Shown: one piece after another, positions 1-64,000 of the stretch | Position numbering within the stretch: position 1 is the first letter of the stretch | How the letters are laid out: each line of letters starts with the position of its first letter | Assembly (NCBI GenBank): GCA_950295325.1 | Contig: OX485804.1 | Span: 18,414,001-18,478,000 of the forward strand | Source: Polytrichum commune | Lineage: Eukaryota > Streptophyta > Polytrichopsida > Polytrichales > Polytrichaceae | Direction of reading: 5' to 3' | Length of the DNA: 64,000 nt | Made by a program: the position numbers and the translations under genes | The notes under the pieces: generated by a model | Told to the model about the DNA's origin: nothing | What the model saw: the letters and a program-made list of their open reading frames with translations, nothing else | Database searches by the model: none

Positions 1-69
1 AACCTTGTACGTTCATTCACATGTCATGTAGTAGCAATTTATGGACGTTATAAATTGGAGAGAAGAAAC

Positions 70-395
70 CCTATATGTTAATGCACATGGTATATAACAG
101 AAATTTAGAAAGGCTAGAAGTCAGGAGGAGAACGCACAGGGTTTATAAGAGCAACTTAGGAGGCGAGAAGTTGGGAGGTAAAACCCTGTATGTTAACGCA
201 CAGGGTTTATAAGAGCAACTTAGGAGGCAAAAAGTTGGGAGGTAAAACCCTATACGTTGACGCACAGGGTTTATAAGAGCAACTTAGGAAGGCCAAAGTT
301 GGGAGGTAAAACCCTGTGCGTTAATGCACAGGGTTTGTAAGAGCAACTTAGGAAGGCCAAAAGTTGGAAGGTGAAACGACTAGGAGAGCCTAAAA
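70..395. repeat. 64-bp tandem repeat carrying palindrome A
   Basis: Four clear units begin with GGGTTTATAAGAGCAAC at 139, 203, 267 and 331, a period of exactly 64 bp; a more diverged unit precedes them from about 70. Each unit junction forms a palindrome whose arm reads AAACCCTGTGCGTT, with small differences per copy, centred near 194, 258 and 322. The units differ by point changes and one or two bases, so the array is not brand new. The same palindrome core recurs outside the array at 823-976 and 1466-1491. Confidence 0.85.
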
Positions 396-822
396 GTAAA
401 ACAAATATCTATTGTATGAATTTAAATCGATGTTCAGAGCGTAGGAGCAAAAATACTATTCAAAACGGGGTTAGAATGCAAGAAATGAGAAATATGTCTA
501 CTCAAGTATTCATGCAATATGTTATAGCAGCTAGAAAATGACACAAAATAGCATAATTTTTTTTTTGCCCCGAAACACAAAATCTACAAGGTGGCCCAAA
601 ACAAGGAAATAGATAGAAGAATGAGAAAAGAAGATGATTTCAAACCAAAACAAAATATAAGAAGAATTTGTAGCTACGGAAATTTAGATAATATAGCATA
701 TTTTTGTTTTTTTTTTGGACCACATTAGCATTTTTTCCAGATTTTACAAGTTTTGGCAAAAATCTACGAATTCTAAACCCTAGACCTAAAACCCCTAAAC
801 AAATTTCAAATTTATGTCTCGG
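396..822. other. AT-rich spacer with telomere-like box
   Basis: No gene is visible. The stretch is A/T rich with T-runs near 559 and 710. Around 771-800 there are degenerate CCCTAAA/AAACCCTA words, which resemble a plant telomere unit or the promoter telo-box. They are too few to call an interstitial telomere. Confidence 0.5.
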
Positions 823-976
823 CCCTGTGCGTTAACGCACAGGGTCTATGCGCTAACGCACAGTGACCTCAAAGTTGCCAGCGCGGACCCTGTGCGTTAA
901 CGTACAGGGTCTAATTGCCTAGCTAGAGGCTTCGCAAAGTTGAGCAAGTAGACCTTGTGCGTTAACGCACAGGGTC
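823..976. repeat. Three palindrome A sites spaced 65 bp apart
   Basis: Near-perfect inverted repeats with arm GACCCTGTGCGTT lie at 823-844, 886-911 and 951-976. Their centres are 65 bp apart, nearly the same ruler as the 64-bp tandem array upstream, although the DNA between the sites is different. A degenerate half-copy lies near 847-864. Conservation of the palindrome and its spacing but not of the linkers suggests binding sites rather than simple sequence duplication; that reading is inference. Confidence 0.8.
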
Positions 977-1046
977 TACGCTGGCAGCTTTCTAGCGGCT
1001 ATACGGGGCCACGAAGAGCCACGCTAAATATGGCTGCAGGGACGAG

Positions 1047-1056
1047 TAATATAAAT
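1047..1056 (+). promoter_or_regulatory. Possible TATA element
   Basis: TAATATAAAT lies between the palindrome A group and the palindrome B array, on the side facing the methyltransferase-like gene. It is a candidate core promoter by sequence only; no transcription start can be seen. Confidence 0.25.
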
Positions 1057-1208
1057 TGCCACACCCCCAAAGCATTCAGTCTTTTTTTTCTCATCTGTCG
1101 GACCTGAGCTCGTCGCTGCAAGCTCTCTCATCTACAGGTGCAGTACAAGGTTTGTTTGCACTTTCGTGATGACGGGGTAATTGCGCATAATCAGGCGTAA
1201 ATTGCGGA

Positions 1209-1426
1209 CAGTTTGGGTCGAACGACCCAAACTGTTTGCCTAGTTTGGGTCGAACGACCCAAACTGTCTACCTAGTTTGGGTCGCTCGACCCAAACCATG
1301 CTCACAGTTTGGGTCGTTCGACCCAAACCATGCTCACAGTTTGGGTCGTTCGACCCAAACTGGCTGTAGGCGGTTTGGGTCGCTCGATCGAAACCGCGTG
1401 GACAGTTTGGGTCGTTCGACCCAAAC
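1209..1426. promoter_or_regulatory. Array of seven palindrome B sites on a 32-bp ruler
   Basis: Seven inverted repeats with arm CAGTTTGGGTCG and a 2-bp centre (AA, CT or TT) start at 1209, 1241, 1273, 1305, 1337, 1371 and 1403. The intervals are 32, 32, 32, 32, 34 and 32 bp, close to three turns of B-DNA. Linkers are only about 6-10 bp and differ in sequence, while the arms are nearly invariant; the sixth copy has compensated outer changes (CGG and CCG) and one arm mismatch. The array lies about 290 bp upstream of the first ATG of the methyltransferase-like gene. Such phasing is typical of cooperative binding sites or iterons; the binding protein is unknown. Confidence 0.75.
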
Positions 1427-1465
1427 CTCGCGTCGAACTGTGGTAGACCTGTAGTTGGACACACA

Positions 1466-1491
1466 GACCCTGTGCGTTAACGCACAGGGTC
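1466..1491. promoter_or_regulatory. Isolated perfect palindrome A
   Basis: A perfect 26-bp palindrome with arm GACCCTGTGCGTT sits between the palindrome B array and the gene. It is the closest palindrome A copy to the gene and matches the 951-976 site except for one base. Confidence 0.8.
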
Positions 1492-1534
1492 TGACCTTGT
1501 AGTTTTGGGGTGAGGGGCCACCCTAATCGTACAA

Positions 1535-1543
1535 TATTTAAAG
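1535..1543 (+). promoter_or_regulatory. Second possible TATA element
   Basis: TATTTAAAG lies about 170 bp before the first coding ATG. Downstream at 1699-1703 is a good intron acceptor (pyrimidine-rich tract ending in TTAG), so the 5' untranslated region may contain an intron and the start of transcription may be here or further upstream. Confidence 0.3.
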
Positions 1544-1713
1544 GTGCAAATGGCAGTGTCTACAATAATTTTTGTCATTCTTCCTTGTGTTCGTGGTATT
1601 CTGTTGTTATTGTTGTTGCTATTGCTATTGTTTTTGTAATGTTATTGCTAATGTGTTGTTACTGGTTTTAGAAATATTTATGAAACTTGTTTCGTTTCTC
1701 TTAGGAGCAATGA

Positions 1714-2431
1714 ATGGATTTGGAGAGAACGACTTCTATTTATACTGATGATGATTCCACAATGCATTCAACTCTAGATCGTCCATATCAACAAGTTCAT
1801 CATTATCAGGACATATCGTCAAATCTTCATACTAAGAAAAAGAAAAAAATAAATGAATCCCTGGATGATTTTGACTCGGATGAAGATAATGATGATGACA
1901 ATAAAACTTATCAAGAGAAAGTGTGGGAGCTTACGAACAAACGAAAGGTTAATTCCACTTCCACAATTTCCTCAATCCGTGCTGGACCTAATGCTCGCTT
2001 GCGTATACCCTTATGTCGCATGGTTCCTATGCCGATTGTGCGTCCTGCTTTGAAGGGTGACATTACTAAATTAGTGGCTGATTTTTTCAATGGTTATCGT
2101 GATGGTGACCGTGTGTTTTATATATTGGCCACCGATTCTAAGGGAAACTTTCAATTCGAGATGATGAGGTTCGCGTATCTTGGAGCCCAAATTGGGCTCA
2201 AGCCAATGTCATGTTTGAATCTCAATTGAATACAGATTTGTCATTGACGTCATACAAGAACAAGATGTTTTTTATATGGGATGGAAATCACAGATTTTTT
2301 GCTTGGAAAAATTATATTGACCGCATATATACCGAAGATTATGAACGTCATGTCTTTGTGGATTCTATCATTTTAGCGCCCGAGCCTGACGATATTTCAA
2401 GTTTGTTGACTGCTATGCATGACATCAACAA
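1714..2431 (+). CDS. Exon 1: basic/acidic N-terminus and ParB-like domain
   Basis: The ATG at 1714 opens a frame with a lysine run and an acidic run (DSDEDNDDD), then IPLCRMVPMPIVRP, which fits the first strand of a ParB-like fold. Near 2158 the frame must shift by one base: the downstream part (SWSPNWAQANVMFE, then MFFIWDGNHRFFAW) is read in another frame. GNHR followed by aromatic residues corresponds to the D-G-[HN]-H-R box of ParB and sulfiredoxin folds. The donor is AA|GTAATG at 2432. An upstream acceptor at 1703 means the true start could lie in an earlier exon. Confidence 0.6.
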
Positions 2432-2531
2432 GTAATGTTCTTACCTATTTTTTTACACTTATTTCTAGTTTATATTTTTTTATTTTCCAAATTATATCAT
2501 CATGAATCTAATCAATTTAATGTTTTTTCAG

Positions 2532-2721
2532 GTCAACCGAAAATTCTCACGTATCCACCAATTTGGTGCATACTTTATATCGGATGCAAAGTATTGGCAC
2601 CATGCCTTTGACTTCCTTCAGAAAGCAACTGGATCCAAAGAGTTATAAACGATGTGAGGAGAAGTCCGTCGAAACTTGGTATTCTTTGACACGACCAATT
2701 TTTTTGGATTACATATACAGT
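2532..2721 (+). CDS. Exon 2 of the ParB-like/methyltransferase-like gene
   Basis: The exon starts after TTTTTTCAG|GTCAACC and joins exon 1 in frame (INK then STENSH). It ends ACAGT|GTATGT with a clean codon boundary. The encoded part includes TSFRKQLDPKSYKRCEEK and ETWYSLTRPIFLDYIYS. I recognise no separate domain; it follows directly on the ParB-like fold. The flanking introns are 100 and 105 bp. Confidence 0.65.
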
Positions 2722-2826
2722 GTATGTTCTTCTACCATTGCTAATATGTGCCTTATGTTTATTCATCTTTATTTTACATTACATCTATATGTACTTATAA
2801 ATATTGACTTTTGGCTGATTTTTCAG

Positions 2827-3440
2827 CAAGAACTTGCTGAGGCTAGCGATATTGCTCTCAACCAGTACAATGAAACTCATCCTCTTGAACGGACATCAGA
2901 CGGAGTTTCAAAAGCAATGTCCGCAGCTGTAAAAAAAAACGTGCAATGTTATCTTCTAGTTTTACGAAACAACTAGCGATTGCCGACATCAACCTTACCT
3001 ATGCTTTCTTTGAAGAAGTTAAGCACCATTGGGGTTCATTTTCGGTGCCTGAAATGCTACAAGAAAAACTTCATCGTGTTGCTATCAGTAATGTGGATGC
3101 AGAAGTCAATGTTGGATGGCTCAAGCTTTGGAATGGCAATAGATTTAACAAAGATGCATTGCATTTCCCGAAATCGCCCCTCTCTGATTCTGCACTTGAT
3201 GATTGGCTATCAAAGTCTACATATTGGGCACAGTTGGAAAAAAAAACTATCGAAGAGCTTCAAAGTATTCTTTCATCTCCTCTTCAGTTGCCTTCAGATG
3301 TGCCTACTCTCTCCGAGTATATCCAAATCTGGAAGTTTGCGGCTTTCAATTCGATATTCTATCGTGAATTCCAAAGCGGAAAAGTTAAAAAACACAACGG
3401 TTGGGATGAGCAACCTAATATTGATCTTGCTATGAAACGT
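2827..3440 (+). CDS. Exon 3, long linker domain with A-run frameshift
   Basis: The acceptor is GATTTTTCAG|CAAGAAC, phase 0 with exon 2. The frame runs through QELAEASDIALNQYNETH to a run of nine A at 2931-2939, after which the open frame is displaced by one base and continues for about 165 residues (FTKQLAIADINLTYAFFEEV, later TLSEYIQIWKFAAFN). A one-base indel in the homopolymer is the simplest reading. I recognise no domain. The donor near 3441 (CGT|GTATTA) does not join the next exon in frame, so this junction is unresolved. Confidence 0.55.
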
Positions 3441-3542
3441 GTATTATACAGATACAACCTAATCTTATTATTTTTTTGATTTTTTTTATTCCATTTGTCA
3501 AATTGTCATGGAATATTTGACTTACAATATTTTTGTGTGTAG

Positions 3543-4167
3543 GTATTTTCGATATGTTTTGATTCCACATAAATTCTTTATAGGGGAACCTCGTTTTTTC
3601 CCAAATTGGCGTGACACTGGTGCAGGAGATTCATGCATGTTCACTACTGAGATTTGTTTGGATTGGTTGCTCCCACACTATGAGGATTGTGGTTGGTATC
3701 TTGATTGTCCTAAGGATGCATGTCCGTCAAGTGAGAAGACAATCCGTCAGATAAATGATGCTAAAAATGTGGATCCTCGTGATACTGCAATTTTGCAGCT
3801 TAAACTTAGAGAGCCAGAACCAAAAGAGACAAAACGTCGTAAGAGGAAACATGTTCCTGAAACCAAAATACAAGATCAATCGGAAATTTCACAACATGAA
3901 GAATTGCTTGTTCTTTCCAATGATTTGGATAAGAATCCACTTGGAGGCGAAAGTTCAAAGTCTGGGTGCGATGTATTGGAATTTCATTACTCCAGCACCT
4001 ATGACGCTATTCATCGTGCGCCAACGGATATTTTGAGAAAAAAATTATTCATACTAAAGAACTTTCTCATGCTCTTGTTTGCTCGATCTACTGCTGTCAA
4101 GAACAAGTCTGAAGGGGTGGATGTAGGCCCTCCTGAGTGGATCCAATGACGGGAATTTATTGAAAAC
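3543..4167 (+). CDS. Exon 4 with basic nuclear-signal-like stretch and in-frame stop
   Basis: The acceptor is GTGTGTAG|GTATTTTC. The product includes FFPNWRDTGAGDSCMFTTEI, a cysteine-containing segment (CGWYLDCPKDAC), then a highly charged part with ETKRRKRKHV that could act as a nuclear signal. It ends GPPEWIQ, an in-frame TGA at 4147-4149, then REFIEN before GTAAGT at 4168. A TGA derived from CGA by C-to-T change at a CpG is a likely origin for the stop. The exon end is in phase with the following exon, which supports the reading through that codon. Confidence 0.55.
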
Positions 4168-4261
4168 GTAAGTATTATTGTTTTGGTATTTTCTCTAATT
4201 ATCTTACTTTCATTTGGGTTTTATTTTGTGTCTTATATTGTGATATGTTGTGGTATTTCAG

Positions 4262-4606
4262 TTCAATGACAATCGCGAATTTTATGTCATAGGAAGTCCG
4301 ACTCCCTTTGCCGTTGACTTGGTTTTTCTCCAATTTCCCGACGGTCTTGACTTCAACATTTCCAATAGACCTGCTGAAATTCCTCTTTGGAATAAATATG
4401 ACAAGAACTGGATGGTTGCAACAATGTCCTTGTGCAAGTCCATCTTGTCTGATGATGGCGTCTTCATAGTATTTTCTGCTATCGATATGCAAACCAAGAA
4501 GATTTTGAATTCAACCTTACACAACGGCAACATGAAAGTTCTTAGGACTTTTATTTGCCTGAATTTGTACATGGTGTTCAAGGATCCGGAGTCTCCAACC
4601 TACACC
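4262..4606 (+). CDS. Exon 5: methyltransferase motif IV region
   Basis: Phase-0 exon between TATTTCAG and GTAAGT. PFAVDLVFLQFPDGLDF aligns in character with the beta-class motif IV strand and loop (normally D-L-I..[DNS]-P-P-[YFW]), but the Pro-Pro core reads QFPD. SLCKSILSDDGVFIVFSA matches the helix and strand that follow (typically a leucine-rich helix, a Gly turn and a beta strand). Loss of the Pro-Pro aromatic core predicts weak or no catalysis unless the alignment is off. Confidence 0.6.
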
Positions 4607-4700
4607 GTAAGTATAACACATCACAATTGTTTCTATTTAATTATTTTGGTGTTATTTGCATTGTATATAGTTTTAACACAATTTACATTTTTTTTTGTAG

Positions 4701-5159
4701 ACTCCAGCATTTATGGCTCATGTCTTGGTAAGGGATTTTACTACCACAAAATACACGAGACAACCAAACTCCACTTTTTTTGGCACTGGATTGAAAAGCA
4801 AAAACTTATTTTTCAACTTTGTGGATGAAAAAAACATGCTTCTTCAAAAATCGGGAAGACCTTGGAGGGGGCCATATCAAAAATCGCCATGTTTTTTTTC
4901 AAGATCTTATTGAATTGTTTACACCATCGAATGGACGCGTTGTTGATTTGACATGTTCCACTGGAGCTTCTATCCTAGCAACACGCGCATGTGGCAGACA
5001 TCTTCTTGCATTTGAGGGTGATAATGACATGTTTGAGCACATATTGAAACCGCTTTTGGAAAACGTTTTGAAAGAGGGGTCATCTAAGGAGAATATACAA
5101 GATCTCACAAAAGAAGATGATAACCTCTCGGATGAGGAGATGCTTGAATTTGAGTGTGA
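4701..5159 (+). CDS. Exon 6: methyltransferase motifs X and I with T-run frameshift
   Basis: Acceptor TTTTTTTTGTAG|ACTCC, phase 0 with exon 5. The first frame runs to PWRGPYQKSP, a motif X-like end. A run of eight T at 4892-4899 then forces a one-base frame change into FFQDLIELFTPSNGRVVDL followed by TCSTGASILATRACGRHLLA and FEGD. That is the layout of motif X (Q-K-P..L) then motif I (normally D-P-F-x-G-x-G-T) and the acidic end of the next strand. The first glycine of motif I is replaced by serine. The donor is GA|GTAAGT at 5160. Confidence 0.6.
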
Positions 5160-5267
5160 GTAAGTTTTAATACAATAAATTTTTATTCAATTCATTCGTT
5201 TCATTCAATTCATTGGTTCATTTTGATTTCTTCACATTATTTACATGTTTCATCGATTTGATTTCAG

Positions 5268-5520
5268 GAATACGATTGGAAAGAGGACATGTCTCCTGTT
5301 TTGGGCACATAGACAATTCCTACGAAGTCCAAGCCGTAGCCCATGTCTCCCATCATATGCCGAGAATGTTGCAATTGCAATGTTGAATCTCGAAGATTCG
5401 GATCCAAATGAAGAATCTTGCTATAGTTCCAAAATCAATTCGCAATGCAAAGGTGCTCGAATATATATAGATGACGAGGCAAAAGATAATTTCATGTCTA
5501 GTGCTACTACTGATGAATAA
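5268..5520 (+). CDS. Exon 7, C-terminal tail
   Basis: Acceptor TTGATTTCAG|GAATACG. Joining with the two leftover bases of exon 6 gives an open frame ending AKDNFMSSATTDE and TAA at 5518-5520; AATAAA-like sequence overlaps the stop. The alternative frame begins EYDWKEDMSPVLG and stops early, so the ancestral frame of the first dozen codons is uncertain. The tail is not recognisable and is rich in Ser and acidic residues. Confidence 0.4.
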
Positions 5521-5666
5521 ATTTTTGGACTTCATGTTGTTTATCCTTCTCAACCCTCTTATTACTAAACCCTAAAATCATCATTTTTAAGGCCACAATT
5601 CCACGGTTATAGGATATTGGTGGCCCTATTACCAAAATTTTCATCTTCCTCACTGCTCATAAGTTA

Positions 5667-5786
5667 CCGCTCATCGCTCACCGCTCATCGCTCACCGCTC
5701 ATCGCTCACCGCTCATCGCTCACCGCTCATCGCTCACCGCTCATCGCTCACCGCTCATCGCTCACCGCTCATCGCTCACCGCTCAT
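5667..5786. repeat. 14-bp minisatellite, about 8.5 copies
   Basis: The unit CCGCTCATCGCTCA repeats head to tail, itself made of two 7-bp halves (CGCTCAT and CGCTCAC) that differ by one base. The copies are essentially identical, so the array is young or kept homogeneous. It lies about 150 bp after the stop of the methyltransferase-like gene. Confidence 0.9.
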
Positions 5787-6780
5787 AAGATAGCACTCCC
5801 CCCGCGAAAGTGAGAGAGTGAGAAGTGAGCCCCCGCGTTTCTTTTGGGGGACTATCCCTTCTCAGCCGTAGATCTAATTATACATACATCTGATGATTGG
5901 CATTTACGGCCGCCACCATCCTAACCGCCATTCTTAAAATCCATATATCCAACGTTCTTTGTTTCCCAACTGTTTGATCCAACGGCCTCAATCTGCTCAA
6001 ACCTCATTTATTTAACATCATCCTTCATTCGTTGCTATCCGACGTTTACAGCTTCATCCGCTCGACACTTCATCCATTTGACATGATCATTTGTTTGTTG
6101 TTGTCCTACGTTTGACATTGTCCTACACTATCCTTCAACCATTCGATGTTGCCCTACGTTGTTTTTCATTCATTCAACGTTGCCATTTGTTGTCCTTCAT
6201 CCATTGTTTAAATTTCTTCATATGAACTAATTGATCTAAATTTAATTCTATCCACTAACTACATTTCTACTTAGACCGCCAACCTTAACCAACCATGAGT
6301 GGTTTGGTTAATTCACGCAAGTAAATGATAACACGCTTCTAAAATATAACAAATAATTGAAAAGGTTCTACGCACATCCACATAATAACTTCTTATTTGT
6401 ATCCGCCTGTAGATTATTCAAGTTTTAACACTAGCTCAATTTGAGATAATACTAGCTAATGTAACCGGTCGAATTCGAGCCCGAATTGGTCCAGACCTAA
6501 TACCAGTCTCTTATACAACTCGCATCCACAAACATATTTCCCAAAATATAGTAGCCACCTATATATTGACTATTTCTAATAACTAACTTCCTTGTTTTTT
6601 TGGATTATTGGCCTTCATTCAAACTGCGAGCGGTTTGAATGACCCACAAGCATCATCTTCTTTGAAAACAAGGACCAAGAAATAAAACACGTATGGAAAG
6701 CTATTTAACACCAACTAGAAAGTATTGACCTTAAAGGTTGACTAAATTAAATGACTTCAAAATTATGGGGCACTAAGAGA
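5787..6780. other. Gene-free AT-rich stretch
   Basis: I see no coding frame, RNA gene or clear repeat. Words such as CATTCGTTG, CATTTG and ACGTTG recur around 6020-6210 (degenerate TTCATYCRTT-like series), which may be a worn short tandem repeat. Confidence 0.5.
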
Positions 6781-8715
6781 ACCGGGGGGGGGAGGGGAGA
6801 AGGAGAGAGAGAGATCTAGAGGTAGTAAGAAGGCACGAAGTTGTCTTAGTATCGTAAGGCTTTTGGGTGGGGGATTATTTTGTGGATTTGGTGACATTGT
6901 TTTAGAAGGTAGGAACTTGTTCATGTTTTAGGTGAGAGTCCAAGGGATTTAGAAGTGTGTTGTTGAAGCCAAGGGAGTTAATTGGTTAGTAAGGCTTAGC
7001 CAGGAGTTAATTAAGGCCATGGCAATGTTCATTTAAGGACGGGGGTCCTGATTGTTAGGATTGCTCTCTGCAATTCGGAGGCCAGAAGAGGCTCTCGGGC
7101 CCCTCGAGCCTCGAGAATGGTGGATCTGGGAAACATGCAACGAGGCAGACACATTCAGGAGGAAGGTGAGATGGGCAAGCCCTGAAGAGAACTTAGAGCT
7201 CCGTTGTCGGGAATTCGCAGCTAGGGAATGCACAGGGACTTAGTGAAGCTGAAGGAAAAGGGCAGAATGAGACTGTGTGGATGGGTGAGGAACCGGGTGC
7301 GAGGAGCGCCGTGCTACCCGACACAACGAAGCTTAAACCATGGAAGGGGTTTAAGGTGAGGGTTGAATTTCAAGGGTGATGTGAGGTGTGAACCTTATTC
7401 AACAGCTCCGGAATCTAGGAGGATGGGTGAGAGACAATTTCATATTTATGTAATAAAAACATGCACTAATAGACTTTGGTTCAGTTTAGGAGTGGGGAAG
7501 CCTCAAAGAGTGGATCAGAGCTGGATTTCCGGTTCAGGTTGGGTCCCGAGAAGGCCAGGAGCGGTGGGCAATCTCTCTCTCTCTCACCAGCAACCGGCAA
7601 GGCAGGCCGGAGAGGGCAAAGCCCTGCTGGTTGGTTTTTTTTTGAAGTTGGTAGGAGTGGCAGCTGGAGTTGACTCGTAAAAATGCTATGAAATGGAGGA
7701 ACAAGGAGCATGCGGGGGCAGGTAAGTGAACTGTTGTGCATCTGGTGGAAACGGAGGCACATGTGCTTACATTTTGCCACTCTGCAGCGAGAGGTTAAAG
7801 AAGGATGGGGGCGCACCTATGGGCTTACAGTGCTTCGAAGATATGGGAAATACAGCTTCCTGAATTAAATTCGTCAGGCCAGGGTCCTTCTTCTCTTCGG
7901 TGCCTGTTTTCCAAGTTGGGTTGGTCTCCTTAATGGTTGAGGAGATTGTGCCGAAGTCCTAAGATAAGGAAGGTGGAATCTGACCTCCGAGTGTGTAGCT
8001 GAGGTGAAATCTGAGCTGTGGTGAGACCACTTTGAAGCCCAGTAGGGTATAATGTGAGAAACTACGAAGGAGGAGGTCGAATTGACTACAAGGGGGAAGG
8101 ATTGGATTGAGGCAACTCGGGAGAGGCGAGAGGCAGCAATGTCAAAGTTCGGAGGCGAAGAAGGCGGACATTAATGGTCGGAATAGTCTTGCACTTGTTG
8201 GGAATAGGTTGCCTTAGGAAGAGCTGAGAGTTGCGGTCAAAGGTGAAAGGGGCCTGGGCAATTCCATATTATTGAATGGTCGTTGGGTTACAGTGAAGTG
8301 AACATTTTATGTTCAGATTCCGTCAACAAGCCGTTGCTGGACGCGGGCGTTGAGTGCAGCTGATGCTGCTGGGGGAGAAACAACCACATAAGAAGGAGCA
8401 GGTTGTGGACTACCGGCGAAGTGATTTCAGCGGCCGAAGGGAGGTCACCAAAGGCGAGGCTGCATCAGGGAAAATAAACAGAGGAGAATGCAAAGGCGGT
8501 GGGGACAGTCGATGTTAGGACAAGGATGTGGCAGCCCCAAAGGCCGGAAGAAATCTCGCCCAGTGAGGCTCCAAAAGACTTGGTAACCAGTCAGTAGGGT
8601 GCATCAGCAATGCACGCGGAGGATTTGGTGAACCGGTGGGCTGGTGGACTTGTGGCTGTCACAGTTACACAGATGGCTGTGGAAATGTGGGCGGTAGTAG
8701 GGCCTCAAGGGGCAA
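6781..8715. other. Purine-rich, higher-GC block without recognisable gene
   Basis: The plus strand is strongly purine rich from about 6781 (a G-run followed by GA repeats) to about 8715, with a (TC)n patch near 7568. Open frames up to about 110 codons exist on both strands, but none resembles a family I know. Its position just before an LTR-like stretch suggests internal retrotransposon DNA, but no gag or pol motif supports this. Confidence 0.35.
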
Positions 8716-9005
8716 TGTTAGGATGTTGGGCATGAGCTCTAGTGCATGGTCTTTTTAGTTGTGATTTGATTGGTAATAAAAAGCATAGGCAAGCCATTCT
8801 TGTGAAGTGGTGTTGCTCTAAGGCCATTAGGACTTAAATAGATTGGTTCAATACCCATTGTAGTAGGGGTTAGGGTTTTAATTGTGGTGTGTTGAAAGTT
8901 TAATAAGTGATTGTGCTTAGGCATTACTACAGTGAAGCATAGTGTTTTTAAACACTTGTCACCCTGTGTTCTGGAATAAAGAGTTGTGTGTTCAATGTTC
9001 ATATC
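8716..9005 (+). repeat. Possible LTR-like segment
   Basis: A purine-rich word (CCTCAAGGGGCAA) precedes TGTTAGGATG at 8716, resembling a polypurine tract followed by an LTR start. GGAATAAAGAGTTG near 8971 could be a polyadenylation region. No second copy or CA end is visible in the window, so the call is weak. Confidence 0.2.
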
Positions 9006-10289
9006 GTTGGAGCATTGGTTGTCGCAACCCTTGCTAGTCCCTTAACAATCTTGCCAATTTTCAATTCTAGCAAAGGTTACGAGTCGCTAACCCTTCGCAT
9101 ACCGCCATGCTAATGGTTAGCTCCTCTAACCCCGGACCATTAGTTCATAGGAGGGGAACCAACCCTCCTACTTTGATTTCGGGACTCACCCCTTTAATCG
9201 GTAACCAACCCTTTTAATCGGTAGCCAATCATTAGATGTGGACTTCCATCCATGGAAGTCCAATCTTATGTTGATCATCGCGTTGCCGGAGCAACACTAC
9301 AACAACCCGAACCATACTAGGCAACTATGGCCTCACAATGGGCCAAAGCCCATGGAGGCCTTGCCATTCGGCCTCGGGTGGGTGAGGCCACACCACCTCA
9401 CCCATATAAGCCTCTAGGACTTCACGCGGGGCCCCTACCCCACCGTCAACCAACCTCTTGTCTCTCTACCAAGAGTTGGGGCCAAGTGGACATTTTCCTT
9501 TAGCTGCTGGGCCTAGAACCCCCCAGCAGCTTCAGACCATCATAACTTCCTTGTATGATGTCTGATCATAACAACCAACCACTTCATCTTCATCTACGCT
9601 TCACGTAGATGACGATGGACTCCTCACTTGCCCCATTCGGGCAAGTACTAAGGAAGTTATGCCTGTTTGAACCTTGGCAGTCCCGGGAATCACTCCCAGG
9701 CACTGCTGTCCCGGGACAGCGCCCCACTCAAATGGCCATAACTCCTAGCTCACACCTCCGATTGAGGTGTTCTTGAGCTTTCTAGAATCACCACGCCATG
9801 AGCTACGCATAACTCATGGCCTTACCCTTGTGCCTCCTAGTCTTCGTGGGTGGGAGGCGTTCCCAACGGCCGGGGCACTCACCCACACTAGGATCACTTG
9901 GGCCCTCTCACCAACGGCGCCACAAGTCCCGGGTGTCACTCCGGGGTCCCCCTTGTGCCCATGGTGTTTCGGGCACTCCTCATGGAGAGGTGCGCGACAT
10001 TGGTTGCATGATCCTGAGGGCTAAGTGGAGTCAATTAAGTGCATGTGAGCCCGGGGCTCCCACCCGGACTACGACGCATAAGGGTGGGGGTTTAGGGCTG
10101 ACACCTGTTGATTTCCAATAGGTTATGGGCCCACCCATACAAGTGAAGTGCCTAGAGATTTGATTGCTTTAAGGTTATGAAGTAGATCTTCAGGGGTTGG
10201 CCCTTTGGAGCATAGGAGATGTCCGAGGGTGCATTTGGTTGTTGTACGTGTTTTTTTGTTTTTTTGTTTTTGCTTGAATGGATGTTTGA
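9006..10289 (+). other. Possible 5' part of the copia element
   Basis: C-rich, no coding frame I can name. Because it directly precedes the leader and gag-like start of a copia element in the same orientation, it may be that element's 5' LTR or leader. No matching 3' LTR is present in the window. Confidence 0.25.
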
Positions 10290-10965
10290 TGCAAGAGCAT
10301 GTGAGTTGATTGTCTTGAGTGTTGAGAGACTTATTTGAGAAGTTTGGAGGTGTTTAGACTTCAAAAGCATTTGACTTGAATGTTTTGAGCGTTTAAGGGC
10401 TTATTTGAGAGCTTTGAAGGTGATTAGACTCAAAAACTATCTAGCTTGAGAGGCTTGAGTGTTGAAAAACTTATTTGAGAGGTTTGGAGGTGTCTAGACT
10501 TATAATGCATCTAACTTGATTCTCTTGAGTGGTTTAAGGCTTATGTGTGAGGCTTAATAGTTGAAAGGTTTGTTTGAAACTATTCAAGGTGTTTTGAGTT
10601 AAAAGAAGTGTTGTTTGATTGTCTTGAGGTGTAGAAGATCTCACTTGAGGTATTTGAGAGTGTAAGACACATTAAGATGGAGGAGTTCTTATTGATCGAT
10701 TTGAATTTTTCTTAAGATTTCTCTTGAGGTGTAGAAGATCAAACTTGAGGTATTTGAAATTTAAGATATATTTGAGGCGATGGAGAACTTGTTTGATTGA
10801 TTTGAGTGTCATAAGTTTTTTTTAAGGTATAAAAGATACGACTTGAGGTATTTGAGGTGAAGGAGATCTTATTTTAGAGGTTTGAATGTCCTAAGATTTC
10901 TTTGAGAAAAACAAGAGTTGCTTGAGTGGTTTAAGGTGAAAGGACACATTTTTAAAACCAAGAGG
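10290..10965 (+). repeat. Degenerate minisatellite upstream of copia gag
   Basis: Words TTATTTGAGAGGTTTGGAGG, GGTGTAGAAGATC and CTTGAGGTATTTGA recur with a period near 65-70 bp in the first half and shorter, irregular periods later. The strand is almost free of C. The repeats stop shortly before the gag-like ATG at 11106, suggesting an expanded retrotransposon leader. Confidence 0.55.
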
Positions 10966-11105
10966 CCCATTTGAGAGCATATGGGCATGTTTCCACCACA
11001 TTGAGGTGCAAACACATATTATGAGTGTTCTTTTAGTTTGGGTTGGATTGATTGTAGGCCAAGAAATGATGGTTTGAGTGGTTTAAGAGTATATCCGAGA
11101 ATACA

Positions 11106-12065
11106 ATGGCATCACTTGAGAGCAAGGTTGCTAAGGTCATTGACAAGTTCAATGAAGAGAATCTTAACTTTTGAAAATGCAAAATCAAAATGTTGTTGGC
11201 ATTCATGAATTTTTGGAGCATTATGGACACATCCGATGAAGCGCCAACTTCCAATACGGATCCCAAGGTCAAAAAAGAATCCCAAAGGTGCTTCAAGAAG
11301 GCCATGTCCATCATCAGCCTCAACTTGGCGGACAACGAACTCGCGCACATCAAGAGTTGCCAAGGACCGGCAGAGGCATGAAAGATCCTTTGCAACATTA
11401 TCGTTTGTACGAAATGAATCTTACAAAGATGCACAGAGCAGATGAGGCCAACTCGGTGCAATCTCCGATGAAAGATGGTGCGTTCGAGTTTTGGCACTGC
11501 CGCCTCCTCCATTTAAACGTGAAGGATGTTCATACGCTCCAAAATATGGTGAGTGGCATGAATCTTGATAATTTTTTTGCCCCATGTCCTTGTTGTGTTT
11601 GCGAAGCGTGCATTGAAGGCAAACATCATAAGGTTTCATTTTTGAACGAGAGGGGGAGGAGAACAACCAAGCCTTTGGAGATTGTGCGTTCTGACATATA
11701 TGGCCCCATAAGGATCATATCCATAGGCGGTGCAAGGTATTTCGTGACCTTCATTCATGATTTCTTGAGGAAGGTGTGGTATATGCGTTCAAGTCCAAAA
11801 AGAAGTGTTTTGAGAGGTTTAAGGACTTCAAAGCATTTGTAAAAATGCAATCGGAGCATAAAATCAAGGTGTTTTGGTTGGACAATGATGAGGAGTTCAT
11901 TTCCAAGGCATTCAGCAGTTTTTGAAGGACTATGGCATTAAGAAACAAATGTCCACCCCGTATAGGCCTCAACAAAATGGAATAGCAAAGCATTCAAATA
12001 TCACCATTGTGGAATTGATAAGAAACATACTTCATGCTTAAAACTTGCATAAATTATTTTGGATA
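11106..12065 (+). mobile_element. Ty1/copia retrotransposon remnant (gag start, pre-integrase, integrase)
   Basis: A gag-like start (MASLESKVAKVIDKFNEEN) leads to ADNELAHIKSCQGPAEA, typical of the copia gag region. It then jumps to FWHCRLLHLN with CCVCEACIEGKHHK, the His/Cys zinc-binding pre-integrase part, so protease is deleted. The integrase core follows: SDIYGP with the first acidic residue, GGARYFVTFIHDF, WLDNDEEFISKAF with the second, then PQQNGIAKHS, where the third catalytic residue (normally Glu after Ala) is Lys. Frame changes occur near 11780 and 11920, and tryptophan codons have become TGA at about 11174 and 11380. Reverse transcriptase and RNase H are absent. The element is dead. 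Confidence 0.85.
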
Positions 12066-12890
12066 GAAACGGTGGTTAGTACGAATTAGTAGATGAATTA
12101 GGAGCTACATAGGCCAAAAGTTGACTAGGTCATACTAGAGAAGAATATAGAAATTAGAAGAACTAGCATTTGATGTGTGATATTTAAGACGGAGACGTAC
12201 TTGGGACATGGTTTGACCATATCAAAAAAACCCGTATTTTCCCGGATACACACTTCATATTTCTAGACATTATTTTGGTGAATTGGACGTGAAAATCTAG
12301 AGTGGTATATGAATTGTATTCCTAGATTGCCGTTTCTGAATCCATTGTGTATATATTAAGATTATACATGTGGGTAGGTTTTTCTTTCAAAAAATTTTAG
12401 TAGCAAATTTTAATAGTAGGTGAAAACGTGCGTGGATCAAGGCATTAAGGATATGAAGGCGTATGTAGATGAAGATGTGATCGGATGAAAGCATGAGCGG
12501 ATAGAGGCATAAGCAGATGAAAGTGAAGGCCGTTAATCAAAAGGGTGGTGAACAAAGACCTTAGGATTTAGGAATTTAAGTAGTGTTGAGTAGGTTGTAG
12601 ATGCCGACCGTTAAATTTAGGTACAACCATATCTATGGCCAATAGGCTTTGTGGTGGGAATGGGGTGGTCTGCGAAGGTTAGCATCGGGCTCATTCTGAT
12701 TCTCACTCTTTGGGTTATGACACTCTATTTCTCTCCCCTTCCATGTAGGTAGCGGCGTAAAATTCCTAGAACGCTAGCAAAATTAATGTTGAATAGAAAG
12801 GTCTTTAAATCTTGTTGGTGGATTGTTGTATGTGATTGTTGTATGTGATTGTTAGAGTGAAGGCCGCAACCGGTTGGAGTTCTAGGTTCT
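12066..12890. other. Gene-free stretch after copia remnant
   Basis: Nothing recognisable on either strand. It may include worn internal retrotransposon DNA. Confidence 0.4.
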
Positions 12891-12892
12891 GC

Positions 12893-13255
12893 ATGTTGTA
12901 TTAATTTGGATTATATTAATTCTGTTGTATTGCTTCAGGTTATATTGTTTCTATTGTATTGGTTCAAGTTGTATTGCTTTTGTGTATTGCTTTTGTTGCA
13001 TTCATGTAGGTTGCATTGCTTCTGGTTGTATTGCTTCTATTGTATTGCTTCAGGTTATATTGCTTCTATTGTATAGCTTCTGTTGTATTGCTTCAGGTTA
13101 TAATGTTTTTGTTGTATTGTTGTTGTTGTTGTTGTATTGGTTATCGTTGTAATGCTTTTGTTGTATTGCTTTTGTTGTATTGATTATGGTTGTATTGTTT
13201 CTATTGTATTGTTCATATTGTATTGATTATGGTTGTATTGTTTTTGGTTTCATTG
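12893..13255 (+). repeat. TTGTATTGCTT-type degenerate minisatellite
   Basis: TTGTATTGCTTC, TTGTATTGCTTTTG and GGTTATATTG variants repeat at roughly 13-20-bp steps. The stretch is open in one frame and gives a hydrophobic, Cys/Tyr-rich peptide only because stop codons are absent from the repeat unit; it is not a gene. Confidence 0.75.
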
Positions 13256-13889
13256 CTCCGGTGATAAAATTAGAAACAAAGTTAGTGACTAAAGTTGGAG
13301 CTAAATCTTTAGCTTTAGTCTTGGTTGGAGTGTTGGCTTGGAGGGTAGCAAAAGGTCACCCATCCAAAAATTATTCTTCAGAAGGATGGTTTAATCCTTA
13401 ATCCTTTCACTACTCGGCAAATCCAACCAAAGGTGCCCGGTGTAGAATTTGGAGGAAATTAAGTACCTTAAGCCAACCTCCCCTTGCGGTAGTAACTATT
13501 CGGTATAATGGATGAGTTTAGATGAATTTATGATGAGTAGGTGGATGAAAAGCGGTTTTGTGAGGGATGAAATGATGAACTTAGGGTGGTTTACATAAAT
13601 GAATGTGATGCACGGATGAATATGTTGCATTTAGATGATTGTAGGAAATAAAAGGTCATTGCTTGAAGGCATTAGAGTAGTCCACCCATCCGGCCAATCT
13701 TGTGGTTTGTTACTTCGGTTGGAATAACAGTTGTCTTCACACCACACATTCTTAGTAAGAAAATTGATTGTTATCCGACACATTGATGCAGACAAATAGA
13801 GCACAATACTACAGTAAAATGTAAGTTGGTCTTCGAGATGTTTCAAATATCACAACTTCCCCTAATAAAACAAAATGCATCATGATTAT

Positions 13890-14595
13890 AATTTGTAGTT
13901 AAGAAGAAGAAAAGTTTCTTTACGGATCGCAACAAACAAGTAAGGCATGAATGGACAAAAAACCACAAGGATTGGACATAGGAGCAATGAAACAAAGTTA
14001 TATTATCATGTGATAGTAAATTCAATATTGTGATGTTTGATGGTCAAGAATGGTGTTGGAAAAGGCCTAGTGAACCTCTAAACAATCTTGTGGTTAGTAA
14101 GACTATGAAGCATGGAGGAAAGAGCATCATGATTTGGGGTTGCATGAGTTGGGAAGGCATTGGAGAGCTTACCTTAATCAAAGGAAAATGGAATATTGAG
14201 CATTATCATAGTATCTTACAAAACATCATGAGCTTGTTAGTTGCGCAGTTTGGAAAAGTAGTAGAGGAGTGGGTGTTTGAACATGATAATGACCCAAAAC
14301 ATACGAGCAGGTCAACATTCAAATGGTTCAACGATCATGTAATCACAATACCTCCATGGAGTCCACAATCCCCTTACATGAATCCTATTGAACACCTTTG
14401 GACGAAGTGGATCGGTGCCTCCGACTCCATAAAGTCCTCCCCGCTAGCAAGGATGACCTTTGAAGAAGTTGCATGAGGAATGGAACAACATTGAGGTGGA
14501 AATCATAGAGAAGCGGGTGACATCAATGCCCAACAACGTGCATGCATTGTTGAAGGCAAAAGGAGGGCACACCAGATTATATCCAAGTAGCATAG
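13890..14595 (+). mobile_element. Tc1-like DD34E transposase relic
   Basis: A worn N-terminal part before 14030 (RHEWTKNHKDWT, then DSKFNIVMFDGQEWCWKR) runs into a clear catalytic domain: KHGGKSIMIWGCMSWEGIGE, EHDNDPKHTS, then PPWSPQSPYMNPIEHLW. Counting from the Asp of DNDPKH to the Glu of NPIEHLW leaves 34 residues between, the DD34E signature of Tc1. A stop and a frame change near 14460 precede the C-terminal end (HEEWNNIEVEIIEKRV to KAKGGHTRL). The DNA-binding half is lost or unrecognisable and I could not find convincing terminal repeats. Non-functional. Confidence 0.85.
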
Positions 14596-14952
14596 CATTG
14601 ATACAAAACGAACAACAAATAAACTACATTTTTTCGTACGTTTTGCAATGTTTTCAATACCATCCAACATGGTTCATGTGTCCTGAACCATAATTATGTC
14701 AAAAGTGCCGAAAGTAATACAATACCCCAAATTCACCTTTTTCCCCCATCTAATGTTGGCATGTGAGTCTGATCACCATGCAAATTGACGTGAAGCTAGC
14801 TACATACTTTCTTTAGATTGTTTAGACACCACGTGACATCAGATTCTCCCATTTTCAAGGAAATGTCAATCTTGCATGTTTGTAAAGGGTGTTGCGTTAC
14901 TTTCAGAAGTCACTCTAACTGAGCCCCAATAAACTACTTTGGAGGTCCCTTA

Positions 14953-15483
14953 TGCCCCCTTCCCACCTGACTTTAGTTAAGACCCAAAGTATTTCCTAAA
15001 AACCGGGTAAAGCTCCCTCGGTTATAGCGGAGGCATCCGACTATTCCAATGCACCTACAAGAACTTGCTCTGGAGATTTTCAAGTAGGTTTTAGTTAAGT
15101 AGTTTTCACACATGTTCATGGTTTTATCTACCAAGCAATGAATGTTGGGTAGTTTTTGTCCCATCCCCAAATGCCTTACTACTCACCTATCTTACCATCG
15201 GTTTTTGTTAATGAAGCTCCTCGTGCCCTCATAGCTAAGACTAAAATGCAACCAATCACAAGGGTGGGAGGCGACACTTTTAAAGTTCCTATATTCTTGC
15301 CTCATGTCTAGGTACCAATGGGAGGGTCGGTAGTTGAGGCTTAAAACCTCCACTTTTAAGCCATGCCACATCATTTGCCACCTAGGCTCGGCACTAAAAA
15401 GAGCCGTATGTGTGAACCCTACATAACTAAAACCGCTTTTAGACTAAAACTACTTCTAAGTAATGTCAAGTGGGAATGCCCCA
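14953..15483. mobile_element. MITE family B, copy 1
   Basis: The ends TGCCCCCTTCCCACCTGAC and GTCAAGTGGGAATGCCCCA are inverted and flanked by TTA on both sides (14950-14952 and 15484-15486). Terminal repeats plus a 3-bp TTA target duplication are the hallmarks of Tourist-like PIF/Harbinger MITEs. The interior is non-coding. About 95% like the copy at 19143-19670 over the shared core. Confidence 0.85.
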
Positions 15484-15486
15484 TTA

Positions 15487-16429
15487 GGCTGTTTCTGAAA
15501 CCAACCCATGTAAAACTATCCCATTTCAAGCTATAGAAGAGTTGTGTGTGTTTTTGCCATCCTACATAACTTAATGGATGCGTTAACTTGCAGGGACATC
15601 GCGATGAATTGTTGGCCCAATAATCTGGGACTGTACATACATGCCTTCCTTACTCAGGCAGCCGATGGAGATTTTAAGTCACCGAATTCTGTTAGTTCTG
15701 ACCGATTGGCACCCATCAATGTTGGAAAGCCCGGAAGGTTGCGAAAGCTTTTTATATGGGAGACAAACACATAGATAGATAGATGAATGGGTACCAGTGT
15801 CCGAGGAGATTTGGGGGCATAATTGGTTGAAATCCTAGCATTTCCAAGTCCAACCGGTTACATGTTGGTATCTTTTGGTTTTTCTTTATCAAGTTGGGGT
15901 GTGCTCCATAAATTTCTCTAAAATAATGGGTAATTTCATAAGTTCATCTTGTTATACCTATCAAATATCAATATATGACTGGTATTACAAATTTTGATAC
16001 AAGATGGATTGGTTCTTTGATATCATGATTGTTAGTATGTTTTGATAACATGCATGCCTATACCTATACGACTTCAACATTGGCCTCAACGAATGAGGAC
16101 CGATATATAGGTGAATGAATATTATCAATGCACAACATCGATAATGGTCTTAAAGAACCCACCGACCGACTTGTTAATATCAAACTTGTAAGACCACTTG
16201 AATGTTGAGAAATAGTGAGTGTCACCAGATAAGAGAATCTTCGTATGTTTATGTTATAGTCTGGGTCAATGCTATCATGATGTTACCACATCATTGATAC
16301 TAGGCACTTTAACCTAAGAATGAGGTCCTTGCATAGTCTATAGACTCAGATGACATCCGAAAACATAAATGCCCTCCAACACCATGTGCTTTTCTACATA
16401 CACAAAGAGCATATCACCAAAACTTAAGC
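15487..16429. other. Gene-free stretch
   Basis: No coding frame, RNA gene or clear repeat boundaries seen. A short GATA run lies near 15774. Confidence 0.45.
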
Positions 16430-16800
16430 GGGTGTCATCGGTGGTACTTTTCCTCAATTGGACACCTACATTTAATTGGTGTGTGGCTTGACGAGGATCA
16501 CAAAACAAACATTATAAAGATACATGTTTGAAAGAGAAAAGATCACATCCTCAAAAAAAATTATAAAACATTCCACACTCAATAGTGAACATCATTGCCA
16601 GGACCCATGTACTCGGTTAAAGAACCAACCAACATACACTTCCAATAACCATAACTAAATAAGAAAAAAATCCAATTTTTGTCGATGCGCCATCGTGAAC
16701 TTGCTAATGCAACAAAAGTTCCCTTATGTAAGTCTCATTGGGAGAAGTTGGAGAACACAACTAAAAAATGAACCGAATAACACCCACCTACCTTACCTTA
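16430..16800. repeat. Dispersed repeat C, copy 1
   Basis: The segment from TTTTCCTCAATTGGACACC through GGTGTGTGGCTTGACGAGGAT to AATAACACCCACCTACCTTA corresponds in order to 24885-25040 and to 49330-50040. It is non-coding with unclear ends, so it may be a piece of an LTR or a non-autonomous transposon. Confidence 0.6.
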
Positions 16801-16830
16801 TATTGAAAGGGAAGAAGAAGAAAGATGATA

Positions 16831-16853
16831 CATATATATATATATATATATAT
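16831..16853. repeat. (TA)n microsatellite
   Basis: An uninterrupted TA run of about 11 units. Confidence 0.95.
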
Positions 16854-17487
16854 TAGTTGGACATAGGTCTAGGGGTGGAACGAACAGACACTTCATTCAC
16901 GTCGGTCCCTTCCTAGGGATCGAAGTTTCTTTTCTTCTCTATATATATTAGTCCAACTGCTTCAAGTGCATTTGTGTTGAGCTCAAGTAGGATACTTCAA
17001 CCGGCGGCCCGCCACACGCTTCCCAAAGTTGATAGTTGTACTCGATATTTTTTTCCTTTCCGTTCTCGGGCAGGGCCCTAACCAAGACCGAGAACCCCAC
17101 TGACCCACTCGGGCAACTGCCCATGGTGGGTTTTTTTTTTTTATTTATTTTTTCAAAAAACGTTTTCCCCGGAACTACTTTAAAAAGCTGCCCTCCTACA
17201 AAGGAAGTATGTAGTAGTTACATAGGTGGCTTCAAAGCTGTCAGTCCATATTACGACACCTTTTCTGATTGATGGATTGGCGTGTTGCGGTCACTTAGCT
17301 GCTGCTGCTACTGCTGTTAACAAAAAAGATTTCCATTCCAAGTTTTCTCCTCCTCCGTACTCGAAGTTAAATTGGTGTAAGTACAAACACCGCAAATCAT
17401 ACGATTCTGTCTTCACACTTGAATTCTGCCTCACTTTTTAGCATGCAGACTGCTACACTGCTTATGGTATTTAGATGTGACACCTAC
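16854..17487. other. Gene-free stretch
   Basis: Short open frames only; nothing recognisable. T-run at about 17130-17143. Confidence 0.45.
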
Positions 17488-17827
17488 ACTACACTAAATA
17501 TGATATTTAGTGTTTGATTATATTTAGTGTGGTTACCATCCTATCCTACTCAACACTAATTTTCAATTCTTTGATAATTACTATTAGACATAAGTGCGTT
17601 GTCACTTTTCCTATCTCCACTTTCCTTCTTCTTTTATCATTGTTAAAAAAAATTTTCCTTATCCTTACTAACACTAAATTCCTGCATGTAACTTCTAGAT
17701 ATTACCATAGTTGATATTTAGTGTTTGAGTTTACATTTTGTGTTACTTACTTTCATAGGGTTAGTGATATTTAGTGTATGTGTTCGTATTTAGTGCATTA
17801 AACACTAAATAATATATTTAGTGTAGT
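17488..17827. mobile_element. MITE family D (TATTTAGTG family), copy 1
   Basis: The ends ACTACACTAAATATGATATT and the inverse of ACTACACTAAATATATTATT bracket about 340 bp, and ACACTAAATAT or its complement recurs several times inside. A clear inverted copy lies at 55965-56293. Non-coding. Confidence 0.75.
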
Positions 17828-17933
17828 TATGAAGGGGCCAAACCTAGATGCCTGGAGGTCTCCCAACCGTCACGTTTGCTAATTGCCAATATGATCTTAG
17901 TTGTCAACATAAGTGAAAAATATTTACATTATG

Positions 17934-18290
17934 ACATTTAGTGTACCGCATTGGGATACTTGGCATGGTAGTTTTGTGTTTCGGTTGCAAGGGGAAGACA
18001 TTCTTGAGCATAGTGATGGCAAGTGTCTTGTGTTTGCATTTTAGTATGCAAGAGGAAGATACTCTTGAGCACACTAATGGCAAGTGTCATTTGTGCACAC
18101 TCTCAATCAACTTGTAGGTCATTGTGTAACATGGACAACCATATCTCATAACACTATTAAACATACTCATGTCAAGATATTAGTAACCGCACTCGAACAC
18201 CAAATGTCATGGGAAGACACTAATGATAAAGTTGTCGATCATTAGTGTAACCTAGCCTACGCCTCAAAACATGGTATGTGACACTATTTT
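17934..18290. mobile_element. Family E element, copy 1
   Basis: Reads CATTTAGTGTACCG at one end and ATGGTATGTGACACTATT at the other. In reverse orientation it matches 53747-54250 through shared words such as TTTTGAGGCGTA and CTAGGTTACACTAA. An inner unit (CACTAATGGCAAGTGTC) is repeated twice. Non-coding. Confidence 0.6.
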
Positions 18291-19139
18291 GCACGTGATA
18301 ATAAGCATCATAAACGATGTACTTGCATCAATTTTGTTATGTTAAGATGAATTGCTATCGTAGTAGCTCCTAAGTTCTAACATTGTGACTCAAGTTTGTA
18401 TGTTGAGGGGAGTTATGGATTCGTTGTGTCCACAAAGACTCATCCATTAGGAAGGTGAAAATGCAAAGAACTACAATATAACTTGGAAAAGGATTTATTT
18501 TATTTTTATTAACTTCAAAAATAGTATTGGATTCCCCAAATTAGTGTATTGGTATTTATGTGGAATGATTTGGTCTTCAACTTTGTGAGGGACATGTTTT
18601 CACTAAAGCCCCATCATTCGCTATGGATGAGTTGTCATACTATGTCACATATTTGAAGCCTATGTAAAATTTGTGATAGTCATGATGCATCCAACTCTCT
18701 ACATGAAGGTCACATATGCATGTGTTTTTGTACTTATTTTAGTGGGTCTATTATTAAAGGACCAAGAGGCTCAATGTACAGCCTATATACACAATTTCTA
18801 AGAGTTGCACCAAGTCCAGAAATTGTATTTAAAACATTATTTTTGGGTTTGGGTTATTATCTAGTACACTATGTCACGTCAAGGAGAAAATATAAATACA
18901 CTCACATGTGACATTGATAATAAAAAAATTATACATGTATTTGCATCCAAGGGCACCCATATTATGTATTTGAACCCAAATCTTTGCAAATTTTAAGGTA
19001 TTTAACTGGTTTTAAAAGTGGATTTAAAAAATAAGATGATTATAAATAAGGACATTATTAAAAAATCGTCTTAAAATAGAATAGGTGTGTGGAACTCAAG
19101 GTTATGGTTTTGTGAATGAAGAGGCCTACATTGGGCCTC
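18291..19139. other. Gene-free stretch
   Basis: No support for a gene on either strand; AT-rich with short open frames only. Confidence 0.5.
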
Positions 19140-19142
19140 TTA

Positions 19143-19670
19143 TGCCCCCTTCCCGCCTAACTTTATCAAATAACCAAAGTATTTCCTAAAAACCGGGTAA
19201 ATCTCCCTCGGTTATAGCAGAGACATCCGGCTATACCAATGCACCTACAAGAACTTGCTCCGGAGATTTTCAAGTAGGTTTTAGTTAAGTAGCTTTCACA
19301 CATGTTCATTGTTTTATCTACCAAGCAATAAATGTTGGGTAGTTTTTGTCCCATCCCCAAATGCCTTACTACTCACCTATCTTTTCCATTGGTTTTTGTT
19401 ATTGTTAATGAAGCTCCTCGTGCCCTCATAGCTAAGACTAAAATGCAACCAATCACAAGGGCGGGAGGCAACACTTTTAAAGGTCCTACATTCTTGCCTC
19501 ATGTTTAGGTACTGATGGGAGGGTCAGGGCTTGAGGCTTAAAACCTCCACTTTTAAGCCATGCCACATCATTTGCCAACTAGGCTCAACACTAGATAATG
19601 TCGATGGTGTGGAGGACAGGTTTTTAGAACCAACTTTTAGTCTTAGCTAAAGTCATGTGGGAAAGGGCCA
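19143..19670. mobile_element. MITE family B, copy 2
   Basis: Starts TGCCCCCTTCCCGCC, ends GTGGGAAAGGGCCA, and is flanked by TTA at 19140-19142 and 19671-19673. It is in the same orientation as the copy at 14953-15483. The right end of this copy pairs with its left end over about 28 bp (CTTAGCTAAAGTCATGTGGG against the left arm), which defines the terminal inverted repeat. Confidence 0.85.
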
Positions 19671-19673
19671 TTA

Positions 19674-22230
19674 GATGCTTAAGGGCTAAGCAAAACATTG
19701 TGGGTCTTGGCGGGTGCTATGTGGTCGAAGATTGGAGCAACGATGCAATTGAAGGTGAAAACAACTTAGTACCCTTTACAACTCACAACCTAGATTGTAT
19801 CTAATGAGATTAAGTTGAGGTGGATTGACCATAAACCTAGCTGAAGGGTCAAAGTTTTGCACTACCAGCACATGAGTCCTAGACAATCACCCTGCACTAG
19901 TGGAAGAGAGCATATTTCCACTAACACAAAATAATTGCTTAGGACTCGTATTCTTGTAGTGTCAAGCCAACATGTGTAAAATGAAGGTGAAAACATTGAA
20001 CCTCTGATTTCCCAATCATTTCATTGATATTTGGCATATTGTAGGCATATCTGACCCATAAATAATATTAAATATCCCAAATGGGTGGACAATGTTATGG
20101 TAATTAATGTCATGTACACTATTTGTGATGGGCATAAACTAGCTTCTTAGAGGTCTAGTAGTGTCACATATGTCGATTGTCAACATGACACTATTTGTCA
20201 AGATGAGTACCTCTTGGAAGTGCCAGTTTTTTAGATGAAGGCATTTAGCGTAGGACATTGGGGTGCTTGAGAGGATATGTTGCACTACATAAAGATACTA
20301 CACTAATTAACCCAACTAGTGTGTGTTACAAATCCTAAACCATTCAATAGTAACTTCGGAAATACGCATGTGATACATTAAGATTTTCATGCCTCTATAC
20401 ACCTAAGTACTTAGAGCTTGCTCCAATTGTACACCTTGACCTCCGTAATGTCACCATTTGTAATGTCACTCCCTCTCTTATATCCCAAAACCCTAGGGAG
20501 CGGTTGTGCTTATTTTAAATATCCCTCTACGTTCTCACATTTCCCTCTCATATATCACATACTTTGACATTAAAATAACTCCAACAATGAATCCAAACCA
20601 CACATTCGCACGTATCACATTGTCATTGTTCCAAGATTGACTTTGTGTTATTTCATAATGCCACATGCTACACTAATCATCTATTATCATGCATCCATGT
20701 TAACATTACATATCTCCATAATATCACGTGCACTTTGGTTGCCACAGATGTGATATTAGGGAGGTTAGAGTGTACACCATTTATTCACTTTGTGTCCAGC
20801 CTAACTTGGTTACGTGGAGAAACTTAGTATTAATTACACAGTGTTCTCAATCACCACACCCACTATTTCAAAAGCGTGTTAGAAAAACTTGGAATCAAAA
20901 GGCCATGGGGCTTTGTGTGAATGATCTCGCATCCACATGGCATCACACAACTTCAAATGTCAACACGGGTACATGTGGCTCTTAATTTCGGGTCTAACCC
21001 CCAAATGATCATGGTGAATGTTGAGGTTGGCTTAAACCCACTCAAACAAGAGAAGAAAAAATAACGCCCATATTCAAGTACCGGCATGAATGTGAGCATG
21101 TTAGCCTTATGTTGATCATGGTTGTTTGTGATGCACCCTAAAGTGTTATGCCTCCTTTGGGAGGTGGGCTCTACCACTCAAACACATTCATGTGAGTCAT
21201 CCCAATCTCCAATCTACAACAAAGTTGCCTGTAAAGTTTCTGGATCAAACTCATGGCAACCTGGCTTGCTAAAAGGTAAGTTTGAGAGCTTATTTATAAA
21301 CTCAACCAACGATTTTGAAGGGTTTGAATCAACATGTTGAAAGAGTGGGGTTGAGCTAGAAGGAAACCAACTTTCTATTTATCATACTAGGATTATTGGG
21401 CAAATCTAGCATTCCATAGGTCAATATGGAATTTAGGGTGGCAAGTCTCATGGGATAAACCCTATATTGGACACTTGATTTCATGTAGGTGAATCACTCT
21501 TTGGAAAAGCAATGGGATTTCTTTATCATAAGACAAACACTAGAAACTTTGATATGAAATATTATCGTGCATAATGTGGACTTATTGATGATGCTTAGTA
21601 GCTTACTCTTGGTGATGTTATGTGGTTCCATTGGGTGAACTCTAGGAGGATGCCACGCGCTTAGTTTTGGGCACATATGGACCTTGTAAATTTTTTTGGC
21701 AATGAACTTAAACTTATTTCATATGTCTCAAAAGAAATAAGAAGACATATACAAGTTTGAATCGTGATGGATATGGAGGGATGATCCGTAGGAGTTCCAA
21801 GCTCAATTTTCTGCTAGATTCTTTTGTGTATATAGTAGCATGCCTCTCACTTGATTTTTGAGTTCACATTAGTTTCTTAGTAGAGGTCCATTCTGTGATT
21901 GAAGTTGGTTTACTTCAACTGCCAATGTAAAAGTCCACATCACCATTGAACACTATATACACAAAACAGGTATAAGTATCACATGTAAGCTCAAGGGTGA
22001 TACAAGGTACATATATCCAACACAAATTTGATGTATTACAATCATTCATTTTGGGTCTTTGCATGTATGACATAACATTCATTCAGTCTTATGGTTGAGT
22101 TCCATTTCTATATTAAGCATTTGACATGGGCCTCCACTATGTGACCTGCATGGGAAGAAATCTAGGTAATAAGAAGAAATTGACGCCAACATGATTAATG
22201 AATAATGCTAGTGTGAATAGTATGAATAAT
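19674..22230. other. Gene-free stretch with one dispersed repeat
   Basis: No gene recognised. The segment 21238-21480 shares ordered words with 54754-54990 (GGATCAAACTC, AGTTTGAGAG, GATTTAGG-like, GTCTCATG/GTCCCATG), so it is an old dispersed repeat. The ORFs here (up to 85 codons) resemble nothing known. Confidence 0.45.
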
Positions 22231-22845
22231 GGGTGCAAGCATGGTAAAGTGGACCAAAAAAGTGCTCTGGTATACTTAAACCATCATTTTTTTGGTCAAA
22301 GGCCTAAAAGTAGTAGCAAAGAGTTATTTAAATTGGAATTTTTTTTATGATGACTTCTATTGTTGTGTTAAATACTCAAATGTAGAATATCAAGTTGAGA
22401 TCTTCAATACTTAGCATCAAAAGTGATGCTCAAAAACAAATGGTTGAGTCTGGTTTTGGATGTAGATTTCATGACCTTAACTATTTTGAAGTTAGATTTT
22501 TTTTTTTTATTCCTTGAATTCATTATCTACTTGAGGGCATCACCACAAAACTTTGTAAAAAACCATCAATTTAATGTAATTTTATCATATTTTAAACAAA
22601 TTTTAGACAATCACTTATTCAATATCACCTACTTGCACGCCACTTGCACCGTCTTCTAAAATAGGTAGACTTTTCTTGAAATTCTTTTTGTCATCATAAA
22701 TTGCTTGGCTTTGTAGATCAAGATGTTTTTAAAATGTCTATGGTTTATTTCTTCACAAAATTCAAAGTTAGTACATAAAATTGAATCACTTTCACTTAAC
22801 ACTAGGCAAGGATAAGGAGTTGTCCACTTTACCGTGCTTGCACCC
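22231..22845. mobile_element. TIR element, about 615 bp
   Basis: The left end GGGTGCAAGCATGGTAAAGT and right end ACTTTACCGTGCTTGCACCC are inverted with one mismatch. Both flanks read TAAT or TAA, fitting a PIF/Harbinger-like 3-bp target site. The interior is non-coding and AT-rich. Only one copy is seen in the window. Confidence 0.8.
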
Positions 22846-24255
22846 TAATATTGTGAATGATGTCATTATTTTCAATAAATAGTTTTGCTATGAATATTGT
22901 CGGGATGAATAGTGAGTCTTGTGAATAGTGCCGGGAATTCAACTCCACCCAAAATTTCAAGTGTCAGCATGAATGCATGATTAGTAACCAAATATTACTA
23001 CTTTGTTTGGGGTGTGCACAATATATAATTGTTTACATTCCAAGGTCAGTGGAGTTGACCCACATAGTTGAACAATGCTACGGACTTATGGTACATAGTG
23101 TTGGTTAAAGTTATGTGTGGTTCTACATAAGCCTACGTTAGGATATTTGTGAAATACCAGCCCTTGAAAGCTCTAGGTGCACGCCAATGAATTTGGAAAC
23201 TTCGTACCATCTTTCATGTCAAGGGTAGAGCCTATTATCACCAGCGATGTTTGATCGGCCACTTGGATCAAAAGCCACCTCCGTAAAGAACATGTGGGGG
23301 AAACTTTCTTTCAATTTTTCTTCTCAAACTCGGATGAAGTTTTGAGGTTGAGGCAGGCTATTCGTAAAGCATGTTTAAAATATTACATAAAGAAAACCCC
23401 ACCCAAAACTAACCCCCTAAAAACTTCCACTAACAAGTACATATCCATCCTGAGAATGTCCAACACCTCAACATCATGCTCATGTGTTGGTTTTGGATCA
23501 TCCGTCTACCCTCAAAACTTCGAACCCTCAAAACTTTTGCATGCGGAATCCAAATACCACATAGTTTGATGTGACGGAATCCCCTTTCAGCAGCCAACAA
23601 CAACCACACCTGGAACTCTACCAGTCTACTAATATAGCATACACACACACACACTTGGGTACTTGAAGTGACAACGATCTTATAGCACCATCTACATTAG
23701 AGCAGCTCTTCTCCTGACAAACTGCTCTTGGTATGAAGTATTTTGTACGTCAAGACAGCAGCAGCGTGCAGCATGAAGGGAAAAAACAACCCAAGTTTTT
23801 TTGTTTTTTTTTGTGGTTTTTTTTCCCCTGCCCCACCGTTCCATGGGCCCTAGAATAGAAGAGACCATGGGAAAGTCATACTTCATCGTGCTCTCGTCAA
23901 AGTGGCTAGCGGGGAGGGGGGAGGACAGCCCAGCCCAGCCCAGCCCAGCCTGCCTGGGGAGCCTATGAATTAGCGAGGGAGGCTCGTGGCTTGGCCACAA
24001 AGGCATTAGATTGTGCAGGACTCCATCGGCCTTAAACTATGTGGGAGAAAGCCAATAAAAAGGCCTAATCAGCAGCAGGTGGGGGGGTGTACGTGAAGAA
24101 GCGACTGGTGATGTATATTGTTGTGTCCCCAGTGCCAAGATACGGCCCCAGCAACAGCAGCTCTGACTTGCTTGTGTAAGTGGAGGGAGGAAGTGGGTTG
24201 GATCCCCCCGAGGCAAAGGCAAGGCGAGGGGAGGGGAGGGGAGGGGAGGGACTAA
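22846..24255. other. Gene-free stretch with short repeats
   Basis: No gene seen. About 23505-23580 holds a motif (TTCGAACCCTCAAAACTTTT, GCATGCGGAATCCAAATA) that recurs near 38260 and 48838. CCCAG tandem units lie at 23926-23950 and GGGGA units at about 24226-24250. Confidence 0.5.
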
Positions 24256-24757
24256 GGGCCACTTCACACATGAGCCAAGAGCCGTGACCGTGAGATTGTG
24301 AGAGCCCAAAAGAAAGTGTCCCAAGGCCGTCCCAACACACCTCCAACATCATCGTGTAGTGTGGTCACGGACCCTCATGTGTTGTGTGAAGTCATAGGTG
24401 ACTGGGTCCTCAACCAAATGCTATTTCAATGAATTTCTATGCATGTGGGTGCTCGCACATGATGAAATAGAATAAATCAACGGTTGCGAGCGTTCGGAGT
24501 GCCATGGTCTCCCGGTTTTGTGTTTGGCCTACCTCCAAGAGGTGGTGTTTGAAAATGGTCCAAGTGACCATGAAACATGATCCATTCGATGCCATGTAGG
24601 AATCCATGTAGGCTTTGCATCCATCTTGCATTCACATACTCCGTTGGTCCCTCCCGCGGAGTGTGAAGCGAACTTGGACTGGCTCCGCCTTTTCCACCAA
24701 TGAGAGTGTTTTAAGGTGTAATGGTCATGGGCTCTCAATCTCGTGTGTGAAGTGGCC
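24256..24757. mobile_element. MITE family A, copy a
   Basis: The ends GGGCCACTTCACACATGAG and CTCGTGTGTGAAGTGGCC are inverted; flanks are TAA on the left and TTA on the right. Open frames inside are shared with other copies and are not genes. Founding full-length form (about 500 bp) of a family with members at 34.35, 34.68, 38.9 and 43.97 kb. Confidence 0.85.
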
Positions 24758-24884
24758 TTAACTTAACCTCACTTGTGGGCAGCTCCCTCCTTCCCTCCAG
24801 CTCGCTCCACAAACGACGAGTTTTGATTGTTTAATGGGTTTGGGGATTGTCTCATCTTGTTGATGTCGATGGGTCTTAAGTGAC

Positions 24885-25040
24885 TCATTTTTCTTAATCG
24901 GATCCCTATATTCGATTGGTGTGTCGTTCGGGCAGGATCAAAGAACAAAACATCGCAAAAACATTAGACTACGTCTTCATATATCATCAATAACTGCTCT
25001 ACACTCGATAATGTATACAGTTGGAAGGACTTATGTGATC
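24885..25040. repeat. Dispersed repeat C, copy 2
   Basis: CTTAATCGGATCCCTATATT, TTGGTGTGTCGTTCGG and GACTACGTCTTCATAT match 49336-49480 in order and, more weakly, 16450-16600. Confidence 0.65.
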
Positions 25041-27270
25041 AAGTGTGGATTTTAAGCCTAGTGTACATGTTTTCAAAAGAAATTGGATTTTGTGCAAAAT
25101 ATATTCAATACAGAAAGAGTACTTAATGTAAACCAAATGAAGAGGGCCTATGTGATCACTTAAGAGAAGGAGGATTTTCACTTTGCAAACTAATTAGGTT
25201 CCATGATTAACATGGTCGTGATTGTTTGAGAAGAATTAATGTATAAGATATGAATAATTGAGTGGGCCTAACTGGTATTCATATGACCTTAAAAATTAAA
25301 GAAGAAAAAAAGTTAAGCTTTCAATTTGGAGTTGCTGGCAATCTTGTACTAATTGTGTGTTTAGTATTCTATGGGAGGTGGCCGGGGTAGGCGGGAAACA
25401 CATAGTTAGGTGGATTATTTACGGTAGTTAAAAGTTAAGTTTACTAAAGTAGTCTTAAAAGTAGAATTATATAGGAAAAGATAAGAGTTAGTCAAAAAAT
25501 AAGATTGGATAAGGATAAGAGAGAAGGTTCTAAGAAGAAGAACCACTGTTGAAGGTGTGGTTCGGACTTGAAGTAGGGTAGTTGAGATAGATTGGAAAAA
25601 TGTATTGAAGGGGGCGGGGGGGGGGGGGGTGAACAATGATGGGTGTTTCCAATTTGTATGAAGGTGTTGGTGAGGGTACCATTTTGAAATATTATTTTGA
25701 ATTGTGCTTTTGAATTATTTGTGTCAAGTAATGAGTGTATGGTTATGTTGAATGTTTGGATCGAAGAATAATAGTAGTAGTAGTAAGGGAATTAATGAAG
25801 TATACGTGATTTGGTATGTTGGTTTAGCATCGCATAGCTTTAGCAAGGGTATGGATTGTCAAGAGCAAAACTTGGAATTAGTGTATGACAAGGGGAATAA
25901 CTAGTAAGGGATATATACTGCTAGAGTAGGGCATAGAAAATCAAGGAGGTAGGTATTGAAGAAGGTTATCCAACTACCGGGTGTTTGGAACCGTAGTACT
26001 AGAAGGCCCTACCATCTACCATACTTACAACACTACTAGGGTGGTTAGAGAAGGGTTACCATGTAAGTGGGGGATGTTAGGTAACGGCTATAGAAAGTAC
26101 AAGAAGAAAGGAGGTGAAAGCGGTCAATATCGGTAGCTAGAAGGAGCTGGTAGCAACCATTATTATGCAATCTTGGTATTACACCAGATTGTACGTGGAC
26201 CTCATGCGAGTAAAGTTGGGGGTGCAACCAGTGGTGGTAAGTATTAGCAAAGGTTATTGGTAGTACATCCAACCAGCTCGATAGACCGGTAGGGTAAAAG
26301 ACCAGGAGCACTAGGACTTGAGAAGAATGGGCATTATAGACTGTGCTACTGGTATTGTAATAGAACCAATAAGGAGACATGAAGATAGAATGGTAGAGGA
26401 AATCGGGTCCACTAAGAATGCCCAATTCTACTAGGGGTAAAATAAAATATTCCTTGAAATAGACATACGTAACCAAAGATTTGAGTAAGATTTATACGTA
26501 ACACATATTTTACTGGTTTTTCTCCAAGACCTTCACTTTTTTTTTAAGGATTCAAGCTAGGAGAAGATAATATCTTCATTGATAGGTTAGGAGAGTAGTC
26601 ATGTGTGTATGGGCAACTTCAAATCAAATACTTAGGTTCAAGGAATTTAATTTTGAGACAATCTAGCTAAGCCAATTTTTGGTTAAGGGAGTTGCCATTT
26701 GGAGAGATTCCTCGTATTGTGGATTCAACATACTTGTAAGACACCTGCTGTGGCAGAGTATTGCTTAATATGTGGCCTTTTCCTTTGTTACAGACTTGGG
26801 TATGTGTCCACCACTTTCTATTTGTGTCTATAACTCATTTGCAGTATTTATTGGACCACCAACATGTCATATTCAAAAACCAACCTTCTTCAGACACCTA
26901 TTTTTTTAGTGCAAAACAATTCAATATTCTCTTGAAACAAACACTTCTAGTGTTGTTGTAAGGATTAAGATGACGGTTCACATGTTGGGATTGCCAAAAG
27001 GTCTATGCTCAACACCCCTTAAACCTAACCACTTCATGCATACCTACCCTGACCCTCAAAATTGAGTCAATGACTCATTATGTCAATTTTCACACACAAT
27101 GCCATGCAACTATAAACAAGAACATACAAACTTTCACTTATGTAAGTTAATAGTCATAATCTAATACATCATTTTCAAAGTCTCATGATTATTGCAAAAC
27201 TACATATGGTGAAACAATGATTTGAAGAGAACTATATACGTTGACTCAATTTGGTAACCTACATCTACCT
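25041..27270. other. Gene-free stretch
   Basis: A G-run of 14 lies at 25616-25629. Part of 25040-25200 resembles 35500-35650 and 46320-46510 (TATGTGA..CACTT then a CACTTTG word), another worn dispersed repeat. A 143-codon open frame on the minus strand at 26045-26476 is hydrophobic and matches nothing I know. Confidence 0.45.
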
Positions 27271-27274
27271 ATAG

Positions 27275-28265
27275 ATTAGTAAATTGTCCACCCTCCTTTA
27301 GAAGCTAAAACAACTTGGATACAATTGGGCATGCTATGATAGTCTTTTGACATTGCTAAAGAGTGATGGAATGGAAAGAAGCTTGCACATGCTCTCACCA
27401 CTAAAGCATTTCTTTGGTTGGTGTTGGATACTAAATTCCATACATGGTCCATTGGATTTAGCTCAAGTGATTGAGGAGGCCAAATAAGTGCATCAAAAAT
27501 TTGCATTGACAGACATTGCTTGATTAATTTTGCAGTATGTTTAGGATCATTATCATGTTGAAATATGACACGAGAAGGGTTGAAATGGTACCATTAAATT
27601 ATCTTCATGACCCCATCTTAAAAAATCCTAATACACAAAGTTTGTGTCATCTTCTCCTCTGTCTTGCACATGCAACCCATGCCACGGGAAGTCACACAAG
27701 CCCACACAAAAATTGCACCACCTCCATGTTTAACCGTTTGACTCACATGATGAGCTTGTAATTGAGATCCTCACCCAACACCAAGCGCGGCCATTAGTTT
27801 GAGTCAATTGATCTTAGTCTCATCGCGAAAAATCACCCTATACAAATCATGGATAGTCCAATCTTGATAACTTGGAGCAAATTCCAACCTACAACGCACA
27901 TTCTTGGCCGTGAGCAACAACCTCTTTTGCTTCTCTAATGACCCAAGACATGCTTCATGAAGTGCATGCCTCATTGTGTTGGTGCTCACTGCTACATTGA
28001 AAGTGCTCACTTAAGGCATTCCTCACGTTTGCAACATTATCTAGTCCACCAATTGACATGGCCCCTACACATTCTTGTCGTTGAGGAGGGTTTGATGTTT
28101 CTTGGGTGCCCTCCACTTGAAGGCTCCACATGAGGAACAATCTCTACGAATCTTAGGGCATGTAGTTTGAGAGATACCCAACAAATTTTACACTTCACAT
28201 GTGCTATGCCCATGTTGCAACATGGCTATAGCATTCAACCTCTTCTCCTTTGGTAATGCTCTCAT
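27275..28265 (-). mobile_element. Second Tc1-like transposase relic
   Basis: Reading the minus strand from 28265 down, a helix-turn-helix part appears first (LPKEKRLNAIAMLQHGHST, then GISQTTCPKIRRD). It continues as MRHALHEACLGSLEKQKRLL with WTIHDLYRVIFRDETKIN, the first catalytic Asp box. The C-terminal part (27276-27506) has ALIWPPQSLELNPMDHVWN, where the last acidic residue is Asp, not the Glu seen in the copy at 14 kb. Several stops and frame changes break it. It keeps the N-terminal half that the 14-kb copy lacks, and the two belong to clearly different lineages. Confidence 0.85.
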
Positions 28266-28636
28266 GGGCAAAGAAAACCTTCACAATCATGAGAGAAAAC
28301 ATCACAAGAGACCACACTACTAACTAGAAGTGAGAGGAAGAACCCTAGGCAACGTTGTGAACTTATTCTTCCAATTGAAGGTGAGTGATGAAAACGACTC
28401 CAAAATTGAGTCAACAGACCTAAGTTCATTCGAAACGCAATTTCTCTCTCGTCGCTCCTGCACTCAAGCTAAAAATTGGAAGGATGGTAGCCAACTTGGT
28501 TGCGCATTTAACCCGAGACACAATTCGAAAAAATGATCAATACTCTTCTAGATGTGATTTCCCATAATTCTTGTTTTTTGAATTAACTCAATTTTACAAG
28601 CCACTGTACATAACCACCAAAGATGATTTCATTCAT

Positions 28637-28669
28637 ATATACATACATACATACATACATACATACATA
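28637..28669. repeat. (CATA)n microsatellite
   Basis: About eight ACAT units in a row. Confidence 0.95.
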
Positions 28670-29605
28670 ATTTTAGAAAGCTATCACATATCGAGGTTTA
28701 ATCACCTTAATCTTATTCTTAGGACATTGGATTCGTAGAAGATTCACTAATCTCCTAATTCTCCTTGAAGGTATTGCACATCGAAAGAGACCAAGCCTCC
28801 CTCGAAGGCACCATACCGCGATTGGCTCATGCATCCAACAAGAGGAGCTCGCCTCCCGCCTAACTTAACTTACATGGGCCCGGCCATTCATGTGCGTGCA
28901 AGGCTGACACAGGAGCCCCGTTTAGAATGCTTGGAAGGGTTACTTTTAATGTGGACTTGTGGCATATGATAATGTGGAAGAAACATTTGGGGGCAGATGG
29001 CTGCTACTGCTGCTTACTGGGAGGCGTGCTTTTGAAGCTCATGAGCAGCAGCAGCAGCAGCCTAGCCCTGCCTTGTCTGTGGGCTGCTATGGTGTAATTG
29101 TACCCGACAACTACTTCTAGACTTCCCGGGGGCTTGGTTTCTGGAAGCTTCTGATGCAGGTAAGAAAGAAAGAAAGAAAGAAAGGAAGGGAGGGAGGGAG
29201 TGAGTGAGTAAGTAAGTGGCTCATATTGAACGTCTTGGCTCATGCCTCACTTCAGTGACTTGAGAGGGATCCGGTGATGCGATGCAATTAGACAGGGGCC
29301 TCGCTTCACTTGTTGTTTTCTGCATGCAAATCAATCAATCGATCGATGGAGATCTGGGGGGAGCCCAGGTTACCGCGCAAACGTACACAAAATCAGGCCT
29401 CCCTTACACCCGGCAGGCCTGATGTGTGGGAGGGCACGTGGCCAGGCTACTGTAGGCACTTCCCCCTCCACACACATTTCTGACCGTTGGATCGGCCTCG
29501 CAACCCATCCTGCCTCATCCACTTTGCAGTTGCCTGCTCTCTTTCTTGTTTGTTTGTTTGTTTGTCCGTTTTGAGACAAATGGAACCTTTGTTTCATTGC
29601 CCCCT

Positions 29606-29637
<32 letters not shown>

Positions 29638-32600
29638 CAGGTAAAACACTTGTTGTGTTTTTAAAGGGGTTGTGGTACAATGAATTCCCAGGACCAACAT
29701 TCCACGAGTCTCTTTTATCATAGACATGTGAACTGGTTACTGTATGTTTAAAGGGGTTAGGAAGTAATAGGCATGTTTATGGGAAAGTTTGAATCTTGGG
29801 TGAATAGTTTTGGCATATGCTCAATATGCTATTTGACTGAAATTCCAATATCTTAACATTTGACTATATGTCTATTTTGAAACAATAAAAGAGAACCCCT
29901 CTTCCATCACAACCGCGATTTCTTGTGGAACATTGGTCCACTCTTCCCCCCTTCCTCTTGATCCAAAGTTTGCGTTGGTGTTGCAAAACATATGGCCCGT
30001 TTATGGCTGTTGGATCGGTCTTGGAACTGCCTCAATCCAATTCATGATTGCGAATAATAAATATTGTCGATTCAACTTTCAATATCGGGGTAGAGACGCA
30101 AAACACATTAGAGTACAAAAGTGCATGGTTGTTGGAAGATATGTGGTCTTATTGCCCAGAAATTGTCAACATCACAAACATTTTTAAATGAATTCTTGAA
30201 AATAAACCAATTATATATATAAAAAATGGGTTGCCTAAACCGCATGGAAATCACTTTACAACTACAATATAACTTGATATTTGTATTGCTCTCTCTAACA
30301 TGGCGGAGTCCCAGTGGCTCACAACATGCCTAAATCCACATGAACATTGATCTTCACTCATAGAGTGGCAACTTATGTTTGGGTATGGGTATTTTGAAAT
30401 TTCTCAAAGTGTTGATGAAGGTGACTTAAAGTCTTATGATTACATTCTAAAGAACCTAGTATGAAAGTACACAAAGACACCAATCACAAAGATATCTTTT
30501 AAAAAATAAAATAGAAGAGTATAATATGTTGAGCAATGGTTCATTATTGGGTTTTTTTAATCATGCATTTATGACCATATAGTTGTATGTTAAAATATGA
30601 TATTGTTTGTTATCACACAATACATGCATGATTTTAGACTATTCAAAAGTCTAGATGTATGTGCATTCTGCATGTAAGGGTTGCAAGAAATTTAATCATA
30701 GTTACTTTTTAAAAAATGATATGATATAATATGATATAATTTAGGGACATGAACAACCCAAAAAAATTGGGGAGAAATTGACACAGAGACATATGATAGG
30801 CCGTGGAAAATTCTTGATTACACTTTATTCATATATCATACCAATTTGACCTCTTATTGATAAAATGAAACCCCCTTATCATAAATGCATAATTAGGTCC
30901 AAACCTTGATTACTATTTTCACATCCCCAAATAGCACTGGAAATTGCCACCACATACCTTCACTTCCTACCTTCTATTTGTACGTGATTTGTACCTTGTA
31001 GGAATGTATAAGGATCATATATAAACCATTGTCCGTTCAATCATTAGTTTGTGATTGTGACCTTGAACTTTGAATCTATTTTGATACATTTGAGAATTAA
31101 GTTGTATAACCATAGTCTTGGGAATGTACTATAAATTCATTTACTCTAAGTGTTGAGAGGATGAGGATTGAGGAAAGTGTGTATCCTCGGACCATAGTCT
31201 ATTTATCAGTCTCATTTTGAGGGTTAATTATGAGATGAACTTGGCTTAGTAGTTGTGGGAATCACTTACACATTCAAATTAGACAAACATATTGTGCGAG
31301 AAGCAGGTTGAGAACCTTTTGATTATGAGTGGTTATGTTGGCACGGAAATATTCTCATCAATAATGGGAAGGATTAAGAGATAAACATGAATGATGACCA
31401 AGGGTGATCATGAAGTTGGAAGACACTTATGAGTGGAATGGAATGTCGATATCATGAAGAATCAAATCAAGTAGATAGGATGTAGTAAGACTATGGAATG
31501 ATTGAATGAGGATAGACTCGATTTCCCCTTATGAACTAATGAGCAAGGGTTGCTCATCAGTGTGTGTAGATCCTCAGTATAACTTTGTGAAGACTAAGGT
31601 CTTCAAACAAATAAGCAGAAACCGATCCCAAAGAAAATTGGTTTAGGAAGAGAAGTCGTCGATGGAGTATGTAGGGATTCTAACTAAGTTTACATATGAA
31701 GTCTTGGGAGCTGGAAGTTAGAGTTCTTTGCTTTAGTCATAACCAAAAGGATGAGCCTTGTTGCGATCATGCAATCTTTGGAAGGACTAGGTGATGAAAG
31801 GTTAGGACGGGAAATGCCATTGACTGCCGAGGTGAAACAATCTCTAGGCAGTTAGTTTTCAAAAGAAGATAATTTGAATGAATGGAAATGAATGGCATAT
31901 TTTTCAAGTTAAAGTATCAAAATAAGAAAGAGATACAATGATCGGGATCCAAGAAGGAGGGTAAGACCCCAGAAGAAGTCTATGGTCTTTTAGCTATGAT
32001 GGTGTGTGGAATTATAGGGATGTTTGGAATATGTGTGGATGAAGTGGTTGGACATCAACAAAAGAATCTAGCCTTACAATTGCCTCACATTAAAAGGATT
32101 ACTTAAAAAATATTGTCATCCCTGGGTGAGAATTAGACTATTGTTTCAAGTTACATATAATAATGGTTAATTCATATAAGATAATTAACTATACCAACAT
32201 GCCATTGGATTTGGTAAAGTGGCTCAAATGGGATACTTTATGCAAGACTATTGTTGATGGTTGTGCTTATGATTGAGCACTACACAACGTCCAATTAAAA
32301 TGAATTCACTACCAAATTATTGACTAGGTAAATAGAGTGAGGTTTGTAATAGTCACAAATACATGTATTAAAGTTAAGAGATTTCCACACCCTTTGTTTG
32401 TATAAATGAGAAAATTGTGAGCCTAAATCCTAAAACATTCAAAATAAACCCATAATTTTCCTAATCAAACTTATTTGAGACACCTAGATGTTACAAAAAT
32501 CACCTTTAAATCACCTTCCAAATGAAAACTACAGTCCTCATAAAGGAGTTGGTCTCCACAATCATGTGGTCAATCATAGAATAAGTTGGTAATAATGGAT

Positions 32601-34347
32601 TGAATTGCCCTTAGCATGAAGGGCAATATGAAAATTCTAAGTTCATTGAAATGCATTGATGGCAACATATGGTTAAAGGAGATTGGACTACGCGTAGAAA
32701 ACTTAGTTACCATTTTGGATAGGCTCAATACTCAACATAATGGATAGGGCCAAGGATATGATCGTTCCATAGGAAAAATATTCTTGACTTTGATCATGAA
32801 TAATATACTCATATGAGCTCCAAAATCCATGAGGGAAATGCCTATGTCTATGATGTGAAGTTGCTAATCATTTTGTACTAATCAAGTGTGGCATTTCTTA
32901 TGAGAAATGAGTGCATTGTTGACAACGTGTGTTTTATGCCCACGTACCTTATGCATTTTGGAGCTTTGGAACAACAAGGGTGCATGGGCATTGATGCAAT
33001 CAATATCTAAAAGGTTCCAAAACATCTAATTGTTGACATTGACATGTTGACTAGACAAAGTGGAAATGGTCAGAATCCTTTCATTCATATGCACAAGTGC
33101 AACATGCCGTGATGGTGCGGGCCCAAACTAGTACATGGAGAATGAACATATCAGTTCACCCCACTTTGTCTTCACGAAACCACATTAACCCTTAAATGTC
33201 AACCCGTTGGATGCCCCAAAAATAACCTTAGAAATCCCTATGTGAATACCAAAACTAGGGCAATTCTTATTGCCATATCTAATAAGCGGTTTAATTCCAA
33301 CCATATAGATGTTAAGACAACATTAATGGAGAGAGGATGAATTCATGTTTCTCACTTGCATGTTAGCATGCTGAATCTTGAACCATGATGCAACATAAAA
33401 AAAAAAGGTAGCAAGTCATGCCAATGACTTGCTCTTATTTTGTAAGTGAGTTGAGAACACTTTCATGCGTATTACAAGTATCGCAACGGCATAGATTCAA
33501 CCATGATATGTGTTTGCTTATATGTGGTATAGTCCTAATCTAATTTTCATTTAAACATCACGTGACGCCTGAGTAGACACACGAGATGCCATTCTAAGTA
33601 TATGTGAACCTCAAAATGTGACATCATACGAGATCACTTTGTGATCATGGATCTGCACTTTGACTCCCAAAATATACAAAGTTCGATCGCAAAATTTTCA
33701 CCCGCATTTCCTCCTCATTCAAAAATGCTAGCATAATAATTTCTTCAACTTGTTGATCCAATGGCCACATAGGTTGATGAGTCTAAAGAGCCCACAATAG
33801 TCACACATGCCTTAACCTCTCATGTCCCCATATGGATGATCTTTTTTCTAAATAATAAATTTTGAAAGGAAGGATGGGGATGCAGATGAACCCTCACCCC
33901 CCCAAAGCAAGGGATAAAAGTTGGAGTTTGGTCCCTCTTTGGGAGGTTTTTATAGTGAGTCTAGCTTGTTAGCTCATCATGTGTTGGAACTCAATTTTCT
34001 AGGGTGGGTGACATGACATGACCCCTTTTTTTTAAAGAAAAAATTTAGAATTTAAATTGGTGTCTACCCATGGCACCTACCACGGACCCTATAGCATCTA
34101 TCAGCCTATGAAAAACTAGCTTGGTCCACCCATCCTTGTATGACAACCTAGATAGGCAATATTTCATAGCATGACCCCACTCTTTTAGCATGTTATATAA
34201 GTCTTAGGGAAAGTTGTATGTAGACACTACAAATTCCTAGCATGTTCAAATGCAATAATTTTCTTTCTTCCAACCTTAGAGGTTGTGCTAATCCCGTAAG
34301 TTAACATCACTTTATTTGGCCTCAAAGTTGTCAAGGTCGATAGAGAG
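28670..34347. other. Long gene-free stretch
   Basis: I find no gene, RNA or transposon protein here. The stretch 28800-29600 is GC richer with compound tetranucleotide repeats (GAAA, GGGA, GTGA and GTAA units in series at 29163-29216), a C18A9 run at 29606-29632 and TTTG units near 29549. The rest is AT-rich with open frames under 90 codons. Confidence 0.5.
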
Positions 34348-34350
34348 TAA

Positions 34351-34633
34351 GGTCCACTTCACACATGAGCCAAGGGCCATGACCATGACCATGTAATTGT
34401 AAGGGTTCTTGACTCGTGTCCAAAGGCCATACCAACTTTGTAAGGCCCTTGACTATGATGTGGTCTGCCATGTAGAAATCCATGTAGACTTTCAATCCAC
34501 GATAATTTATTTGGATCCTCAGGCCTTCACCTTCTAGTGTGAAGTGAACTTGGGTGATCTTGGCCTTTTCAACTGATGAGAGATCCTGAAATGCAATGGT
34601 AATGAACCTTCAGTCTCGTGTGTGAAGTGGCCC
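34351..34633. mobile_element. MITE family A, copy b (internally deleted)
   Basis: Starts GGTCCACTTCACACATGAG and ends CTCGTGTGTGAAGTGGCCC, flanked by TAA at 34348-34350 and 34634-34636. At 283 bp it has lost about 200 bp of interior compared with the 24-kb copy, same orientation. Confidence 0.85.
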
Positions 34634-34679
34634 TAAGCTAAGCAAGTCCCGAGGCTCACGGCGCCACTAAATTAACTTA

Positions 34680-35177
34680 GGGCCACTTCACACATGAGAC
34701 TGAGAGCTCGTGACTATTACACTTCAAGCACTCTCATCAGTTGAAAAGGCGGAGCTGATCCAAATTCACTTCACACTATGCTTGAGGGACCAATGGAGTA
34801 AGTGAATATAAGATGGATACAAAGTCCACATGGATTCCTACATGGCATCGAATGGATCATGCTTCATGGTCACTTGGATTATTTTCAAAAACCACCTCTT
34901 GGAGATAGGCCTAGCACAAAACTGGGAGACCATGACACTCCGAACGTTCACAACCCTTGGTTTATTCTATTTTATCATGTGTGAGGACCCACATGAATAG
35001 AAATTCATTGAAATAGCATTTGATTGAGGGCCCGGTCACATATGACTTCACACTACACTTGAGGATCCGTGACCACACTACATGATTTTGGAGGTGTCTT
35101 GAGACGGCCTTTGAACACTTTCTTTTGAGCTATCACAATTTCATGGTCACGGCTCTTGCTCGTGTGTGAAGTGGCCC
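34680..35177. mobile_element. MITE family A, copy c (inverted)
   Basis: Starts GGGCCACTTCACACATGAG, ends CTCGTGTGTGAAGTGGCCC, flanked by TTA at 34677-34679 and 35178-35180. The interior is in the opposite orientation to copies a and b. It sits only 46 bp from copy b, so the pair could form a large stem if transcribed together. Confidence 0.88.
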
Positions 35178-35352
35178 TTAATTTGTTTTGCAAAGTGCTG
35201 TTGGTGCCATGTAACTGTCCATGCTTTAACAAACCTTGCAAATACACGTGACATTTGCCTGACAACCGTAAAAGAGCCACAGCCGGGGTTAGAGGTTGTT
35301 TACAAAAACAAACCCAGGTGCATGGAAAATTAATCTACGCATCCCAAAATGT

Positions 35353-35379
35353 CCCCCCCCCCCCCCCCCCCCCCCCCCC
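35353..35379. repeat. C27 homopolymer
   Basis: An uninterrupted run of about 27 C. The true length is uncertain because such runs are hard to sequence. Confidence 0.8.
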
Positions 35380-35789
35380 TCTCCCTTCCATACTCAAGTT
35401 TGGTAGGTGGTAAGGTACGGTAGTATGTGGGCCTTATGTGCTCATTCTTTTTTATGGGGCGCCTATATTATTTGAGTGGTACATGGCAAAGGCTTGTAGT
35501 CAAAAACCAACATCGAAAGTACATGTGTTATGCTAAGATTGGGTTATGTGCTTAAAAAAGAGACAACGCTTTATGCTAATAATGAACACAATTTGGAAAG
35601 GCCTATGTGACCACTTTCATTGTAAAGAAATTCTCCACTTTGAATTCTTATATGCTTTGATTTCAGAACGTAAAGTGACAATTTTACGTGGTTTGTAATG
35701 GCTAGCTCAATGAGCTAAATGAGCCAAATGAGAATAAGCTAAGCACAACAATTTACCATTATTTTGAAAATTAACATGCCTTTTAATAG

Positions 35790-37100
35790 GTAAATACCCC
35801 CCCTTGTAGTTTGCAATAAATCGAGCTCTCCAAGCATTGACTGCAACTACTTTATTCTAGATTCCCCAAATGAATGCTCTTTCCTCTTGTTGCAAGTTCT
35901 ATCTTACACATTTCTATCATGGTTCCAATCACTTTGACCTCCCTTTGATCTAGTTTGAGCCCCTAAGCAATTTCAATTGCTTGAAGTGGTTGGTTGTTCT
36001 CAAAGTCCCAAATGTTCTTGATGTGGTTGAGGCCACTTTATCAAGCTAGGCAACTTCATTCCTTGAAAATCCATATCCAATGCCTTAAATTTTAGGGTTC
36101 CACCAAATGAGTGTTAAAGACTTTGCATTGTATCCCTAAGAGGCGTGATAGTCATGTGCATGAGCTTGCTTTTCCATGCTTCCCCAATTCTTTTTCAAAT
36201 GTTGGACCCATGTGCCGGCAAGTGGTGTTGGAGGAACATCCATCCGATCCCTTCACTTCATTTTTTTTTTACCTATCATAGCATACATATTCTAGCCTAA
36301 ATTGGATAATAGATGAAGTTTCAACTTGCCACCCTTGAACTAGCAAATTTCTGGTAGCCGCCTCTGCATCAATAAGACTAAGGCCCCCATGCTTAAGTTT
36401 AGCACAACAATCATTCCATGCTACCCTTGCTCTGAGATATCCTAGTTGTCCACCCCAAAGGTAGACCCTTAGTAATCCTTTGATATTCTTAAAAGCTTTC
36501 CAAGTTCTTGCCCACACAATAACAAAGAACCAAAGAATAGATGCTAAATTTTGGTTCATAATTAGCTTTCTTTCTGCTAGTTTGAGAAACCTCAATCCCC
36601 AATAAGAAACCCTCTTTTGACCTTTGTTGATAAGAAAATTATCAATGTCTTGTATGTCGGAAGAAAGTCCAAATGTTGTCCTTAATAGTTTATAAAGGCC
36701 ACCATCTTGTACCCACTTCCATTGAAAGGTCTCTAGTCAGGTTGGTTTATTTTCAATAGGACTTTGCCAATTGTGTGCTTTCTTTGAACTTGACCACCTC
36801 CTTGAGTCGGTTGCCTTCACAAGAAACCGTTTTCCTTCATCCCACACAAGTCGAGGAGAGTGGTACACATCCTCAAACCTTCTGCAAGCCTTTGTAGGAT
36901 CTCTTGCCAAAGTTGAGAGAAGGTCAAGTGGGAGCATGCGCAAAAAGGTCTTGATCACAATGGGTTGCACTGCATTACTATCCTTCTTGCTGGATTCCAT
37001 CACATTTTTTTTAGTGCTTTGAAAAACTTGGTTGATATTGTGCCCCCTTTGCTCCTCCAACAAGTTCTTTGCCTAATTTATTGGCCAACTACCTTGACTT
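35790..37100 (-). mobile_element. LINE reverse-transcriptase C-terminal relic
   Basis: On the minus strand, FQWKWVQDGGLYKLLRTTFG and SYWGLRFLKLAERKLIMNQ lead to ILWFFVIVW, KGLLRVYLWGG, then ARVAWNDCCAKLKHGGLSLI. This is the end of the reverse transcriptase and the zinc-binding-type tail of plant non-LTR retrotransposons. Below 36260 the reading continues, broken, through KKNWGSMEKQAHAHDYHAS and ENNQPLQ-like parts. An upstream piece (36737-37063) includes RLVWDEGKRFLVKATDSRRW. The catalytic YADD region and the endonuclease are not visible. Many stops; dead and probably 5'-truncated. Confidence 0.75.
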
Positions 37101-38689
37101 GCTCAAAATCTCTAAGTGTTTTCCCCCCTTTAGGTTGTTTTATGCGGCTCGATTTAAATGGCCAAGGAGAAGTGTGGTTGTTGCTTCCTTCAATTCTTCT
37201 CTCAATCTAGTTTCCTTCTTCCATTTATATACTTATTCCTTACAAAATTCTTGGTAATGAATTTCACTTGTCTAAAGTTGTTGAAAAATGGTTTATTGCA
37301 ACATGTAACATTCCAAATATGCATAATTAAGTGGAGAACTTCTAGGTCCCTTAGATACTAATTGTTCATCTTGTACATGTTATGTTCTGCTTGAGCCCAT
37401 TCTAACTTAGTTGTGGATAATGCCAAGATATGATCCAACTCCATAGCCTCCCCAATATTGATACATTCCATACATAATGATGGTTAATTGGAATTCAAGA
37501 ATGAATGGCATCTATCAAGTCTAGAAAGAATCATTTCACTAAGTCTATAATTTTCCCATGTGAAAATGGTCCCCTTGGAGAAATCAAACTCATCGTAGAT
37601 TCCAAAGGTCAATTCTATTTGATCTCATGCTCCTTCTTCCCTACCCTTGAACATTCTAATATTTTTGGAAGGCCTATCATGCTTCAATCTGCTCTAAAAA
37701 TCCATTCCATTCCCAATTTGGTAAGTTTCACACCATAGCCTACCACATCTCTGTCCTCTCGTGCATTTTGTTTAAGACATAAACATTTGCATGTATGTGC
37801 CCCCCCTAGTGGATAAGTCGAAAAACTTGAACCATTGCAATATATTTCCACAGACGCTCCACTCCTCAATGATGTATTTTGGTATAGATGGTATGATCAA
37901 ACCCATTTCACCCCTTCTGGCATTGATTTTTGCAATCAGTAGGTGACCACCACGGAAGGAATCCATCTGTAACTTATTGCTACATGACATGTCACAATAG
38001 CATAAAACACCAATTCTAGTGCCACACCAAATCAGATGTTTAGAGTAGTAATTTGGAACTTTGTGAGAATGGAAGGGAAGGGAAGGAGGCAAACGACTAT
38101 GGAAGCAAGTATATGCAAAGGGGGGCATAAGGTACCAACACTTGACCTAAATCCAACACCTAATAATCTCGTATGATTGGAAACCTAGTGATTTTGAAGA
38201 TGTACACCATTTGAACATCCAATACATGTGTTGATTTAAGGTCGCCTACAAATGAAATTTCGAACCCTCGTAAGTTTTGCATAGGATGTCCAAACGACGT
38301 GCTCTTTGATGTGTTGAAATCCTCTTGACATTACAAGTATGTGAACATGTAAAATTGGCGATAAAAGTAATGAAAAATGTGGTCAGGCTTGAGGTATACT
38401 TGCCGTAGGTGTACTAACTTAGTTGTGGTTCACTCAGGTACCTAGGCGAATTGGCTTCGTAGGGGCGTTGTCCTCCCCCCGGCCACACCGTATCTTTGCG
38501 ATTTAATTTGTCCTTGAAGCTTAGTGGGTCATGTTGCAGGCTCCTCAGTTGCCATATTGGATTGCCACGAAAACCCGGAACCCAAACATGCGGCTTGGGT
38601 CTCTGACAACCGCTTCGTTACTAAACCGCCATTCCATTCCTTTCACACCGTCAGCCTGCAAATGGCGCACAATATATACATATGAATAT
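37101..38689. other. Gene-free stretch, possibly more LINE debris
   Basis: Minus-strand frames between 37700 and 38128 (118 codons, KLQMDSFRGGHLLIAKINAR) might be upstream LINE debris but lack a named motif. The word series near 38215-38330 recurs at 23505 and 48838. Confidence 0.35.
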
Positions 38690-38850
38690 CATCACGTACA
38701 CTCACAATCTTGTAGGCTATGTCAGCCTTACGTGGTCACTCTTCTTGATTCGATCACCTATCTTTGAGTGATATAGGGTTTACGGCGGTTGTTGAGAATA
38801 AACCACCCAAAAGATTACGATGCGATTGGTGTATGTGGTCATAACATAGC
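38690..38850. repeat. Direct duplication, left copy without MITE
   Basis: ATCACGTACACTCA followed by GGCTATGTCAGCCTTACGTG and ATCACCTATCTTTGAGTGAT is repeated at 38885-38904 plus 39376-39515, where a MITE interrupts it. Confidence 0.75.
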
Positions 38851-38904
38851 TTGCAAATGAGGCATACACACACACATGTATATACATCACGTACACTCAA
38901 TCAA

Positions 38905-39375
38905 GGAGCCACTTCAAACATGAGACCGGAGGGGATTGATCATTGCATTCTAAGATCTCTCCTTGTTTTTCCTGGCGGTGAAATCTCCTCTCTACTTGAC
39001 GGAAAACTTGCCAAGTGGTCAACTACCTCCTATGCTTTGGCGTTGGCCTGTCGGCCTTCTGTCTCAAAAAAAAAAAGATCTCTCCTTGGTTGAAAAGGCC
39101 AAGACCCTCCAGGTTCACTTCACACCAAAAGATGAAGGCCTAACGGTCCGAACAAATTATCACGGATCAAAAGTCATGCATGACAGATTATGGATATTGT
39201 TTCGTGGCCTGCGAGAATTTGCATCAAGCCATCTCCAAGAGGTGTAGATCTCACACAAAATTCAGCAAACTATGTCGGGGCCATGTCAATTAAACAACTC
39301 CTATCGCCTTTGGATGAGAGTCAAGGGCCCTCACAATTACATGGACATGACCCTTGGCTTGTGTGTGAAGTGACC
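38905..39375. mobile_element. MITE family A, copy d, diverged and interrupted
   Basis: Ends GGAGCCACTTCAAACATGAG and TTGTGTGTGAAGTGACC are weak family A termini. The interior includes GGTTGAAAAGGCCAAGACC and CTTGTGTGTGAAGTG typical of the family. A small retroposon is inserted at 38966-39074. The MITE itself lies inside the second copy of a local duplication. Confidence 0.7.
38966..39074 (+). mobile_element. Short poly(A)-tailed retroposon with 14-bp target duplication
   Basis: The 109-bp insert begins TTTTTCCTGGCGGTG and ends CTGTCTCAAAAAAAAAA. It is flanked by AAGATCTCTCCTTG at 38952-38965 and 39075-39088, exact copies of 14 bp. A target duplication with a 3' A-tail is the mark of LINE-machinery insertion. 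The body has no tRNA-like A or B box that I can see, so it may be a 5'-truncated LINE end, a SINE of another origin, or a retrocopy of an unknown transcript. Confidence 0.75.
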
Positions 39376-40534
39376 TATAAGCTATGTCGGCCTTGTGTTG
39401 TCATTCTTCTTGATCGATCACCTATCTTTGAGTGATACATAATTTACGGTTATTGTTAAGAACAAACACCTAAAAGACGCGTGGTACAATGAGATTGAAG
39501 TAAGTGTTCATAATATATATATATATATATATATATAAAATTCTAGGCTCGATATCTAGTGAGCATGTTTGAGAGGGTCTGTGTGTCTTGCCATGCCTTT
39601 TGAGTTTTGGATTTCAGGTTTGTAACTAAACGTAATAGTCCTATTAGTGTAAGTTATCATTTGGAGTGACAAGCTGCTAGTATAACTTTTAATTGAGAAC
39701 TTCAACCTTAAAAAGTCAAATAAGCTATTTCGTGGTCCTTGACATGCATCGTAGTTATTGTCTTACCTGAGTAGGAATCGATAATCTCATTAAAAAGTTA
39801 TAGTAACATGTGAGTCCAAATGGTAACCCCACACAAATAGGATTATTTACAATAACTTGAGGATTGTCATGTTGGACATTCAAGTGATGAATAGCGAGTA
39901 GAGTTTTGTGACACCTATTGGGTTTGAGACGCGGATTATTATTGTAGAGCTTGGGAATTTTATAATTGGGACAATTCAACAACAAATCTATAGGGGGACA
40001 TTTTTTTCTTCTAAATTTTGATCTCCCCTCAGTAGGTAGTGTGAAATAAGATCTATGAACAAGGTAAGTGGGCCTGAATGGACACATCCAGTTTCGCACC
40101 ACTTCACCTAGGATATGATTAAAAGAAACACACAATCAGTGTGAGATGATTAGCAATTTAGAGCCCATAGGCATTTTTCACACAATTTTGTAAGATTATA
40201 TAAATATCTCAATCCTTGTCAGCAAAATTAAATTATTTTTTAATAAATGATCACACACCTTCTCTCCCCCCTCGATTATATTGACTATTCAACCTAGAAT
40301 GGTTAACAATTTTGAGCATGTAATCCAATCTCTTTTCAACACATGTCTTTTTGGTGTTTGTTCTTCAATCCATAACTAGTTGCACACCACTCAAATGCAA
40401 GTGTCCATTGAAGATAAGTAAACCGACTAGGCTCAATTCCCATAGTATGAAGATTTTAGTACTTTCATGAATTTGTTACAATTGGCTCACAACTTACTCA
40501 AGTTCTATTGGAATTATCCTATAGTTCAATTGAA
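39376..40534. other. Gene-free stretch with (TA)n
   Basis: 39376-39515 is the right copy of the local duplication. A TA microsatellite lies at 39512-39537. The rest holds no recognisable gene. 39650-39710 resembles 50870-50930 (TTATCATTTGGAGT then TATAACTTT). Confidence 0.5.
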
Positions 40535-41340
40535 GATTTGGTTGGGAGTTGATTGTTTGCATACAATAACTTTCCATGTTCAGTAAGTTTTTGGTGCATG
40601 TTTAGAGTCGATGTGGAGGTTTGAAACAAAAAATATTTTATACTAAATCATTTGGGGGTCAAACTCGTTTTGATATGCCAAGAGATGTTAAAGTAAGGTT
40701 GACCCCCAATGAACCGATATACAATGTTCTTTGTTCAAACCTCCACATTGACTCTAAACATGCACCAAAAATTTACCAGACATGAAACATTTTCAAACCT
40801 TGGACAACTGCCAAAATAACTATAGTTAACTAGATTTTTTTTCAATACATTTTAGGAAACAACTACAGTTAACTACAAAAATTTCAAACCAATTTGAAGA
40901 ACAACTATAGTTAGCTAGAGAAATTTTAGAACAAATTCAAGAACAACTATAGTTAATTAGAAAAATTTAAGTATTATTATATATTGGAAGAAGTTCGCTT
41001 CTTGATTTGCTTTAGTTGAGGGTCTTTAATATGCTCGGGCCACTGAGGATCATCAAGAAACGCCTTTATATGATCACTCATAGTGTTGGGCTCCGAAATA
41101 ACCTCCATGTAGATCATCAACACAAATAACACATTGGTCACACTACAACACTACAACATAATTCCGTGAACATGTTGCGCTCAACTTTACTTAATTACAT
41201 ACTCATAACTATAGTTAACTAATTTTTTTGGCAGGTCAAAATGCAAACAATTATAATTACGAAAGGCAACTAGTTAACGAATAGTTGAATTAGTTGGTTA
41301 GTTATCCAAGGTCTGAAAGTTTTGTATGCAAAAACATAAG
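40535..41340. mobile_element. Foldback element with inner tandem repeats
   Basis: GTTTTTGGTGCATGTTTAGA at 40588 with TGTGGAGGTTTGAAACAA pairs with the inverse at 40734-40780. Outer words TTTGCATACAATAACTTTCC and the inverse near 41290-41330 pair as well. At 40807-40970 a 42-45-bp unit built on AACAACTATAGTTAACTAGA repeats about four times. A worn relative of the left arm is found at 62190-62240 in an intron of the oxygenase-like gene. Confidence 0.6.
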
Positions 41341-43086
41341 TTGTATTGAAGAGTTTATTTTTATATGGTAATTAAGCTTTTTTTTCTTTTTCTTCCCCTT
41401 ACCACGTTTAGTACCCAAAGTGACAGTTCAAAGAGAAGTTGGTAGTTGGAACCTTCTATGTGGCTGCAATGGTGAGGCTGCTTTGCTTCACTTTAAAATG
41501 TTTTATCCACTGAGGTCAACAAAAAAAACCTGTATAAACAGATTTGTTTCGCTCATTCCGCAAATCCACCTCGGAAACTGGATTGGACTCAACTTCCTCA
41601 TGCCCTCATCACACCAACATTTCCGTCCAGTTCTAGCCATGAAATTTTTGTGGATTATGTTGAGAAATAGATGGTGGCCCACCATTTTTCACACTATTAT
41701 AGTCGGAGATGCCGACGGATGATGCCAGGAGTGGCTGATGTGATCGACCCCTAATGTTCATATTATGATCGTAAATAGGTAAATGTACACACGAAATTTT
41801 AATCCCTTTGAATGTTTCTCCAAGTCGTGCCATATCATTACTCAACTCCTTGTGGGACCATGTATCGAACAAGCATGATTCTCCTTTAATCCCGGGATTC
41901 TCCGTTTACGGGAAGCACTCAAAGTTGTGTACTATGAACATTTTAACAAGCAACTGTAAATCATCAAAGTTTTTTTAATCACAACTTCTTCTTCTTCTTC
42001 TTCTTCTGGGAGGGGGGGGGGGGGGAGGGGAATAAGTGATTGTCATGTAGTTGCTTAGTAATGTTATGGCAAACCGATGATGCATAACATCATTAATAAG
42101 TGGAGAGAGCCCCTAGAACCCGTTATTCTCTTTCTCTGGTGATAATACCAATCGGTTGTACTTTGTGAGCATGATATACAAATTTGCTTCAATTTCAACT
42201 TGTGCATGAAGTGGATGGGACAAATGAGTGTAAGATTTGTTAGGGTTAGAAAAGCGAGTGATTTGTATGTTCTAAAGGATTTGGATCATGTTGTCTTTGT
42301 GTCTTTCCAAACCGATTGAAATGTTATTCCTCATGTTACAGGTCATCTGTTGTAGAAACACATCATTATTCGGCTAACTGAACATATTCACATGCTATTC
42401 TCAACAGAAACTGATTCTCTCCTCCTTGCAGTCAGTCGTCAGATTAATCAAAATTGTGAGAGATGTTGACATCCTGCATTAATATTCAAGCATTTAGCAC
42501 TTCATGTACATGAAAAACTTGAACAAGTGCATACAACCGAACGGTGTCAAGAATTCCAACTGAATCTAAACCTAGAAAAGGCTTCAATTCATTTCATGTT
42601 TGATTTGTTGAATACCGACGAATTTAACCCATCATCATATAGGAAACTACACTAGGTAGCAAATTGAACATAACATTATTTAGATTCATAACAATGTTAC
42701 GTGGGACTAACAACATTCCATTGAATTTTCCTAAATATTTCTCATATTCAGACTAAATATGAGGAATATATGGGAATATCCAATGGAATATTGTCAATCC
42801 CACAGAACATTGTTATGGATTTGAATAACGTTATGAACCTTATGGGTGGACATGCGACATAGAGTGCTTGTTGAATACCAATTAAATACAAATTGAATAT
42901 ATAAGTTCGGTGTGTCGTGAATCTCCTCTTCCATCTTGCACTCACCTCGTAGGCATATCAAGTGAGAACCTTATTGAGAGGACAAACTTTGAAAGAAAGA
43001 AAAAATTCAGGTCAAAATTACGTATATAATGTGATAAGTTGATTGCACACCATTTGCATAAGAGATGATAAAGTCTCCCAATGAAT
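41341..43086. other. Gene-free stretch
   Basis: Contains TTC repeats and a G-run at 41987-42025. A roughly 100-codon frame at 41420-41722 is unlike anything known to me. Shorter words (ATGAGGAATATATGGGAATA and its near inverse around 42690-42790) hint at a small foldback. Confidence 0.45.
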
Positions 43087-43275
43087 GTGTGTTACTATTC
43101 AGAGTTACACAATGCTATAACTATCTCATGAGAATGTAATATTTTACCAAGCAAAGTCATTTACATTTCATAATGTCCAAACAACCTATTGAACTTTGTT
43201 AGTAGAAATTGAAGTTTGGAATGAGATAATATTGCACTATGTAACTCCAAATAATAACCCACACTAATTGGGATA
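43087..43275. repeat. Family F element, degraded copy
   Basis: GTTACTATTCAGAGTTACAC, AATGCTATAACTAT and TAATATTTTACCAAGCAAAG match 51655-51720 in order; the far end (TAACTCCAAATAATAACCCA) matches 51815-51840. Confidence 0.65.
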
Positions 43276-43968
43276 ATGAGTGTAGTCGAACCATATTGTT
43301 CAATACAAGTCATTCACAAGTCCATAAGGGACATGTTCTTCTGGGAGATTTATGTCCGATGAGTTTGTGTGGCCATTGGGGACTTCTTTTTGGCTTGGAC
43401 TTTGTGCTGTCTAGGTAAATTTATCCACTGTGGATGCTTAAATTTTGTATAAACAAACATCCTATAAGATAAGGGTCGATTCCTTCCAACTTGGACAATA
43501 CTAAACTGATTTGGGCCTCCGATGTTGTTTTCGAGATCAAATAAGCTTAAAAACGAAGATGTGCTTTTTTACTTAAACAATATGAAAAATGGCTTACATT
43601 CCCAAATGGATGATCTTACCTAAGGTAGACGGGTTTTACTTGGTTACTTTTTTGGGGTTGTACGTTGTCTTTTACTACTTGGAATTGTGAGGTTGACATT
43701 TTCATGCGTCCACACATGTATATGAAGAAGCCAAGATCAATTCCAAATTGTTTTGGAGCTACTCACAAATTATTATGAATTATCAAAATCTCCTAACAAT
43801 GAGCCATAAGAAGGGTCACATAGCCCCAAACCCCCCCTCCCCCAACACACACACACCCAAACTATGTGCTTTCATGGTGTTCGTGCTTAGATTTGTAGCC
43901 AACTAACCACTAGTCAAATAAAGGTGGTAGATTACGATAAAATCATGGAATCATGCTCGCTTACCTTA
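43276..43968. other. Gene-free stretch
   Basis: Nothing recognisable; an AC-rich patch lies at about 43830-43860. Confidence 0.5.
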
Positions 43969-44423
43969 GGGCCACTTCACTCTCGAGCTTGAGGACCATG
44001 AATCCATGATGTACAAATTAAGTGGTTGGTCAAGAAGCCATAGACGGTCCAAGCTCACTTTACACTAGACCTTGAGGGCTTGAGGGGCCAAAGAAATTTG
44101 AATGAATGACAATTCTACATGGCATCCTACATGGCATCAAGTGGATTATGTTTCATGGTCTACCAAATATTGTGTTAGGCCCATCAGAGCATGTGGGTAT
44201 GACACAAAAACTAAGGACTATGGCAAGCAATCAAATAGCCATTGATATCTAGAAACAATATATTGCCATGGTGGGGGTCCCGACTACCTTTTTTTTTTGA
44301 ATTGTCCATAGAATATGTTATAGTCCCTCAACATGGTCCAATTTCACTTCGCCAGTAAGCTTGAGGGTTCATTATTTGCAAATTGGATATTTGTTTCCCA
44401 TGGTATGGCCTTTGGATGACTTT
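43969..44423. mobile_element. MITE family A, copy e, left part
   Basis: Starts GGGCCACTTCACTCTCGAG after TTA at 43966-43968. It contains family words (ATGGCATC..GTGGATTATGTTTCATGGTC) and runs into the duplicated block that follows. The right end is blurred by duplication. Confidence 0.65.
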
Positions 44424-45271
44424 CAAGAGCCTTAGCATTTTCGTGGTCACAACTCTTGGGTCCTTCTATAATGCGGCCCTTAAGACCATCTCACAACCAA
44501 GTCAAGGGCCATGACCGTGTGATTGCGAGGGGCCTTGATTCTAATCCAAAGGCCCTACCACTAACATGGTCTACTAAAAACTACGTCACGCCCACATCTT
44601 GGAGGTGGGCCTGGCACAAACCATGAAACATCATCCATAGCCCGACATGTAGGAATCCATGTCGACTTTTCATCCACGATCTTTTCTTTGGGCTCTTAGC
44701 CCTTTCACCTTCAAGTGTGAAGTGAACTTGGACGGTCTTGTGTGTGAAGTGGGCCTTCAACACCCCATAGAGCTCTATTGGATAGCCCACTCACATGGAG
44801 CTCGAATTGGGCTGTGTGAAAGACGCCTCCTCGACCTTCAAGCTCACACAGTACAAGAGCCTTAGCATTTTCGTGGTCACAACTCTTGGGTCCTTCTGTA
44901 ATGCGACCCTTAAGACCATCTCACAACCAAGTCAAGGGCCATGACCATGTGATTGCGAGGGGCCTTGATTCTAATCCAAAGGCCGTACCACTAGCATGGT
45001 CTACTAAAAACTACGTCACGCCCACACCCTGGAGGTGGGCCTGGCACAAACCATGAAACATCATCCATAGCCTGACATGTAGGAATCCATGCCGACTTTT
45101 CATCCACGATCATTTCCTTGGCCTCTTAGCCTTTCACCTTCAAGTGTGAAGTGAACTTGGACGGTCTTGTGTGTGAAGTGGGCCTTCAACACCCCATAGA
45201 GCTCTATCGGATAGCCCACTCACATGCAGCTCGAATTGGGCTGTGTGAAAGAGCTCACACAGTACAAGAGA
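44424..45271. repeat. 430-bp tandem duplication of MITE-derived DNA
   Basis: Two units begin CAAGAGCCTTAGCATTTTCG at 44424 and 44854. They differ by a handful of substitutions and by a deletion of about 15-20 bp near the end of the second unit. Family A end words (GTGTGTGAAGTGGGCCTT) lie inside each unit, so the duplication post-dates the MITE insertion. Confidence 0.85.
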
Positions 45272-48200
45272 CACCGTGTGAAACTTCAAAGTCAAGCCAC
45301 GCTCGGGTTTTTTTTTTTTTTTTTCTTTCTTTCTTTCTCTTTTTTCTAAATGTTATATATTGTGCCGGGGTTTAGAGCAACAGCCCACCCGACACATACG
45401 GCACTCCCGGACTTCAAGGAATTAAGTTCAGGGCCCACCCGCCCACAACTCCCCTCGCCTTTTTTCGCCCTGCCCGCGCTGCCCCACGGAAAGGTGGCAG
45501 GTAACTAGAGGTGAAAATTTTGTCAATTTGTGTTGTTTGTGTCAATCCTTGGTACTTGATCGGGGGCCATGTACGTTCAAATCTTGGGCTGTACCTTGTG
45601 TGCTGATCACCATCATTCAGCTCCACATTCTTTTCACAAAGCAAGTGAATGAGCTTGCTCACTCCGGGCCTCTTCCTTCCTTCCTTCCTTCCATTCTTTT
45701 TGGATTTTATTTCAATCTTTAACACAAGAATTTTGTGGTCGGTGTGGAAATTCTCCGGTACATGGTGATGGACTTGTCATCTTAATTGTTGAGCATATAC
45801 ACGTGTATACTATGATTAGAGTAGAAGAGTTGTAGTTGAGTGTGTCATTAGCGATCGGCGGGGGATTCTAATCTACATGGATAAATTTTCTTTGGGTCAA
45901 CGATATGTACAAGTTTAAAGGTTTAGGGTTTCATTGGTAGGTGGTCCAAAATCAGCAAGGGTAGCAAGATGTTAGGGTGGTGATGGACATTCTCAAAATC
46001 AACATGTACTTATCGTGCAAGATGTTATGTTGTTGGGTTCTTGGTAAAGTGTTGTTTTCAACATCATTTACCTTACAACAAGGCCACTAGTCGATCAAGC
46101 AAAGTCTCTTGTTACTATTGGGTGTAGAAAGGTTTAAAGGTATAACAACATGCTTATCCCTCCTTTTATTATCAAAACTATTGGACTTTATGTAGCAAAA
46201 TTCTACCTTAAGGTGAACATTTAATTATTCATGTGTTATTCTCCTTCCTCTTAAATTTCATGTAAGGTAAATGTGCCCAAATCATGCACTACAAGCGTTT
46301 GGACATTTATATTTGAGCAGTATGCGGTTAGGTGTGGATCCAAGAAATAACACGAAAAAGACATGTAATATAAAAGAGCTTAGATTACGTGCTCAATATA
46401 TGCTAACCATTCTAGGTTCACTAGTCAACATGATTGGGAGACCTATACGACCACTTAATGAGCACAAGAATCCTCACTTTGATAATGATATAAGATTTTC
46501 ATACGAACTTTGAAAATTATGATACAATTGATTATGGGCACAATTGGGATTCGCTAATCATCTTGCATAAATTGCGTGTTTCATATCCTACGAGAATTAG
46601 GTGTAGAGAGAAAAATATCCATCTAAGGCACATCTACCTTCTATGCAAAATGTGTGTGTTCAAAAAGCTTATTGCAAAACATTTGAGCACCAAAATGTTC
46701 AAGAACTCCCACATACATGTATCAACAAGGAGGAAAGCGGTGAGGTTTGAGACCAAAATAGTATTCAAGGTGGTTGAAAGTGGTCTAAAGTTGAAGGTGC
46801 TACGCCGACAAGCCTATGAGTGTTGGAAAGGCCATTGACTCTTAGACTCACAATTTAACAAGTCGAGCTTCTACTCACTCATCAAGCAATCCCAAGCTAT
46901 GAGTGACCTCCACAAGATAGGGTTTGGAGACGCAAGCTTTTGGTTGTCATATATAAGCGGCGCACATATACCGGTGCCACTAAGGCAAAAATCTTCCGGG
47001 TCAAAAAGCTCATGTGTAAAGTCCAATTGAGAGAACAAGAGCCATCAAACCACTCTCAACTAGGAAGTTAAAAGAACGCATCATTTGTCCAAGTTTTGTC
47101 TTCATATGTAAAGCACGCCTTCTTGGAGTTGCACCAAACATTATCATGTTTTATTTATAACTTTATATAATTATTTTATGATAATTTAATATCCTATCAT
47201 AATGAGTATAAGGAGAAAGGTATATGTTCACATTGGTGCTTGAACAACAAGGTTTTTTCGTTCATGTCTTATTAAAGTTATCATAATTTGTTTCGGTAGT
47301 GGATTGTGACAAGAGGCAATTTGTTGCATGCGAATATGACATGCACATCCATAGCAAACACATATGAACTTAAAATTAAGTCTATGTTCTAATGCCATAC
47401 ATTTGAAATCATGATACTAGGACATATGGTTGGTTTTAGGTATATGTATTTTATCTTTCATTCATCCTCGAGGGGAGGAGAGAAGAGAGGGAGGGGGCAC
47501 TCAAACTACCATGTGCAAAAGACTTTGGTTTACAAAATATACATGATGGATGGGTATTGTTCCACCTAATTTTGTAACAATAGATAAGATTGTATGTATT
47601 TGCCACTCATCAGTGATCATAGTTTCTCTCTACCATCTTTTTAATAGGTAATCAAGCATAACTTTAATTTATTCCAATTATCACAAACATTAGTAAGAAA
47701 CTATATTAATTGCAAAGAACATGAAATACTACTAAACCACAAGAATTATGAAAAAAAACCCCCCCAAAACTAGTAATTTTTTTCTTCCAATCTATGCAAA
47801 TTTCACCCTTTGTGTTTATGCACATCAATTTATTCTGCATAATTGAGCCAACCGTCGATGATCGTCCTCTAGAAAAATACTATGCACACTACCATGTGGA
47901 ATGGCAATCATAATTTTGTCATATAGTGTTTTTTTGCGAATTGGTTGGCACTTGGAAATGTGCCCTAAGCATCTCAAAGTAGTTTCCTAGTTTGGTGAAC
48001 AAAACAATATCCAATTTAAGGGCTAGTAAGCTTGATGCAACGGGAAGACAATAGACCTCTTTTTGCCCATATAAAGACTAAAATTACATTGTAGACAAAT
48101 TGAAAACTAAACATAAGGTAGAGCATGCTAAAACCAACACTTCACCCAAACCAACACCTTGAAATCTTGCATCGTAAGTACATATTGAATTTGAGAATGT

Positions 48201-49329
48201 TTACCACATTGATGCTAATGTCCACAAAAGCATTAGGGTCGTCTTACATACGTGACCAAAGGTCATAAGAGAAAATGATTTAAGATTTCTCACGGTCATG
48301 ATAGGTGGTTTGAAGCTATGACCACAACAAACCCTATATCATTACTGAAAATTCTTGGTCATAGGGCATAGTGTAAAGTGGAGTTGGACTAGGATGTAGT
48401 GTTTTTTTATGGAAATCCAAAATAATTAAGAAATAAATCTTAATAACTAGAAATAGATGTTAATAACCTAGTTGGGATTCAACACAAGCTTGCTAAACCA
48501 TGAGTTATCAAAAAAATATTCCCCTTCCATATTAGTCACCTTCAATTTTTGCCAAGACAACCTATTTGGGTTGTCTTGCTACAAAATCCACGTGGCCACC
48601 AAACATCATCCATCCCATGAACACGGAGGATGTAAGGTCAAATTTTCCTCTTTTTTTTTCCTTCCCCTTTTTGATTTTAACATGGTCAATCTTATTTTGT
48701 GAAGCAAAGTGGAAACAACCATTCATTTCTCAACCCAATGACGGAATCTAGAAAGTGGTGGTCACGGATCCATGGTCACTAATCTAAACACACCCTAGGC
48801 TCCTGTGGTGATGTTGAAATCCTGACCATCGACGCATAGGACTTCGCACCCTTATAACTTTTGCATACATAAGTCAAATAAGACATGCTTTAGTGCGTTG
48901 GAATCTCACAACATCTTGCTAACACCCGTCGTTTACGGGTTTTCCAATCGAATAATAATAATAATAATACCGATGCTCCGCACTCCAATTGACGGTTTTA
49001 GTAGCAGGCAAGCACCAGTGACCCTACCCGATCTTATGGGAGAACTGAGGCGGCCCTACAAAGAAGGAAAAGAACAATGAGCAGCATGCTACCAATTTAT
49101 CTTATTGCTTGTGCAATCAAATCCACTCCAACATTCCGTCATCCTTGCATGTTGTGTATCTGAGTCCTGTGGCTCATGATTCTGGACAGGCAGACCCAGA
49201 AGCTAGCTAGCTAGCTAGCTTGCTTGCTAGGCACAGTGCATCAAGGCAGTGGATAAAGGGGTAAAGAATAACCGCGGTGGTTCTCTCAAAAGCAAGGAAA
49301 CCGGCCACTAAGGTATGCGGGTGTTATGT
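45272..49329. other. Long gene-free stretch
   Basis: T/TTTC low-complexity DNA lies at 45308-45340 and TTCC units at about 45672-45692. Frames at 46271-46513 and 46563-46838 (91 codons) have no recognisable motif. GCTA units lie at about 49200-49220. No RNA or transposon protein seen. Confidence 0.45.
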
Positions 49330-50045
49330 GGTTACTTCTCTTAATCGGACCCCTAGATTTGATGGATGTGTGGTTCCGTGAGGATCGAAGAGCAAACATC
49401 GTAACGACGCATATGTAAAAGAGATTGGACTACGTTTTCAGATATTCGTAACTTCTCTACACTCAGTAGATAGTGCACATCAGTTGGGAGGACATGTGTA
49501 TCTAGTTCAACAATCCACAACCGTGCACTTTCGATAGCCATAACTGAAAGCAAGGGAGGTCCGGTTTTCAATCTGGTTCTTGCATATGGTTTCCCTAGTA
49601 GAAAACATTGCGAAGAAGGACCGCAGTCACTTTCCCATCGCGGTTCTTTTGACCATTCTGCTCTGCAGTTGCTGAATGACTGTAAATTTGTTTTTTTGGT
49701 TTTCCGACTAAAATTTTGGGAATGTGGGGGCTTGTAGTGTACCGTTGGAAAGGCCTTGAAAAATGCCTTTCCAACGGTGTATTACAAGCCCAAAATATTT
49801 TTAAATTTTAGTTGCAAAATGAAAAAGAAAATATGTGGTTGTTTAGTGACTGCAGATCAAGGTCGTCAAAAGAACCGCAATGGGAAAGTGACTGCGGTTC
49901 TTTTTTCGCATAGTTTTCAACTAGTGTTTGCAGTAGATTTGTTGATGCAACAAGATTTATGTTGTGTGAATCTAATCGGTAGAAGTTGGAGAACGTGGAA
50001 AAGAAACCATATAACACCCACATACCTTATTTACAAATCATCTGA
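49330..50045. repeat. Dispersed repeat C, copy 3, split by a hairpin element
   Basis: CTTAATCGGACCCCTAGATT and GACTACGTTTTCAGATATTC match the 24.9-kb copy, and AGAAGTTGGAGAACGTGG with AACACCCACATACCTTA matches the end of the 16.4-kb copy. The two parts are separated by the 300-bp element at 49610-49909. Confidence 0.7.
49610..49909. mobile_element. 300-bp near-complete hairpin element
   Basis: The left arm GCGAAGAAGGACCGCAGTCA and right arm (inverse of GCGAAAAAAGAACCGCAGTC) pair for roughly 70 bp with few mismatches. Pairing resumes toward a central stem, CCGTTGGAAAGGC at 49742 against GCCTTTCCAACGG at 49765, with a loop of about 10 bp. Almost the whole element could fold back on itself. No coding capacity. 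Candidate source of small RNA if transcribed. Confidence 0.85.
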
Positions 50046-51628
50046 TTGACTTTACGAAATAGCCAATTGAAGTTCAAGAACTCGAGAAAATTGCAAATTG
50101 TTTCAAAGGAATCTATAGAACATACCCCAAATTGGTAAAGAAAGACCAAAAGATGTCAACATGTAACCGTTTGGACTTGGAAACACTAAGATCTTGACCG
50201 GTTTTGCCCAGAAATCTCCCTGAACACTGCTTCAAAAGAACATCACTCCTTTCACAATTTTACCACCTAAGGAAACATGTGGTAAAGTGGAACCAAAAGT
50301 TCCATATGAGTGTTCGGCTTAAATTCCATGAGACTTATCATGGGGTAATTAAGGTCAAAACACAGAAAGAACCGATATACATCTCTTCTTCTTCTTCTTC
50401 TTCTTCTTCTTTATTTTTAGCCGAATTGACGTTTGAATGGGGGTTGGAATCCCAATTTGGTTTATCAGGACCCAACAACGAACTCGGGAGGAGCATGCAG
50501 CTCCCATGGTAAGTTTCATGAAACTAAAGTCATGGATGCCATGTGCCCATGAGCATTTCGAGACGTTTTGGGAACCAGCTACATTATCTTTTTGCATACT
50601 TTTAATTTACCCAAGAAGAAGAAGAGAGAAAACAAAATGTGAATAATGAAGTAACCAATAAAATTACATCATTAGCTTAATGTGTGTTGTATGATAATGT
50701 TACTCCACCCTTGCAACGGCTTGTGTGGGTCGGGGGATCTCTTGGAAATTGGGCTTGGATCATCAAGGGAATATACACTAGTTTACGAGATTCAACAATG
50801 AATAGGGGAAATCGTTACCATGAACAAGTCACAAACAAGGTAGCTACACCGTTTAAACTTTTGTCTAATTAATGTGGGTTATCATTTGGAGTTATGTGTT
50901 GTTATAACTTTCTACTGAGAGCATCATTTTACTCAACTAATATAAGTACACTAAATATGAAATTTAGCATCACTTACTATTTGGAACTACAAAATTATAT
51001 AATTATTTATTTTATGTCTCATTTTTAACCAACCAAGTTCAAATATTATACATCAACAACATTCTTGAGTTTCTTCCATGCACTTTTCACAATCACGTAC
51101 TTTGACCTTATATAGAGGAAATAAAAATAAAAATAAAAATAGGGTGATGTATTATATAATTTTTTTTGTAGAAAATTAATTGCACAACTGAAATTGTACC
51201 TACAAAGAATCATGGAAACTGGAAACCGACACTCATGGGGAAAACACTAGGAGGAAGACCTAGTGGGCAACGATGCATTTAATACATAACATTACTAAGC
51301 TACTACACGATGGTTTCTTTCCAAAGAAAGAGGCTATGATTGCAAAACTTTGATAGTTTACAACTAGTGGTCGAAAAGTTCACAATTAACAACATGGATG
51401 CTCCCCATAAACATGGAATCTTGGAATTAAGGGAGAACTATGCTTGAGATGTGAACTTGATCCCACATAATGCAACCAAGGAGTTGTGTATCATTATGAA
51501 GAGCAACTCCTTGACATTGTGCACTTCCTAAACCCTCAATGCAAACACCCCTACTAGGCCCCTACTGCAATATATATTGCTATAGATTTGGTCGTAAACT
51601 AAGTAGGAAAATAACCAAGGGTGGTTTA
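50046..51628. other. Gene-free stretch
   Basis: A CTT microsatellite lies at 50384-50411 and AAAAATAA units at about 51120-51140. Short frames only. Confidence 0.5.
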
Positions 51629-51856
51629 CACTACATTGTTTATGATATTTAATGTCACTCACTATTCGGACTCACGTAATGCTATAACTATTTATTGAAA
51701 TGTAATATTTTGCCAAGTAGAGTTGTTCATGTTGTATAATGTACAAACCACATGCTCAATCCTTGTTAGTAAAAAAATGAATTCAAGAATAGAAATAGCT
51801 ATTGCATTGCGTAATTCTAAATAATAAGTGGCACTATATACCATAAATGGTGTAGT
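51629..51856. mobile_element. Family F element with long terminal inverted repeats
   Basis: ACACTACATTGTTTATGATA at the left pairs with the inverse of ACACTACACCATTTATGGTA at the right. Pairing continues about 65 bp (CACTCACTATTCGG.. with AATAATAAGTGGC..), so most of this 228-bp element is stem. Ends share the TTTATGGTATTTAGTGTCA theme with families D and E. Confidence 0.75.
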
Positions 51857-52504
51857 GTCCAAGACCAAATAGACTCCAATATCAAGCAATCCTATTGGTT
51901 GAGAGCAAACATTTGGACCCAAGGAGTTTACACTAAGATCCAAGTCTTGGTCCAAGGTGTGAAAAACTGAAGTGGTGTTAATGTGGCATCACTTTCCCAC
52001 CAAATGTTAGCAGTCCCCACTCAAAGAAAAACTCCTTCAATTTTGAGACATTGACCCTAGTGTAAACTCATGCAATAGCTTAGAGGTATGATTCCAATAT
52101 GTCTACTCCCAATATTTTTCTTCATGTCAACTTCACCATCTATGTATCAAAATGAAAAATGTATGGTCAGTAATTTCGATTTTGAGCACCTCAAATTAAG
52201 TTTCTTCAAGTTGGGGTGTAGTAATGACACGATAATGTTATAAGGGAGCTTTGCAGTTCCTATATTTATGTTGTAAAATGAAGTCAATTTTTCATTGGAG
52301 TGGTCATAATTAAGTTCGGCATCCATGTGGTGTTGGTGCTATGTTGAGCTATCGTATGTCTTCAGAGCATGCTCACTTCATTAAATATGATCATTTTTAG
52401 TGTTATCAATCCTAATTGTCGTGCTCAATACTAATTGTAAACTGCGGTATAGGGTCATCAACACTACATGTTAACCCAACATTATTTGCCAATAGAATTA
52501 TACT
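51857..52504. other. Gene-free stretch
   Basis: Nothing recognisable. Confidence 0.5.
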
Positions 52505-53070
52505 GGTAGGGGAAGTGGGGAGAGAGGGAATTATCACATACAAGTGTATTTTTCATTCATTCGACATAAAAGCCCCGAAATATTATGCAACCCGGAGGTT
52601 ATATTTTAGTTGATTTGACACGGGAATCATCATCAAAGAATCCAAATTGGTTTACTCAAGATCATTTGAAATGAATTGGCAACAAATCTATAAGGGGTCA
52701 AAATTTTGTGTTAAATGAATGAGAGGTACGCTCACGAGTATACGATAATTCCCTCGCTTTGGAAAGTGGGAGGATGTATTGTTATCAATCTCATTGTTAC
52801 TTATACACTAAGGTGGTCTATTATTCATTTTTAACATGCTACTTGAAACAATATGCAACCCAAAGATTACTTCTTTAGTTGATTCGACATCGGAATTATC
52901 GTCGAAGTTACGCTTTAATTAAGAAGGTCGAGTGAGTTTTAATGTTGGATGGATGAGAAGTACGCTCATATATGATAATTCCCTCTCTCCGGGAAGTAGG
53001 GAATGTACCGTTATCAATGTCACACTTACTTATAGACTTAAGGCGGGCTACTATTGATCCTTTTTTGACT
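52505..53070. repeat. Diverged direct duplication of about 235-270 bp
   Basis: ATGCAACCCGGAGG.. at 52584 recurs as ATGCAACCCAAAGA.. at 52851, and GAGAGGTACGCTCACGAG at 52721 recurs as GAGAAGTACGCTCATATA at 52957, each followed by GATAATTCCCTC and GTTATCAAT. The copies differ by about 20-25%, so the event is old. Confidence 0.7.
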
Positions 53071-53746
53071 TCTGATAAAATGTAGAAGACCGGTCATCGC
53101 TTGAACCATCGTTCCGACACTATGAAGATAATTTGGCATGGAGAGGCTTGGATTGCCTCTCCAAATTGATTGCTATCCAATTGAGAGCAAGGCGAACAAG
53201 GTTGATGTTTAACAATGGATCACCCTACAAATTGCTTTGAGGAGGTATTCCAAGTAATATGCATGCTTACCATCTCATGGACAAGAGATATCATGTAAAC
53301 ATATTGAGGAAAATGTAAGTCATCCAGTGGACCATGTCACTAGGCTCAAAAAATTCATTGAAAAGTGGGAGAAAGTGGTCAAAGCCACTGTTGTATCCGT
53401 ATGATTTGTGGCACAATCATGCAACCTCACTATAAATTCTTCAATTAGGGGGCCTCCAATGAGGTCAACTATGTCAATACATGCATAAAACTAGGAATGG
53501 ATTAAAATTACACTAATGCTTACATACATGAATCAAATGTAAATATTTATATTTTAAAACACACATTTGAAGATGGTTCCCGCAGAGGGAAATTACTTTT
53601 AAGTTCAATTGAGAATTATTCCTAGTGATTGAGTTCTCCTAATTATTACAACTATTCTGATTGTATGCAAACTTGCCTATGTTAATGTTGCATTGTGGGT
53701 GGGTGCCATCACTAATTCTAAACTATGTAATACTACGGAAATAGAC
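53071..53746. other. Gene-free stretch
   Basis: No gene visible. The piece at 53095-53420 might be retrotransposon debris but has no motif. Confidence 0.4.
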
Positions 53747-54250
53747 TACATCATTTATGGTATTTAGTGTCACATGCATAACAATGTCACTTACCTTATT
53801 TTGAGGCGTATGCTAGGTTACACTAACGATCAACAACTTCATCATCAATGTCGCCACAGGTTCCTTAGCAATCAAGTTGCTTACGAATATCTTGGCATGA
53901 GTATGTTCAATAAGGTTACGAGGTGTATGCCTATCTTACACAATGGTCTACCAGTTGATTAAAGTGTACACAAATGACAGTTGGCATTAGTATGTTTGAT
54001 ATCTTCTTCGTTCATACTAAAATGTACATGCATAACACTTGCCATTAGTATGTTGAATAACATCTTCCCCTTGCACACTATAACGCAATACTATCATAAT
54101 GTAATAAAGTCTCACTTAAGAGAGTCACTTACGTTGACGAATATGATTTTATTGACAATTAGCGGACATGGCACGCTGAGATTTGTAGGCATCTAGTTCA
54201 AGCCCTTCACAAATAGTATACATGACACTAAATACCATAAATTATGTAAT
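53747..54250. mobile_element. Family E element, copy 2 (inverted)
   Basis: The ends TTTATGGTATTTAGTGTCA and, inverted, TGACACTAAATACCATAAA form the terminal repeat. The interior matches 17934-18290 in the opposite orientation. Confidence 0.7.
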
Positions 54251-55613
54251 GATATGCACCATGTCTACCTTCTAAACTTGTTAATTTGTCAATGACTTGA
54301 CTACATGATCCTTGCAGTGGTAGCATCTAGCTTTTACATTGGGAACATCATACATATGTTCTTTCACAATGGCCCTACAACAAATAGTTTTCACATGGGG
54401 TTCAGTAAAAAATTTGTTCTAGCCAACCTTAGAAATTTGGAGACCTAGTACTGAAGGCACCTATTGAAGAAGAACATGAATCATTGGAGGACCTAAATGA
54501 GTGAGTTATACTGGAATTGTAATTCCAGGCCTGAAAATTCTGCACTCTTTAGAAGTTTTGACCATACAATATACCAAATTACCTTGTTAAATAATAGTTG
54601 CATCATAAAATTTTGGTATGTATCGGGCCCATGTACATAGTGACATCCTCTTCAAGATACATGACTCAAATGGGACCAAAGCCCATGCAAATGTGATTTC
54701 TTGAGGCCATTTCATGAGTTTATTGATTGGTGACAACAATTGACTTATGTGTAAAGTCTTGGGATCAAACTCTTGTTGAGTGGGTTAAATGCGAGTTTGA
54801 GAGTGTATTCTTAAAGCCATCCAAGTTTTCTTAAGGTTTAAATTAATATGTTCAAATAGTGATGTCAGATTATTTAAAATAAATAAATTAGCATGTCATA
54901 TTAATATGGATGGGCCAAACTAGCCTTGCATAAGTCGATACAAGATTTAGGATGGTAGGTCCCATGAGAATATACTATTTTGAGATCTATAACTTTTCTT
55001 CAATTTTCTTGGGATGATAAGAGGAGGTCCAAGAAATTTCACCCAACTTTTTTAATAGGCTCCAACACACGATGAGCTAACAATCTCTTAATAGAAAACT
55101 CTCTCGAAGGATCAAACTCACAATCATGCCCCCTTTTGAGAGACTTCACGCATAGCTCTAATAACCCTATCTTGGTGCAAAATGAGCCAGGGATTCTTTT
55201 GTGTAGAGGGTGAATTGAACTTCGGATCATGCCCTCATTAGGAAAGAATTGTTTCCACCAATTAATAGAAATCGCACAAAATTCAAGAGCTCCCTTATAT
55301 CCAATCCCAACATTATGAAGCCATCATAAGAGAGCCACCTTCATGGTGACTTCTCCTTTGTATTTGTGCAATCAAAAGTTTGCACTTGAGCTATGTGAAG
55401 TAAATTAAGTTTTGTCACGATGTGGATCCTTGTTCTTTGTTTTATTAATTTGTTTTTGGGCTTGGAACATATACATGATAGTACTAATGAATCAAGTTTC
55501 GATAGGAGACCCAACAAACACATGCAGCCTTCGCTCACGCGCTCTACACGACCACCCAAAAGAAACGACTCAATCACGGTCCACTTGGGAGGACCTAGTT
55601 TCTCAACTTCTTG
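54251..55613. other. Gene-free stretch with an old dispersed repeat
   Basis: 54754-54990 is the partner of 21238-21480. Minus-strand frames at 55039-55230 and 55341-55646 are not recognisable. Confidence 0.45.
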
Positions 55614-56464
55614 GCCAAGTAGGGGCCACGGATTCGTGGTGGCCATGTAAGTTGGAGGTGAAAATTCCGGGAGCCTTTATAGCCATTAAAATTCTACTTT
55701 CAGCCCATCCCCAAAATTAACATTTGAGACCGCAAATACATCTAATGAAATTGAAATTGATTTTATAGTCCGAGAAGCCGAAAGACTAATGAGACTGAAA
55801 TCTAATGAAATTACGTTGAGACAAATCAACCACAAACTTATGGGGGGATCAAGTTTTTACTATACCCTTACATGGCTACCACAAATTTCGTGGCAGCCAC
55901 GGGGTCCAGTAAAATGCTATCTCTTAGAATTCATCCGAGTGGCTAATCCACCCAACTTAATCTCACTACACCAAATATGATATTCAGTGCTTGATACACA
56001 AAATACGAACACATACACTAAATATCAATAACCCTATGAAAGTAAGTAACATTAAATGTAAATTCAAACACTAAATATCAACTATGATAATATGTGGAAG
56101 TTACATGTTTGAATTTAGTGTTAGTAAAGACATGAAAAAAAAACTTAACAATGATAACATGAGAATTTTCAGCATATCTTCTAGCATAATATCTTCTAAC
56201 ACTAATTACCAAGGAATTAAAAATCAATATTGAGCATGGTAAAATGGTACCAACATTGAATATAATCAAACACTAAATATCATATTTAGTGTAAACATAC
56301 ACTCGGGTTCTTTGATGGTAATTCGGGATCATCTCAGTTGGGTACGTATAAAAACGACTGAACTATAAGAAATTGTCCGATGTTTCTTTTTCCTTTATTT
56401 ATCTCCTTCGAAATTCACCTTCAACTTACGGGGCCACCACGAATGTGTGGACCCCTACTAGGTA
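55614..56464. mobile_element. TIR element with a nested family D MITE
   Basis: AAGTAGGGGCCACGGATTCG followed by TGGTGGCC and GTAAGTTGGAGGTG on the left pairs with its inverse at about 56405-56464 (CACCTTCAACTTACGGGGCC, ACCACGAATG, CCCCTACTAG), about 60 bp with mismatches. Family D copy 2 sits inside at 55965-56293, so it inserted later. Confidence 0.65.
55965..56293. mobile_element. MITE family D, copy 2 (inverted, nested)
   Basis: ACTACACCAAATATGATATT at the left and AATATCATATTTAGTGT at the right match the copy at 17488-17827 in reverse order, including the inner ACACTAAATATCA words. Confidence 0.75.
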
Positions 56465-57650
56465 GGGATTGACTCGGGTGACTCACTTCAATCCGAACAT
56501 GTAACTAGGGAGCGTGACTCGGGAGCGGTCGGTAACTTACGGCCCACGACCCGGGAACTCCCTACCCACCCACCCACCTACCCACCTACCAAAGACCTGG
56601 CTACAACAGCCTAGCCCTGCCTGCCTGCCCGCCATAGCCAGCCCCGGAAACCAAAACCCCATCAAAAGCGCGCACACAAAATCACAGACACACAAAAACA
56701 CACACACTGCTGCTGCAGCAGCGCTGGCCCGGGGAGATTTTTGGGCATACTCGGTCGAGAGTGTTTCCAAGCCCATCCGGTGGATACATGCTGACATCTT
56801 CTTTTTTGGTTTTCCTTCATTATTGCATTGGGGTATATTCAAGGGATTCCTCCCAAAAGGGTTGGTGATGTTTTTAAAGTTTTGAATCTCAACCGGTTAC
56901 TTGTCAAGCTCAGCCGGTTCTCGCCGTTCGTTCATTGTGGCGCAGGCAGTATTCTTTGGGGGGCAGTGGCGGCAGGGGCAGTCGTCACGGGGCTGATTGG
57001 GAAGGAAAGAGGACCACGCGGTCCGAAGAAAATCTTGCCCCCTTGTAGATCCTAGGCTCCGGGACGCGCAGCAGGAGCCGGGACTCGCGACGCCGCCCGC
57101 CCGGGATACAGTGGGTACAGTACACACAGATGACAAGCCAGCCCCGAAGCCCCGCCCCGAGAACGTAAAATCTTGGGACGTTGTACATTCTAGGGTGGCG
57201 TCCCGCAGGAGGGATTCGCAACGCCCGGTTGCCCGCCCGCCCGGGATCCAACATACAAGACAAGCCTCGCGCTGCGTCGTCGCTGGCCCGCTGGCTCGCA
57301 CCCAAGGTTTTGGCCCAGCCCCAGCCCAGGGATTGCTTGCCAACCCAATTCAGTGCCAATTTTCTCTCTCTCTCGCGTGCGTGCGAGCGTGCGAGCGAGC
57401 AACCCACCCACCCATCCCGCCATCGCTAACTTATAGCGCGGGCTGCGGGGGGGCTACTTATTTTGTTTGTTTGGGAGCTCTCAGTTGTCTGGCCGAGCTT
57501 TATTGGGTTTCGGGTCCGGGGCTGGGGGCTGCCAGAATTGCTGTGGAAGCTTTGTTAGATTGGGAAGGGAAGAGAAGGGAAGGGAGGGGGGAGGAGAGGA
57601 GGGGAGGGTTGATCGGGGTATTGCGAAAGCGGACAGAATAATTTCGGGTA
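56465..57650 (+). promoter_or_regulatory. GC-rich, CpG-rich promoter-like zone
   Basis: From about 56880 to 57640 the DNA turns strongly GC-rich with many CpG, unlike the surrounding AT-rich repeats, where CpG appears eroded. It lies about 1.5-2.2 kb before the oxygenase-like start codon. Long overlapping frames in both strands come from the base composition. No clear TATA can be fixed; CTTATAGCGCGG at about 57429 is one candidate. Likely the promoter and 5' untranslated start of the oxygenase-like gene. Confidence 0.5.
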
Positions 57651-59109
57651 CCTGTCGGTGTGTGTGTATCCTCCCAGCTAGCTTCCTTAATCTTCCTTGG
57701 ATGGGCTGGGAGGACTTTGGTCCCCCTTTGGTCACGAGTTTCTAGGTATTCGCAACAGCTGCCAATCGGTGGCGGAGGAGACGAAGAAGAAGAAGAAGAA
57801 GAAGTGAGTGGTCGGAGTCCGTTTGCCAGCTTCCTGCGGGTAGGGAGGAGGGAGGGAGAGTTTGGAGGAGTAACGAACATGATTGTTTTTTGTGAGAGCA
57901 TTGATCTCGTGAGTAAATCGGATGTATATGAGTAGACTTCTTCTTCTTCACTCAAAACAGGAGGCAAGCCTTCTTGCATCAAGATTAGGCTAAGGTTCGG
58001 GTGTCGATGGTGATGCTTAATCGTGTTTACCAAGTCTCTGGGGGTACACCAGATTGACCGCACTATTGTAATTCTTATTATTGTGGTGATGGTGGTTCTT
58101 GGGCTCTGTGTTGTGGAGCTGCGGGGATTAGGTAGTGTTTGGAGGTCAATTTGCAACACATCGCATCATGGGCACTGATTACCCCGCTCGAGGTAGCTGG
58201 ATGATCGGAGTCCCACAGAGTAAGTAGGTCGACCAGCAATTGATTGTGTGAACCACAGCTACTTGGATACTAAAAATATTGAATGAGTGGAGTCGAGGGA
58301 ATATGTCGGAGGGACAGGAGCCTGGGGGGCTTCTTCAGCAGCAGGTGGTGGGATCGGCAGCATGGGTGCCAGATACTCGACCAAAATGTTACTACTCATG
58401 GCAGGATCGGTTTTCACGGCTGCCGTTTATTTGGTGCCCTAACCACTAGATTTCCACATGCATGGATTGCAGGAATTAATAGATCCTTAGAGACAGAGAG
58501 TGAGGCTGGTTATTGGGTGCATGGAAGTAGAAGTGGGGGGTTCTGATGATTTCGCTCTATGGAAATGCCATAGTGAGAAGGTTATTAATACTTTTCTGCT
58601 GAGGGTTAGGAACGAGGGATCGCAGGAACAGATTCTTAGAGAGAGCGTGAGAGAGAGAGAGAGAGAGAGAGGCTGGATATTGGGTGCCTGGAAGTAGTAG
58701 TTTAGTTCTCACTATGGAATGCCATAGAAAGAATAATATTTTTCAGCTGAGGGACGCTAGACTTTTATTCTGCGAAGGAGGGCAACCGTCAACTGTTGTT
58801 TGATCCAAAGTCATGACATCCTCCATCCAGCCGAGCCATGAGAATACTATTAATAAATTAGTTTGACAATGAAGAGAAGGTGCCACAGTAGAGTCGCTCC
58901 TGAGGATATACAGTAGTCGGAGGCAGGTTATAAGTAGATCATTTAACTTAACTTAGTTTTACTAAGTTGGGTAGGCTCACTCATGGTATGTATGGCATGT
59001 GCCTAAGAGACGACTTTTTCCGTGAAATTGAGCTACTACTGGCCGACCGAGGTCACGTAATTGGGTAGCCTCGTAACTGGGTAACTGGGTTGGGTGATTG
59101 GCCGAGTGC
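57651..59109 (+). other. Probable 5' untranslated region with or without intron
   Basis: Contains GAA units at 57782-57803 and a GA run at about 58648-58672. A partial direct duplication is visible: GTGAGGCTGGTTATTGGGTG with TGGAAGTAG near 58500 against GAGGCTGGATATTGGGTGCC near 58669. No conserved coding frame; exon boundaries cannot be fixed. Confidence 0.4.
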
Positions 59110-59750
59110 ATGGGCGCAATGGCGGCGGCAGCAGGCATCACATCCCCTGCCCGGGTGAGGTTGACGGATTTGGTTGCCACCGACGGGATGCCCTCGGAGA
59201 ACTACAAACATGCTGTGGCCGCACTTTCCCAGTCGCTCCGAAACTTCAATGCAGCCATCATCCAAGTCCCTCACGCGGACGATGTGCTGTTGAGATGTGT
59301 CCTGGACTCCGTCCGGATGTTTTTCCATAAGAAAACAGCAATTCTGCAGGGTGCATCAGATTCGGCATCCGAAGCAGCAGCATCAGCAGCAGCAGCAGCA
59401 GCAGGAGCAGGAATAATCGGTGCTGAAGACCCCCAAAGTTGGAACCGCACAGCGGGTTATTACGCTGAGCCCCAGCATGCAAGAGAGACATATGACTTCC
59501 GGCCAGGGAGGATGATTCATAATGAAGCTGGGGCAGCAGCAGCAGCAGCATCAAGTGTTTCGTCAGAATTGCCACCTGCAGGGTTGCCTGAGGTTTTTGC
59601 TGTTCTAGGAAGTGCCTCTCGAACCATTTTGGACGCAATCGGAAGCTCCCTGGATCTGCGGAGCTACTGGTGGACGGATTTGTTGGACAATGTGCCATTG
59701 AAGGCCGGGGAAATCTCCACTTCTGTCTTGTCAACGTGCTGTCAGAACAG
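59110..59750 (+). CDS. Oxygenase-like gene, exon 1
   Basis: ATG at 59110 (MGAMAAAAGI) or 59119; no better in-frame ATG lies upstream. The frame contains VRLTDLVATDGMPSENYKHA, an N-terminal part like that of plant oxygenases, then Ala-rich tracts from GCA repeats, AVLGSASRTILDAIGSSLDL and SYWWTDLLDN. The donor is AACAG|GTATGA at 59751, leaving two bases of a codon. The Ala tracts (from GCAGCA repeats at about 59385-59400 and 59535-59550) are probably variable linkers. Confidence 0.75.
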
Positions 59751-62700
59751 GTATGACATTTACTACGTGATATCCGGATGTGTGCAAAATCCTCGCTAGT
59801 TGATGAAATCGATTGTGGGTTGAGTCGATGATCATTGTCGCCAACTAAGAAGTTTCGGCATTCTCATTTATGGGTGTCCACCTTGCCAAGTCTACCAATG
59901 GACGCCAATGTGAGTGCTATTTCTTAGGAAACCTCTGCTTTAACAACTAACTGACTTCAGCGCCCAAAGTGTAATATTTTTTTGATTTTCTGAAAGAAGT
60001 GCCAGTACATCTATCAATGTCATGCTTCTTTGCGTAAAAGAACTCGAACGAGCGAAAACTTCGAGGGTTCCATCAGCCTCCTATTGTTTTTTATCCTTTT
60101 AGTACATGGCAGAAAGTTCCAACATCCTTTTATCAGCTAGATGCAGTTACCACATAGTACAGTATTCATGCAAAGGTGGATTTATGGAAAAATCATGAAG
60201 CTCGTGCGTTTGTGCAGACCTGGTGCTCACCAGTCAGCCACCACATTGGCAGGAGAGCAAGCCGCGGCCCTGCCCATCTACGAAGAGGAAGTAGACAAAG
60301 GGCTGCTGACATTACTTAAATCTGACAAGCCAGGCCTCCAAATACGAGATTTGCAGGGCCGCTGGATGGTTGTGGATGCTGACTTAGGTCCTCAAGACAT
60401 GGTTCTGTTCACCGGACTTTCACTTTACCAGACAACTGGGGGTTATCTCAGTCCCTCTCTCCATCGAACAGACATAAACACCAATCTTGGTCAACAAGCA
60501 GCACAGAGCTCCATGCCGTATGGACGTTGCACTGTGGCTTTCAAGCTGATGCCTCGTGCATCTGCCATTCTGCATTGTGCAGCCATGAGTGCTGCAGGGC
60601 ATCATCTGGGAGGTCCATTTCAGCAGCCGGTGCCAGTTCATGAATTCATGCAGAGGTCACATCCCACGGACCAGCTTGTCATGAGTCGACCAGGAGTTCC
60701 TACATTCTCCTTCTCAGCACCGGTCGAAGGTGAGGCGCTCTACTTGCTTCGGATCATTCCAAAACTTATGATGTATGATTACATTACCAGTGCAGCTTTC
60801 ATTGTGTTCCAGCTAGTATCACCAACGTCTTAAATCTTTACAATCTTTGAGGGCGCTGCTTTTCGCAGCAAAAAATATTTAGAAAATGAAATCGCTAAAA
60901 ACTACGTGTCCCAGCTCTGTTAATCAAGCCTGCGGCCTTCATTGGCAAAGTGGGGCGTTACTGGGTAGTTAGCCTCTGCACATTCTTGCTTCATGTAAAT
61001 TCATACAGTTGCAATATTGAGAGTGCATTGGAGTGATATCAAAAAGCATGGGTACACCGTTTAGATTTTATTCTGCATCAAAGGTGAGGCTCTCTGCTTG
61101 CTTCACATTTCTGCAATGATGTATGATGACATTACCACTGCTACTTTCATTGTATTTCTAGTATCACCAACATCTGCACATTCTTGCTTCATGTATTCCT
61201 ACTGCGTACAGTTGCAATATTAAGAGTACATTATGCACTGGAGTGATTCTATAAATCATGGTTACACCGTTAATGGTTTATTGTATATCGAAGGTGAGGC
61301 TCTCAACTTGCTTCAGATCATTGCAACAATGATGCATGATAACATTACCATGTTGCAGTCATTTCTTTCCTAGTATCACCAACGTGTGCACATTCTTGCT
61401 TCATGTAAATTCCTACGTCATATAACAGTTGCAATATGGAGAGTGCATTCTGCATTGGAGCGATGTTATAAAGCATGGCACCGTTAAAGAGTTTATTGTG
61501 TTCACTGCATTTCTGGAAGAGCTGTTGTTTGTAAAGATGTAGGTTGGACCCAGATCCTCTTAAAAACTTAATCCATTTTGCTGGGATCATTATAACTGAT
61601 CCATGAGTTCCTACTGCAATTACAGCAGCAGCAGTTTATCAGCTCCCTGCGGCCACAACTCAATTGAAGGCGACGATGAAGCGGAAGAAACAAGTGTCTC
61701 GGGGAAAACCGCTTGCGCCTTCGAAGCGGTTACGCCTCGAAGCTCAACGTGTCCTCAAGGAGAGAGTTCAAGAGATTGCAGACAACAAGGGACTGAAGAT
61801 ACGGTATTGCAATTTAAAGGAATGTGAAGAGCAGCATTTGAATGCCATGGACAGTCCTTGTGCTGCCATGAGAGCAGAGATGGAGTGGCCTGCGGGTGTT
61901 CCATTTGTTCATCCCCATGACTTGCCCAACAAAGCAAAACAGGCCTTCTTGGAAGCATATGAGCCTGGGTGGACAGCTGCTCAGGACGGTGACATACAAA
62001 TGATAGATCAATCAGGCCAAGCCCAACAAGGGCAGATGCTTGCTTGTAAGATTCTGAGCTTCTTGTCATGTGGTCATGTTCTGGGGTGACCGTAACATAC
62101 TGTATTGCATTGGTACTCTGAGGATTGTTTTTTCTTGTTTTTCTTCCAGGACTTATGCGGAGTTATCCTCTAACTCAGCATGACTTTTGGTTGGGATTTG
62201 GTTGTTTGTTTTGCATACAATACCATCCATGTTCGGTAAGTTTCCGGTTTGATAGAAGAACATTTTATATCGGGTCTTGAGGGTCACTTTCATTTTGGCA
62301 TGTCAAGAGGAGCTGAAATGAGTCTGGCCAGGCTCAAAGTACTGAAATAAGTTGCTCTTAACTCAAATGCAGACACTACCTTTGAGCACGCACCACAAGT
62401 GGAAAGAAATTTCTGATTTTTTATGCAAAACAACCAACGGAAAATCGTCATAGGGGACCAACTCTCGATGAAAGTTCCATTCAGTTAAAGGATAACTCTA
62501 ATAAACTTTCTGCAATTTCAGCTTTGAATACATATAACAGCCAAATTGGTATATCTAGTCTGTCCACCTCTGTGGCTCACTATATTCCTGTCAACCATCA
62601 TACTACGCCACTCTCTTTTGCAATTATGGCAGTGAAAGCCACCTGTCTGATCTACTTCTTACCCCAATACTGTTTGTCAAACACTAACTGGGCTAAGAGG

Positions 62701-64000
62701 CTTTTCTGTTCATACTTAATTTCCAGTTGAGATTAGTGTAGTAGCCATACAAACAGATAATTTTGATAGTTCAAATAATATGGTGTAATTTTAATGAAGT
62801 GACAGGAGCACCGCATGTGGAGGACCAACGGTTTACAGTGAAAATGGCAGTTATGGAAGATCAGCGGTTCGCTGTAAAAACTGTTTACGATTTTTTGCGG
62901 ACAAAAGGAAAGCCTGTTCCAACCGGGAAACCACAGGTAGTTGGACACAAAGTGGATATCAGTGGTTTGGCCAAAGCAGCCTTTGAAGCAGGAGGGCGAG
63001 CCCAGGTTGCATTCTGTCCCAACTTGTTTACTTTCCTTGTTCAACTTATCCATATTGGTAATTGCTTCTGGTGCGTGATAATTCCCGCACTCCCAGAAAC
63101 CTAATGCATCTGCTTTTTGGTTTTTCATAATTATAGTATATGTCTGTAATTGCCAAATATTGTTGGGAATGCATTCCTAAAATTTGCTGCTGGTAGATTG
63201 GACTCGTTGTGAGAAGCTTACTTAGACAAATTTGCTCATGGTCTAAGATGATGACGTGCTCGGTGAGATTTGCTGAATAAGCAACCAGGTATTCCATGTG
63301 CATAAAGTCATGTGGCATACTACACCAAACATGTGATTTAGTGTGGCATTAAAATTGATGTGTCATGTTAATTAGAGTGGTTTTCGTGAGTTGTCATTCA
63401 ACACTAAGTGTCATGTGACACCCTCTCTAGTTGAAACAAACTGATGACAAGACAATCAGTGTGAGTTCATGAGTTGAATAGTGCAGTCCACAATTAATTA
63501 GATATTTAGTATTGTAGCACAACGCATGTTTCTTAGTTGCGTCTTGCAATGGTTATATTTGTAGGTGGACTAGTCTGGACATGTGTTGTCTAAGGCTATT
63601 GCACCCATACCTATGAGTTAATGTCCCGGGTCATGCCTGCACAACCCGCTCAGATCGTTTGCCGTTGATGGCTGACCATTTTGGAACTGTGGAATGGCGC
63701 ATTAAGACCCATGTGCCAGCCTCGCTGTTCCAAAGTCTTCAAACTCATAGTAAATCATGACAACAGCTCTGAGAAACTGAAGTGGCCTTTCTTATGGATG
63801 TTCCAGTTTGAAGCTGATGCTGGCTTTCAACGGTTCATTGCAACCCATTTCCAGCTAGACACTGCACCGGAGAGGGACAAAGAGAGGGCCTTGGAGCGTC
63901 TCAAAAAGTTGTATGACCAAGTACTGGCTGACTATGTGGAGGAACTGGTTGCCAGCAGCACTCAACAAGTGAGTTGAAGAATCATGAAATAGGCGTCCAC
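59110..64000 (+). CDS. Multi-exon gene for a 2-oxoglutarate/Fe(II) oxygenase-like protein (runs off the right edge)
   Basis: Well supported exons are 59110-59750 and 60218-60729, with likely exons 61635-62045, about 62806-63005, about 63668-63749 and 63807-63968. The second exon carries the double-stranded beta-helix pattern: GLLTLL, GLQIRDLQGRWMVVDADLG, DMVLFTGLSLYQTTGGYLSP, SLHRT, then GRCTVAFKLMPR. In typical members this is H-x-D..H followed by R-x-S; here the first pair reads EVD, so the first metal-binding His seems replaced by Glu. The later exons add a basic, possibly nuclear part (MKRKKQVSRGK) and segments I cannot name. Plants have many such oxygenases acting in hormone and secondary metabolism, but this one is a divergent type with a C-terminal extension and I cannot assign a substrate. 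Exon phases after 62045 are uncertain. The gene is the only apparently intact one in the window. Confidence 0.7.
60218..60729 (+). CDS. Oxygenase-like gene, exon 2 with beta-helix core
   Basis: Acceptor TTTGTGCAG|ACCTGG joins exon 1 in frame (QNR then PGAHQSATTL). It includes PIYEEEVDKGLLTLLKSDKP, GLQIRDLQGRWMVVDADLG and SLHRTDINTNLG, and ends FSFSAPVE before AAG|GTGAGG at 60730. The distal His and a basic residue are present; the proximal His position is Glu. Confidence 0.75.
61635..62045 (+). CDS. Oxygenase-like gene, probable exon 3 (basic extension)
   Basis: An acceptor at ...CAGCAGCAG|TTTATCAG gives a phase match with exon 2. The product includes MKRKKQVSRGKPLAPSKRLR, a nuclear-signal-like basic part, then LKIRYCNLKECEEQHLNAMD and WPAGVPFVHPHDLPNKAKQA, FLEAYEPGW. 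The donor TGCTT|GTAAGA at 62046 leaves one base; joining to the next candidate acceptor would create TGA, so either the donor or the next acceptor is misplaced. Confidence 0.6.
62170..62400. mobile_element. Foldback relic in an intron
   Basis: GGTTGTTTGTTTTGCATACA followed by CCATGTTCGGTAAGTTTCCG resembles the left arm of the foldback at 40535-40600. GACACTACCTTTGAGCACGC near 62372 loosely resembles its inverse arm. It contains a good-looking GTAAGT that could be taken for a splice donor. Confidence 0.5.
62806..63005 (+). CDS. Oxygenase-like gene, possible exon 4
   Basis: After TGACAG at 62800-62805 a frame gives PHVEDQRFTVKMAV, then MEDQRFAVKTVYDFLRTKGK, GKPQVVGHKVDISGLAKAAF and EAGGRAQ. 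A short internal duplication (EDQRF.VK twice) is notable. The donor may be CAG|GTTGCA at 63006 or TTG|GTAATT at 63057. The acceptor is uncertain (alternatives within the next 60 bp). Confidence 0.4.
63319..63440. repeat. Worn TAGTGT-type MITE fragment in an intron
   Basis: TACTACACCAAACATGTGAT then TTAGTGTGGCAT, and later ACACTAAGTGTCATGTGACA, echo the ends of families D and E. Too degraded to bound. Confidence 0.35.
63668..63749 (+). CDS. Possible exon with EWRIKTHVPASLF
   Basis: A frame reads MADHFGTVEWRIKTHVPASL then FQSLQTH before a possible donor (CATA|GTAAAT at 63750). The next open frame downstream is different, and an intron of only 57 bp would be needed to join to 63807, shorter than usual for plants. 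It could be an exon of this gene or the first coding part of the next one. Confidence 0.35.
63807..63968 (+). CDS. Last visible exon, charged helical segment
   Basis: Acceptor TGGATGTTCCAG|TTTGAAG. The product reads FEADAGFQRFIATHFQLDTA then ERDKERALERLKKLYDQVLA, likely helical or coiled-coil. It ends before GTGAGT at 63969, so the gene probably continues beyond the window. Confidence 0.5.

Follow-up and report, generated by a model that had tools for sequence, protein, structure and literature searches.

A decayed accessory gene of a DNA transposon with MULE-like features, predicted to encode a non-catalytic ParB-like and methyltransferase-derived fusion protein

Accessory genes that join a ParB-like domain to a methyltransferase are already published from transposons of brown, green, and red algae. 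In Sola1-1_Ec32 of Ectocarpus, a ParB-like and DNA methyltransferase accessory protein is encoded by a DNA transposon in a divergent arrangement like the one described here, and the predicted product of the enzyme is 4mC or 6mA (PMC12477816). That element is a Sola1 transposon of 21.5 kb, whereas ours is flanked by 10-bp target duplications, encodes a transposase that none of the libraries searched could classify, lacks the catalytic motif, and contains palindrome arrays, of which the available text of PMC12477816 makes no mention for Sola1-1_Ec32. VANDAL21 (Hiun) of Arabidopsis is likewise a DNA transposon with extra genes, among them VANC (PMC5735166, PMC10398659), and bears tandem arrays of a short motif in non-coding regions, including introns and the region upstream of the transposase (PMC5735166). 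Both motif and protein vary between VANDAL families, as they do here, but the YAGTATTAY motif of VANDAL21 is arrayed in one orientation and forms no palindrome (PMC5735166, PMC10398659). Anti-silencing has been demonstrated for VANC (PMC5735166, PMC10398659) and may, by analogy, extend to the accessory protein described here. Retrotransposons of Symbiodinium and Klebsormidium also carry a DNA-methyltransferase-type gene, although theirs are C5 cytosine enzymes (PMC5890265), whereas the domain described here is of amino-methyltransferase type and sits in a DNA transposon. The N4CMT of bdelloid rotifers is, similarly, a eukaryotic gene from prokaryotic amino-methyltransferases, but it belongs to the host and has both a chromodomain and an active SPPY motif (PMC8885841); N4 cytosine methylation in Marchantia sperm is the subject of a preprint cited by the same paper. 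Finally, bacterial and phage ParB-methylases such as Bce_0392 (cited in PMC5512222) fuse a ParB-like domain to a methylase; unlike our gene they are prokaryotic, their methylase acts on adenine, and their ParB domain nicks DNA (PMC5512222).

The window, a 64,000-nucleotide stretch of a plant-like genome, holds a gene at 1714–5520 that a preliminary description had read as a seven-exon fusion of a ParB-like domain with a permuted methyltransferase. We found the seven-exon anatomy to be correct (Table 1), and the same layout recurs in the four further copies (L035–L038) retrieved over the length of the gene. When the window copy is judged against these copies, it proves to be a broken gene with three 1-bp indels, one stop, and one lost splice donor, in addition to an in-frame 15-bp deletion near 3793. 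Intron 3 opens with AT instead of GT at 3452, and therefore five of the six introns, rather than all of them as first described, are GT-AG in the window copy. All five copies read across the gene (window and L035–L038) are broken. The predicted accessory protein has a length of about 1,074 residues.

Table 1. Features of the gene and of the element that carries it, in window coordinates.
Feature	Position	Strand	Remarks
Right part of 11,374-bp DNA transposon	1..5801	+	left end GAGGGAAGCTATCTTATGAGCG, right end CGCTCATAAGATAGCACTCCCC
Palindrome A array (CCCTGTGCGTTAACGCACAGGG)	69..1489	.	9 units with ≤6/22 mismatches, 2 exact
Palindrome B array (GTTTGGGTCGNNCGACCCAAAC)	1211..1426	.	7 units, 6 exact, spacings 32 or 34 bp
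Exon 1	1714..2431	+	acidic N-terminus and ParB-like stretch with DGNHR box; 1-bp deletion ~2158
Exon 2	2532..2721	+	
Exon 3	2827..3451	+	1-bp deletion ~2930; next splice donor AT, not GT
Exon 4	3543..4167	+	TGA at 4147-4149; TGG in the other 4 copies
Exon 5	4262..4606	+	methyltransferase-like domain; LQFPDG at motif IV position
Exon 6	4701..5159	+	methyltransferase-like domain; motif X and motif I regions (FFQDLIELF, VVDLTCSTGA); 1-bp insertion ~4892
Exon 7	5268..5520	+	TAA at end
Subterminal tandem repeat ACCGCTCATCGCTC	5666..5786	+	8.6 copies
Right terminal inverted repeat CCGCTCATAAGATAGCACTCCCC	5779..5801	-	
10-bp target site duplication CCGCGAAAGT	5802..5811	+	

The gene forms the right half of an element of about 11.4 kb, whose left end (C2:18408428, window position about −5572) lies upstream of the window together with a divergent transposase gene and which is flanked on both sides by the same 10-bp target duplication. 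In four complete copies, 11.3–11.9 kb in size, the inverted ends are related and a perfect 10-bp target duplication, different each time, flanks the element, so the earlier suggestion of a transposon-borne gene stands. A genome search with exon 6 gave 150 scored matches among 771 candidates, a count that includes the window's own copy and a few loci listed as two pieces. In 89 of the 118 gene copies checked from these 150, the divergent transposase exon lies 5.9–14.8 kb upstream, against a random expectation of 0.4; on the same strand upstream it was found in none of the 118. We conclude that the window gene is a decayed copy of an accessory gene of a DNA transposon with MULE-like features, and its status as a transposon accessory gene is almost certain. 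The preliminary description had also proposed that a horizontally acquired or transposon-borne enzyme became a eukaryotic nuclear gene, a reading that spliceosomal-type introns beside prokaryote-like domains might favor. For this locus, a horizontally acquired, single-copy nuclear gene is virtually ruled out by the broken copy in a transposon with target duplications and by the 150 exon-6 matches of a dispersed, high-copy family; moreover, none of the 12 copies readable at the catalytic motif has it. An IMG/VR scan with the exon-6 alignment (A1) returned no relative, and the terminal repeats, target duplications, and transposase-like gene stand against reading the element as an endogenous virus.

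The 10-bp duplications in all four complete copies fall within the 8–11 bp range given for MULEs (PMC6446971). The MULE transposase domain PF10551 went undetected when the transposase pieces were run through hmmscan at E values up to 5 or 10, and none of its 142 genome matches falls inside the four complete elements. A candidate SWIM zinc finger in the transposase pieces scored E 0.02 and 14.8 bits, below the cut-off of 19.6. Sola1 elements have 4-bp target site duplications, and the 10 bp found here rules out membership of that group.

The methyltransferase half of the proposed fusion is supported by profile search. The spliced exons 5 and 6 of copy L038 matched PF01555 over profile positions 30–218 of 221 (E 3.5e-5; at 24.3 bits just below the curated cut-off of 26.7) and the PHROG_67 'DNA methyltransferase' profile (E 9.1e-7). 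A tblastn search against phages gave weak matches (best E 0.02; 74 records), of which 51 of the 60 among the matches listed are annotated as methylase or methyltransferase, and a single-sequence PDB search found DpnA-type methyltransferases at E 0.5–0.6. The PDB search with alignment A1 gave no match, the AlphaFold model of exon 6 had a pLDDT of 32.1, and group-2 spliced pieces, taken from broken copies of the distant subfamily introduced below, gave no methyltransferase or ParB match in family scans. The permuted order also holds: the motif IV position precedes the motif I region, as in beta-class methyltransferases. Exons 5 and 6 are very probably derived from a methyltransferase, and we conclude that the gene descends from bacterial-type DNA-methylating proteins. 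The DPPY-type motif IV, however, is not there. The catalytic motif (D/N/S)PP(Y/W/F) is absent in all 12 copies readable at this position (the window copy W, L035–L038, L044, L046–L049, L051, and L052; L043, L045, L050, L053, and L054 are not readable), which span both subfamilies and in its place show either LQFPDG, at times slightly altered, or TDI(N/Y)DG. The accessory protein is therefore likely to be non-catalytic.

For the ParB half, the preliminary reading stands at the level of motifs but not of profiles. WDGNHRFFAW is located where it had been described, and its DGNHR box and the order of elements in this stretch resemble those of Escherichia coli YbdM (DGFHR), but no profile search returned a ParB domain. 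An hhalign comparison with YbdM and 20 of 71 viral-contig relatives (a 21st, L125, was left out for stops in its translation) gave a probability of 0.3%; a PDB sequence search with the ParB alignment (A2) gave a single chance match at E 0.29, and the 16 phage records found by tblastn with this stretch were weak and did not include any named ParB. The AlphaFold model of exon 1 had a mean pLDDT of 44.9. We call this half ParB-like, and motif order makes ParB ancestry fairly likely.

Two palindrome arrays, A and B, lie between the two genes, and B also occurs between the transposase exons. The 24-bp form of A has 411 exact copies in the genome, versus none for a reversed control, and 46 of the 50 sites among those listed lie no more than 9 kb upstream of a gene copy, in intervals that together make up at most about 0.4% of C1. 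Palindrome B, with 9,231 exact copies versus none for its control, also occurs in unrelated repeats, and of the 100 among its matches listed, 77 cluster in three blocks over 37 kb away from every scored gene copy; because of these distant blocks, B does not belong to the accessory protein alone. The family comprises a first group, in which all four elements have A and none has a variant, A′, and a distant subfamily (group 2), in which four of five loci (L043–L046) have A′ and none has A. The two palindromes differ at positions 1, 2, 3, 4, and 6, with each change mirrored exactly on the other arm. No A′ unit was found in the roughly 0.4 kb examined upstream of the gene at the fifth group-2 locus, L054. 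Among older group-1-like copies, L050 has three A-like units and the short upstream stretches of L047, L049, and L051 have none. Sites with dyad symmetry are spaced about 32 and 64 bp apart, and A′ sites often about 104–119 bp. For group 2, a suspected second palindrome was set aside as poorly supported. Across the two groups the accessory protein is about 26–46% identical by segment, with pN 0.38–0.40 and pS 0.71–0.74 (near saturation), values consistent with past purifying selection.

We propose, with a probability of about 0.4 for the whole chain, that the decayed gene encoded a ParB-like and amino-methyltransferase fusion that would no longer methylate DNA and would act on the element's palindromes in the manner of VANC. 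As a dimer, the protein would occupy the non-coding palindromes of its own element, in the region common to both promoters and between the transposase exons, and could thereby maintain expression of the element against host silencing, or regulate the transposase, as VANC may suggest. That the accessory protein acts on these palindromes at all comes slightly closer to even odds. By analogy, we infer a VANC-like mechanism in which it is a non-catalytic regulator of its own element. It is rather unlikely that a prokaryotic-type ParB-methyltransferase fusion has become a non-catalytic, sequence-specific reader of its own control regions, with protein and site co-diversifying between subfamilies; if true, the VANC strategy would have arisen a second time, independently and from an ancestor that methylated DNA.

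Several other explanations bear on the same observations. Sola1-1_Ec32, which has the same two domains in divergent arrangement and a similar length of 1,104 residues (PMC12477816), and the recognizable motif X and motif I regions would both suit a transposon-borne methyltransferase that is active and deposits 4mC or 6mA on the element encoding it, the role put forward for the ParB-methyltransferase accessory proteins of algae. We regard such activity as decidedly improbable given the altered motif IV in all 12 readable copies and the loss of activity of rotifer N4CMT upon changing SPPY to APPA (PMC8885841). The gene might instead be a functionless passenger, captured and hitch-hiking in the element as in Pack-MULEs; the broken state of all five copies read across it is in keeping with this, as is the excess of loose candidates for the transposase exon over those for the gene at first look (2,418 versus 771), but the protein was kept in both subfamilies with pN well below pS and the divergent pair is retained in 89 of 118 copies, making a passenger improbable. 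The transposase or a host factor could also bind the palindromes and leave the accessory protein otherwise employed, for example in nicking DNA at excision through a ParB-like nuclease domain, as might be suggested by a Bacillus ParB-methylase that reportedly acts as a nicking nuclease (cited in PMC5512222). The position of the arrays in the region common to both genes and between transposase exons, and the presence of B in unrelated repeats, would suit such a binder; we nonetheless consider it unlikely, as the transposase exon is 78–84% identical to group 1 at the single group-2 locus in which it was located, while the accessory protein and the palindrome diverge.

Novel aspects are the occurrence in a MULE-like setting within a plant-like genome, the absence of the catalytic motif, and the arrays of palindromes; in the literature, as judged by titles and abstract openings, we found no land-plant case. 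The protein is kept without its catalytic motif in both subfamilies and the candidate target sites vary with it, and therefore marking versus binding of DNA is directly testable. The family may extend anti-silencing beyond VANC, and may provide a case in which eukaryotes employ a prokaryotic-type methyltransferase that is catalytically dead. Copies also vary in minor respects: intron 4 of L035 ends in AA instead of AG, and the subterminal tandem repeat of the window element is shorter in most other copies inspected.

The preliminary description had proposed a multi-intron gene joining ParB-like and permuted methyltransferase-like halves, and all seven of its exons were found where it had placed them, with an identical layout in four further copies fetched across the gene. 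The feature is real and its domains were well named; what the description overlooked is that the gene is broken, high-copy, and carried by a transposon. A search of the 407.8-Mb genome assembly (64 contigs, seven of them 42-78 Mb each) with exon 6 gave 150 scored matches out of 771 candidates, many 95-99% identical, a count that takes in the window copy and in which a few loci figure as two pieces. The shared sequence ended at a common point in 29 of 30 loci from this search (the search string was absent in L010); the terminal sequence was GATAGCACTCCCC in 27 loci and slightly different in L022 and L032. The right-end pattern, allowing up to two mismatches, occurred 158 + 164 times over the two strands (control 0). 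Four complete copies of 11,277-11,935 bp start with GAGGGAAGCTATCTTATGAGCG and finish with CGCTCATAAGATAGCACTCCCC, and each is flanked by its own perfect 10-bp target duplication (CCGCGAAAGT, ATTTGCATTC, GTTCAAACAT, and ATTACTAGGG). We conclude that the gene is an accessory gene belonging to a transposon. A separate 9,464-bp stretch, C5:23672451-23681914, has exact right-type ends at both sides, contains a pair of oppositely oriented transposase-exon matches, and is possibly a rearranged or composite copy.

The minus strand of the element's left half holds long reading frames. Some stretches of these resemble a transposase catalytic core, and a SWIM-type finger matched weakly (E 0.02, under the cut-off). 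The Pfam MULE domain did not recognize these frames, so we name the element MULE-like rather than MULE. Among the 118 gene copies checked out of the 150 scored, 89 had a transposase exon upstream on the opposite strand at a median distance of 9.7 kb (chance expectation 0.4), the partners being drawn from 150 scored of 2,418 candidates. Loose first-look candidates were more numerous for this exon than for the accessory gene (771), hinting at sister families that lack the accessory gene or carry different cargo. In one element (C2_54M, L042+L036), part of the beginning of the second transposase exon occurs twice (element positions 2201-2760), with palindrome B sites between the duplicates.

The window copy has lost single base pairs at two sites and gained one at a third, reads TGA at 4147-4149, and lacks the intron 3 donor; the least damaged of five copies, L038, has a single internal stop. 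C-to-T and G-to-A changes made up 42/96, 37/73, 30/40, 20/34, and 21/30 of the private substitutions in these five copies, as expected if they were cytosine-methylated, although the elements have the higher CpG observed/expected ratio (0.73-0.78, against 0.53 for the whole window). Comparing L038 with four copies of a distant subfamily (group 2: L043-L046 and L054) over 585-873 codons gave a pS of 0.71-0.74, near saturation, and a pN of 0.38-0.40, and comparing it with nearer copies (L047, L048, L049, L051, and L052) gave a corrected dN/dS of ~0.4-0.6, all of these values being inflated by post-insertion decay and by some translated intron in the alignments.

Spliced exons 5 and 6 matched N6_N4_Mtase (PF01555) in permuted order (E 3.5e-5 with a trimmed stretch and 0.008 with the complete protein) and PHROG_67 (E 9.1e-7), and aligned weakly with DpnA from motif X to motif I (E 0.5). 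At the motif IV position, all 12 readable copies have either LQFPDG or close variants (group 1, the subfamily of the window copy and L035-L038) or TDI(N/Y)DG (group 2); judged from these residues, the catalytic motif is missing from the predicted protein. In family scans, no group-2 piece matched a methyltransferase. The ParB half is a motif-level match, in which DGNHR and the order of elements parallel E. coli YbdM (IVDGFHRHEIG) without statistical support. DGNHR is intact in the window copy, L036, L037, L038, L044, and L047, and changed in L035, L043, L046, L049, L050, L051, and L054. Both AlphaFold models were of low confidence. Elsewhere in the assembly, ParB_N (PF02195) matched solely on C12 and C23, in frames of 301-501 codons, with none on the seven large contigs; these matches are perhaps bacterial contamination.

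Two palindromes are arrayed between the two genes of group 1. Palindrome A is perfect, 22-24 bp long, and spaced 64-65 bp apart in 26 of 46 spacings in four elements; the genome holds 411 exact copies (control 0), and 46 of 50 sites among the matches listed, all on C1, lie upstream of a gene copy, at most 9 kb away. Palindrome B (GTTTGGGTCGNNCGACCCAAAC) mostly repeats every 32 bp, varies in its central dinucleotide, and has further sites between transposase exons. Exact matches to B number 9,231 across the genome (control 0); of 100 among the matches listed, 77 fall in three blocks lying over 37 kb away from every gene copy in the exon 6 search. The blocks span ~10 kb (e.g., C1:616088-626110, with other periods of 78 and 64 bp), and a 3.4-kb stretch of this one (L142) has little in common with the element except palindromes. 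B therefore cannot be private to the accessory protein.

Neither A nor B was found in L043-L046, where a distinct palindrome, A' (GGTAGGGCGTTAACGCCCTACC), is present in 8, 7, 5, and 2 units, respectively (up to six mismatches), many spaced ~104-119 bp; its two exact genome copies both lie within or adjoining the L043 element. A' was not found in the short stretch of L054 examined, nor A in the older group-1-like L047, L049, and L051, while L050 has three A-like units. Both A and A' are perfect palindromes with a common core, GCGTTAACGC; each arm differs between them at five positions and every change is mirrored, as would be expected of a putative dimeric binding site under selection. Tandem duplication would help a changed unit to spread.

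At the group-2 locus L134+L043+L135, the left end departs from that of group 1 by one mismatch and the transposase exon keeps 78-84% identity with group 1, while the accessory proteins of the two groups share ~26-46% identity by segment. If these parts are one element, the transposase evolves more slowly than the accessory gene and the palindrome, a pattern resembling that of the anti-silencing VANC proteins of VANDAL elements and their targets (PMC5735166). The parts may instead form a nested element. The other extended group-2 locus, L132+L044+L133, has a related right end and gave no transposase match.

This kind of gene is already known, since PMC12477816 describes a ParB-like and methyltransferase protein of 1,104 residues, encoded on the other strand from the transposase, in the Ectocarpus transposon Sola1-1_Ec32. 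The present case differs from that description in element type, missing catalytic motif, and palindrome arrays. No land-plant example appeared among the titles and abstract openings listed, which leave out most subscription journals. We infer that the likely function of the accessory protein is to regulate its own element by binding DNA rather than by methylating it. Speaking against this reading are the lack of A' in the L054 stretch and of A in L047, L049, and L051, the wide spread of B, the absence of a methyltransferase match for the group-2 pieces, and the low-confidence AlphaFold models.

Positions of the accessory gene and other features in the window
Feature	Window position	Strand	Remark
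Palindrome B	1211-1426		
Accessory gene	1714-5520	+	Seven exons
Subterminal 14-bp repeat	5666-5786		8.6 copies; shorter in most other copies listed
Copia-type retrotransposon fragment	11240-11839		GAG-pre-integrase domain, Pfam E 2.2e-10
Reading frame with DDE_3 match	13991-14473		E 7.1e-5, under cut-off
Three open frames, 160-233 codons	59098-62086	+	No Pfam family matched (E up to 0.01)

The DDE_3 frame appears Tc1-like, and the three open frames are perhaps host gene exons.
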